From positions 1-36,589 of the forward strand of contig DYQZ01000009.1 in NCBI GenBank assembly GCA_020719005.1: a DNA stretch of 36,589 nucleotides. Direction: 5' to 3'. Source of the stretch: Candidatus Omnitrophus sp. (GTDB taxonomy: Bacteria; Omnitrophota; Gorgyraeia; Zapsychrales; Fredricksoniimonadaceae). Positions 1 to 36,589 of this stretch are shown piece after piece. Under the pieces are notes generated by a model that ran no database searches, had not been told where the DNA came from, and saw only the letters and a program-made list of their open reading frames with translations. The stretch's first letter is position 1, and every line of letters begins with the position of its first letter. The position numbers and the translations under genes are program-made.

Positions 1-55
1 TTCTGTTGGTTTTGGCAAACAAAAAAACCAGACATCTTGCCCATTCGGGTACAAG
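1..55. repeat. 55-bp direct repeat, copy 1 (at window edge)
   Basis: These 55 bases recur exactly at 126-180. This copy contains the left arm and loop of the tRNA terminator hairpin, but the sequence diverges where the right arm should begin (after ACAAG), so it cannot fold into the terminator. It starts at the first base of the window, so its true left boundary is unknown. Confidence 0.9.
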
Positions 56-125
56 GTATCCTTATAAATGATAATTAGAGTGTGTAAATGAAAGGGAACA
101 ATTGTTCCCTTTCCAGCAACTTCTT

Positions 126-180
126 TTCTGTTGGTTTTGGCAAACAAAAAAACCAGACATCTTGCCCATTCGGGTACAAG
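126..180. repeat. 55-bp direct repeat, copy 2
   Basis: Exact copy of bases 1-55. Here it runs into the completing hairpin arm and forms the terminator at 146-195. The 70 bases between the copies carry no recognisable gene. Confidence 0.9.
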
Positions 181-195
181 ATGTCTGGTTTTTTT
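146..195 (-). terminator. Strong, possibly bidirectional terminator after tRNA-Thr
   Basis: A 19-bp perfect stem (146-164 with 177-195) encloses a 12-nt loop that itself has CCC/GGG ends. Both arms end in runs of seven A or T, so it can act as a rho-independent terminator on either strand. It lies 20 bp downstream of the tRNA-Thr 3' end. Confidence 0.88.
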
Positions 196-214
196 GTTTG
201 GTGGAAGAAGTTGC

Positions 215-287
215 AGCCGACGAAGGGATTTGAACCCCCGACCCTCGCTTTACGAAAGCGATGCTCTACCAACTGAGCTACGTCGGC
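215..287 (-). tRNA. tRNA-Thr (anticodon CGU)
   Basis: The minus strand folds as a complete cloverleaf. It has a 7-bp acceptor stem GCCGACG/CGTCGGC, a D-loop with AGCTCAGTTGGTAGAGC, an anticodon stem TCGCT/AGCGA with loop TTCGTAA (anticodon CGT, reading ACG), and a T-arm containing GGTTCAAATCC. The discriminator base is T and no 3' CCA is encoded, so CCA must be added after transcription. Confidence 0.95.
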
Positions 288-329
288 GAAAACGCCGTAA
301 TATCAAAAACTGCCCAAAAACAGAGCCTT

Positions 330-358
330 TTTATATCAAACTTTATAATGAATGTAAA
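330..358 (-). promoter_or_regulatory. Sigma70-type promoter for tRNA-Thr
   Basis: On the minus strand a TTTACA -35 box (353-358) and TATAAA -10 box (330-335) are separated by 17 bp. The predicted start lies about 35 nt before the mature tRNA 5' end. The spacing and placement are what a tRNA promoter should show; no experimental support is visible here. Confidence 0.65.
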
Positions 359-387
359 GAACAAACCACACAGCTTCAACCCGCATG

Positions 388-1311
388 TCACTCCTCAAGT
401 GCAAGAAAACGTATGAAATTACTCGGAACACTGGTCCGGCTCAAATTCTCGACACGGACCTTTAAACGATACTTTTCTCCGACTTTGAAACGTGTGAAAA
501 CCTCTGTATCATGGATGCTATCGATAAGAACTGCATCATCAACCTCAAATTCTTCATATCCACTTCGGGGACGGGGATCATCCGCCAGGCCGACATTGAA
601 CCTTGGCCCACAGGGCTTACAACGCATATTGGGATCCGGGTTGCACCGGCACTCATTCGTTTTCTTGAAAACACAATACGCATCAAGAATGAACTCAGGC
701 GTTCTATTCGCCTGATTCTGCTTAAGGTCTCGAACGGTATAAGTCCCACCCGCGACAAGGTTGTCACGACGCTCATCTGCAACGACCTCTGCAATGTCAG
801 ACTCAAGACGGATCTTGAAAAGTCCTTCTTTCGCGCCCTTGCACTGGATCTGAATACTGTATTCGCCTGTGTAAGGGAGTTTGGCCTCAAGGCTCGCCTG
901 CGGATTGCCATCATAATTCTTTTCCGATCCCAAGAATGCCCCGTTAGCGTCTAACAAATATAATTCCGCATCAAAATCGATCCGATCAACAATGATCCGG
1001 ATCTTCTCGCCTTTTTTCCCCTTATAGTAACAATACGCAAGATACTCATTCACACGCTGAGTGAATTGAACACCGGGGCGCAAATAAAGTGACGCCCCTT
1101 GATCATCGCTATTCGTCAAGCCCTTGTCAAAGACCGCATCAACAAAATTATTCGCCGCATCCGGATTTGATGTATCAATAACCCCATACGTTCCGCCGGA
1201 AGCAAGCACCGCCTCCTCAATGGTCTTATACGGAGGCTCCCCGGCACAAGCCGTCCCGACAAAGAAGACCCCAAACGCCAACACTCCTAACAAGATCGCA
1301 GAATATCTCAT
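388..1311 (-). CDS. Secreted PPC-like domain protein, copy A
   Basis: A 307-aa exported protein of unknown function. The chosen start MRYSAILLG opens a signal peptide that ends in TACA|GE (signal peptidase I pattern; the Cys could also be read as a weak lipobox). The reading frame is open a further 51 codons upstream, but that part does not look like a leader. The middle of the protein (GEKIRI, ELYLLDANG, YTGEYSIQI, LFKIRLES) resembles the beta-sandwich pre-peptidase C-terminal (PPC) fold. A Cys cluster and a conserved tail follow (DDPRPR, DSIHDTEVF, RFKVGEKYR). It is a full-length paralogue of the gene at 2862-3788, most alike at the N-terminal TIEEA.LASGGT stretch and over the last 75 residues. 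It lies downstream of a toxin-antitoxin pair. I do not recognise a specific family, and a catalytic role is not evident. Confidence 0.8.
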   Translation of the reverse strand: MRYSAILLGVLAFGVFFVGTACAGEPPYKTIEEAVLASGGTYGVIDTSNPDAANNFVDAVFDKGLTNSDDQGASLYLRPGVQFTQRVNEYLAYCYYKGKKGEKIRIIVDRIDFDAELYLLDANGAFLGSEKNYDGNPQASLEAKLPYTGEYSIQIQCKGAKEGLFKIRLESDIAEVVADERRDNLVAGGTYTVRDLKQNQANRTPEFILDAYCVFKKTNECRCNPDPNMRCKPCGPRFNVGLADDPRPRSGYEEFEVDDAVLIDSIHDTEVFTRFKVGEKYRLKVRVENLSRTSVPSNFIRFLALEE

Positions 1312-1406
1312 CCCATCATCCTTTGCTTTTATAGACACTTTACTAAAGCTGAACGTATCATAACAACCGGCCCGCTTTATCACCCGGGGAGAATAACCTT
1401 CTTTAA

Positions 1407-1703
1407 CTACAGATGAGGAGTAATAGCAATAATAAGGATCTCCCCTCGCTCGGAGCCATAACAAAAGAATATTCGATAGGCACCGGGAGTATTTTGTTCG
1501 GCGTAAGCCTCGAAGACCTTCTCTCCATCAGGCCCATGAAGAGATGAATATTGATGCGTTTGTAAACCAGGGTGCTTAGGATTATCAGCTAGAAGATGCA
1601 GACACTTTACTACCGCCTTATAACGCTTTTCTAAATGACGGGATGCTTTAAGCTCACGCAAATCTTGCTGTGCACAAGGCGTAAAGCTTAAGAAATAGAT
1701 CAT
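1407..1703 (-). CDS. RelE/ParE-like toxin of a toxin-antitoxin pair
   Basis: A 98-aa protein. The pattern FTPCAQQDL near the start, a charged helix ASRHLEKRYKAVV, and a C-terminal strand AYRIFFCYGSERGEILIIAI fit the compact RelE/ParE toxin fold, in which late Arg/Lys and aromatic residues make the ribosome-dependent RNase or gyrase-inhibiting surface. Its ATG overlaps the stop codon of the upstream gene by 4 bp (ATGA), the usual coupled antitoxin-toxin order. Family placement rests on size, strand pattern and pairing; which activity it has cannot be told from sequence alone. The expected effect is growth arrest when free of antitoxin. Confidence 0.7.
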   Translation of the reverse strand: MIYFLSFTPCAQQDLRELKASRHLEKRYKAVVKCLHLLADNPKHPGLQTHQYSSLHGPDGEKVFEAYAEQNTPGAYRIFFCYGSERGEILIIAITPHL

Positions 1704-2038
1704 AGTTTTTCCAGGAATGCATCCAGATCACGGGCTACTACTTTCTTCCCTCTCTTGGCCTCTTCAAGCCCCTTGCGGATACTGCCAATGACTCTTGGAT
1801 TTTCATAGATCCATGCTTCTGATGCAGGGATCGAGACTGAAGGTCGCAGAAGAATGTTTCCGTTTTTGCCTACCAAGACCTGATAAGAATCAATCTTTCT
1901 AACCCGTTGGGCAGTCGTCTTAAGCAATTTCCCCCCCAAAGTAATGCGATGCTTAGAATCAAGCGCCCGCGTATCAAATGAAGAAAACTCTTCATTGATA
2001 ACCACGCTATCGATGTCTTTAGAATTTATTGTTCCCAT
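1700..2038 (-). CDS. AbrB-like antitoxin (partner of 1407-1703)
   Basis: A 112-aa protein preceding the RelE-like toxin with a 4-bp overlap. Residues around LDSKHRITLGGKLL look like a swapped-hairpin AbrB DNA-binding segment. The C-terminal part (WIYENPRVIGSIRKGLEEAKRGKKV) looks like a toxin-binding helix seen in many antitoxins. I start at MGTINSKD because an AAAGGG Shine-Dalgarno lies 9 bp before that ATG. The 17-codon longer form would begin inside the promoter at 2062-2089. GTGGGA repeats around that promoter suggest autoregulation. Confidence 0.7.
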   Translation of the reverse strand: MGTINSKDIDSVVINEEFSSFDTRALDSKHRITLGGKLLKTTAQRVRKIDSYQVLVGKNGNILLRPSVSIPASEAWIYENPRVIGSIRKGLEEAKRGKKVVARDLDAFLEKL

Positions 2039-2061
2039 ATGAGGTGGCCCTTTCTGCTCAA

Positions 2062-2106
2062 AGTATATCACTTGTGGGACATGCGTCAAGTGGGATAGTG
2101 GGACAT
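2062..2106 (-). promoter_or_regulatory. Promoter and iterated operator of the AbrB/RelE-like TA pair
   Basis: On the minus strand TTGACG (2084-2089), a 16-bp spacer and TATACT (2062-2067) form a good sigma70 promoter about 25 bp before the antitoxin start. On the plus strand the motif GTGGGAYA occurs at 2074, 2090 and 2098; the first and third extend to identical GTGGGACAT. These surround the -35 box and are natural candidates for antitoxin binding sites. Confidence 0.6.
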
Positions 2107-2143
2107 ATGGAACAGGGCAACCAGAACATGTGTCCCGGCGTTC

Positions 2144-2769
2144 TTACGAACAATCTTCCGGACAATTGCAATGGTCTTCCAGTCCTTTTTCACATATCCC
2201 ATCCCCGCAAGCGACGCACATGTAGCCGCCTTTTAATCGCTCGCATGTCTCTACATCAAACGCCCCTCGTTCCTGCAGTCCTTCACAGCACAAACCCGGA
2301 GTTCCGCTCCCAACACTGCCTTTCCCCGCGCAAGGAAAAATTTGGACCACCTTGACCTCCCTAGCCGCACTGGCGGGAACATCAACGACCAAAACTGTAT
2401 CTTTTAATAGTCCATCTGAAGACGAAGAGATCAAAGGTCCTTTAAGCGCCCCTCGGTCAGATCAAGTTCATTCAAGGAACTCAGCCACTCCTCATATTTG
2501 ATCTTTTTATGCCATTGCCCGTCATGCGATTGTATTTCTGCAAAATCCTGATAATAAAAAATCTTGTAAAGCCCACCCTTGGTCAAAGGGCACTCGCCTT
2601 CTGTCTCTGCGACCTTAACCAGGAAATAAGAATGATCGATAACCCCTGAACTTCTGACCGCTTTGACACGGCATCCGGTCTCATCGATCGCCGAGGCATG
2701 AAGAGATGCCGGACTTACCAAGAAAGCTGCAAAGATAAAAAGGAACAACAACATTTTGCGTTTGATCAT
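2144..2769 (-). pseudogene. Frameshifted secreted Cys-rich protein, copy A
   Basis: Two abutting frames together match the intact paralogue at 5156-5710. The 5' part (2431-2769, 112 aa) begins with a signal peptide MIKRKMLLFLF and has a GGGGA ribosome site. The 3' part (2144-2434) carries the Cys-rich tail: SGTPGLCCEGLQ, then CGDGICE and NCPEDC. Aligned with the paralogue, GAGGGGCGC here (2446-2454) stands where the paralogue has GAAGGAACGC, so one base is missing and the frame ends at a TGA. The 3' frame could in principle restart at an overlapping TTG (TTGA at 2431-2434), but it would then lack an export signal. The 3' half is nearly identical to the paralogue while the 5' half is strongly diverged. 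A sequencing error in the G run is an alternative. Confidence 0.78.
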
Positions 2770-2800
2770 TTAGTCAGTCCCCTGCTTAATACCAAAATAA

Positions 2801-2859
2801 CCTATTGTGTCCCGGTTATTTCTCCCGGTTATTTCCCACCTATTGTGTCCCGGTTATTT
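2801..2859. repeat. Tandem short repeats with core TGTGTCCCGGTTATTT
   Basis: A 21-bp unit (CCTATT followed by the core) occurs at 2801-2821 and 2839-2859. A partial unit, CTCCCGGTTATTT, lies between them at 2822-2834. A further 17-bp copy sits at 4191-4207. The array fills the space between the stop codon of the PPC-like gene at 2862 and the start of the broken Cys-rich gene. The copies look like remnants of a small dispersed element, but no transposase is visible. Confidence 0.8.
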
Positions 2860-2861
2860 AC

Positions 2862-3788
2862 TCACTCTTCAAATGAAAGAAACCGTATGAAATTATCAGG
2901 GACATCCGTCCGGCTCGAGTTCTGGACACGGACCTTAAAACGATACTTTTCCCCAACCTTGAAACGTGCGAAAACCTCTGTGTCGTGGATGCTATCGATA
3001 ATGACCGCATCATCAACCTGAAATTCATCATATCCGTTCCGGGGACGGGGATCATCCGCGAAGCCAATATTATACGGCGGAGCACACTCCTTACACATAT
3101 GTGTTGGCAGACACGGAGGGCAAATATTTTCTTTTAAGAAAACACAATACGCATCGAGAACAACCTCAGTCTCCTTGTTCTCCCGATTCTTCTTAAGCTC
3201 CCGGACCGTATATGTTCCGCCGGCAACAAGGCTGACACCCTTCTCCTCAGGCACCAGCGCGCTTTTGTCCGACTTAATGGTAAGCGTGAACGCGCCGAAC
3301 CCCGTGGAATTAAATCCCCGCGAAGTCACCTTAAATTCATATTCCCCGGTATACCGGCAATTCAAAACAGCCTCAGCCACAGGGCCGTTCTCGCTGTAAC
3401 TGTCCATCGTTCCCCAGGCGCCGTTGGCATCAAGAAAACCCCGGATCTCGGGAACAAACTCCGACGATGTAACAGTCACATGAAGCCTCTCGCCCCGCTT
3501 TCCCTGATATGTAATGGCCTGCACATCATGATCATGGGCCAAACGCCCCCGAAACTTTAATCCGGGATAGGAACGCTCGCGGCCTTGCCCCCGGTCATCG
3601 GACGCCGTAAGCCCATGGTCCATGATCGCCTGAACCGCGCTACCCGCCGAATCGGGGTCCGATGTGTCCATCACCGCCACCGTCCCGCCGGAAGCAAGGA
3701 TCGCCTCTTCAATGGTCTTGGGCGGATTAGCCGCACAAGCCGTCCCGACGATAACAAAGACCATGGACACAATATAAAATGTTCTCAT
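2862..3788 (-). CDS. Secreted PPC-like domain protein, copy B
   Basis: A 308-aa exported protein of unknown function, paralogous over its whole length to 388-1311. The start MRTFYIVSM follows an AAGGA ribosome site, and the signal peptide ends TACA|AN. The frame stays open 88 codons upstream, but that stretch is the shadow of the preceding Cys-rich gene. The mature part starts PPKTIEEAILASGGT. The central sheet region (GERLHVTVTS, GEYEFKVTS, AFTLTIKS) resembles a PPC beta-sandwich. A four-Cys cluster (CPPCLPTHMCKEC) follows, and the tail is the same as in copy A. The stop codon is 3 bp from the repeat array. It lies 11 bp behind the truncated Cys-rich gene, which suggests that the Cys-rich and PPC-like genes were originally directly adjacent partners. 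Confidence 0.8.
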   Translation of the reverse strand: MRTFYIVSMVFVIVGTACAANPPKTIEEAILASGGTVAVMDTSDPDSAGSAVQAIMDHGLTASDDRGQGRERSYPGLKFRGRLAHDHDVQAITYQGKRGERLHVTVTSSEFVPEIRGFLDANGAWGTMDSYSENGPVAEAVLNCRYTGEYEFKVTSRGFNSTGFGAFTLTIKSDKSALVPEEKGVSLVAGGTYTVRELKKNRENKETEVVLDAYCVFLKENICPPCLPTHMCKECAPPYNIGFADDPRPRNGYDEFQVDDAVIIDSIHDTEVFARFKVGEKYRFKVRVQNSSRTDVPDNFIRFLSFEE

Positions 3789-3798
3789 AAAAAAATCC

Positions 3799-4191
3799 TT
3801 ATTGGCAATCCTTAGGACAATTGCAACGGTTTTCTGACGGGCCTTCGCACTTCCCGTCGCCGCAAGCGATGCACTCATAGCCGCCGTCCAATTGCTCGCA
3901 TGTTTTCTGATCAAATGCCCCTCGTGCCTGAAGTCCTTCACAGCAAATATCATCAAACCCGCTACCAACGGTCTTGCCTTTCTCTGCACAATGAACGATC
4001 TGTTCCACAGAAACGCCAGCTTGCCCCAACATACCCAGAAAGGGCTTGTCATCCAAAGACCTGAGTTGATCCAACCCCTGCCCTGAAACTAGCCCTTTGG
4101 GCCCCATGGAATTCCATGCGGTCAGACGGCCTTTGAACCCATCAACAGGAATATTTTCAGAGATCCGGACCAGCGATCTTTTGGGCGGACA
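3799..4191 (-). pseudogene. 5'-truncated secreted Cys-rich protein, copy B
   Basis: The frame encodes the last ~130 residues of the Cys-rich family seen at 5156-5710. It reads CPPKRSLVRISENIPVDG, then CAEKGKTVGSG, ICCEGLQARGAFD, GGYECIACGDGKC and NCPKDC. No signal peptide is present: homology stops at 4191, exactly where the repeat copy ATTGTGTCCCGGTTATT (4191-4207) begins, and farther upstream lies another gene in a different frame. The first in-frame ATG after the breakpoint (4107) would yield only a tail without export signal. I therefore call it a remnant, though expression of the tail is not excluded. Confidence 0.75.
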
Positions 4192-4207
4192 TTGTGTCCC
4201 GGTTATT
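4191..4207. repeat. Dispersed repeat copy at a gene breakpoint
   Basis: ATTGTGTCCCGGTTATT matches 17 bases of the tandem units at 2801-2859. It marks the point where the Cys-rich gene loses its 5' part. Confidence 0.8.
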
Positions 4208-4208
4208 A

Positions 4209-4451
4209 TTAATGAACTCTTTGAAGAAGAACGATCATCAAATATACTGCCCAAAGAGCCACTCCGATCGCATAACCAGGACTTTTTCGCCAAGCAAAGA
4301 TCGAAATGACAGCTGGAACCAATATCGGGAACCAAGGAACAAACCACCCGCTAGATATGTGATGCGTTGAGGTAAGGACCAAAGCCATAAAGGTCACACA
4401 AACCATAACGCTAACGAACCCACCGATAAACCAAAGAATATGTTTAACCAT
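4209..4451 (-). CDS. Small three-helix membrane protein, unknown
   Basis: An 80-aa hydrophobic protein with probable membrane helices near residues 4-26, 35-53 and 58-77. I recognise no family. It follows the PIN toxin by 6 bp, so it may be co-transcribed with the toxin-antitoxin pair. No clear Shine-Dalgarno precedes the ATG. It occupies the position where the 5' part of the truncated Cys-rich gene would be expected, so it may have arrived with the rearrangement. Confidence 0.55.
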   Translation of the reverse strand: MVKHILWFIGGFVSVMVCVTFMALVLTSTHHISSGWFVPWFPILVPAVISIFAWRKSPGYAIGVALWAVYLMIVLLQRVH

Positions 4452-4457
4452 ATATTA

Positions 4458-4859
4458 TTAAGCCATTTGATATTTGATCCAAAAGTCCCTGGGTAAGATC
4501 ATGATGGTCTTATTGACCTTCTTTAAGACCAGAAGGTCTTTATCACCGGTGATCAGAAAATCAGCTTCGCCTGATAAAGCCGTAGCAAGAATCATCTGAT
4601 CATTAGGATCGCGCAGACCCTGGAAAATCTTATTCCCGGGCGTGACCCACTCGGTTTGGATCTTTAAATATTCTATGATTTCTGATGCGGTCTTAGAAGG
4701 TGTTTTGATCTTTGTAATTAAAATACGCTCGACTTCGGTCGCAATGAAATCACTGCAAATAATGGTCGTGTTTCTCAAACAATACTCAAAGAGATCATGG
4801 CAAACACCATGTGTCGCAAACGCAGCCACCAGAACATTTGAGTCGAAGACGACCCTCAT
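4458..4859 (-). CDS. PIN-domain toxin (putative RNase)
   Basis: A 133-aa PIN-domain protein of the type found as the toxin of RHH-PIN pairs (COG1569-like). The acidic metal-binding set is visible: VFDSNVLV (Asp6) at the start, a Glu in ATEVERIL, and DPNDQMILATAL plus ADFLITGDKDLL toward the end. The family members are Mg2+/Mn2+-dependent RNases that cut RNA when released by the antitoxin. Its ATG overlaps the antitoxin stop by 4 bp. It matches the usual family length and looks intact. Confidence 0.88.
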   Translation of the reverse strand: MRVVFDSNVLVAAFATHGVCHDLFEYCLRNTTIICSDFIATEVERILITKIKTPSKTASEIIEYLKIQTEWVTPGNKIFQGLRDPNDQMILATALSGEADFLITGDKDLLVLKKVNKTIMILPRDFWIKYQMA

Positions 4860-5080
4860 GTCTTAAGTCCCAGGATGTCTTCGTCAGTAACAAGGCCTGA
4901 TTTCCGGGCGTAGCCCCTCACCCGCTTACTTAAACTGCGGAACTTGCGCACAGCCAGGAATTCACGTAAAGAATCCCGGACAAGATCGCTGATAGAAACA
5001 TGCTCACTGCGGCTAATATCTTCCAATTCCTTTTGGATCGGCATTGGCACTCGGATATTTATTAATTTAGATGTGGACAT
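4856..5080 (-). CDS. Ribbon-helix-helix antitoxin (partner of PIN toxin)
   Basis: A 74-aa protein. Residues 5-45 (LINIRVPMPIQKELEDIS, then SISDLVRDSLREFL) fit a ribbon-helix-helix DNA-binding domain: one beta strand followed by two helices. The basic C-terminal part (KRVRGYARKSG, then DEDIL) is the likely toxin-binding tail. The start MSTSKL is fixed by an AGGAGG site 8 bp upstream. The longer frame, beginning 11 codons earlier, would start inside the promoter. Tandem 10-bp repeats over the -10 box indicate autorepression. Confidence 0.88.
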   Translation of the reverse strand: MSTSKLINIRVPMPIQKELEDISRSEHVSISDLVRDSLREFLAVRKFRSLSKRVRGYARKSGLVTDEDILGLKT

Positions 5081-5093
5081 TTGGTGATCCTCC

Positions 5094-5130
5094 TGTAAGA
5101 CAATGTAATACAAGTCCGGGTCTTTGTCAA
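5094..5130 (-). promoter_or_regulatory. Promoter and tandem-decamer operator of the RHH/PIN pair
   Basis: On the minus strand TTGACA (5125-5130), a 17-bp spacer and TACATT (5102-5107) form a strong promoter. Covering the -10 box on the plus strand are two 10-bp direct repeats, TGTAAGACAA (5094-5103) and TGTAATACAA (5104-5113). They differ at one base and sit one helical turn apart, the arrangement expected for adjacent RHH dimers. Confidence 0.7.
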
Positions 5131-5155
5131 ATGCAACTTGCCACCCCTGAACGCC

Positions 5156-5710
5156 TTATTTGCAATCCTCGGGGCAATTGCAACGGTCTTCCAGTCCTTT
5201 TTCACATCTCCCGTCCCCGCAATCAAGGCACTTATAGCCGCCGTCCAGCGGTTCACATGTTTTTGGATCGAACGCATATCGCGATTGCAATCCTTCACAA
5301 CACAACCCCGGAGTTCCGCTCCCAACACTACCTTTCCCCGCGCAAGGAACAATTTGGACCACCTTGACCTCTCTAGCCGCACCGGCGGGAACATCAACGA
5401 CCAAGACCGTATCTTTTAATAGTCCATCTGAAGACGAAGCAACCAAAGGTCCTTTAAGCGTTCCTTCGATATCACCATAAAAATGCGCCTGCACATCCAC
5501 GATCGAATTCTTAGAAAGACATACTTCTTCACCAGAAGAACCAGCCACATGAAAGCGCGTCTTCGGATCCCCGTTCATGTCCTGGCCATCAATGCCCCCA
5601 TTATGCCGCAACATCAACTTTGAACATGATGCAACTCCCTCTGATGCCGTCGCTAACGACAGGAGCCCCAACACCCCGCACAAAATACCTGCACATATTA
5701 TTCTGATCAT
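5156..5710 (-). CDS. Secreted Cys-rich protein, intact family member
   Basis: A 184-aa exported protein of unknown function and the only undamaged copy of three in this island. A signal peptide (MIRIICAGILCGVLGLLSLATAS) leads into a divergent N-terminal region. This is followed by ASSSDGLLKDTVLVVDVP, VVQIVPCAGKGS and a Cys-rich tail (SGTPGLCCEGLQ, CEPLDGGYKCLDCGDGRCE, NCPEDC). The tail resembles the CGDGxCE...NCPxDC motif found in many secreted bacterial proteins, likely disulphide- or metal-stabilised. Of two in-frame ATGs, the second (5710) is better spaced from the GGAG site. The gene heads the RHH/PIN-containing unit; a 75-bp gap with its own promoter separates it from the antitoxin. No enzymatic motif is evident. 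Confidence 0.75.
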   Translation of the reverse strand: MIRIICAGILCGVLGLLSLATASEGVASCSKLMLRHNGGIDGQDMNGDPKTRFHVAGSSGEEVCLSKNSIVDVQAHFYGDIEGTLKGPLVASSSDGLLKDTVLVVDVPAGAAREVKVVQIVPCAGKGSVGSGTPGLCCEGLQSRYAFDPKTCEPLDGGYKCLDCGDGRCEKGLEDRCNCPEDCK

Positions 5711-5729
5711 CTTCATTCTCCACTTTCAA

Positions 5730-5751
5730 AATAACCGGCCCCCCGATTATT
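5730..5751 (-). terminator. Hairpin after the NADH oxidase-like gene
   Basis: On the minus strand AATAATCGG pairs with CCGGTTATT (9 bp with one G-U) around a GGGG loop, followed by a T-rich stretch. It lies 5 bp past the nox stop codon. The right arm carries the same CCGGTTATT core as the dispersed repeat at 2801-2859, so the terminator may derive from that element. Confidence 0.6.
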
Positions 5752-5756
5752 GACCC

Positions 5757-7127
5757 TTAATCCTTATAATAATTCAACCCCAGCGCCTGCATGATGGCGG
5801 CGAGGACGAAATTGAAGGGCTTGTTGAAGTGAGGTAAAAAGTACACGTCGGTGAAAGCGATATCAATGAGCGACAGGCGCTGTTGGATCGCAAGTGCCAG
5901 ATAATAGATCACCTCAGTATGGCTTGTCTCTCCGTATGAACCGATCTGAGCACCAAGGAGACGCAGGGTCTTTTTATCGTAGACAAGTTTGATGCAGGTC
6001 TTCTCAAAATCACCCATGAACTCGGGGCGGTCATTATCCTCGAGATAACTGACCCCGACGTCCATATTAAACCGCTTCGCCGTTTCTTCGCTCACACCGG
6101 TGCTCGCCAACTTGTTCTCGAACACACAAATAGCATTCGTGCCCGCAACGCTCTTGATCTTCACGGCTTCATTGCCGTTGATATGGCTCGCCGCGGTGAT
6201 GCCGGATTTGACCGCATTGGTCGCCAGCGCCACCTGCACGGGCTTGTCAAAAGAAGCGTGATACATCGCGACCGCATCCCCGATCACATAAACATCGGCT
6301 ATACTGCTTTGCATATGCTCATCGACGATGATCGCGCCGTTCTGCGTCTTTTTAGCATCAGGCAAAAGTTCTGTGTTAGGCTTGAACCCGACGCATTTAA
6401 TAACAAGATCAGCATCATATTCGTTCTTGTTCGTAATGATCTTCTTGACCTTGCCGCCTTCTCCTTTGAAATCCACCACTTTCTCACCCAGCGCAAGCGT
6501 GATACCAGAATTCGTGATATCTTTCTCAAGCGGCACCGTGAACTCAGGGTCAAAATAACGGACCAGCACCCTTTCTTCAAAGTCCACAAGCGTGACCTTC
6601 TTGCCTTTCTTGAAATATGCTTCTGCAAGCTCAATGCCAATATAACCCGCCCCGACGACCGCCACACTTTTGATCAAAGGGTCATCAGCTTTCCTGATAA
6701 GCTCCTCGGCGTGCTGGTATAACTTACAAATATCAATGTTCTCAAAGTCTCCATGTCCTGCGGGGATATTCGGGATATCAATAGGCCAGGAGCCGGCGGC
6801 GTAGATAAGCTTGTCATACGTATCATCAAACACTTTCCCCGTCTTAAGGTCTTTGACGGTCACGGTCTTTTTCTTGGTATCAACGGCAATGACATCATGC
6901 TCCATCCTGATATTAGCGCCCTTATTCTCCAGTTTCAACGGGGTGCAATAAAAAAGGTCGTTCAAATGCTTCACCACACCGCCCACCGCCAGCGCAATGC
7001 CGCAGCCGAGGAAAGAAATATTGGTATTACGGTCATACGCCGTGACCTGATGAGCACTATTCTGGGCGAGAAGCGTCCTTAAGGCCGATGTCCCCGCGTG
7101 ATTGATGCCGACAAGAATGATCTTCAT
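5757..7127 (-). CDS. nox: NADH oxidase / CoA-disulfide reductase family flavoprotein
   Basis: A 456-aa FAD-dependent pyridine nucleotide-disulfide oxidoreductase. The N-terminal FAD-binding motif GINHAGTSAL, the redox-active Cys42 in SFLGCGIAL, the second dinucleotide fold VAVVGAGYIGIELAEA (about residues 155-170) and the FAD motif ADVYVIGDAVA are all present in the expected order, and the C-terminal dimerisation domain is complete. The single Cys42 is typical of water-forming NADH oxidases and CoA-disulfide reductases, which sequence alone does not separate; O2 or disulfide detoxification in an anaerobe fits either. The start MKIILVG follows a GGAG site and gives the family's usual length; the 18 extra upstream codons are unlikely to be translated. 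A 15-bp palindrome lies 27 bp upstream. Confidence 0.9.
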   Translation of the reverse strand: MKIILVGINHAGTSALRTLLAQNSAHQVTAYDRNTNISFLGCGIALAVGGVVKHLNDLFYCTPLKLENKGANIRMEHDVIAVDTKKKTVTVKDLKTGKVFDDTYDKLIYAAGSWPIDIPNIPAGHGDFENIDICKLYQHAEELIRKADDPLIKSVAVVGAGYIGIELAEAYFKKGKKVTLVDFEERVLVRYFDPEFTVPLEKDITNSGITLALGEKVVDFKGEGGKVKKIITNKNEYDADLVIKCVGFKPNTELLPDAKKTQNGAIIVDEHMQSSIADVYVIGDAVAMYHASFDKPVQVALATNAVKSGITAASHINGNEAVKIKSVAGTNAICVFENKLASTGVSEETAKRFNMDVGVSYLEDNDRPEFMGDFEKTCIKLVYDKKTLRLLGAQIGSYGETSHTEVIYYLALAIQQRLSLIDIAFTDVYFLPHFNKPFNFVLAAIMQALGLNYYKD

Positions 7128-7153
7128 GATGTTTCTCCGGATAGATTTTAGAA

Positions 7154-7168
7154 TATCAATGGTTGATA
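7154..7168. promoter_or_regulatory. Palindromic operator candidate upstream of nox
   Basis: TATCAA-TGG-TTGATA is a perfect inverted repeat, 27 bp before the nox start codon. I see no convincing -35/-10 pair beside it. It does not match the Rex consensus. A regulator site or a leader stem are both possible. Confidence 0.4.
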
Positions 7169-7204
7169 CTACCACGCCCATTGGTCGCGGGCAATATCTG
7201 CGTC

Positions 7205-7420
7205 TTACAAAAGCGGAAGGGTGTTCTGTTGGCGCTCATACGCAAGGGCGGACGTGATCTCATCCACTTCATGGATCACTTTTTTCATGATGCCAAGCGC
7301 AAGCGTATGTTGTTCCTCAGGAGACTTTTTCTTTAAGAGCCCCTCCTTATTATCCAGAAGAAACCCCTCGCATTGATTGCGGATGATCCCGAGATGATTG
7401 TTGATCCTGTGCTGATCCAT
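7205..7420 (-). CDS. Small protein resembling a stand-alone histidine kinase DHp domain
   Basis: A 71-aa all-helical protein with a good GGAGG ribosome site. Its beginning, MDQHRINNHLGIIRNQCEG, resembles the H-box of hybrid histidine kinases (H-[DE]-x-N-N-x-L-x-x-I), with His4 at the phospho-acceptor position. The second helix (TLALGIMKKVIHEVDEITSAL) resembles the second DHp helix. No ATP-binding domain or transmembrane part follows. It might be a phosphotransfer or dimerisation module working with a response regulator such as 8759-9154, or a decayed kinase fragment. The assignment is by motif only. It follows the 75-aa gene 7520-7747 in the same direction. Confidence 0.5.
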   Translation of the reverse strand: MDQHRINNHLGIIRNQCEGFLLDNKEGLLKKKSPEEQHTLALGIMKKVIHEVDEITSALAYERQQNTLPLL

Positions 7421-7519
7421 CGGATGCCTCCGGTAGAAAGATATTGCTTATACAAGGAGCCAAAACGATAACTCCTTAAACACAATATCACACAGAATAA
7501 GATGTAAAACAAGCCTCTT

Positions 7520-7747
7520 CTAGCAGACTTCATCTTCAACGAGCGTGAACGCAGGCGTGATCGAGGGCGACATTCCAACAGGAAAGAATGCCTCCACTTC
7601 GGCTTTGGCTCTAAGGAGCAGAAAGGCTTCACGCGATTGGTTCTGTTCAAGCATGGTAACGACCATTTCCTGCATACGCGCTTCCTTAAGGCTAACAAGC
7701 ACATTGATCTCTTTTGTCTGCTGATTCATCTTAAGTAAGACCCTCAT
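7520..7747 (-). CDS. Hypothetical 75-aa protein
   Basis: No family recognised. The first 50 residues look helical and charged (KEINVLVSLKEARMQEMVVTMLEQNQ); the end is SITPAFTLVEDEVC. A strong GGGAGG site lies 6 bp before the ATG, which supports translation from 7747 rather than from the internal Met at 7729. It is probably the middle gene of a small operon with the 46-aa ORF upstream and the DHp-like gene downstream. Confidence 0.55.
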   Translation of the reverse strand: MRVLLKMNQQTKEINVLVSLKEARMQEMVVTMLEQNQSREAFLLLRAKAEVEAFFPVGMSPSITPAFTLVEDEVC

Positions 7748-7750
7748 ACC

Positions 7751-7891
7751 TTACCTCCCCATGAAAGGATGAGGGAAAGAATCTCCCGGAGCCGGATCCT
7801 CACAACAATAAGTATGCCGCTCATCAGCGATGAACAGCCAGGCCTCCCGGCCAAACATCCCGCACCTTGAAAGATGGGCCTGCCATGACAT
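7751..7891 (-). CDS. Possible 46-aa Cys-containing small protein
   Basis: This short frame starts MSWQAHLSRCGMFGREAW and ends DSFPHPFMGR, with three Cys (one CC pair) and many aromatics. It ends 3 bp before the next ATG, and the ribosome site of that gene is made from its last codons (GGGAGG). It lies about 50 nt downstream of a possible TTGACA promoter. The composition looks coding, but its own ribosome site is weak and no family is recognised. Confidence 0.4.
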   Translation of the reverse strand: MSWQAHLSRCGMFGREAWLFIADERHTYCCEDPAPGDSFPHPFMGR

Positions 7892-8144
7892 TAACACCAT
7901 AGATCACATCCTTTCCTGTTTTGTGACATCTTTTGCCGTATGAGACAAAGATGCCACATACTATGATGTTTGTCAAGTGCGGATAGCATAAAACATCATG
8001 CTATGTAAGTATATGTATTGCAGATATTTGGATGTCTAACTGATAGATGAGAGATTATCATTTATTTCGAATGGATATAAACATCATAAATAGACTTGAC
8101 TTAATCCGCGCCGCTATATATATTTATTATTAAGGGGGAGCGAT
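7892..8144. promoter_or_regulatory. Divergent intergenic regulatory region
   Basis: No gene seen. It holds a 12-bp inverted repeat with one mismatch (7922-7933 with 7947-7958, TGTGRCATCTTT). It also holds ATAGCAT/ATGCTAT (7983-7989 with 7998-8004) and the 9-mer ATGATGTTT three times (7963-7971; reversed at 7991-7999 and 8079-8087). A minus-strand TTGACA (7971-7976) overlaps the first 9-mer, with only a poor -10 (7948-7953). The region probably controls both the minus-strand small genes and the plus-strand regulator. Confidence 0.6.
8096..8124 (+). promoter_or_regulatory. Strong promoter of the XRE-cupin regulator
   Basis: TTGACT (8096-8101), 17 bp, then TATATT (8119-8124); a GGGGGAG ribosome site follows just before the ATG at 8145. 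A copy of the AAACATCAT motif ends 8 bp before the -35 box, well placed for autoregulation. Confidence 0.75.
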
Positions 8145-8762
8145 ATGACATTGGGAGAAAAGATACGCAAGCTTATCAAAGAAAGCCGCTTTAGGAATAT
8201 CAGCGCTTTTCATCGCGAGATCGTGACTATATTTGAGGATAAAGCGGTCAACCTCCGCACTCTTTCGCAGATCATCAATGACCGCGCCTCTGGCAGAGAA
8301 CGGACCTTAAATCAGATCGCGATCATTCTGGGCATCAGCATATCCGACCTGCGTAAAGGCACAGACGCCGAAACACTCGAACAGGAAGAGACGCTCGGGA
8401 CATTCACTTATAATGACAAAGCCGTCCTAAAAGCATTGGAGAACCGCCTTCCCTTCATGCCGAGCAAACTTATCCTCAACCGTGGCGGCCGCACGTCAGA
8501 GGAACAAGACAGCCCCTCTGCAGAAAAATCCACAAAATGGTGTGCGGTGATCATGGGCGGGGTGCATTTATCTATCAGTGGAATGCTGGGAGAAGAAAAG
8601 CGGACTTTTTATAAAGGCGCTACATTTTCTTTTGATGCGCGACAAAAACATTGTTTTGAAAATGCCTACAAAGGGACAACGGTCGTTTATGTCATCCACG
8701 CCCCGGTTGAAAATAGCCCCTTCTACGTAGCGCCCGACGCGATTCTCACTTCTCAAGGCTAA
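8145..8762 (+). CDS. XRE-family HTH regulator with cupin-like C-terminus
   Basis: A 205-aa protein. Residues 1-75 form a Cro/C1-type helix-turn-helix region (GEKIRKLIKESRFRNISAFHREI, NLRTLSQIINDRASG, TLNQIAIILGISISDLRKG). The C-terminal half (about 125-195) has the strand pattern of a cupin sensor: KWCAVIMGGVHLSISG, FYKGATFSFDARQKHCFENA, TTVVYVIHAPVE. HTH-cupin regulators usually sense a small metabolite through the cupin barrel. It is the only gene on the plus strand here, with its own promoter and repeated operator-like motifs. Its stop codon overlaps that of the convergent response regulator. The ligand cannot be deduced. Confidence 0.85.
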   Translation: MTLGEKIRKLIKESRFRNISAFHREIVTIFEDKAVNLRTLSQIINDRASGRERTLNQIAIILGISISDLRKGTDAETLEQEETLGTFTYNDKAVLKALENRLPFMPSKLILNRGGRTSEEQDSPSAEKSTKWCAVIMGGVHLSISGMLGEEKRTFYKGATFSFDARQKHCFENAYKGTTVVYVIHAPVENSPFYVAPDAILTSQG

Positions 8763-9154
8763 GGCAATTGAAAACTAAATCCGCCTCGCTTCTCCAATTC
8801 ACGCTCGATAGTTAGTTGAAGTGCTTTCAAAGAAACAGGCTTGGCCATATAAATACCGCCAAGGCGTTCTACTTTATGGGATGCGGCAGATCCGCCGAGC
8901 CCTGTGATCACGATCACTGTTGTCTGCGGAGATTTTTGATGAATATGCTCAAGGATCGTAAAGCCGTCGATACCGGGCATATGCTGATCCAGAAGAACAA
9001 TGTGGAATTCTTCCTGCCCTATCCGGTCGATCGCTTTCTGGCCATCCGCCTCTTCGATGATCTCACAATCCAGACGCTGTGTCAGAAATAATGCGAACTG
9101 CTGCCGCACTTCTTTTTCATCATCCACGATAAGCACTCGGGGTTTGATCGCCAT
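8759..9154 (-). CDS. Single-domain response regulator
   Basis: A 131-aa receiver domain with no output domain. Acidic pocket Asp11-Asp12 (LIVDDE), phospho-acceptor Asp56 (VLLDQHMPG), Thr84 (VIVITG) and Lys105 (YMAKPV) are all in place, so it should be phosphorylatable. Stand-alone receivers act by protein contact or as phosphorelay carriers. No histidine kinase is adjacent; the DHp-like protein at 7205-7420 is a conceivable partner. Its stop codon overlaps the stop of the plus-strand regulator (shared bases 8760-8761). Confidence 0.92.
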   Translation of the reverse strand: MAIKPRVLIVDDEKEVRQQFALFLTQRLDCEIIEEADGQKAIDRIGQEEFHIVLLDQHMPGIDGFTILEHIHQKSPQTTVIVITGLGGSAASHKVERLGGIYMAKPVSLKALQLTIERELEKRGGFSFQLP

Positions 9155-9249
9155 GGGCCTCTCCTATTCTTGAATAAGCCGGATCAATGAAGAACGGGAC
9201 ACAGAAAATAGTATATATTAGGAATACCGGGCTTGGACCGGAATTTAAG

Positions 9250-9315
9250 AAAAAAATGAAGGCTTTTCAAGTCTCGGCGATGTTTCGCTTCGCTCAACAT
9301 GACTAGAAAAGGACA
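9250..9315. repeat. Dispersed intergenic repeat, copy 1
   Basis: A GTCTCGGCGATGTTTCGCTTCGCTCAACATGAC-type sequence, related to the copies at 11995-12075 and 35770-35850. It resembles the common interspersed palindromic GCTTCGCT...CATGAC elements of many bacteria. The remainder of 9155-9342 shows no gene. Confidence 0.55.
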
Positions 9316-9342
9316 TCTGCCTGGCCCTTGGCATTTTTGCAC

Positions 9343-9373
9343 AAAAAAAGGGGCTGACTTTTTTGCCAACCCC
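9343..9373 (-). terminator. Terminator after tRNA-Phe
   Basis: On the minus strand GGGGTTGGC pairs with GTCAGCCCC (9 bp including two G-U) around an AAAAAA loop, followed by seven T. It begins 13 bp past the tRNA 3' end. Confidence 0.85.
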
Positions 9374-9386
9374 TTACGAGAAAAAA

Positions 9387-9459
9387 TGCCAAGACCCGGG
9401 TTCGAACCGGGGACGCAAGGATTTTCAGTCCTTCGCTCTACCAACTGAGCTATCTCGGC
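9387..9459 (-). tRNA. tRNA-Phe (anticodon GAA)
   Basis: The minus strand gives a full cloverleaf. It has acceptor GCCGAGA/TCTTGGC with one G-U, D-arm AGCTCAGTTGGTAGAGC, anticodon stem AAGGA/TCCTT with loop CTGAAAA (anticodon GAA), and a T-arm with GGTTCGAACC. The discriminator is A, as expected for Phe. No CCA is encoded; T residues follow directly. Confidence 0.96.
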
Positions 9460-9506
9460 GTAAATCTTTTATGCAGGACGCCCGCAAGCCATCCAACAGA
9501 AACGCT

Positions 9507-9534
9507 ATTTTATATAAATACTTTAAAAAGTCAA
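9507..9534 (-). promoter_or_regulatory. Promoter of tRNA-Phe
   Basis: On the minus strand TTGACT (9529-9534), a 16-bp spacer and TAAAAT (9507-9512); the predicted start falls about 40 nt before the tRNA. It lies directly after the terminator of the preceding operon. Confidence 0.65.
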
Positions 9535-9556
9535 ATCCAAATTCACACCAAAGAAT

Positions 9557-9587
9557 AACCTCCACCCTTCCCGGTAGGGTGGAGGTT
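9557..9587 (-). terminator. Terminator of the lipoprotein-symporter-YkuD operon
   Basis: A 12-bp perfect stem (9557-9568 with 9576-9587, AACCTCCACCCT) with a 7-nt loop is followed on the minus strand by a T-rich run. It is 22 bp past the stop of the gene at 9609. Confidence 0.8.
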
Positions 9588-9608
9588 AAGAAAAAAGTCA
9601 TCGTGTCC

Positions 9609-10274
9609 CTACTTTTTCAATATGATCAATGGTTTTTGTTGGGCGTCGAGCCAGGCGAGGAGTTTGCGCAGGCGTCGCTCGCCGAGGGCAACGCATCCAG
9701 AGGTTGGTTTTGTACCGTGATCCCTCCAGATATGCAAGAAAATAGCGCTCCCGTTACCCGTCACAATGGGCGCCGTATTATATTCGATCACAGCGCCTAA
9801 ATTATAAAGCCCGTCAGTGCGGAGCATCTTCTCATGTGATACGCCCGGCACGTCCCCGCTCACCCATTGGTTATATTGAACGGATGCAATATCATCGATC
9901 CAGAAATCATGAGCTGTTGCCTGGCGATATATCAAGCCCGTCTTAATAGCCGGTGCATTACCAAAAGCCGTTTGCGCTGGGTAGACTCCCGACGGGGTTC
10001 TGCCATCGCCCTCGCGTTTCTCTCCTGCAGGCGCAAGTCCACTGCGCCCGATCACCGCGCTCCATGGCCCGAACTTCCTCATCCATTTCCCATCCTCAAC
10101 AGACCATGCCGTAAGAACAGCCGTGAACGGCTTGTGCCCTGCGGGAACAACAACGATGACCTGCTTTGTATCATAGATATCGACCTTAGACGGAATGTGC
10201 ACGCTGAGAGAAGCACAAGAAGAAAAAAGAAAAGCATACACAACGAGGAGAGAACATCTGAAGAAGAAAAGCAT
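9609..10274 (-). CDS. L,D-transpeptidase (YkuD-like) family lipoprotein
   Basis: A 221-aa envelope protein. A hydrophobic leader ends LFSSC (Cys20), a plausible though non-canonical lipobox. The YkuD-type catalytic motif is visible near the end: His181 (FLHIWRDHG) and Ser-Gly-Cys194-Val (PTSGCVAL), preceded by GEKREGDGRTPSGVYP. These enzymes cut or form L,D cross-links in peptidoglycan, or attach proteins to it; some relatives are of unknown substrate. I start at MLFFFRC, 2 bp behind the symporter stop; longer in-frame starts would overlap the symporter. It ends the three-gene operon 9609-11879. Confidence 0.82.
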   Translation of the reverse strand: MLFFFRCSLLVVYAFLFSSCASLSVHIPSKVDIYDTKQVIVVVPAGHKPFTAVLTAWSVEDGKWMRKFGPWSAVIGRSGLAPAGEKREGDGRTPSGVYPAQTAFGNAPAIKTGLIYRQATAHDFWIDDIASVQYNQWVSGDVPGVSHEKMLRTDGLYNLGAVIEYNTAPIVTGNGSAIFLHIWRDHGTKPTSGCVALGERRLRKLLAWLDAQQKPLIILKK

Positions 10275-10276
10275 AC

Positions 10277-11476
10277 CTAAGTCTCTTGCCGCTTTGTGAA
10301 CCATGCAGGGCCATTCAGCCGACGGGAAACCATAAGACACGTCACATTATCCCCGACAGCATTCACCATCGTCGCGGGCGGATCAACGATCGTGCCGATC
10401 ATGGTGATAAGCGGCATTGCCTCGATCGGAAAACCATAAAGCGTGATGATAAGAAGTTCCCCAAGCATGCCGCCCGCCGGAATACCGCTGATAACAGTCC
10501 CCGAAAGCACTGCAATACCCGCCGCAATAAGCCACGTGTCCCATCCGGTAAAAGGCATTTGAAAAAGACCGAACAAGAACGCGATCTTGACGATCGCGGC
10601 CAAACACGAACCTTCCATGTGGATGGTAGCACCCAGCGGAATGATCACTTCGCGCACATCTTCCTCAACGCCCATCTTTTTAGCGGCCTCGAGGTTGGCG
10701 GGGATCGTGGCCACACTACTTCCCGTCGCAAGCGCGGTCAATGCGGTCGATGAGATATTCCACCAGAACGCACGCAGGCATGCAAACCCGCCGGCCCACG
10801 TAACATAAAGCGAGAACATCACGATAAAATAAATAAGTGCCGCGGGATAATATAAAAGAGCCACCCGGGCATAAGAACCCATGAGCTGAGGCCCCATCAC
10901 ACCGACGAGGTATGCGATATAAGCCCCCAACCCGATGGGCGCATACTTCATGATAAGCGCGATCACCTTGCCCATCACCTCATTGCCGGATGCCAGAAAT
11001 CGTGCAAAAGGAACGCCCTTCTCGCCTGACACTGACGTCGCCGCGCCCAAGAGGATCGAGAAAACAATAAGCGCCAGCATGTTCTTTTTGGAAAGAAGGT
11101 CCAGGAAATCCGGTGTGGTGAATGCACGCACCAAGGCGTCAGCTGTGCTCATTCCACCGCCGGTAACACCCCCCGGCAATGCCCAGGCCGCACCGGTGAA
11201 AGGAGGGAATACATGAACAGCCAGGATCATGACCGCAGAGGCAACAAGCCCGGTCAACACAAAGAAGAGCATCATCCAGCCCATGATACGGACAAGACGA
11301 CGTGCGTCTTTCATCACCGCCACAGCAGATGACATGGAAAAGAAAACAAGAGGGACAACAGCAGTAAAAAGTAGATTTAAAAAAACATCGCCGAAGGGCT
11401 TAAAGAATGCGGCCTTAGGTCCCAGCACGATCCCGAAACAAGCGCCAAAAACTATGCCGATAAAAAGCGCTATCAC
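10277..11476 (-). CDS. Dicarboxylate/amino acid:cation symporter (DAACS family)
   Basis: A 399-aa integral membrane carrier of the sodium:dicarboxylate/glutamate symporter family (GltP/DctA/GltPh fold). The Ser-rich hairpin motif (TALATGSSVATIPAN), the TM7-HP2 region (IPLGATIHMEG, GTVISGIPAGGM) and the TM8 motif (GTIVDPPATMVNAVGDN) are all present. It would import acidic or neutral amino acids or C4-dicarboxylates with Na+ or H+. The start is a GTG with GGAG 7 bp upstream, placed just after the stop of the lipoprotein gene (TAGTGTG). The length is slightly short for the family. The Arg that fixes dicarboxylate substrates in TM8 is not obvious, so the substrate is left open. Confidence 0.9.
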   Translation of the reverse strand: MIALFIGIVFGACFGIVLGPKAAFFKPFGDVFLNLLFTAVVPLVFFSMSSAVAVMKDARRLVRIMGWMMLFFVLTGLVASAVMILAVHVFPPFTGAAWALPGGVTGGGMSTADALVRAFTTPDFLDLLSKKNMLALIVFSILLGAATSVSGEKGVPFARFLASGNEVMGKVIALIMKYAPIGLGAYIAYLVGVMGPQLMGSYARVALLYYPAALIYFIVMFSLYVTWAGGFACLRAFWWNISSTALTALATGSSVATIPANLEAAKKMGVEEDVREVIIPLGATIHMEGSCLAAIVKIAFLFGLFQMPFTGWDTWLIAAGIAVLSGTVISGIPAGGMLGELLIITLYGFPIEAMPLITMIGTIVDPPATMVNAVGDNVTCLMVSRRLNGPAWFTKRQET

Positions 11477-11477
11477 A

Positions 11478-11879
11478 CTACTGCTCCATTTGTTTCATGA
11501 CCTTGGTATAGACATCCTGCGCCAGATCGATCTTGGGCATGAATGATTTGCGCGCCTTGATCGACATCTTGGTCGAGGCGGCATTGAGTGTCGTCAGCGT
11601 GATGGTAACGCGTGAGCCATTGATGTTGGCCACGATCAGCCCCACACGTTCATTTTCCTCAACGATCGATCCCATGATGCCCGCGATCTCTTTAGCCGCA
11701 TCCCAGGCCTCGCCTAGTGAACGCGCGGTCGTGCCCTCAACCGTATCAGGGCTCACCACATATCCACCGACAGCACCGACCGCAAGGGCCCCGATCAACA
11801 TGGGCGCACACCCGCTCGACGCTAAGATCAACGTTACACTTAGAACAACCGCACACAAACCTTTTGTGAATATCTTCAT
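11478..11879 (-). CDS. DUF3568-like lipoprotein
   Basis: A 133-aa lipoprotein. The signal peptide ends LASSGC. A Gly/Ala-rich segment follows (LIGALAVGAVGGYVVSPD), then a soluble domain (EAWDAAKEIAGIMGSI, VTITLTTLNAASTKMSIKARK) resembling the DUF3568 family of small envelope lipoproteins; the function is unknown. I use MKIFTKG because GGAG lies 6 bp before it; the Met four codons earlier contains that site. It is first in an operon with the symporter and the YkuD-like protein. Confidence 0.7.
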   Translation of the reverse strand: MKIFTKGLCAVVLSVTLILASSGCAPMLIGALAVGAVGGYVVSPDTVEGTTARSLGEAWDAAKEIAGIMGSIVEENERVGLIVANINGSRVTITLTTLNAASTKMSIKARKSFMPKIDLAQDVYTKVMKQMEQ

Positions 11880-11994
11880 GATCTTCTCCATTTCGTATTG
11901 ATGTGCTATTTTATCACACTCCAGTGCGCATCGAATACTTAATCCTAAAATTTACTGTCCATCCCCGACAGTCTACCATCATCCCGAACCTCCT

Positions 11995-12120
11995 CCGTCA
12001 TCCCGAACGCAGTGAGGGATCTCATCAACGCTCTTGCGATGTCTCGCTGCGCTCGACATGACAATACGTCGCGTGGTTCGACTTTGCTCACCACAAGTTG
12101 CTCCTCGGGATGATGTGACA
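11995..12120. repeat. Dispersed intergenic repeat, copy 2
   Basis: The intergenic stretch 11880-12181 holds no gene. It contains CATCCCGAAC twice, GTGAGGGATCTC, and GATGTCTCGCTGCGCTCGACATGAC, the typical wording of interspersed bacterial palindromic elements. The related copies are at 9250-9315 and 35770-35850. Confidence 0.65.
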
Positions 12121-12124
12121 ACAT

Positions 12125-12156
12125 AAAAAAGGCGCTCCGGTTAAGGAGCGCCTTTT
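12125..12156 (-). terminator. Terminator of hppA
   Basis: AAAAAAGGCGCTCC pairs with GGAGCGCCTTTT around a 6-nt loop; on the minus strand the last arm ends in six T. It lies 26 bp past the hppA stop codon. Confidence 0.9.
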
Positions 12157-12181
12157 GAATTTACTGCCTAAAGATCAACTA

Positions 12182-14515
12182 TTAATTAAGATTGATCTTG
12201 AGGAACGTCTGGATCGCCGGGGAGAACTTCAGGATCACCGGTGTGAAAACGATCGCGACCATGCTCATGAGCTTAATGAGGATGTTAAGTGACGGACCGG
12301 AAGTATCCTTGCAAGGATCACCGACGGTGTCGCCGATAACAGCGGCCTGATGAACAGGGTTCTTCTGGCCATTCGGAAGCTTTTTGCCGCCGTGATGACC
12401 TTCTTCAACATACTTCTTGGCGTTATCCCATGCGCCACCAGCATTGTTGAGCATAGTTGCAAGCACGAAACCACACGCCATCGCACCGGTCAACAAACCG
12501 ATAACACCAGCAACACCAAAGATCAAACCGACCGCCACAGGCGTGATGATCGCGATCATAGAAGGAACGATCATCTCACGCTGAGCACCTTCGGTCGAGA
12601 TCGACACACAACGAGCATAATCAGCTCTTTCAGTACCAGCCATAATGCCTGGTTTTTCACGGAACTGACGACGGACTTCTTCAACCATGCGGCCAGCCGC
12701 ACGACCTACAGCCTTCATCGTCATGGCGCAGAACACGAACGCCATCATGCAACCAATGAACATCCCGCACAAAAGAAGCGGGTTCATGACATGGGCCTTG
12801 AACAAAGTCACCAGGTCAAGCATCGTCATCTGACGGATAGTGCCGACCGCGACTTCCTGTGCACCGACCATGATAGAACCAGTCTCATTAGCGATGTTAT
12901 ACATCCATGTTTTGACTTCTTCAAGGAACGCGGCCAAGAGTGCCAGCGCCGTAAGCGCAGCAGAACCGATCGCAAAACCCTTACCTGTCGCGGCTGTGGT
13001 GTTCCCGAGCGCATCGAGCGCATCTGTGCGCTGACGTACTTCTTTAGGAAGACCTGACATTTCCGCATTACCACCCGCGTTATCCGCAATAGGACCATAA
13101 GCATCGGTCGCAAGCGTGACACCGAGAGTTGAAAGCATACCGACCGCGGCGAAAGAAATGCCGTAAAGACCCATCATGAAATTCTGGAAACCACCGGCAA
13201 AACCAAACGCGCACATGATGGCCGCAACAATGGTGAGAACGGGAATTGCAGAAGAGAACATCCCTGTTGCCAAACCGTCAATGATAACGGTCGCTGGTCC
13301 CATGACCGCCTGATCCGCAATTTCCTGAGTAGGCTTGTTGGCATTCGATGTGTAATACTCCGTGGACTGTCCGATGATAACACCTGCCGCCAAACCTGCG
13401 ACGACCGCACCGAAAAGACCCCAGGTGATCATGCCCATTCCCGCCATGACAGCGACCACGATCAGAATAAGCGCAGAACTACCGAGCGTACCGGTCAATA
13501 ATGCCTTAAGTAACCCCTTTTGATCAGCGCTTTCATCACAACGGACCATCATCGTACCAATGATCGACATGAAATTACCGATACCGGCAACAACCATGGG
13601 TGCGATCACCAGCATCATGCCCTTGGAAACATCATAATTCGCATCCCCCTGAGCGGCGAACACGATGATAGAAGCACCGATGGAGCATGTGGCCAGAATA
13701 GAACCGCAGAACGATTCATAAAGGTCAGCACCCATACCAGCGACGTCACCAACGTTGTCCCCTACGTTATCCGCGATGGTCGCAGGATTGCGAGGATCAT
13801 CTTCCGGGATACCAGCTTCAACTTTACCAACAAGGTCAGCACCAACGTCGGCCGCCTTGGTGAAGATACCGCCGCCAACGCGTGCGAAGAGCGCTTGGGT
13901 GGATGCACCCATACCGAAGGTCAACATGGTGAGCGTGATCTCAATGAGCTTCTCATGCTGGGTCGTACCGGCTTTAACGAGCGTCAGACCAGCGAACTTA
14001 AGACCGGTAAGCATATTCTCAGGCGTGAAAAACACCTTATCGAGAAGAAGATACCAGAGACAAATATCCAACAAACCAAAACCAACGACAACAAGACCCA
14101 TGACAGCGCCAGAACGGAACGCAGCCGTGAGACCCTGATTCAAACTCTTTGAAGCCGCCTGAGCCGTGCGGTTAGACGCAGCCGTCGCTGTCTTCATTCC
14201 TAAGAAGCCGCAAAGACCAGAAAAGAAACCACCGGTCAAGAACGCCACCGGCACGAACGGGTTCTGAATACCATTAAGTGCCAAGATAAAGAACAACACT
14301 GCAAGCACAGCAAAAACAATACCGACCGTCTTATACTGCTTAAAGAGGTAGGCCATGGCACCTTCAGAGACATAACCCGCGATCTCCTGCATCTTTGCAC
14401 TGCCCTTGTCCATCGCGATCAACTGCTTATAGTAGATGAACGCGAAGATGAGCGCAGCCAAACTACCGGCCGGCGCCACCCACCAGATGGCTGGTGTAAA
14501 ATTAATTACTTCCAT
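12182..14515 (-). CDS. hppA: Membrane pyrophosphatase, K+-dependent (Na+ or H+ pump)
   Basis: A 777-aa membrane-integral pyrophosphatase that hydrolyses PPi and pumps Na+ and/or H+ outward, saving energy from biosynthetic PPi. About 16 membrane helices are evident. The signature motifs are intact: [46 protein letters not shown], and the C-terminal [17 protein letters not shown]. The segment [15 protein letters not shown] has Ala where K+-independent enzymes have Lys, which marks the K+-dependent class. Ion specificity (Na+ versus H+) depends on a Glu position I cannot place with confidence. The start is supported by AGGAGA 7 bp upstream; the gene is flanked by its own promoter and terminator, so it is monocistronic. 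Confidence 0.96.
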
Positions 14516-14560
14516 ATGTTTCTCCTTTTATCTGTTTAAAAACTAACCCTTATATTAGAA

Positions 14561-14583
14561 AACCTAAACAGACTGTTTAGGTT
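14561..14583. promoter_or_regulatory. Perfect palindrome in the hppA leader
   Basis: AACCTAAACA-GAC-TGTTTAGGTT: 10-bp arms with a 3-nt centre, 46 bp before the hppA start and downstream of its predicted promoter. It could be an operator or an mRNA leader stem. Nothing else is seen in 14516-14653. Confidence 0.55.
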
Positions 14584-14653
14584 CACAGCGGGAAGACACT
14601 TCCTACATTGTCTGAGTAAGGAGTCTTCATCAATGTTGTGCAAAGTATTATTG

Positions 14654-14681
14654 ATTTTATTCTTTCTATAAGTTTTGGCAA
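14654..14681 (-). promoter_or_regulatory. Promoter of hppA
   Basis: On the minus strand TTGCCA (14676-14681), a 16-bp spacer, TAAAAT (14654-14659). It implies a leader of about 130 nt containing the palindrome at 14561-14583. Confidence 0.55.
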
Positions 14682-14725
14682 GCAAAAAAAGATAATTATG
14701 GTCTTCGTTAACCCTCTACAAAGAG

Positions 14726-15523
14726 TTAAGAATGGACATGGGGCACTCTAATGTGTAGAAGCATTCTCAAGAACTTACGAACATCCTCCAACGAACCCGA
14801 ACAATACTCCGCCTTCGATCGCACATCAGGCATGCCAACCTTAACCGTCAATCCTCGGTCACGCAACGCCTCAAACGCTGCCTCATCCGTCTTATCATCA
14901 CCAATAAAAATAGGAAGATGCTTCCTCTTGCCCCAAAACCGTAATAACCGTTTCACCGCCTGCCCCTTATCCATAGCGGTCGGCGACATGATCTCAACGA
15001 CCTTCTTTCCAGGCATGATCAAGATCCGTCCATGGTGGACAGCATCAGAACAAATATCAAGCACGATCCGCTTGGCTTTCTTTTCAGAACCCGACGACGC
15101 CTTGCGGTAGTGAACGGCCAATGAAAAAGGTTTTTGCTCTAACAGAATTCCTGGCAAACTATGCAGCCCCAATTGCAATCGAGAACGCAACTCACCTAAT
15201 TCACGAATATAACGCTTGGAAACTCGCTGTGAGGCTAGCCCCTTCACCTGAAACTCAATACCATGACTCCCAACATACGACATCCTCTTCACGGGGATCA
15301 TCTTTTTAAGGTCGCTTAATCCCCGTCCAGAAACGATCGTTACCTTAACATTCGGCAACTTCACCAAAGAGACCAATATCTCCCGTGCCTGAAAAGGCAA
15401 CTTTGCCTCGGCAGGTGTTGGCGCAATGGCTGAGAGCGTCCCATCGTAATCTAAGAACAGGGCCAGCGGCTCATGCGCGAGGCGCACGCGCCAATCGTCT
15501 AAATTAAGCAGAAGGTTTTTCAT
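14726..15523 (-). CDS. otsB: Trehalose-6-phosphate phosphatase
   Basis: A 265-aa HAD-superfamily phosphatase that removes phosphate from trehalose 6-phosphate. HAD motif I is FLDYDGTL (Asp25 nucleophile, Asp27 acid/base), motif II lies in TIVSGRG, and a late Lys and GDDKTDEAAF (motif IV) complete the site. The cap-region motifs YVGSHGIE and SLAVHYR are typical of OtsB. The start overlaps the otsA stop by 20 bp, implying translational coupling, and GGGATC/AGGA sequences lie upstream. It is the last gene of the GH15-otsA-otsB operon. Confidence 0.95.
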   Translation of the reverse strand: MKNLLLNLDDWRVRLAHEPLALFLDYDGTLSAIAPTPAEAKLPFQAREILVSLVKLPNVKVTIVSGRGLSDLKKMIPVKRMSYVGSHGIEFQVKGLASQRVSKRYIRELGELRSRLQLGLHSLPGILLEQKPFSLAVHYRKASSGSEKKAKRIVLDICSDAVHHGRILIMPGKKVVEIMSPTAMDKGQAVKRLLRFWGKRKHLPIFIGDDKTDEAAFEALRDRGLTVKVGMPDVRSKAEYCSGSLEDVRKFLRMLLHIRVPHVHS

Positions 15524-17756
15524 GATCCCGATTCCTTATGCCTGAAAGTTCCGAAACAATACTCCCCGCCCAGCGATAAACATTATTCTCCTGAACGATC
15601 TTTCTCATCGCTGCCATGCGCCGCCTCTGCTCTTCTGGAGACATGGTCACGGCCATACGGATGGCATCTGCGAACTCTTCTGTTGCATAAGGATTGATCG
15701 AAATAGCCTCTGTAAACTCCCTTATCGCACCCGTAAAACAGCTGAGCAATAAAACACCCGTTTCATCTTGCTTGGCCGCGACATATTCCTTGGCAACCAG
15801 ATTCATTCCGTCATGCAAAGAGCTCACAATACAAATGTCAGCCAAAGCATAAAAAGGAGCGATCTCTTCTGTCGAAAGATGTCGTTTGATATAAATGATC
15901 GGCTTGTAATCGCCGTCCGAATGTTTCCAGTTCACCTTCTCGACCAACTCATCGATCTCGCCACCAAGGTCATGATACCGCTTAATGTGTGTACGGCTCG
16001 GCGCCCCGATCTGAACAAAGACGAACTTCTTTTTATATTCCGGATTCTTCTCCAGAAAACGGTCAACCGCCAGAATGCGCTCGCCAATGCCTTTCGTGTA
16101 ATCAATACGATCGACACCCACCGCAACGATCTTGCCCTCAAGTTTGTGCTCCTTTCGAACCTTGGCCAATTCCTTCTCCAAGATCACATCTTCCGGCGAT
16201 GGCAAGGCAATACTGATCGGGAAAGCCCGCACAAGTGTTTCATGCGCACCCCTTACAATGCTGAACTTCTCAGTATTCAACCGACATTCAAGAAGCCGAT
16301 TAGCTGTCTCAAGAAAATTATTACAGTGATACTGCACATGGAATCCGATCAAGTCGCACGCCAACATACCGTTCAGGATCTGCTTTTGATACGGACACAC
16401 TGAGAAGACTTCCGGATTCGGCCACGGAATATGCCAAAAAAGCGCCACAACAACATCCGGACGCTTGGCCTTGATCATCGCCGGAAGAAGCGTGAAGTGA
16501 TAATCCTGAATAAAAACAAAAGCCGGACCCGAAGGCAATTCCTCAATAACCGCATCCGCGAACTTCTGATTCACCTTTTGATAAGTATCCCAATCTTTCT
16601 CACTAAAGATCGGTCGGGTATGCGTGATATGACACAGCGGCCATAAGCCTTCGTTAGAAAACCCGTAATAGTATTCCTCTTCTTCATCTTTCGTCAACCA
16701 AACACGCCGAAGAATATACCGATTATCCTCTGGCGGCACGCCGATCTTATCTTTAGAATTTACAAACTTCCTGTCCGCGTTCCCAGCACCGTGGGCGATC
16801 CAGGTGCCGCCCAAAGCACGCAGAATAGGACCAATGGCCGTGACAACACCACTAGCTGGGCGTATGCAAAGGATCTTCCCTGTCGCATCATCCGCCATAT
16901 GCATATACGGCTCGCGGTTAGACACGACCAGCATCGTACTGGTTCCCAGCTTGGCTTGAATAAAACTGCGAAGCTTGTTTTCAGTCCAGACTTCTTCCTT
17001 GTTCAACTGTGTCTGCGCATCTTCCACGATCGCCCGGCGAGCTACACGCAGACTCAACGCCACCTGCTCCACTTCATTAGCCAACTTGCCAAGCTCATCT
17101 TTGTCCGTTAAAGGATGCCGATGATGCGCTTCCTCTCCTCTTAAAAAACCCTTGAACCAATCTGTCAAACGCAACACCGGCAGCAGGAACATCTGCCGAA
17201 GAACAATGACCGAGGCAAGAATGATAAGGATAAAAAGAACAATGAGCGTGACACTGATCCCTTTCCAGATCTCACCCAAACGGCCTAAAACATATGATGT
17301 GTCATAAATGATCTCCACACTCCCGAGCGCCGATCCATCCTCTCTTAAAACCGGCAAGACATAACTGTAAACCGTGTAATCCTTAAACTTTTCAATGCCT
17401 GAGAACGGGATCTTATCCCTGAATACCGCCTCTAGATATGGTTTGGGCTTATCTTTCCAATCCGCAAATCTTTCCGTAATAGCAACGATCTTACTTTCCG
17501 CGTCATAGATCACGCATCCCTGCAAACGATCCCGCGTCTGGAACTTTTCAACCAGATAATTAGCATTTCGACTGTTGTGCATCTCGAGCACGGCCTGAAC
17601 AGAAAGCTCCATACTCTCTGCCACGGCCTTTGCCTTGCGCTTGAGCTCATCCATCAGCTTGTCTTCATCAGTTCTCGCCTGAACCATGCCAAACACCACA
17701 AAACCAGCGGCAACGATGATCAGGATCGGCAGGATAAAAAAGAATATCCTTCTCAT
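15504..17756 (-). CDS. otsA: Membrane-anchored trehalose-6-phosphate synthase with sensor and HAMP region
   Basis: A 750-aa fusion. Residues 5-27 are a membrane helix, and about 28-160 an extracytoplasmic domain of Cache/PAS-like pattern (LQGCVIYDAESKIVAITE, YSYVLPVLREDGSALGSVEIIYD). Residues 166-187 form a second helix, followed by a HAMP-like linker (about 188-240, LPVLRLTDWFKGFLRG, DELGKLANEVEQV). Residues 274 to about 745 are a GT20 trehalose-6-phosphate synthase: SNREPYMH, FIQDYHFTLLPAM, FWHIPWPNPEVF, DRIDYTKGI, SLHDGMNLVAKEYVAA. It makes trehalose 6-phosphate from UDP- or GDP-glucose and glucose 6-phosphate. Plain OtsA is about 470 aa and soluble; here the module order is that of a receptor. 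The first 4 bases overlap the GH15 stop (ATGA). Confidence 0.93.
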   Translation of the reverse strand: MRRIFFFILPILIIVAAGFVVFGMVQARTDEDKLMDELKRKAKAVAESMELSVQAVLEMHNSRNANYLVEKFQTRDRLQGCVIYDAESKIVAITERFADWKDKPKPYLEAVFRDKIPFSGIEKFKDYTVYSYVLPVLREDGSALGSVEIIYDTSYVLGRLGEIWKGISVTLIVLFILIILASVIVLRQMFLLPVLRLTDWFKGFLRGEEAHHRHPLTDKDELGKLANEVEQVALSLRVARRAIVEDAQTQLNKEEVWTENKLRSFIQAKLGTSTMLVVSNREPYMHMADDATGKILCIRPASGVVTAIGPILRALGGTWIAHGAGNADRKFVNSKDKIGVPPEDNRYILRRVWLTKDEEEEYYYGFSNEGLWPLCHITHTRPIFSEKDWDTYQKVNQKFADAVIEELPSGPAFVFIQDYHFTLLPAMIKAKRPDVVVALFWHIPWPNPEVFSVCPYQKQILNGMLACDLIGFHVQYHCNNFLETANRLLECRLNTEKFSIVRGAHETLVRAFPISIALPSPEDVILEKELAKVRKEHKLEGKIVAVGVDRIDYTKGIGERILAVDRFLEKNPEYKKKFVFVQIGAPSRTHIKRYHDLGGEIDELVEKVNWKHSDGDYKPIIYIKRHLSTEEIAPFYALADICIVSSLHDGMNLVAKEYVAAKQDETGVLLLSCFTGAIREFTEAISINPYATEEFADAIRMAVTMSPEEQRRRMAAMRKIVQENNVYRWAGSIVSELSGIRNRDHEKPSA

Positions 17757-19585
17757 AACATAGGCTCCTTCGTTGTCCCGCGTCCCACATCTGAAGAAAA
17801 AAGACGCGCACCACTATTCCACTGATAATTTGTCTCTAAAAGAAAGGCTGTTTGTATCAACGCTAAATGGGAATATCCCTGAGGAAAGTTACCCGTCAGA
17901 TGTCCGGTCTCAGGCTCAATGTCTTCAGACAACAGCCCCAACCGATTCACACACCCGATCATCTTGTCGAACATGACACGCGCGTCTTCCTGGCGCCCCG
18001 TCAGATAAAGCGCATTGATGAGCCAAAAAGTACACACGATAAACGCATTCTTAGGCGTTCCCAATTCATCATCTGCGGTATAACGCATCACAAACCCATT
18101 ACGCAAAAGATGTTTTGAGGCGGCCTCTACCGTCCCTATTATCCGATAATCATTATTGGGCAAGAAACCATAGTGAAGCATCATCAGGTTGGAGGCATCA
18201 AAATCTTTGGATTCATAGTGCATCACAAAACTATTGAGCTCAGAGCTCCAGCCGTGCGCCAGGATATCGGCCTTGATCTCCTCGGCAATAGCCAGATACC
18301 TGGGGGCATGTCTTTCTTTTCCGATAACACGACTGATCTTAGCCGCGCGGTCCATAGCCACCCAATTCATCAATTTTGAATGCACAAAATGTCGCGGCGG
18401 TCCTCGACGCTCCCAAATACCACAATCCGGCTCACGCCATGTCAGCGCAACTTTATTGGCGAGCGAACGCACAACCGTCCAAAGCTCTTCATCAAAATCC
18501 TTTTGATGATAAGGATTGGCGATAAAATATGAATACAAGGCCTCGATCAATTCGCCATAAACATCATTCTGTTTCTGTTGATAAGCTGCATTCCCCACAC
18601 GGACCGGCTTAGAACCCTTATACCCCGCTAAATGCCGCAACACCTTTTCATCCATCACGCGCTCACCATTGATCCCATACATGACCGCGATATTCTCCTT
18701 CTTGACCAGCATCCGCCCAAGAATAAACTCAATGTATCTCTCCGCCGAATGAACATGCCCCATGCGCGCGTAAAGATCAATGATCATGCTAGCATCCCGC
18801 ACCCAGCAAAAACGATAATCCCAATTACGGTCTCCGCCGATGATCTCCGGCAAAGAGGTCGTAGGTGCCGCGATCACTGCTCCCGTCCGCTGGAACATAA
18901 GAAGTTTAAGCGTAATGACCGAGCGGATCACGCTCTCCTTATAACGCTCCGGCACACGGGTGCGATAAACCCAGTCCATCCAATAGCTCTTCGTCTTCTC
19001 ATATTCCAAATATATCTTTTCCTGATTAATGAGTGACAGTTTTTCGTGATAGGAAAGCAGAAAATACGATGACGCCTTAAGCTCGATCGCTTCCCCATTC
19101 AGAAGAAGATCAAAATCAAGATCCGAATACAGGTAATAACTGTTGTACTCCCCTTCTGTAGAGGAGATCTTCAAATAATCCGGGAAACGTTTAAGATATG
19201 CCTCTGCCAATCCATAATTAAGGCACGGCTTCAGCTCAATCCTGATCCGCGGATGCCCTGAAATAACATGGATATTCCGATGGATCTCCGACGGGCAATG
19301 AACCTCACCGCCGCTGGTCAGAAATCGCGGCATGTAATCCATAACCTCAAAGACTCCGTCCCTGGTCTCAAAACGGGTCTTCAAGATCGGCGTGTGAAAA
19401 GAATAACTTTGCTCAATCTTGATCACCTCTTGTGCAGAAATACGAAAAAACCCGCCACGTTCTTCATCCAAAATACGCCCGAATAAAGAAGGCGAATCAA
19501 AAAATGGCAGGCACAACCAATCGATCGAAGCATCTGCCCCGATCAATGCAGCACTTGCACAGTTGCCGATGATCGCGTAATCCAT
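17753..19585 (-). CDS. GH15 family glycoside hydrolase (trehalase or glucoamylase-like)
   Basis: A 610-aa cytoplasmic protein of glycoside hydrolase family 15. It has the N-terminal domain of this group (IGNCASAALIGADASIDWLCLPFFDSPSLF). The (alpha/alpha)6 barrel motifs IGGDRNWDYRFCWVRDAS and LLSEDIEPETGHLTGNFPQGYSH are also present; the latter is the usual region of a catalytic Glu. Family members cleave trehalose or alpha-1,4 glucans with inversion; a place directly before otsA and otsB favours trehalose as substrate or product-related sugar, but that is context only. Its stop overlaps the otsA start by 4 bp. A GGGGGGG-rich ribosome site precedes the ATG. Confidence 0.9.
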   Translation of the reverse strand: MDYAIIGNCASAALIGADASIDWLCLPFFDSPSLFGRILDEERGGFFRISAQEVIKIEQSYSFHTPILKTRFETRDGVFEVMDYMPRFLTSGGEVHCPSEIHRNIHVISGHPRIRIELKPCLNYGLAEAYLKRFPDYLKISSTEGEYNSYYLYSDLDFDLLLNGEAIELKASSYFLLSYHEKLSLINQEKIYLEYEKTKSYWMDWVYRTRVPERYKESVIRSVITLKLLMFQRTGAVIAAPTTSLPEIIGGDRNWDYRFCWVRDASMIIDLYARMGHVHSAERYIEFILGRMLVKKENIAVMYGINGERVMDEKVLRHLAGYKGSKPVRVGNAAYQQKQNDVYGELIEALYSYFIANPYHQKDFDEELWTVVRSLANKVALTWREPDCGIWERRGPPRHFVHSKLMNWVAMDRAAKISRVIGKERHAPRYLAIAEEIKADILAHGWSSELNSFVMHYESKDFDASNLMMLHYGFLPNNDYRIIGTVEAASKHLLRNGFVMRYTADDELGTPKNAFIVCTFWLINALYLTGRQEDARVMFDKMIGCVNRLGLLSEDIEPETGHLTGNFPQGYSHLALIQTAFLLETNYQWNSGARLFSSDVGRGTTKEPML

Positions 19586-19866
19586 ATTTATGCCCCCCCC
19601 TAAAGAACTGTCCGAATCGGATACGGGATCCCCCTCGTCAAAAGATCCATTCTGGCCTTTGTCTTTTCTTTCTGAAGCGCATCCTGCAAGGCGATCGCTC
19701 CCACCATCAAAAGAAAGAACAACAATCTGATCAACTCATTCTAATACAGCATCAGCGCATAGTGATAATCAATATTCCGCACCACCAGATCCACTGACTA
19801 TGAAAGCCCAAAGGTTTATCATCATTTTTCTCATATGCAAACCTCCCCAGATGAGCGACACCCTCT
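19586..19866 (-). other. Gap with decayed small reading frames
   Basis: No confident gene. A strong GGGGAGG site sits before ATG 19834, but that frame closes after 21 codons (MRKMMINLWAF...). Two other frames then carry aromatic, membrane-like stretches: HSQWIWWCGILIIT, then DYHYALMLY. Farther on, a TTG frame (19600-19734) encodes a leader-like peptide, LIRLLFFLLMVGAIALQDALQ. Two single-base shifts would join the first three stretches, so this may be one or two degraded small membrane-protein genes. Confidence 0.35.
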
Positions 19867-19995
19867 TCATTTCTTTTCTTTGCGCTCCCGCTCTTCTTTC
19901 TCAACCTTATCGCCAGAGATCTTTACAAATATAAAAGAAGCGACCATAAAAACCATGAGACACGCAACAAAAATATTAGCTAGATCAATAAACAT
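19867..19995 (-). CDS. Small single-helix membrane protein, 42 aa
   Basis: The frame starts MFIDLANIFVACLMVFMVASFIFVK and ends in a highly charged tail (DKVEKEERERKEKK). This gives one membrane helix with a cytoplasmic Lys/Glu-rich end. An AGGA site 4 bp before the ATG, with another AGGAGA just upstream, supports translation at 19995; the 24 extra upstream codons overlap a structured leader. Unknown function. It follows the hydrogenase maturation genes and other small membrane ORFs. Confidence 0.55.
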   Translation of the reverse strand: MFIDLANIFVACLMVFMVASFIFVKISGDKVEKEERERKEKK

Positions 19996-20017
19996 ATTTT
20001 CCTTTTCTCCTAAAAAT

Positions 20018-20099
20018 GAAAGAGGCCGCCCCCGGTTCTCTTTCAAACCAGATGGCGGCCCGACCATCCAAACCCTCTGAAAAGCATTCGCTTTTCAGA
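20018..20099 (-). promoter_or_regulatory. Possible structured leader RNA before the 42-aa gene
   Basis: Read on the minus strand, three stems follow one another. They are TCTGAAAAGC/GCTTTTCAGA (20076-20085 with 20090-20099, perfect 10 bp), GATGG/CCATC, and GAAAGAG/CTCTTTC (20018-20024 with 20038-20044). The loops of the second and third carry complementary GGCCGCC (20024-20030) and GGCGGCC (20054-20060), which could form a kissing or pseudoknot contact. No known riboswitch consensus was recognised. Confidence 0.4.
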
Positions 20100-20153
20100 C
20101 CCATAATATTTTCTTAATTATAACAATGATTTCTAAATTTAAACTGCTTTCTT

Positions 20154-20249
20154 TTAAACGATCAAATATGATCTCACTGGGATCCTGGCAACGACCCCAG
20201 AAGAAGCCAAAATGATCATGACACCGGCTAGGCCCACTATGATCGGCAT
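20154..20249 (-). CDS. Possible 31-aa membrane peptide
   Basis: The frame MPIIVGLAGVMIILASSGVV... is one hydrophobic helix with a short basic tail. It starts 14 bp after the stop of the 94-aa gene, with a weak AGG 5 bp before the ATG. Compact hydrophobic composition and operon spacing favour a real small protein, but the size makes this uncertain. Confidence 0.35.
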   Translation of the reverse strand: MPIIVGLAGVMIILASSGVVARIPVRSYLIV

Positions 20250-20263
20250 AGTGACCTGTTCTA

Positions 20264-20548
20264 TTACGCTTTAACCGCCTGGATCGAAGAAGGCTTCTTC
20301 ATTCTCTCCCAGATCATGCCAATGAACCAGACAGCCAAAACAGCCGCTGACATAAGAACGCCCTTGAAAAGGTCCTGAGCCATATTAGGTGCGATCAAAA
20401 AGAATTCGCCATTCACCAAATGATCGGCTGCACTGAAAACAGCAGCACCGTAAAACATAAGGTTCAACTGCCCGATCTTCTGATCCTTGGTCTTACACCA
20501 TAAAATGGTCGTAACCACAGACGCTGTTGCTGGAACTGCATGACACAT
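20264..20548 (-). CDS. Small membrane protein with MCHAVP N-terminus
   Basis: A 94-aa protein with two or three probable membrane helices (about residues 7-20, 29-46 and 62-82). It starts with a strong AGGAGG ribosome site and lies 29 bp behind the HypC-HydE fusion. Its first residues, MCHAVP, echo the HypC N-terminus MC.A[IV]P, including the key Cys2, although the rest is not HypC. No family recognised. Co-location suggests a link to hydrogenase assembly, which is inference. Confidence 0.65.
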   Translation of the reverse strand: MCHAVPATASVVTTILWCKTKDQKIGQLNLMFYGAAVFSAADHLVNGEFFLIAPNMAQDLFKGVLMSAAVLAVWFIGMIWERMKKPSSIQAVKA

Positions 20549-20577
20549 GATGTATCCTCCTTGTATAACAATTAGAT

Positions 20578-21885
20578 CTATTGCTTCCCGATACTCAGAT
20601 CCGTCGGTGCACGGCCAAGGCCTTCCAAGAGTGTGATCGTATCCGTGATCTGAGTTTGGATCGCATCATCCTGATGGGCGCGCCCGGGATAAATTTCATA
20701 TAACGCACGACGCTCGAGTGGTGTCACATTGAGCATGACTGAATTAGCCCCGGCCATAAGCGCTTCTCTGCGAGCTTCCGGTGCCAGCGTCTCAAGTCCT
20801 GTTGTGACCAGGGTCTTCACCTGCGATGATAATGCAAAACGTGCGGCCGCCAGCGCCTTAACGATCCCCGCCACAGATGGCGCCGGAACATTGGCCATCG
20901 GGGTCAAAGGATGCGGCAAGAACGGCCCCATGCTCAGCATCTCCACATTAAGCTCACCCGCGAGCTCAATATCACGCGCGATCATTTCACTCGTCTGTCC
21001 CGGAAGACCGATCAATGCTCCCGTAATAATAAGATACCCCAACTCATTGGCATGACGGATCTCTGCCAAACGCGCCTCAAGGGTCGAACCTGGATGCAAA
21101 CGTGCAAAAAGATCAGCGTCCGACGTCTCAAAACGAAGCAGTACCCCGCGCGCACCAGCTTCATACAAACGGCTTAAGGCAGACTTCCCGACTTCACCAA
21201 AACTGATAAAGATCAAAACACCGAAGCGGCGTTTGATCTCAGAGATGATAAAAACAAGTTCATCGATCGTGCGGCTAGGGTCCTCGCCGCTTTGTAACAC
21301 CAGCGCCTTGAAACCATGATCCTCGACCGCTGAACGCACCGCCTCAAAGATCTCATCCGCTGACATGCGGTAGCGCTTAAGGCCGGTGTTCAAACACGAG
21401 ATCCCGCAATAGCCGCAGCCCTCGGCACAATAATTCGATATCTCAACGATCCCGTGAACACAGCATGAATTGCTGTGATGGCGCTGACGAATATAGTTGG
21501 CCGCGTTCAAGAGAAAATCAAGTTCGCCGGTGTCCTTGATATCCAAAAGATACTTTGTCTCTTCCCGCGTCAGCTTCTCGCCTGTCACGACCTTATCCTT
21601 AAGGTCACGAACCTTGGTATAGCGAGCGCCTCCCCAGGGAGAAAGCTTGCTTCCCTCTTTATCGATCTCTTGAAGCTCAAAGAACAGGTCTTTCCACGTC
21701 GAGAGCGTGGCTTCTGCTTCTTTCGCGGAAACACGCGTGATCACAAAACCACCCTGCGCGTAGACATAATCACCGGCGTGAAGACCCTTCAGTTCATTAA
21801 TGGCCTTACGCTCCTCGCCGAAATAATCAACAAGGACAAACTTACCTTCAAAACCTTTTATCCGGCCGGGGATCGCATAGCACAT
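20578..21885 (-). CDS. HypC-HydE fusion: hydrogenase maturation chaperone joined to radical SAM enzyme
   Basis: A 435-aa two-domain protein. Residues 1 to about 73 are HypC/HupF-like: MCYAIPGRI with the essential Cys2, and GDYVYAQGGFVITRVSAKEAEATL. From about residue 95 onward it is a radical SAM protein of the HydE/BioB type: EISNYCAEGCGYCGISC with the SAM [4Fe-4S] cysteines Cys153, Cys157 and Cys160 (CX3CX2C), LKRYRMSADEI, and ALVLQSGEDPS, all close to HydE. HypC carries the Fe(CN)2CO fragment for [NiFe] sites; HydE acts in building the [FeFe]-hydrogenase cofactor. Here the fusion follows hypA and a [NiFe] echABCDEF operon, so a role in Ech maturation is suggested, or the HydE part serves an [FeFe] enzyme elsewhere. 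Confidence 0.9.
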   Translation of the reverse strand: MCYAIPGRIKGFEGKFVLVDYFGEERKAINELKGLHAGDYVYAQGGFVITRVSAKEAEATLSTWKDLFFELQEIDKEGSKLSPWGGARYTKVRDLKDKVVTGEKLTREETKYLLDIKDTGELDFLLNAANYIRQRHHSNSCCVHGIVEISNYCAEGCGYCGISCLNTGLKRYRMSADEIFEAVRSAVEDHGFKALVLQSGEDPSRTIDELVFIISEIKRRFGVLIFISFGEVGKSALSRLYEAGARGVLLRFETSDADLFARLHPGSTLEARLAEIRHANELGYLIITGALIGLPGQTSEMIARDIELAGELNVEMLSMGPFLPHPLTPMANVPAPSVAGIVKALAAARFALSSQVKTLVTTGLETLAPEARREALMAGANSVMLNVTPLERRALYEIYPGRAHQDDAIQTQITDTITLLEGLGRAPTDLSIGKQ

Positions 21886-21913
21886 AATCTGTCAGGTCAC
21901 GAGATAGCGCGAG

Positions 21914-22252
21914 CTATCCTGTAATATCCTTGATGGAGAATTCTCTTCCTGCGGATGTCGGTATTCCCATCAGCTGACACTTCGGACAAGAAAGCACAGA
22001 CCCTTTTTTAGGAAAGACCTCTGCACATTTAGGACATTGAAGTTTTGCCGGAACGAATTCAACTTTAAGTTCGACCCCTTCAAGTGCTGTCCCCTGGGTC
22101 ATTTCTTCCCAATGAAGAAGGACTGACCCTTCATCGAACCCAAGAAGTTCTCCAACGAGAATAGAAACTTTTTTTGCTTTCTTGATCCCGCGCGCCTGGA
22201 TCATGTCATTGGCTTTAGCGATCAGCCCCTGGACCTGATGTGATTCATGCAT
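21914..22252 (-). CDS. hypA: Hydrogenase nickel incorporation protein HypA
   Basis: A 112-aa metallochaperone delivering Ni to the hydrogenase large subunit. The N-terminal MHES keeps the Ni-binding His2. The zinc-ribbon cysteines are Cys73, Cys76, Cys89 and Cys92 (CPKC...CPKC). The start MHESHQ overlaps the ferredoxin gene's end by 8 bp; the frame is open 75 codons farther upstream only as a shadow of that gene. The position directly after echF and before the HypC-HydE fusion fits its role in maturing Ech. No hypB, hypD, hypE or hypF is in the window. Confidence 0.93.
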   Translation of the reverse strand: MHESHQVQGLIAKANDMIQARGIKKAKKVSILVGELLGFDEGSVLLHWEEMTQGTALEGVELKVEFVPAKLQCPKCAEVFPKKGSVLSCPKCQLMGIPTSAGREFSIKDITG

Positions 22253-22580
22253 GGTAAGAATCCTTTTGTGGACCAACACAACACGGAGAATACTGCGTAT
22301 CGAGCGCCAGGCATTTCTTGGGGCAGACATCAACACACAGGTTGCAGGAAATACAACGCAACCGGTCGATCTCCCAAACCTTTGGCTCTTTGGTGACAAT
22401 GATCGCCGTCGTCGGACAACGACGCTGGCAAATGCCGCAAAAGATGCATTTCTCAATTTCAATATTGACCTTCCCACGCGCGCCCACAGGATGAACCTTG
22501 GGCACGAAGGGATAACGCTCTGTCACTGGTGCGCTGAAAAGTTTTCTCAATACCATTTTTGACATCGACAAGAACGACAT
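22245..22580 (-). CDS. echF: Ech hydrogenase subunit F, 2[4Fe-4S] ferredoxin
   Basis: A 111-aa electron-transfer subunit carrying two [4Fe-4S] clusters: CIFCGICQRRCP (Cys45, 48, 51, 55) and CISCNLCVDVCP (Cys76, 79, 82, 86). It is homologous to NuoI/HycF and links soluble ferredoxin to the small subunit. The start MSFLSMSK is 1 bp after the echE stop, with GGAG 7 bp upstream. A further CC pair near the C-terminus is unusual but outside the cluster motifs. Confidence 0.93.
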   Translation of the reverse strand: MSFLSMSKMVLRKLFSAPVTERYPFVPKVHPVGARGKVNIEIEKCIFCGICQRRCPTTAIIVTKEPKVWEIDRLRCISCNLCVDVCPKKCLALDTQYSPCCVGPQKDSYHA

Positions 22581-22581
22581 G

Positions 22582-23661
22582 TTATCTCTCCGCACAACTG
22601 ATACAAGGATCGATCGTAAGCACAATGACCGGCACATCCGCCAACTGACATCCCGCAAGCGCTGTTAACAGTGGCGGAAGGTTCGCGAACGTAGGCGTGC
22701 GCACACGCAAACGCTGGAGGAATTTCGTGCCATTGGCCTTGGCGTAATAAATAGCTTCACCGCGAGGCTGTTCAGAGCGGGCAAAGAATTCTCCGTTAGG
22801 GAACCCGACCACTTTAGCCTCAAGCGGGCCTTCGGTCATCTGCGTCACGCATGTCTCAATCAACTGAAGCGACTGATCAAGCTCACGGATACGCACTTTG
22901 CAACGTGAATAACAATCCCCTGCTGTTTCAACAACAGGCGTGAAACCAAGTTTGTTGTAGCCGGAATAACCGGTCATGCGGATATCCATGGCAACACCAC
23001 TGCCACGCAGCATGGGGCCTACGGCACCAAGCGTCTTGGCTTGTTCCATGGAAAGTTTGCCAACGCCCTGCAAACGGTGCTTAACGGTCGTGTCATTGAG
23101 GAAAATACCGCCGATCTCGGTCCACTGATTTCTATAAGACCTCAGTTTCTTCAGGATCTCCTGAAGTTTTTCGGCAGAAATATCGCGCCTGACCCCGCCA
23201 ACCTTGCAAGAACCAAAGATCACGCGGCCACCGGTCGTTTCTTCAATGATATCCAGGATCTGCTCGCGGATCTGCCACGACTGCATGAACAAGTTCTCAA
23301 AACCAAACGCATCGGCGGTCAGCCCAAGCCATAACAAATGACTATGGATCCTCGAAAGCTCAGACCAGATCACACGCAGATACTGTGCGCGCGAGGGGAC
23401 TTCAAGCTTTAAAAGCTCTTCCATGGCGATACAATACGTCATCCCGTGGATAAAACTACAAATGCCGCAGATACGCTCTGCAACAAAAACATAATCAATG
23501 AAATCTTTCTTCTCGACCAGTTTTTCCAGGCCGCGATGAATGAACCCGATGGAGGGGATCGCCTCAATGACCTTTTCATCCTCGATAACAAGGTCTAAAT
23601 GGATCGGCTCAGGAAGCACCGGATGCTGTGGTCCGAAGGGGATAATGGTGCGCTTGCTCAT
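22582..23661 (-). CDS. echE: Ech [NiFe] hydrogenase large (catalytic) subunit
   Basis: A 359-aa group 4 [NiFe] hydrogenase large subunit, homologous to NuoD. The nickel ligands are all present: RICGIC (Cys65, Cys68) and DPCISC (Cys353, Cys356), so it is a true hydrogenase rather than a Complex I-like relative. The chain ends three residues after the last Cys (AER), so there is no C-terminal peptide for an endoprotease to remove. Family motifs RGLEKL, HGMTYC, ELSRIHSHLLWLG and QPRGEAIYY are also present. The start overlaps echD by 4 bp. With ferredoxin it should produce or consume H2, coupled to ion movement by EchA/EchB. Confidence 0.97.
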   Translation of the reverse strand: MSKRTIIPFGPQHPVLPEPIHLDLVIEDEKVIEAIPSIGFIHRGLEKLVEKKDFIDYVFVAERICGICSFIHGMTYCIAMEELLKLEVPSRAQYLRVIWSELSRIHSHLLWLGLTADAFGFENLFMQSWQIREQILDIIEETTGGRVIFGSCKVGGVRRDISAEKLQEILKKLRSYRNQWTEIGGIFLNDTTVKHRLQGVGKLSMEQAKTLGAVGPMLRGSGVAMDIRMTGYSGYNKLGFTPVVETAGDCYSRCKVRIRELDQSLQLIETCVTQMTEGPLEAKVVGFPNGEFFARSEQPRGEAIYYAKANGTKFLQRLRVRTPTFANLPPLLTALAGCQLADVPVIVLTIDPCISCAER

Positions 23662-24023
23662 GCCTTCACCTCACCTGTCACTGCCTCGGGATTAAAAGCC
23701 CGCGGGGTCGCTGTGCGATAGAATTTGCCTTGAAAATCAACGGCTATGCCCGTGATCTTGACGCCAAAAAGGTCGTGGATCTCATTCTCATAAAGGAACG
23801 CGCAAAGAAAAATACTGCTGATGCTCGGCACCGCACCGCCCTCTTTGGGAAGAGTGATCCTGAAACTGGTATACGCAAAATCCAGGTCAAAGGAATATTG
23901 CAATTCAAGTGTTTCGGACAGTGTTGTACAGCAGATCTGAACGAGCCGCTGACCCTGGGCCTGCATTTCTTTGGCCCTCTCCAAAAGCTCGGAGATCTGA
24001 ATATCGATGATCTGTTGCGCCAT
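23658..24023 (-). CDS. echD: Ech hydrogenase subunit D (NuoC-like)
   Basis: A 121-aa subunit of the NuoC/30-kDa family. The conserved segment AFLYENEIHDLFGV with VDFQGKFYR near the C-terminus is the family signature. Such proteins have no cofactor and bridge the large and small subunits. The start MAQQIID is 1 bp after the echC stop; the 17 upstream codons are a shadow of echC. The gene is shorter than NuoC, as usual for EchD. Confidence 0.9.
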   Translation of the reverse strand: MAQQIIDIQISELLERAKEMQAQGQRLVQICCTTLSETLELQYSFDLDFAYTSFRITLPKEGGAVPSISSIFLCAFLYENEIHDLFGVKITGIAVDFQGKFYRTATPRAFNPEAVTGEVKA

Positions 24024-24024
24024 A

Positions 24025-24471
24025 TTATTCCTTTTCTTTCTCCGCCGCGAGAGCTGCCGCGCGTTTCTTATCAAGAAGCCCGACCGCCTGCACCGCCGCG
24101 TCGATCAATGCCTCGGGACGCACCGCGCACCCAGGCACATAAATATCCACCGGAACAACTTTATCCGCGCCACCGAGGACGTTATAACATTCACGGAAAA
24201 TACCGCCTGATGTCGCACAAATACCCACCGCCATGACGACCTTTGGCTCCGGCATCTGATCATAAATACTTTTGACGATCGGCGCATTCTGATGATTGAT
24301 CGATCCGGTAAGAAGAAGGATATCCGCATGCTTTGGATTCCCTGTATTAACAACACCGAAACGCTCCAGATCAAAACGCGGCATCAAGACAGCCAACACC
24401 TCGATGTCACAGCCGTTACAGCTTGATCCGTCATAATGAATGATCCATGGTGATTTAGATAAAGCTCCCAT
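24025..24471 (-). CDS. echC: Ech hydrogenase small subunit (NuoB-like)
   Basis: A 148-aa small subunit holding the proximal [4Fe-4S] cluster next to the NiFe site. The ligands are visible: Cys18 and Cys21 (SSCNGCDIE), Cys85 (VGICATSGG) and Cys115 (VPGCAVRPE). The length fits EchC. The ATG directly abuts the echB stop (TAAATG). Confidence 0.94.
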   Translation of the reverse strand: MGALSKSPWIIHYDGSSCNGCDIEVLAVLMPRFDLERFGVVNTGNPKHADILLLTGSINHQNAPIVKSIYDQMPEPKVVMAVGICATSGGIFRECYNVLGGADKVVPVDIYVPGCAVRPEALIDAAVQAVGLLDKKRAAALAAEKEKE

Positions 24472-25320
24472 TTAATGCCTCAACATAAGATAAAGAATGT
24501 TTCCCATGCCAGCTATAAGCGCGATGATCCACGCCCCTCCCACCATCCACTGCCAGCGCACACGCGCGGCCGCATTATCAATGATAATGATAAGTTCAAA
24601 CAAAAAGAACGTCACCACAAGGCCGATCCACATATTCCAGGCAAAGAAAAGGTAACCGATCCCCAGCACAAAAACATATTCATACCAATGTGCGATCTCG
24701 ATGAGCGCTAGGGTCCTGCCCGAAAACTCCGTCGTGATCCCCTTGACCAGTTCCTGATGCGCATGATGGGACGTCGAAAGATCGAAGGGGGACTTACGGA
24801 ATTTGATCGCGAGGATGAAAAAGAACGCGAGAAAGAACCCAGGCAGATCAAGGATAAGCGGCTTGGGATAGGCGATGATATCCGCGACCTGAAAACTCTT
24901 GGTGACCATATACATCCCTACCGCGACGAGAAGCACAGCCGGCTCATACGCCATCATCTGAAGCGTTTCGCGCTGGGCACCGATAAAACTATAAGGCGAA
25001 CTCGCCTTGTATCCGCCTAGAGCAAAAAACACACCGGCAAGGGTCAGTGAGAAAATAACAAGCAAAAGATCCCCGCCCGAAAAGAACAACGCACCCGTGA
25101 AAATGGTCATCACAAAAAAGAATTCCATATAAAGATTCTGTGTGTGGCGCGCGACCAAATTCTCTTTCTGAAAAAGTTTCTCTACATCATAAAAAGGCTG
25201 CAACAACGGCGGGCCAATACGTCCCTGCATCCGCGCCGTCAGTTTACGGTCAATTCCCGAAAGAAGCCCGCCCACCAAAGGCGCAATGACCACAAAAAGA
25301 AAACCAGTGATTAAAGACAT
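24472..25320 (-). CDS. echB: Ech hydrogenase membrane subunit B (NuoH-like)
   Basis: A 282-aa integral membrane protein with about eight helices, homologous to NuoH/HycD. Signatures are RIGPPLLQPFYDVEKL in the first loop and KFRKSPFDLSTSHHAHQELVKG in a later one. It anchors the catalytic module and forms part of the ion path. AGGAGG before MSLITG fixes the start; this gene overlaps echA by 10 bp. The open frame 11 codons farther upstream is not needed. Confidence 0.94.
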   Translation of the reverse strand: MSLITGFLFVVIAPLVGGLLSGIDRKLTARMQGRIGPPLLQPFYDVEKLFQKENLVARHTQNLYMEFFFVMTIFTGALFFSGGDLLLVIFSLTLAGVFFALGGYKASSPYSFIGAQRETLQMMAYEPAVLLVAVGMYMVTKSFQVADIIAYPKPLILDLPGFFLAFFFILAIKFRKSPFDLSTSHHAHQELVKGITTEFSGRTLALIEIAHWYEYVFVLGIGYLFFAWNMWIGLVVTFFLFELIIIIDNAAARVRWQWMVGGAWIIALIAGMGNILYLMLRH

Positions 25321-27209
25321 CCCACACCTCCTATCACCGCCAACGCAACGCAAAGAAGGATCGCCAAACCAACCCCAAGGCCCATCAAGCGCGCCTCGGG
25401 AAAATGATCTTCCAGATAATAATTCTTCAGGGCCATGTCCTTAACACCGCCGAGAGAACTGGTGAACTGGTGGCTGCGCTCCCCTGTATTGGCACCGGCC
25501 AGATATGCATCCGTGATCTTGACTTTGCGGGAACTATCAAGAAAACTGAACGGAAAAAGCGCCACCATCGTGAGCATGATGCCCATGGTCGTGACATTGC
25601 CTGCGCTCATTTCCATTTGCTTGCCATAGATCATGAACACATACGGCTCGATCATGGTGTTAGCCACATGCGAAAAGAACCCGCACATCAAAATGGTCAA
25701 GACCGTCAGCGTCCCTAAGGCGAACATTTGATCTTTGGAAACTTTCGCCTCAAGTTTTTGATAAGGCCTGTCGATCACCAGCAATTTCCCGATCCATTTG
25801 ACCCAAAAGAAAAGCGTCGCTGAACTGCCGAATACAAGGAACAAGGCAAGGAACGGATTATAATCAAGCAATGCCTTGAGCACCGCCCACTTGCTGATCA
25901 GCATCCCGAAAGGAGCCAAGAACATGCCCGCGATACCGACCTGCATCATGACCGAAACACGCGGCATGCGCATAATAAGCCCTGACATATCCTCGATCCT
26001 CCGGCTTCCGATCGTATGCTCGACCACGCCCACACAAAGGAACAACAGCCCCTTGGCGATCGCATGGAAAATGATAAGGAGTATCCCGGCCCATACTGCT
26101 TCATACGTTCCGACACCGGCGCACAAAATAATAAGACCCAAATTAGCGATCGTTGAATATGCCAATACCTTCTTGGCATCCGTCTGGCTGATGCAGATAA
26201 AAGATCCCATGAGGAATGTCAAAATGCCAATGAGCGCCACCACAAACCCTGCCAACGTTCCCTCGAGAACAGGCGCGAACTTAAGGACAATATACACACC
26301 GGCCTTGACCATGGTGCTTGAATGAAGGAGCGCAGAAACAGGTGTTGGGGCTACCATCGCGCCCACGAGCCATGAAGAGAACGGAAGCTGGGCGGATTTT
26401 GTCATGCCTGCAAAACTGATGAGGACCACCGGAAGAAGGACAACGGCTTTAGGCAACTGGAGTGCTTTATCCAACTCCACCGTTCCCGTGGACATATAAA
26501 GGTAGATGATCCCGACCAAGAACGCCAGACCGCCCAGCATATTCCAACGGAGAGCCCCAAAAGCATTCTTCACAGACGGCTCATCCCCTTTATAACCAAT
26601 AAGAAGGAAAGAACATACAGTCGTGATCTCCCAGAAGAAAAAGAGCCAGAAAAGATTGTTTGAAAAACACACGCCGAACATGGCGGACAAGAACAGGAAG
26701 ATGATCCCGAAGAAGACTGGACGACGATCAGGGATTTCGCGGTGATGCTTGCAGAAATCTTTCATATACCCGACAGCATAAACCGCAATAAGACTGCCGA
26801 TCATGCCTACAATAAGCCCCATGATGACCGAGAACGGGTCTAGGAACAGATTGTTTTCTGCATGCGCCGCATGTCCAGGACCAAAATAGAACCAAAATAA
26901 AAGCCCGGCAGAAGCGACGACCAAGGAGCTTACAACAATATCTTTACGTTTTAATGCCAGGAACAAAAGAAATGCAGAAATAGCGATCTCTGAGATAAGG
27001 ATCACAGGCTCAGCCCAAGTGATATGCGCCGGGATCATGACCGTCTTTCCGCCTAAAGGAATGCTTAAAAGCATCAAGGACGCCAAGATCAGCATACCCG
27101 CACCCGTATAAACAAGCGGCGCAAAAGCAGAGGCTTTACGGTTGATAAAGGCCAGTGCCGCTATGCACAGCGGGAAAATAATAAGAAAAGACAATAATTG
27201 AAAAAGCAC
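25311..27209 (-). CDS. echA: Ech hydrogenase membrane subunit A (NuoL/antiporter-like)
   Basis: A 632-aa proton/cation-translocating subunit homologous to NuoL/MrpA, with roughly 16 helices. Conserved elements are FFFWEITTVCSFLLIGY (the essential Glu of the antiporter fold), KSAQLPFSSWLVGAMVAPTPVSALLHSSTMVKAGVY (conserved Lys, HSSTMVKAG) and a Lys-bearing C-terminal part. The start is GTG, with AAGGA 8 bp upstream. It is the first gene of echABCDEF, and the order is the standard one for Ech. Both the membrane ion pathway and the NiFe site of the complex are therefore complete in this operon. Confidence 0.94.
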   Translation of the reverse strand: MLFQLLSFLIIFPLCIAALAFINRKASAFAPLVYTGAGMLILASLMLLSIPLGGKTVMIPAHITWAEPVILISEIAISAFLLFLALKRKDIVVSSLVVASAGLLFWFYFGPGHAAHAENNLFLDPFSVIMGLIVGMIGSLIAVYAVGYMKDFCKHHREIPDRRPVFFGIIFLFLSAMFGVCFSNNLFWLFFFWEITTVCSFLLIGYKGDEPSVKNAFGALRWNMLGGLAFLVGIIYLYMSTGTVELDKALQLPKAVVLLPVVLISFAGMTKSAQLPFSSWLVGAMVAPTPVSALLHSSTMVKAGVYIVLKFAPVLEGTLAGFVVALIGILTFLMGSFICISQTDAKKVLAYSTIANLGLIILCAGVGTYEAVWAGILLIIFHAIAKGLLFLCVGVVEHTIGSRRIEDMSGLIMRMPRVSVMMQVGIAGMFLAPFGMLISKWAVLKALLDYNPFLALFLVFGSSATLFFWVKWIGKLLVIDRPYQKLEAKVSKDQMFALGTLTVLTILMCGFFSHVANTMIEPYVFMIYGKQMEMSAGNVTTMGIMLTMVALFPFSFLDSSRKVKITDAYLAGANTGERSHQFTSSLGGVKDMALKNYYLEDHFPEARLMGLGVGLAILLCVALAVIGGVGCL

Positions 27210-27246
27210 GCCTCATTTCCTTTCTGAAAAAATGTAAAACTTTTCT

Positions 27247-27252
27247 ATTATA
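27247..27252 (-). promoter_or_regulatory. Candidate -10 box for the ech operon
   Basis: A perfect TATAAT on the minus strand, 38 bp before the echA start. No good -35 is found at the right distance, so activation by a regulator or a different promoter is possible. The gap 27210-27285 otherwise holds nothing. Confidence 0.35.
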
Positions 27253-27285
27253 GCCATGGTGCTCAAAAAATAAAGGGGATTTATT

Positions 27286-27981
27286 TTATAATGCCTGTAC
27301 TTTTATGAAGATCTGGCGGACATCCTCTAAACCCGATGCTAAAATGTCGGGCTTTTCGGCTTTTAATTCCTTTAAGGTGCAGGACCCGGTAGGAAGTGCG
27401 ATGGTAAAGACCTTGGCTCCTTTGCCACATTGGACATCAACCGACATATCCCCCACATAAACAGCCCTTGAGGCGGGCATGCGCGCTTCTTTAAGGATAA
27501 GTTTGAGCATATCGGCATGTGGTTTGGGCTTCTTCACCCCGTCCCCACCGACGACACGAAAGAAATACTTCTCTAAACCCAGGGTCTTAAGAATAATAAG
27601 GCAAAACTTGGTCGGACGGTTCGATGCGATCGCCAAACGTATCCCCTTTTTCTTCAGGAACATCAGCAATTTCTTTGCTCCGGGCTGTAATTTAAGGTTA
27701 CGGCGCAATCTTTGATCGTGATGCGTCCGAAAAATGGCAAAGGCCTTATCCGCATGCTCTTCTTCTATAAAGCAACGGACCAGGCTGTCGCCCCCCCAGC
27801 CCACGGAACGTTTGATCGTTAAGAGGCTTTGCGTTGGACGCCCCATCTTCTTTAACATATGGTTAATGCTTTCGGCAATGGCGGGATAGGCATCAACAAG
27901 GGTGCCGTCAAGGTCGAAAACAACCAGTTCAATATTGTCAGGAAGATTTTTCTTCATGGATAACAACGGCGTGGGGGTCAA
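27286..27981 (-). CDS. HAD-family phosphatase (phosphoglycolate phosphatase-like)
   Basis: A 231-aa HAD-superfamily hydrolase with all four motifs: VVFDLDGTLVD (catalytic Asp pair), IASNRPTK, KKPKPHADML and VYVGDMSVDV. A helical cap follows motif I. It resembles Gph/PpaX-type phosphatases; the substrate is unknown. Two starts compete. TTG at 27981 has GGAGG 5 bp upstream; ATG at 27957 gives the motif I spacing typical of the family but has no ribosome site. The TTG is listed. Both overlap the DUF502 gene. Confidence 0.85.
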   Translation of the reverse strand: MTPTPLLSMKKNLPDNIELVVFDLDGTLVDAYPAIAESINHMLKKMGRPTQSLLTIKRSVGWGGDSLVRCFIEEEHADKAFAIFRTHHDQRLRRNLKLQPGAKKLLMFLKKKGIRLAIASNRPTKFCLIILKTLGLEKYFFRVVGGDGVKKPKPHADMLKLILKEARMPASRAVYVGDMSVDVQCGKGAKVFTIALPTGSCTLKELKAEKPDILASGLEDVRQIFIKVQAL

Positions 27982-28570
27982 CTACGCCTCCGGAAACAAT
28001 GATCTTAACAGCTTGTTCAATAGTAAGCGGAAGGTCCGTCACTTTCGCACGCGGGAACATCATGATAAAACCGGATAACGGATTAGGAACGGTCGGGATA
28101 AGCACATTCACAAGCTCCCGGCCTGCGGCATCACAAATGACCTTGTTCGTCTTATTGGTCAGGAAGCCTATCGTATAAATACCATCATGCGGCCACTCGA
28201 CCAACACGACCTGTTGAACTGCCCCTTTAGCGTCCTCTTCACGAAAAAGGAACCGCGCGATCTCCTTGAAAGCAGGATAAACACTGCCCATCACGGGGAT
28301 ACGCATAAGAAGCCCCTCAGCGAACCGATGAACAGAACGTCCGAAATAATTGGTGATCAAAAAACCGCAGAACAAAATGATCGTGATCAAAACCGCGATC
28401 CCGATACCCCAGAAATAAAAATCATAGTTGTTCAGAAAGAACGGCCTGAGGTGTTTGCCAAAGATATTCTCGGCAAAATTCAGGACCCAGATGCATACAT
28501 AAATGGTGAGTACGACCGGTAGAAAGACAGCAAGACCTGAAAAGAAATATTTTTTTATCCGACGGAACAT
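27938..28570 (-). CDS. DUF502 family membrane protein
   Basis: A 210-aa protein matching DUF502. It has an N-terminal helix (FFSGLAVFLPVVLTIYVCIWVL), a second helix (YFWGIGIAVLITIILFCGFLI), the motif RIPVMGSVYPAFKEI, and a soluble part with GIYTIGFLT and VPTVPNPLSGFIMMFPRAKV. The function is unknown; such proteins are widespread in Gram-negative bacteria and plants. The 3' end overlaps the HAD gene by 20-44 bp depending on that gene's start. AGGAGAG lies upstream. Confidence 0.9.
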   Translation of the reverse strand: MFRRIKKYFFSGLAVFLPVVLTIYVCIWVLNFAENIFGKHLRPFFLNNYDFYFWGIGIAVLITIILFCGFLITNYFGRSVHRFAEGLLMRIPVMGSVYPAFKEIARFLFREEDAKGAVQQVVLVEWPHDGIYTIGFLTNKTNKVICDAAGRELVNVLIPTVPNPLSGFIMMFPRAKVTDLPLTIEQAVKIIVSGGVVDPHAVVIHEEKSS

Positions 28571-28618
28571 GATATTCTCTCCTTGAGTGAACCCTAGTAT
28601 ACAAGAAAACCCCCGGCC

Positions 28619-28636
28619 TGAAACATTAATGTTTCA
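28619..28636. repeat. 18-bp perfect palindrome over a stop codon
   Basis: TGAAACATTAATGTTTCA has no loop and includes the TAA stop of the gene 28626-28790. It might be a DNA-binding site between that gene and the DUF502-HAD pair, as no terminator-like T run follows. Confidence 0.5.
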
Positions 28637-28790
28637 AGGTGGCCAACAGTATAAGTCCGCCGACGGCGATAATGGGTCCCAGAAGACCACGGAACACGGT
28701 GACGATAGATACCCAGTCATGCAAGGAAAGTGCGACGCCCAAAATGATCAGCGCAAATCCGGCTAACCCTAATAATATTTTCTTATTCAT
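28626..28790 (-). CDS. Small two-helix membrane protein, 54 aa
   Basis: It starts MNKKILLGLAGFALIILGVALSL and ends LLGPIIAVGGLILLATLKH, giving two membrane helices with a short polar turn (HDWVSIVTVFR). An AGGA site lies 5 bp before the ATG, which overlaps the acyltransferase stop by 4 bp (ATGA). The 21 longer codons upstream are a shadow of that gene. The function is unknown; it is coupled to envelope lipid genes. Confidence 0.7.
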   Translation of the reverse strand: MNKKILLGLAGFALIILGVALSLHDWVSIVTVFRGLLGPIIAVGGLILLATLKH

Positions 28791-29728
28791 AACGATCCTT
28801 TCAATTCTCCCTCTTTGGGCACAGCCTTCCAGCGGCGGTGCATCCATGACCACTGGTCAGGAAAACGACGTATCATCGCCTCAAGCTCACCGGTCAACAT
28901 CGCTGTGCCATGGATAAGGCTTTCTCTTTCAGAGACTTTCTTCTCAAATACTTTCTCGGGGCCAATAGAGATCTTCCAGTGATCTTTTCCGTCAGGGATG
29001 GCGTAAACGCTTAGGACCGGGACGCCGTATTTAAGCCCGTATAAGACAGCGCCCGGCGCTGTTGCGGCTTTACGGCCAAAGAAATCAACAAAAACACGGC
29101 CTGTATCGCCGTAGTTCTGATCGATCGGCATAAAAACGATCTCTTGACGTTCCAGCGCTTTGGAACAATGGAACAAACAGGCGCGGACCGGAATGCTGTA
29201 GATCGTTCCCAACCCGATCAACTCCGGTGCCCGCAATAAATGCCTGTAAAAGAACCCTCCCCTGGGGCGACGCATCACCACATTGACCTTATATCCGGCG
29301 CTAATGAACCGCGTCAGCATCGCGACAAAAGGTCCGAAATGCGCGATCGCGATCACAGCCCCCTTGCCTTTGGCCAATGCCTGATCAAGATATTCACGCC
29401 CTTCGAAAGTAAAGGACTTGTCCGCGAGCACAGGTTTTTGCATCGCATGCATATAATCTGCAAGTCCAAAGGTCAAATGCTCGAACGATTGCCGCGCGAT
29501 GCGCTCTTTCTCCGCCGGAGAAATGCTGTCCGCAAAGGCGATGGATAAACTTTCAAATGCATTCTTGCGGAATCTTTTTGAGAACGCGTACATCAAGCGC
29601 GCAAAAAGAAAAGCAATGCCGCGCAACACTCCGTGCGGCAAGATCCGCAATATAAAAAGAATGGCGGCAAACAAAAGATCGGAAAAAGAATGTTTTATAC
29701 GAACAAAAAGACTTTCAGCCACGCTCAT
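28787..29728 (-). CDS. Lipid A / lysophospholipid acyltransferase family protein (LpxL-like)
   Basis: A 313-aa inner-membrane acyltransferase of the LpxL/HtrB family. It has an N-terminal helix (LLFAAILFILRILPHG), the family pattern FRKNAFESLSIAF, catalytic-motif region IAIAHFGPFVAM, DQNYGDTGRVFVDFFGR with TAPGAVLYGLKYGVPVL, and the terminal WSWMHRRWK. LpxL-type enzymes add secondary acyl chains to Kdo2-lipid IVA, implying LPS. The usual acidic residue of the HX4(D/E) box is not obvious, so a related acceptor is possible. Its ATG overlaps the response regulator stop by 4 bp. Confidence 0.87.
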   Translation of the reverse strand: MSVAESLFVRIKHSFSDLLFAAILFILRILPHGVLRGIAFLFARLMYAFSKRFRKNAFESLSIAFADSISPAEKERIARQSFEHLTFGLADYMHAMQKPVLADKSFTFEGREYLDQALAKGKGAVIAIAHFGPFVAMLTRFISAGYKVNVVMRRPRGGFFYRHLLRAPELIGLGTIYSIPVRACLFHCSKALERQEIVFMPIDQNYGDTGRVFVDFFGRKAATAPGAVLYGLKYGVPVLSVYAIPDGKDHWKISIGPEKVFEKKVSERESLIHGTAMLTGELEAMIRRFPDQWSWMHRRWKAVPKEGELKGSL

Positions 29729-30093
29729 GCCCCTAAGATCTCTTTGACCCGCTTGACCAGATTATTGGAATTGATCGGCTTGGTAATATGCCCCACCGCA
29801 CCTAATTCAAACTCTGCCCGCATATCATCCTCAGAATCTTTGGCTGTCAAAAAAAGGACAGGAATGTTTTTGGTAGCATCCAATGCCTTAAGGCGCCTGC
29901 AGACTTCGCGCCCTTTCATGCCCGGCATGAGCACATCAAGGATGATCAGATCAGGTTTCCCTATCGATAACAGCTTAAGGCCTTCCTCACCGCTCATGGC
30001 CGAGATCACATCAATATCATGAACCGCCAGCACGCTCTTTAACATGGTATGCAGCATCTTTTCATCATCAATAATCAGGACAGTCTTATTCAT
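29725..30093 (-). CDS. Single-domain response regulator
   Basis: A 122-aa receiver domain alone. The conserved residues are Asp9-Asp10 (LIIDDE), Asp53 (IILDVLMPG), Thr83 (VLFLTAKD) and Lys105 (HITKPI). The start MNKTVL is chosen because GGAG lies 6 bp before it and the Met four codons earlier contains the site. It sits between lnt and the acyltransferase gene with overlaps, so it is co-expressed with envelope lipid genes. Its kinase and target are not in the window. Confidence 0.92.
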   Translation of the reverse strand: MNKTVLIIDDEKMLHTMLKSVLAVHDIDVISAMSGEEGLKLLSIGKPDLIILDVLMPGMKGREVCRRLKALDATKNIPVLFLTAKDSEDDMRAEFELGAVGHITKPINSNNLVKRVKEILGA

Positions 30094-30105
30094 GACATTC
30101 TCCAT

Positions 30106-31608
30106 TCAACACTTTTGCTGACGACATCCACTCCGTAATAAAGGAACTGACACTCCCAGTATAATCAGAAAACAAAGGAAAGTAAAAGCCTGCGGGAACT
30201 TTGTGTAGAAAGAAATGTCTGTGCCCAGCGGCACCACAGGCGCCATAACGCCTTCGATGAGGACCTGCTTCTTTTGGGCGTCTTCAATACAAGCCCCGAC
30301 GCTGCCGTTGGGATTTATCAAACAACTGACACCAGTGTTCGTCACACGCAACAGCGAACGCCTATTCTCAACAGCACGAAAAAGCGCATTATACACCTGC
30401 ATCCTTAACCCCGGCGAATCCTTGAACCAGGCGTCATTGGTGATATTGACCAGAAATTGACTTCCGCCGAGCACGGCCTCCCGCGAAAGACGTGCGACCG
30501 TGTCCTCGAAACAAATAAGCACCCCGAAACGCATGCCGCCTTTAAGCAAAAAAACCGTTTTGTCGCGACCAGCCGTAAAGTCATCGATCGGCACGATGTC
30601 AGCCAAGAACGGCATCTCACGACGGAACGGAATATATTCGCCGAACACGACCAGATGCTGTTTGCTATAGCGGCCGCTTTCATGCCCGTCGGGCGGTGTC
30701 AGGAGGATCGCTGAATTGAAATACTCATTTTCTTCGCGGGTGACCGTGCCGAATAAAAGCGGCACATTGCTTTCACGCACAAGGCCGCGCACCTCTTCCA
30801 TAAGCTCTGGATATTCCCAGTAAAACTGCGGGAATGCTGTTTCAGGCCATACGACAAGATCCGGTTTCTCATCCAGCACCTGACGCGTTAATGTTAAATA
30901 ACGCTCGACAACCACGGGTTTCATCGAAGGCGCCCAGGATTCTGTCAACGTCGCATTGCCCTGGACCGCACCGATCTTAAGCGTGCCGATGGAACGATCT
31001 TCTGTAACACGAAAGATGCCATACCCCACCACGATCACAACAACGAAGAACACCCCGCATGCCGTCCGCCGGAAAGGCACATCAAAGACAACTTTATTCA
31101 ACAAGCGCGTCCACGCCTCAGCCAAAAGAACGTTCACCGCGACGATCAAGAACGACACGCCTGCGGCGCCGGTAATATCCGCGATCTGAATAACAACCGT
31201 ATTCAGTGCCTGCGTATGCGCCAGGGCCGACCAACCAAACCCTGTGAACGCATGCTCACGTATCTGCTCAAGGATCACCCACACCGACGGAAGAAAAAGA
31301 AGCCTCTGCCACAACACGAGATGCCGTGACATCAAGAAAACAACGCCGAACATGCCCCAGAAAAGTGCAAGGTAGACGCACAATAAAAGCATGCCTGGGA
31401 CCGTCACATACCCGATCCACCATAATGTTGAGATGAAGAAAAGAAGACCGGCAAGATAAGCCAAACCGAAAGCCGCCCGGCGGGAAGTAAGGCGCGATAA
31501 TGCAAAGAATAACGGAACAAGCCCGCCCCACGCTAAAGGCCAAGCGTTAAGTGGAGGAAACGCTGCCCAGCATAATACAGCAGATAAAAGAACTAACATA
31601 AGAACCAT
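30106..31608 (-). CDS. lnt: Apolipoprotein N-acyltransferase
   Basis: A 500-aa inner-membrane enzyme adding the third acyl chain to lipoproteins. The N-terminal part has about six helices; the nitrilase-type domain carries the expected triad Glu (VVWPETAFP), Lys (YSKQHLVVFGEYIPF) and Cys (GVLICFEDT). The ATG at 31608, 13 bp after secA, gives a typical Lnt length. Longer frames overlap secA's metal-binding tail. No clear ribosome site precedes 31608, so the exact start is uncertain. Its presence implies an outer membrane with triacylated lipoproteins. Confidence 0.92.
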   Translation of the reverse strand: MVLMLVLLSAVLCWAAFPPLNAWPLAWGGLVPLFFALSRLTSRRAAFGLAYLAGLLFFISTLWWIGYVTVPGMLLLCVYLALFWGMFGVVFLMSRHLVLWQRLLFLPSVWVILEQIREHAFTGFGWSALAHTQALNTVVIQIADITGAAGVSFLIVAVNVLLAEAWTRLLNKVVFDVPFRRTACGVFFVVVIVVGYGIFRVTEDRSIGTLKIGAVQGNATLTESWAPSMKPVVVERYLTLTRQVLDEKPDLVVWPETAFPQFYWEYPELMEEVRGLVRESNVPLLFGTVTREENEYFNSAILLTPPDGHESGRYSKQHLVVFGEYIPFRREMPFLADIVPIDDFTAGRDKTVFLLKGGMRFGVLICFEDTVARLSREAVLGGSQFLVNITNDAWFKDSPGLRMQVYNALFRAVENRRSLLRVTNTGVSCLINPNGSVGACIEDAQKKQVLIEGVMAPVVPLGTDISFYTKFPQAFTFLCFLIILGVSVPLLRSGCRQQKC

Positions 31609-31621
31609 AGGCAAATAATCG

Positions 31622-34621
31622 TTACTGCCCGCAGCATTTCTTGTATTTCTTACCGCTGCCGCAGGGGCAATCATCATTACGGCCGACCTTCGCGTGCGAG
31701 GACGGACCCTGCGCCTTTGGACGACGGAACTCAACGGACGCGCCTGTCATAGGATGATCTTCTGTAAGCGGTGCGGCGGCCTGAGCCACGCCCCCTGTCA
31801 TACCTGAAAATTCCTGATGCACAAGTTCCTGACGCGTGCCGAACACGCTCTTAGGCTGTGATTCATCCTCGGCAGGGCGCAGTTTAAAGATGATCTCGGC
31901 GACATCAATATGAATGGATTCAAACATCGCACGGAACATGTGATAACCTTCGCGCTTGTATTCCACCAAGGGATCGCGCTGACCAAGTGCACGAAGGCCA
32001 ACGCCCTCTTTCATCCGGTCCATGGCATAAAGATGGTCTTTCCATTTATGATCAATGGTGTGAAGAAGGAACATGCGCTCTAAATGCCGCATTTGATCCT
32101 TCCCCATATGCTCTTCCTTGATCCCGTGCTCTCTGATAAGCACCTGATACAACGCGGGAACGATCTTCTCATACGGAAGCCCATCGAGCTCCTGCCAGCT
32201 CTGACGGATATCCACCCCAAACTTTTCGAGGAAATATTTAACTAATCCTTCAGCATCCCATTTGGACTTGCCGCCATCCGTGGGCAGAAAACGCGCTACC
32301 GCATCCTCGACCGTTGATTGAACGGATTCGAGAATAAGTTCGCGCGTATCATCCCCGTCGATGATCGAACGGCGCATGCCGTAGATGACCTCGCGCTGTT
32401 TGTTCATGATGCCGTCATATTCAAGAAGCTGTTTACGGATCTCGAAGTTATAGGTCTCAACACGTTTTTGCGCGATCTCGATAGCGTGTGACACAAGCCC
32501 CGACTCAATGACCTGACCTTCCTCAAAACCAAGGCGGTCCATCATCATCTTGAGCCTATCCCCGGCGAACAAACGCATCAGGTCATCATCAAGTGATACG
32601 AAAAAACGTGACGCGCCCGGGTCTCCCTGACGGCCGGAACGGCCGCGCAGCTGATTGTCGATACGCCGCGACTCATGGCGCTCTGTCCCGATGATATGAA
32701 GGCCTCCGGCGGCATTGACCTGTTCGCGTTCTTTCTTGACCTGTTCACGGTATTGCTTGAGGAATTGCCCGGTAAGAAGTTCCTGCGAAGGAAGCTCCTC
32801 TTCCTTGTTCTTTTTGGCTTCCTCGATCTTTTGTGCGGCGAGTGTGCGCGCCATGAATTCAGCATTTCCGCCGAGCATGATATCCGTTCCTCGGCCTGCC
32901 ATATTGGTTGCGATCGTGACCGCTTTATAACGGCCGGCCTGTGCGATGATCGAGGCTTCGGTCTCGTGATATTTAGCATTCAAGACCTGATGCCTGACGC
33001 CGCGTGTCTTAAGTAAATTTGAAATAAGCTCTGACTTTTCAATGGACACAGTACCGACGAGAACAGGTTGGCCTTTTTCATAGCACTGTTCGATCTCTTT
33101 GACCACCGCGTCATATTTCTCGCGCCCAGTGCGGTACACGCAGTCAGGATAATTGATACGCTGGAGCGGGCGGTTCGTCGGGATCACGACCACATCAAGA
33201 TTATAGATCTGTTTGAACTCATTCGCTTCCGTGTAGGCCGTACCCGTCATACCGGAAAGCTTTTTATACATGCGGAAATAATTCTGGAACGTGATCGTCG
33301 CCAGCGTCTGATTCTCACGCTCGATCTTGATGCCTTCCTTGGCCTCGACCGCCTGATGAAGCCCATCTGACCAACGGCGCCCCGGCATCATGCGCCCCGT
33401 GAACTCATCGACGATCATGACCTTGCCGTCACGCACCACATAATCCGTATCCAGATGAAAAAATTCCTTGGCACGCAACGACTGCAGGACATGGTGACGG
33501 TATTCAATGGTCTCCATATCATGCAGATTGGCAACTCCGAAAAGCTGTGCTGCCTTTTCCTCACCTACGTCGGTGAGCGCCACGGACTTGTGCTTCTCAT
33601 CAGCCATATAATCAAACCCGACACTTAAATTAACGCCCTGATGCTTGGCATCGATCTCATCCGACTCCGTGATCCGCTTGCCCTTCAACTGCTGTGAAAT
33701 GACATGCGCTTTATAATATTTGTCTGTCGATTCCTCGGCGGGCCCTGAGATAATAAGTGGTGTGCGCGCTTCATCCACCAGAATGCTGTCGACTTCATCG
33801 ACGATCGCAAAATGATGCGCCGGCTGGACCATCTCATCCTTGAACATGACCATGTTGTCACGCAGATAATCAAACCCGAACTCGTTGTTTGTTCCATAAG
33901 TAATGTCCGAACCATACGCGGCCTGACGATCTTTGGGCGGCATATCGTGCTGAATGCATCCGACAGTAAGACCGAGGAATTGATGGATAGGGCCCATCCA
34001 CTCTGAGTCACGTTTAGCCAGGTAGTCATTGACCGTCACCACATGCACCCCGTCGCCTGTGAGTGCGTTCAGATACGCAGGAAGAGTTGACACCAGCGTC
34101 TTACCTTCACCGGTCGTCATTTCCGCGATGTTGCCATAATGAAGCACCATGCCGCCGATAAGCTGAACATCAAAATGGCGCATGTTAAGTAGACGCATGC
34201 CGGTCTCACGAACCACCGCAAACGCCTCAGGGAGAATAATGTCCAGCGCATGCTGTTTGGCCTTGAAAAGTTCTTTCTCCGCCGCCTTCACCTCATCTTT
34301 ACGCGCCTGACGCTCGTCGATATTCGTGGCCTGGGCATAAGCTTCCTTCAAACGGGCGAGCTCTTTCTTCTCAAAAGCAATATTTTTCTCAATGGTGGCG
34401 CGGAACTCATTTGTCTTGGCGCGCAGTTCATCGTTCGACAGCGCCTGTATCTTTGGCTCAAGCGCATTGATCTCGGACACACGTTTGGAAAGACGTTTGA
34501 CCTCGCTGATCGAGGGAAGCGGCGCATCAGGATTGATATGGATATTCACGGGCGGCTGCAGTTTCGCAATATAATTCTTGACGGCCTGCACCACGGGTTT
34601 ACGGATAATAGCGTCGATCAT
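31622..34621 (-). CDS. secA: Preprotein translocase ATPase SecA
   Basis: A 999-aa translocation ATPase driving proteins through SecYEG. Walker A MTTGEGKTL and Walker B VDEVDSILVDEARTPLIISGP are in place, as are the NYLAKRD-like VNDYLAKRD, GMTGTA, and the C-terminal zinc-binding CPCGSGKKYKKCC that contacts SecB or ribosomes. It is about 100 residues longer than E. coli SecA, with extra sequence near the N-terminus and before the tail. AGGG 9 bp before the ATG lies in the end of prfB. Neighbours prfB and lnt are transcribed together with it. Confidence 0.97.
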   Translation of the reverse strand: MIDAIIRKPVVQAVKNYIAKLQPPVNIHINPDAPLPSISEVKRLSKRVSEINALEPKIQALSNDELRAKTNEFRATIEKNIAFEKKELARLKEAYAQATNIDERQARKDEVKAAEKELFKAKQHALDIILPEAFAVVRETGMRLLNMRHFDVQLIGGMVLHYGNIAEMTTGEGKTLVSTLPAYLNALTGDGVHVVTVNDYLAKRDSEWMGPIHQFLGLTVGCIQHDMPPKDRQAAYGSDITYGTNNEFGFDYLRDNMVMFKDEMVQPAHHFAIVDEVDSILVDEARTPLIISGPAEESTDKYYKAHVISQQLKGKRITESDEIDAKHQGVNLSVGFDYMADEKHKSVALTDVGEEKAAQLFGVANLHDMETIEYRHHVLQSLRAKEFFHLDTDYVVRDGKVMIVDEFTGRMMPGRRWSDGLHQAVEAKEGIKIERENQTLATITFQNYFRMYKKLSGMTGTAYTEANEFKQIYNLDVVVIPTNRPLQRINYPDCVYRTGREKYDAVVKEIEQCYEKGQPVLVGTVSIEKSELISNLLKTRGVRHQVLNAKYHETEASIIAQAGRYKAVTIATNMAGRGTDIMLGGNAEFMARTLAAQKIEEAKKNKEEELPSQELLTGQFLKQYREQVKKEREQVNAAGGLHIIGTERHESRRIDNQLRGRSGRQGDPGASRFFVSLDDDLMRLFAGDRLKMMMDRLGFEEGQVIESGLVSHAIEIAQKRVETYNFEIRKQLLEYDGIMNKQREVIYGMRRSIIDGDDTRELILESVQSTVEDAVARFLPTDGGKSKWDAEGLVKYFLEKFGVDIRQSWQELDGLPYEKIVPALYQVLIREHGIKEEHMGKDQMRHLERMFLLHTIDHKWKDHLYAMDRMKEGVGLRALGQRDPLVEYKREGYHMFRAMFESIHIDVAEIIFKLRPAEDESQPKSVFGTRQELVHQEFSGMTGGVAQAAAPLTEDHPMTGASVEFRRPKAQGPSSHAKVGRNDDCPCGSGKKYKKCCGQ

Positions 34622-34624
34622 GAC

Positions 34625-35723
34625 TTATTTCCCTTCGGGTTTCATCTTCAAAAAAGCTTCAATGAACATATCAATGTCGCCGTCCATCACCTTTTGCACA
34701 TTGCCTGTCTCGGCGTCGGTGCGGTGGTCTTTCACCATCTGGTAGGGCTGCATCACATACGAGCGGATCTGACTGCCCCACTCGATCTTCTGCTTCTGCC
34801 CTGACTCGGCGGACATCTTATTTTCCATCTCTTTTTGTTTCAATTCAAATAATTTTGCTTTGAGGACGCGCATACAGCGCATCTTGTTCTGCAATTGTGA
34901 ACGCTCGACCTGGCTCTGGGTGATAATGCCGGTCGGCATATGCGTGATGCGCACGGCCGAATCCGCTGTATTAACACTTTGCCCGCCGGGACCGGATGAA
35001 CGGAACACGTCCACCTTCAGGTCATCAGGGTTGATCTCGATCTCAATATCATCATCCACTTCAGGGATCACATCAAAAGAAGCAAATGACGTATGACGGC
35101 GCTTATTAGAATCAAACGGTGAAATGCGCACCAGACGGTGAACGCCTTTTTCCGCCTTCAAATACCCATACGCCTTAACGCCTTCAATGCGGATCGACAC
35201 ATTTTTGATGCCCGCTTCTTCACCGTGAAGGATGTCGTATACCTCGACCTTATAACCCTTGTCTTCCGCCCAGCGCGTGTACATCCTAAACAGCATGCTT
35301 GTCCAATCGCACGACTCGGTGCCGCCAGCGCCTGAATTAAGGCTCATGAGCGCATTGCAATTATCGTATTGGCCTGAAAGAAGGACCTGGATCTCAAGTG
35401 CTGCCACACTCTGTGCGAGCTCTTCGGTCTCAGCCTCGATCTGACGCTCCATCTCATCATCCCCGTCGGAGATGTCCAAAAGCTCACGCGCATCAGCCGC
35501 CAGGTGTTCGGCCTTCTTCAACGGCTCAACCACGGCTTTGTGACTTTTTAATTCCTTGATAAGTTTGTTGGCCGAATCCTGATCGTTCCAGAAATCAGGA
35601 GCGCTCATTTTATCTTCAGCCACGCGGATACTTTCGATCAGTGTAGGCAGGTCAAAGAAACCCCCTGAGTTCAGAGAGTTTCTTGGAAAGGTCATCTATT
35701 TTGCGGGAAAGTTGTTCGTTCAT
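34625..35723 (-). CDS. prfB: Peptide chain release factor 2 with programmed +1 frameshift
   Basis: RF2 ends translation at UGA and UAA. GPGGQSVNT carries the GGQ motif, and the codon-recognition region is intact. The downstream frame (34625-35653) has no proper start. A short upstream frame begins ATG at 35723 (MNEQLSRKIDDLSKKLSELRGFL) and stops at TGA (35652-35654). The site reads AGGGGG TTT CTT TGA C, the classical RF2 autoregulatory frameshift signal with its internal Shine-Dalgarno. Shifting +1 yields L-D-L-P and a 365-aa protein, the E. coli length. This also shows that UGA is a stop in this organism. It ends 3 bp before secA. Confidence 0.97.
35651..35666 (-). promoter_or_regulatory. 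RF2 programmed frameshift site
   Basis: On the minus strand AGGGGG-TTT-CTT-TGA-C: an internal Shine-Dalgarno 3 nt before the slippery CTT-T, then UGA followed by C, the poorest termination context. When RF2 is scarce, ribosomes slip +1 and make more RF2. Confidence 0.97.
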
Positions 35724-35737
35724 ATATCCATCAATAT

Positions 35738-35764
35738 GTTATAAAAACACCGTCTTCCTGACAA
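35738..35764 (-). promoter_or_regulatory. Weak candidate promoter of prfB
   Basis: TTGTCA (35759-35764), a short 15-bp spacer and TATAAC (35738-35743) on the minus strand, 15 bp before the prfB ATG. The spacing is suboptimal. Confidence 0.35.
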
Positions 35765-35769
35765 ACGAT

Positions 35770-35850
35770 CCAATCGGCGATTCCTCGTCGCTTCGCTTCT
35801 CGGAATGACGTTGTGCGTCATCCTGACGAGCGAAGCGAGGAAGGATCTCC
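35770..35850. repeat. Dispersed intergenic repeat, copy 3
   Basis: GATTCCTCGTCGCTTCGC..GGAATGACG and GTCATCCTGACGAGCGAAGCGAGGAAGGATCTCC face each other and can form a long imperfect hairpin. The wording is that of the elements at 9250 and 11995. It fills the gap between ychF and prfB. Confidence 0.7.
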
Positions 35851-35860
35851 TCCATCAGTA

Positions 35861-36589
35861 TTACACACTAAATCTGAAATAAACTACATCGCCCTCTTTC
35901 ATCTCATAATCCTTGCCTTCGAGGGTGACTTTCTTGGCTTCCTGAACAGCCTTATAAGAACCCAGTGCCAAAAGATCCGCGTAATTATAGATCTCGGCAC
36001 GAATGAAACCGCGTTCAATATCGCTATGGATCTTGCCTGCGGCCTTCACAGCCCGGGTGCCTTTTTCAATGACCCAGGCGCGTGTTTCCTGTTTTCCGGC
36101 GGTAAAGAAACATGTCAGGCCCAGAAGATCAAGCCCCGCATGCGCCAGGCGCTGAAGACCGGGAGAACCAATACCAGCGGCATCATAATATTCCTTACGT
36201 TCTTCTGCCGGAAGCTGAACGATCTCGGCCTCGAAGGTCGTGCACAAAGGAACGATCGCCGCACCTTCTTTTTCTGCGCGTGCGCGAAGCGGAGCCATGA
36301 GCTCCTCATCTGCCCCATTCTCACCAGTGTTAGCTACATACAACACGGGCTTGGCCGTGATGAACTGGAACGTCTTTACAATATCCATATCCAGCCCCTT
36401 TTGCATCCTGACAGGGACCGCTTCATTCAATCCTTTAAGGACCATTTCAAGGACTTCGCATTTCGCCTTAGCTTCCTTATCGCCGGACTTTGCCGGACGC
36501 ATCCATTTATCAAATGCTTTCTGCGCTGACTGAAGGTCAGAGAGGATAAGCTCGGTCTCGATGATATCTGCCGCTTCCGACGGATTAAG
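35861..36589 (-). CDS. ychF: Redox-regulated ATPase YchF, C-terminal part (cut by window edge)
   Basis: The last 242 codons of a YchF/Ola1 protein; the N-terminal G domain lies beyond the right edge, and the frame is open to base 36589 (LNPSEAADIIETELILSDLQSAQKAFDKWMR). Visible features are KPVLYVANTGENG (specificity motif region), LPAEERKEYYDAAGI, GLTCFFTAGKQETRAWVIEKGT, and the C-terminal TGS domain ending GKDYEMKEGDVVYFRFSV. The protein binds ATP and ribosomes and affects stress responses. Nothing looks damaged in the visible part. Confidence 0.95.
   Translation of the reverse strand, partial: LNPSEAADIIETELILSDLQSAQKAFDKWMRPAKSGDKEAKAKCEVLEMVLKGLNEAVPVRMQKGLDMDIVKTFQFITAKPVLYVANTGENGADEELMAPLRARAEKEGAAIVPLCTTFEAEIVQLPAEERKEYYDAAGIGSPGLQRLAHAGLDLLGLTCFFTAGKQETRAWVIEKGTRAVKAAGKIHSDIERGFIRAEIYNYADLLALGSYKAVQEAKKVTLEGKDYEMKEGDVVYFRFSV

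Follow-up and report, generated by a model that had tools for sequence, protein, structure and literature searches.

A HypC–HydE-type radical SAM fusion beside [NiFe] hydrogenases of Omnitrophota genomes devoid of HypD, HypE and HypF: a probable Hyp-independent route to the iron-CO-cyanide unit

In the well-described maturation of [NiFe] hydrogenases, the Fe(CN)2CO unit is held between Cys2 of HypC and Cys41 of HypD, and its delivery is thought to be carried out by HypC alone (PMC11565642). According to a review of 2025, six Hyp proteins are needed for this process, and the anaerobic source of CO is the most pressing open question; the main text of that review mentions neither 'radical SAM' nor 'HydG' (PMC12134894). 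On the other hand, the route that serves the [FeFe] hydrogenases depends on HydG, which forms [Fe(cys)(CN)(CO)2]- from tyrosine and passes it directly to HydE, and on HydE itself, which reduces and dimerises this synthon (PMC12752695). Here we describe a protein in which a HypC domain is joined to a HydE-type radical SAM domain. In the open-access literature searched by title and abstract, a scope that leaves out preprints and most subscription papers, no description of a HypC-HydE fusion or of [NiFe] maturation by HydG was found.

The fusion protein and its Ech operon

The window, i.e., the whole stretch of 36,589 nucleotides that was analysed, corresponds to the entire contig C85 of the draft genome G000 (1.44 Mb, 85.5% complete). 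A single open reading frame of its minus strand encodes both domains of the fusion (Table 1). An earlier note on this DNA had pointed to the words MCYAIPG, NYC...CGYC, LKRYRM and LQSGED, all of which are present in the protein, and had assigned the N-terminus to HypC on account of Cys2 and the HypC core (residues 1-73); this assignment was borne out by the Pfam family HupF_HypC (PF01455), which matches residues 1-64 with an E value of 1.2e-11 and 45.1 bits, against a gathering score of 28.5. The Radical_SAM family of Pfam covers residues 147-308 (E 1e-16), and the best radical SAM family of NCBIfam is HydE (TIGR03956), well ahead of PylB (135 bits) and BioB (100 bits). The score under the HydE model, 225.7 bits, lies below the equivalog cut-off of 254.6, and so does that of the fusion at locus L157 (251.0 bits). 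Matches of the window protein in the PDB include Thermotoga maritima HydE (E 2.7e-59) and HypC (E 3.4e-5). The AlphaFold2 model, built on an alignment, reached a pLDDT of 93.1 and a pTM of 0.92; its top match in Foldseek was T. maritima HydE, with a TM-score of 0.92 to 3ciw, and the complex-B-bound HydE entries 7o1o and 8qmk were within the top ten.

The earlier note had also placed the fusion next to a [NiFe] Ech operon, and the families of Pfam and NCBIfam agree: both CxxC motifs of the large subunit and five accessory Ech subunits (22245-27209) identify an Ech-type hydrogenase of group 4, accompanied by HypA. The gene order is echABCDEF-hypA-fusion, all on one strand, with the fusion as the last gene, beginning 28 bases past the end of hypA. 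EchE terminates in DPCISCAER without an extension, so that an endopeptidase should not be needed.

Other genes of the window were also recorded. Downstream of the fusion, an open reading frame of 94 residues (20264-20548), for which the family search gave no match, has a counterpart with 45% identity in another fusion locus (L046, 7986-8267). A cluster at 14726-19585 encodes a GH15 protein, a trehalose-6-phosphate synthase and a phosphatase; the synthase carries approximately 270 extra N-terminal residues that have no Pfam match and look like a membrane sensor region. Two related, secreted-looking proteins (388-1464 and 2862-4052), also without a Pfam match, are apparently the result of a local duplication.

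Table 1. Coordinates of the fusion gene, its domains and motifs, the adjoining Ech operon, and the [FeFe] gene set of the same genome (positions are those of the window unless contig C43 is named)
Feature	Position	Strand	Evidence
EchA, NuoL/antiporter-like membrane subunit	25311..27209	-	Pfam
EchB, NuoH-like membrane subunit	24472..25353	-	Pfam
EchC, small subunit, NuoB-like	24025..24471	-	Pfam
EchD, NuoC-like, start codon inferred	23658..24023	-	sequence, Pfam
EchE, [NiFe] large subunit, RICGIC and DPCISC motifs	22582..23661	-	Pfam, sequence
EchF-type 2[4Fe-4S] ferredoxin subunit, start codon inferred	22245..22580	-	sequence, Pfam, NCBIfam
HypA, nickel metallochaperone, nickel arm retained	21914..22252	-	Pfam HypA 4.6e-21
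HypC-HydE-type radical SAM fusion protein, 435 aa	20578..21885	-	Pfam, NCBIfam, PDB, AlphaFold2/Foldseek
HypC domain, residues 1-75, invariant Cys2 and Pro6, Gln44	21661..21885	-	Pfam, alignments
HydE-type radical SAM domain, residues 91-435	20581..21615	-	TIGR03956 8.8e-67, tree, TM-score 0.92
CX3CX2C motif (Cys153, Cys157, Cys160), radical SAM [4Fe-4S] cluster	21406..21429	-	invariant in 30 aligned fusions and canonical HydE
Cys141-Cys142, start of first barrel strand	21460..21465	-	fusion-specific, invariant
HydA, contig C43	11163-12038		
HydF, contig C43	14053-15237		
HydG, contig C43	15420-16829		
Canonical HydE, contig C43	17110-18078		

Gene content of the genomes that carry the fusion

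A search by family of 285 Omnitrophota genomes revealed the fusion in 45 and its absence from 240; the recurrence in relatives that the earlier note had recommended looking for is thus found in this phylum and in other phylum-level groups as well. All of the 45 are drafts, mostly metagenome bins, most of them more than 90% complete, and in one of them, G268, contig edges break up the fusion. The fusion is genuine, neither a chance product nor an assembly artefact; its architecture recurs in these 45 genomes and in about a dozen phylum-level groups. HypD was detected in none of the 45 fusion genomes versus 100 of the 240 others (Fisher p = 4e-10, with shared ancestry ignored), and HypE above its cut-off in none versus 99 (Fisher p = 5e-10, again with shared ancestry ignored). 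HypF was likewise found in none of the 45, two of which gave just short and weak matches to its N-terminal part, and was found in all 15 HypD-positive control genomes (ten over the cut-off, five at half length). No separate HypC was detected in the fusion genomes, where every HypC match sits at the fusion; a [NiFe] large subunit is present in 45/45. The set of HypD, HypE and HypF is accordingly missing from the genome of the window and from every other genome of the 45.

It could be argued that HypDEF are present in these organisms and were missed, either in the gaps of incomplete genomes or as proteins too diverged to be recognised. All the genomes are indeed drafts, and that of the window is 85.5% complete; nevertheless, 0/45 is a count taken mostly from genomes over 90% complete, identical searches did detect HypD in 100 Omnitrophota genomes and in the controls, and the separate HypC is missing as well. 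We regard this explanation as scarcely credible. At the level of genomes, HypCDEF are replaced by the fusion and HydG. The fusion and HypD never occur together in any genome of the 285 sampled, and genomes of both types are found in nine families (f1, f4, f6, f13, f26, f36, f46, f50 and f58); therefore, the exclusion is repeated within families and does not correspond to a single deep split.

HydG is encoded in 44 of the 45 fusion genomes, often adjoining the fusion; in the other (G029, 96% complete) the search for HydG gave no match. Many loci include a second radical SAM protein near the fusion, with scores above the HydG cut-off. HydF and the [FeFe] hydrogenase are both absent from 30 of the 45 and both present in 15, including G000. 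In those 30 genomes there is no [FeFe] system in which HydF and an [FeFe] hydrogenase accompany HydE and HydG, and hence HydG and the fusion stand there without an [FeFe] enzyme to serve.

A scan of 84,980 genomes yielded 204 confirmed fusion stretches, of which the best 80 were retained. These best 80 of 204 loci come from about a dozen phylum-level groups, i.e., Omnitrophota, Margulisiibacteriota/Saganbacteria/WOR-1, Spirochaetes, Elusimicrobia, Auribacterota and Deltaproteobacteria, as well as Atribacteria, WOR-3, Fibrobacter and Chitinispirillaceae, Ozemobacteraceae, UBP13 and Victivallis. [NiFe] subunits are encoded at 60 of these 80 loci and HydG at 30, and at a threshold of E 1e-8 neither HypD, HypE nor HypF was found at any of them. 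Among 38 fusion genomes, most of which lie outside Omnitrophota and six of which are unclassified bins, HypD is absent from 36 and HydG present in 36 (it was not found in G303 and G306), and an [FeFe] hydrogenase is present in 20 and absent from 18. Two deltaproteobacterial loci combine the fusion with HypD, which is full in one (L190, from G297) and partial, at a contig end, in the other (L199, from G303); these are either mixed bins or genomes with both systems. In addition, the fusion domains of L192 (Falkowbacteria) and L193 (WOR-1) are identical over the tree columns, which suggests misbinning.

The genome of the window lacks HypD, HypE, HypF and a separate HypC. From the list of partner genes named in the earlier note, HydG, HydF and the [FeFe] hydrogenase were located on contig C43 (Table 1), whereas HypD, HypE and HypF were not found; the probable partner HydG is thus encoded outside the window, a point on which the note needs correction. 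The note had also anticipated that a complete separate HypC and [FeFe] system would make the link incidental: the [FeFe] set exists, the separate HypC system does not. It is conceivable from this that the fusion is an extra HydE for [FeFe] hydrogenases and that its adjacency to [NiFe] genes is incidental, since a complete [FeFe] set does lie on another contig of G000. However, that set has its own canonical HydE, no [FeFe] hydrogenase is present in 30/45 and 18/38 of the fusion genomes, and the linkage to [NiFe] operons recurs across phyla, so we assign this reading a near-negligible probability.

The clearest association of the parts was observed in G079 (96% complete, 2 contigs), where one open reading frame of 915 residues (L043, 9651-12398), directly downstream of an Mbh-type [NiFe] operon, encodes HypC (residues 1-64), HydE (95-406) and HydG (444-913) in a single chain. 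Its HydE score of 304.5 bits is a sum over the whole protein, which has two radical SAM domains. HypD, HypE, HypF, HydF and HydA were searched for in this genome and none was found. The occurrence of such a natural HypC-HydE-HydG fusion argues strongly that its three parts function jointly.

The hydrogenases near the fusions are, as judged from sequence, of the Ech type, the Mbh type, the group 3 type and, in one case, the group 1 type. RxCGxC, DPCxxC and the arginine of PRG are kept in 80 of the 80 large subunits inspected near fusions, with the four metal cysteines intact. The large subunit of a HypD-positive genome (G037, locus L117) is 86-88% identical to those of the fusion loci L145 and L149, the first of which belongs to a genome with HydG and without HypD (G317); similarly, that of HypD-positive G136 (L277) is 79% identical to that of L176. 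Nearly the same enzyme thus occurs with either assembly system, which suggests that its finished metal site is identical, or closely similar, in both cases. Just before the fusion, two loci (L036, 10868-11110; L045, 10260-10502) encode HypA-like proteins of 80 residues that keep the MHE N-terminus; the copy of L036 matches the HypA models at the first 68-71 positions only, and the zinc-binding end seems to be missing.

Phylogeny and diagnostic residues

A tree of the radical SAM domains was built with 38 fusions and 25 canonical HydE, rooted on two distant HydE-like rows and with very divergent long-branch rows excluded. The 38 fusion domains form one clade (100/99), sister to the 25 canonical HydE (95/92); with this root, the fusion domain does not group within canonical HydE. 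The designation of this part as HydE-type in the earlier note therefore holds with regard to best family and fold, and the domain does not fall outside the relatives of HydE; nevertheless, it belongs to a distinct sister clade and is not an ordinary HydE. The HydGs that adjoin fusions do not form a single clade and alternate in their tree with the HydGs of [FeFe] clusters. The idea of a special HydG clade beside the fusions was rejected on these grounds; of the two components, it is the fusion that seems to be specialised and HydG that seems to be shared.

A long class of HydG, in which the C-terminal cluster motif CTACYR is replaced by CTAGYRC, occurs at L036 (8054-9553), L065 (7340-8839) and similar loci, and is found both beside fusions and within [FeFe] clusters. 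The motif was considered as a sign of changed HydG chemistry, and this was dropped: the [FeFe]-cluster HydG of G000 has CTAGYRC, and CTACYR is retained in other HydGs linked to fusions.

Cys2 and Pro6 of the HypC part are preserved across the fusions. The core histidine of HypC (VHxGFA), present in 13/13 canonical HypC rows of the phylum, is replaced by Gln44 in 40/40 fusions, a change that would be compatible with the loss of the HypD partner. The radical SAM part has the HydE fold, and its CX3CX2C motif is invariant in the 30 fusions aligned. Cys141-Cys142 is found in 100% of the fusions and is not conserved in canonical HydE, and this pair is a candidate for the second thiolate ligand of the iron unit. 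His144, invariant and specific to the fusions, stands where canonical HydE has an invariant arginine, and another conserved arginine is replaced by Gly247 in the window fusion; given these changes, the substrate or product may differ from those of HydE.

These two replacements, together with the score under the HydE equivalog cut-off, could also mean that the radical SAM domain has lost or altered its chemistry, and that the fusion works chiefly as a HypC chaperone, docking on HydG and transporting the iron unit. This possibility, to which we give a slim chance, has to contend with the retention of CX3CX2C and of most other conserved residues of the HydE barrel, namely Gln198, Ser199, Glu253, Arg272, Met316, Thr361, Thr362, Met384 and Tyr396, and with the close superposition of the model on HydE.

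A proposed route and its relation to known systems

It is highly probable, in our view, that the fusion stands at the centre of a Hyp-independent pathway for the assembly of the iron-CO-CN unit in [NiFe] hydrogenases. The chemistry that we infer for this route is as follows. HydG would cut tyrosine to CO and CN- and assemble an Fe(CO)(CN)-cysteine synthon, as it is known to do in the [FeFe] system. The synthon would then pass to the HydE-type domain, where radical SAM processing would strip the cysteine carrier. Instead of dimerising to the [FeFe] precursor for HydF, the resulting mononuclear iron unit would be caught by Cys2 of HypC, with Cys141/Cys142 perhaps substituting for Cys41 of HypD. 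By homology with classical HypC, the HypC domain would dock on the large subunit and hand over the iron unit, and nickel would then be provided by HypA. The earlier note had suggested a crossover maturation route, or a ligand-bearing iron fragment supplied to Ech, and the gene content of the genomes lends this idea firmer support than could have been known from the window sequence.

The ligand count deserves attention. The HydG product has two CO and one CN, and the standard [NiFe] site one CO and two CN, a mismatch that counts against the route. From two HydG turnovers, 2 CO and 2 CN would be available, which suffices for Fe(CN)2CO, although one CO would have to be exchanged for CN. Given the two CO and one CN of the known HydG product, the sites matured by the fusion might be NiFe(CO)2(CN) rather than NiFe(CN)2(CO), a ligand set that would be new for [NiFe] hydrogenases; we think this doubtful, and the near-identical large subunits of Hyp-type genomes would argue against it. 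A different way to sidestep the mismatch is that HydG and the fusion contribute no more than the CO ligand or a single Fe-CO unit, while an unrecognised substitute for HypE/HypF provides the two cyanides. This would suit the fact that the anaerobic source of CO for [NiFe] hydrogenases is unknown (PMC12134894), yet HypE and HypF are absent from all 45 Omnitrophota fusion genomes, no other cyanide-making protein was recognised in the neighbourhoods examined, and HydG itself produces CN, all of which makes a role restricted to CO distinctly improbable.

Because HypD, HypE, HypF and a separate HypC are missing, and HydF and HydA are dispensable, the proposed route in which the fusion and HydG supply the complete iron unit belongs to neither known maturation system. 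Each of its parts nonetheless has a known relative. Numerous uncultured anaerobic bacteria appear to do without HypD, HypE and HypF in assembling the iron-CO-cyanide core of their [NiFe] hydrogenases, with the fusion and HydG in their stead. If the proposal is true, there is a second path to an important metal site with tyrosine as the source of CO, which is a concrete and testable answer to the question of the CO source for those lineages that lack HypDEF and have HydG. It would also link the [FeFe] and [NiFe] assembly machineries, with the iron-carbonyl-cyanide synthon of HydG as a suggested shared currency. From a practical perspective, a compact maturation kit for the production of [NiFe] hydrogenases could be possible, made of two proteins, or of one as in G079, and screens for functional [NiFe] hydrogenases that depend on HypDEF will overlook the anaerobes of the fusion type.

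In comparison with the Hyp system (HypABCDEF), the target is the same, i.e., a large subunit with RxCGxC and DPCxxC; HypA and the Cys2 and Pro6 of HypC are shared, and the endopeptidase is retained beside many relatives. In contrast, the fusion genomes of Omnitrophota have HydG in place of HypD, HypE, HypF and a separate HypC, and their HypC is joined to a HydE-type radical SAM domain and has glutamine instead of the conserved histidine. With the Hyd system (HydE, HydF, HydG) they share a HydG that scores above the family cut-off and is interspersed with those of [FeFe] clusters, as well as the fold and the CX3CX2C motif of the HydE-type domain; the differences are that HydF and the [FeFe] hydrogenase are often absent, that the linkage is to [NiFe] operons, and that this domain forms a sister clade of its own, attached to HypC and bearing a fusion-specific Cys-Cys pair. 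HmdB, PylB and BioB have the same radical SAM subfamily fold, with scores clearly lower than that of HydE. Finally, HypX of aerobes is likewise an auxiliary path to the CO ligand of the [NiFe] site. HypX works from formyl-tetrahydrofolate and supplements a complete Hyp set, whereas in the fusion genomes radical SAM enzymes appear to replace HypDEF.
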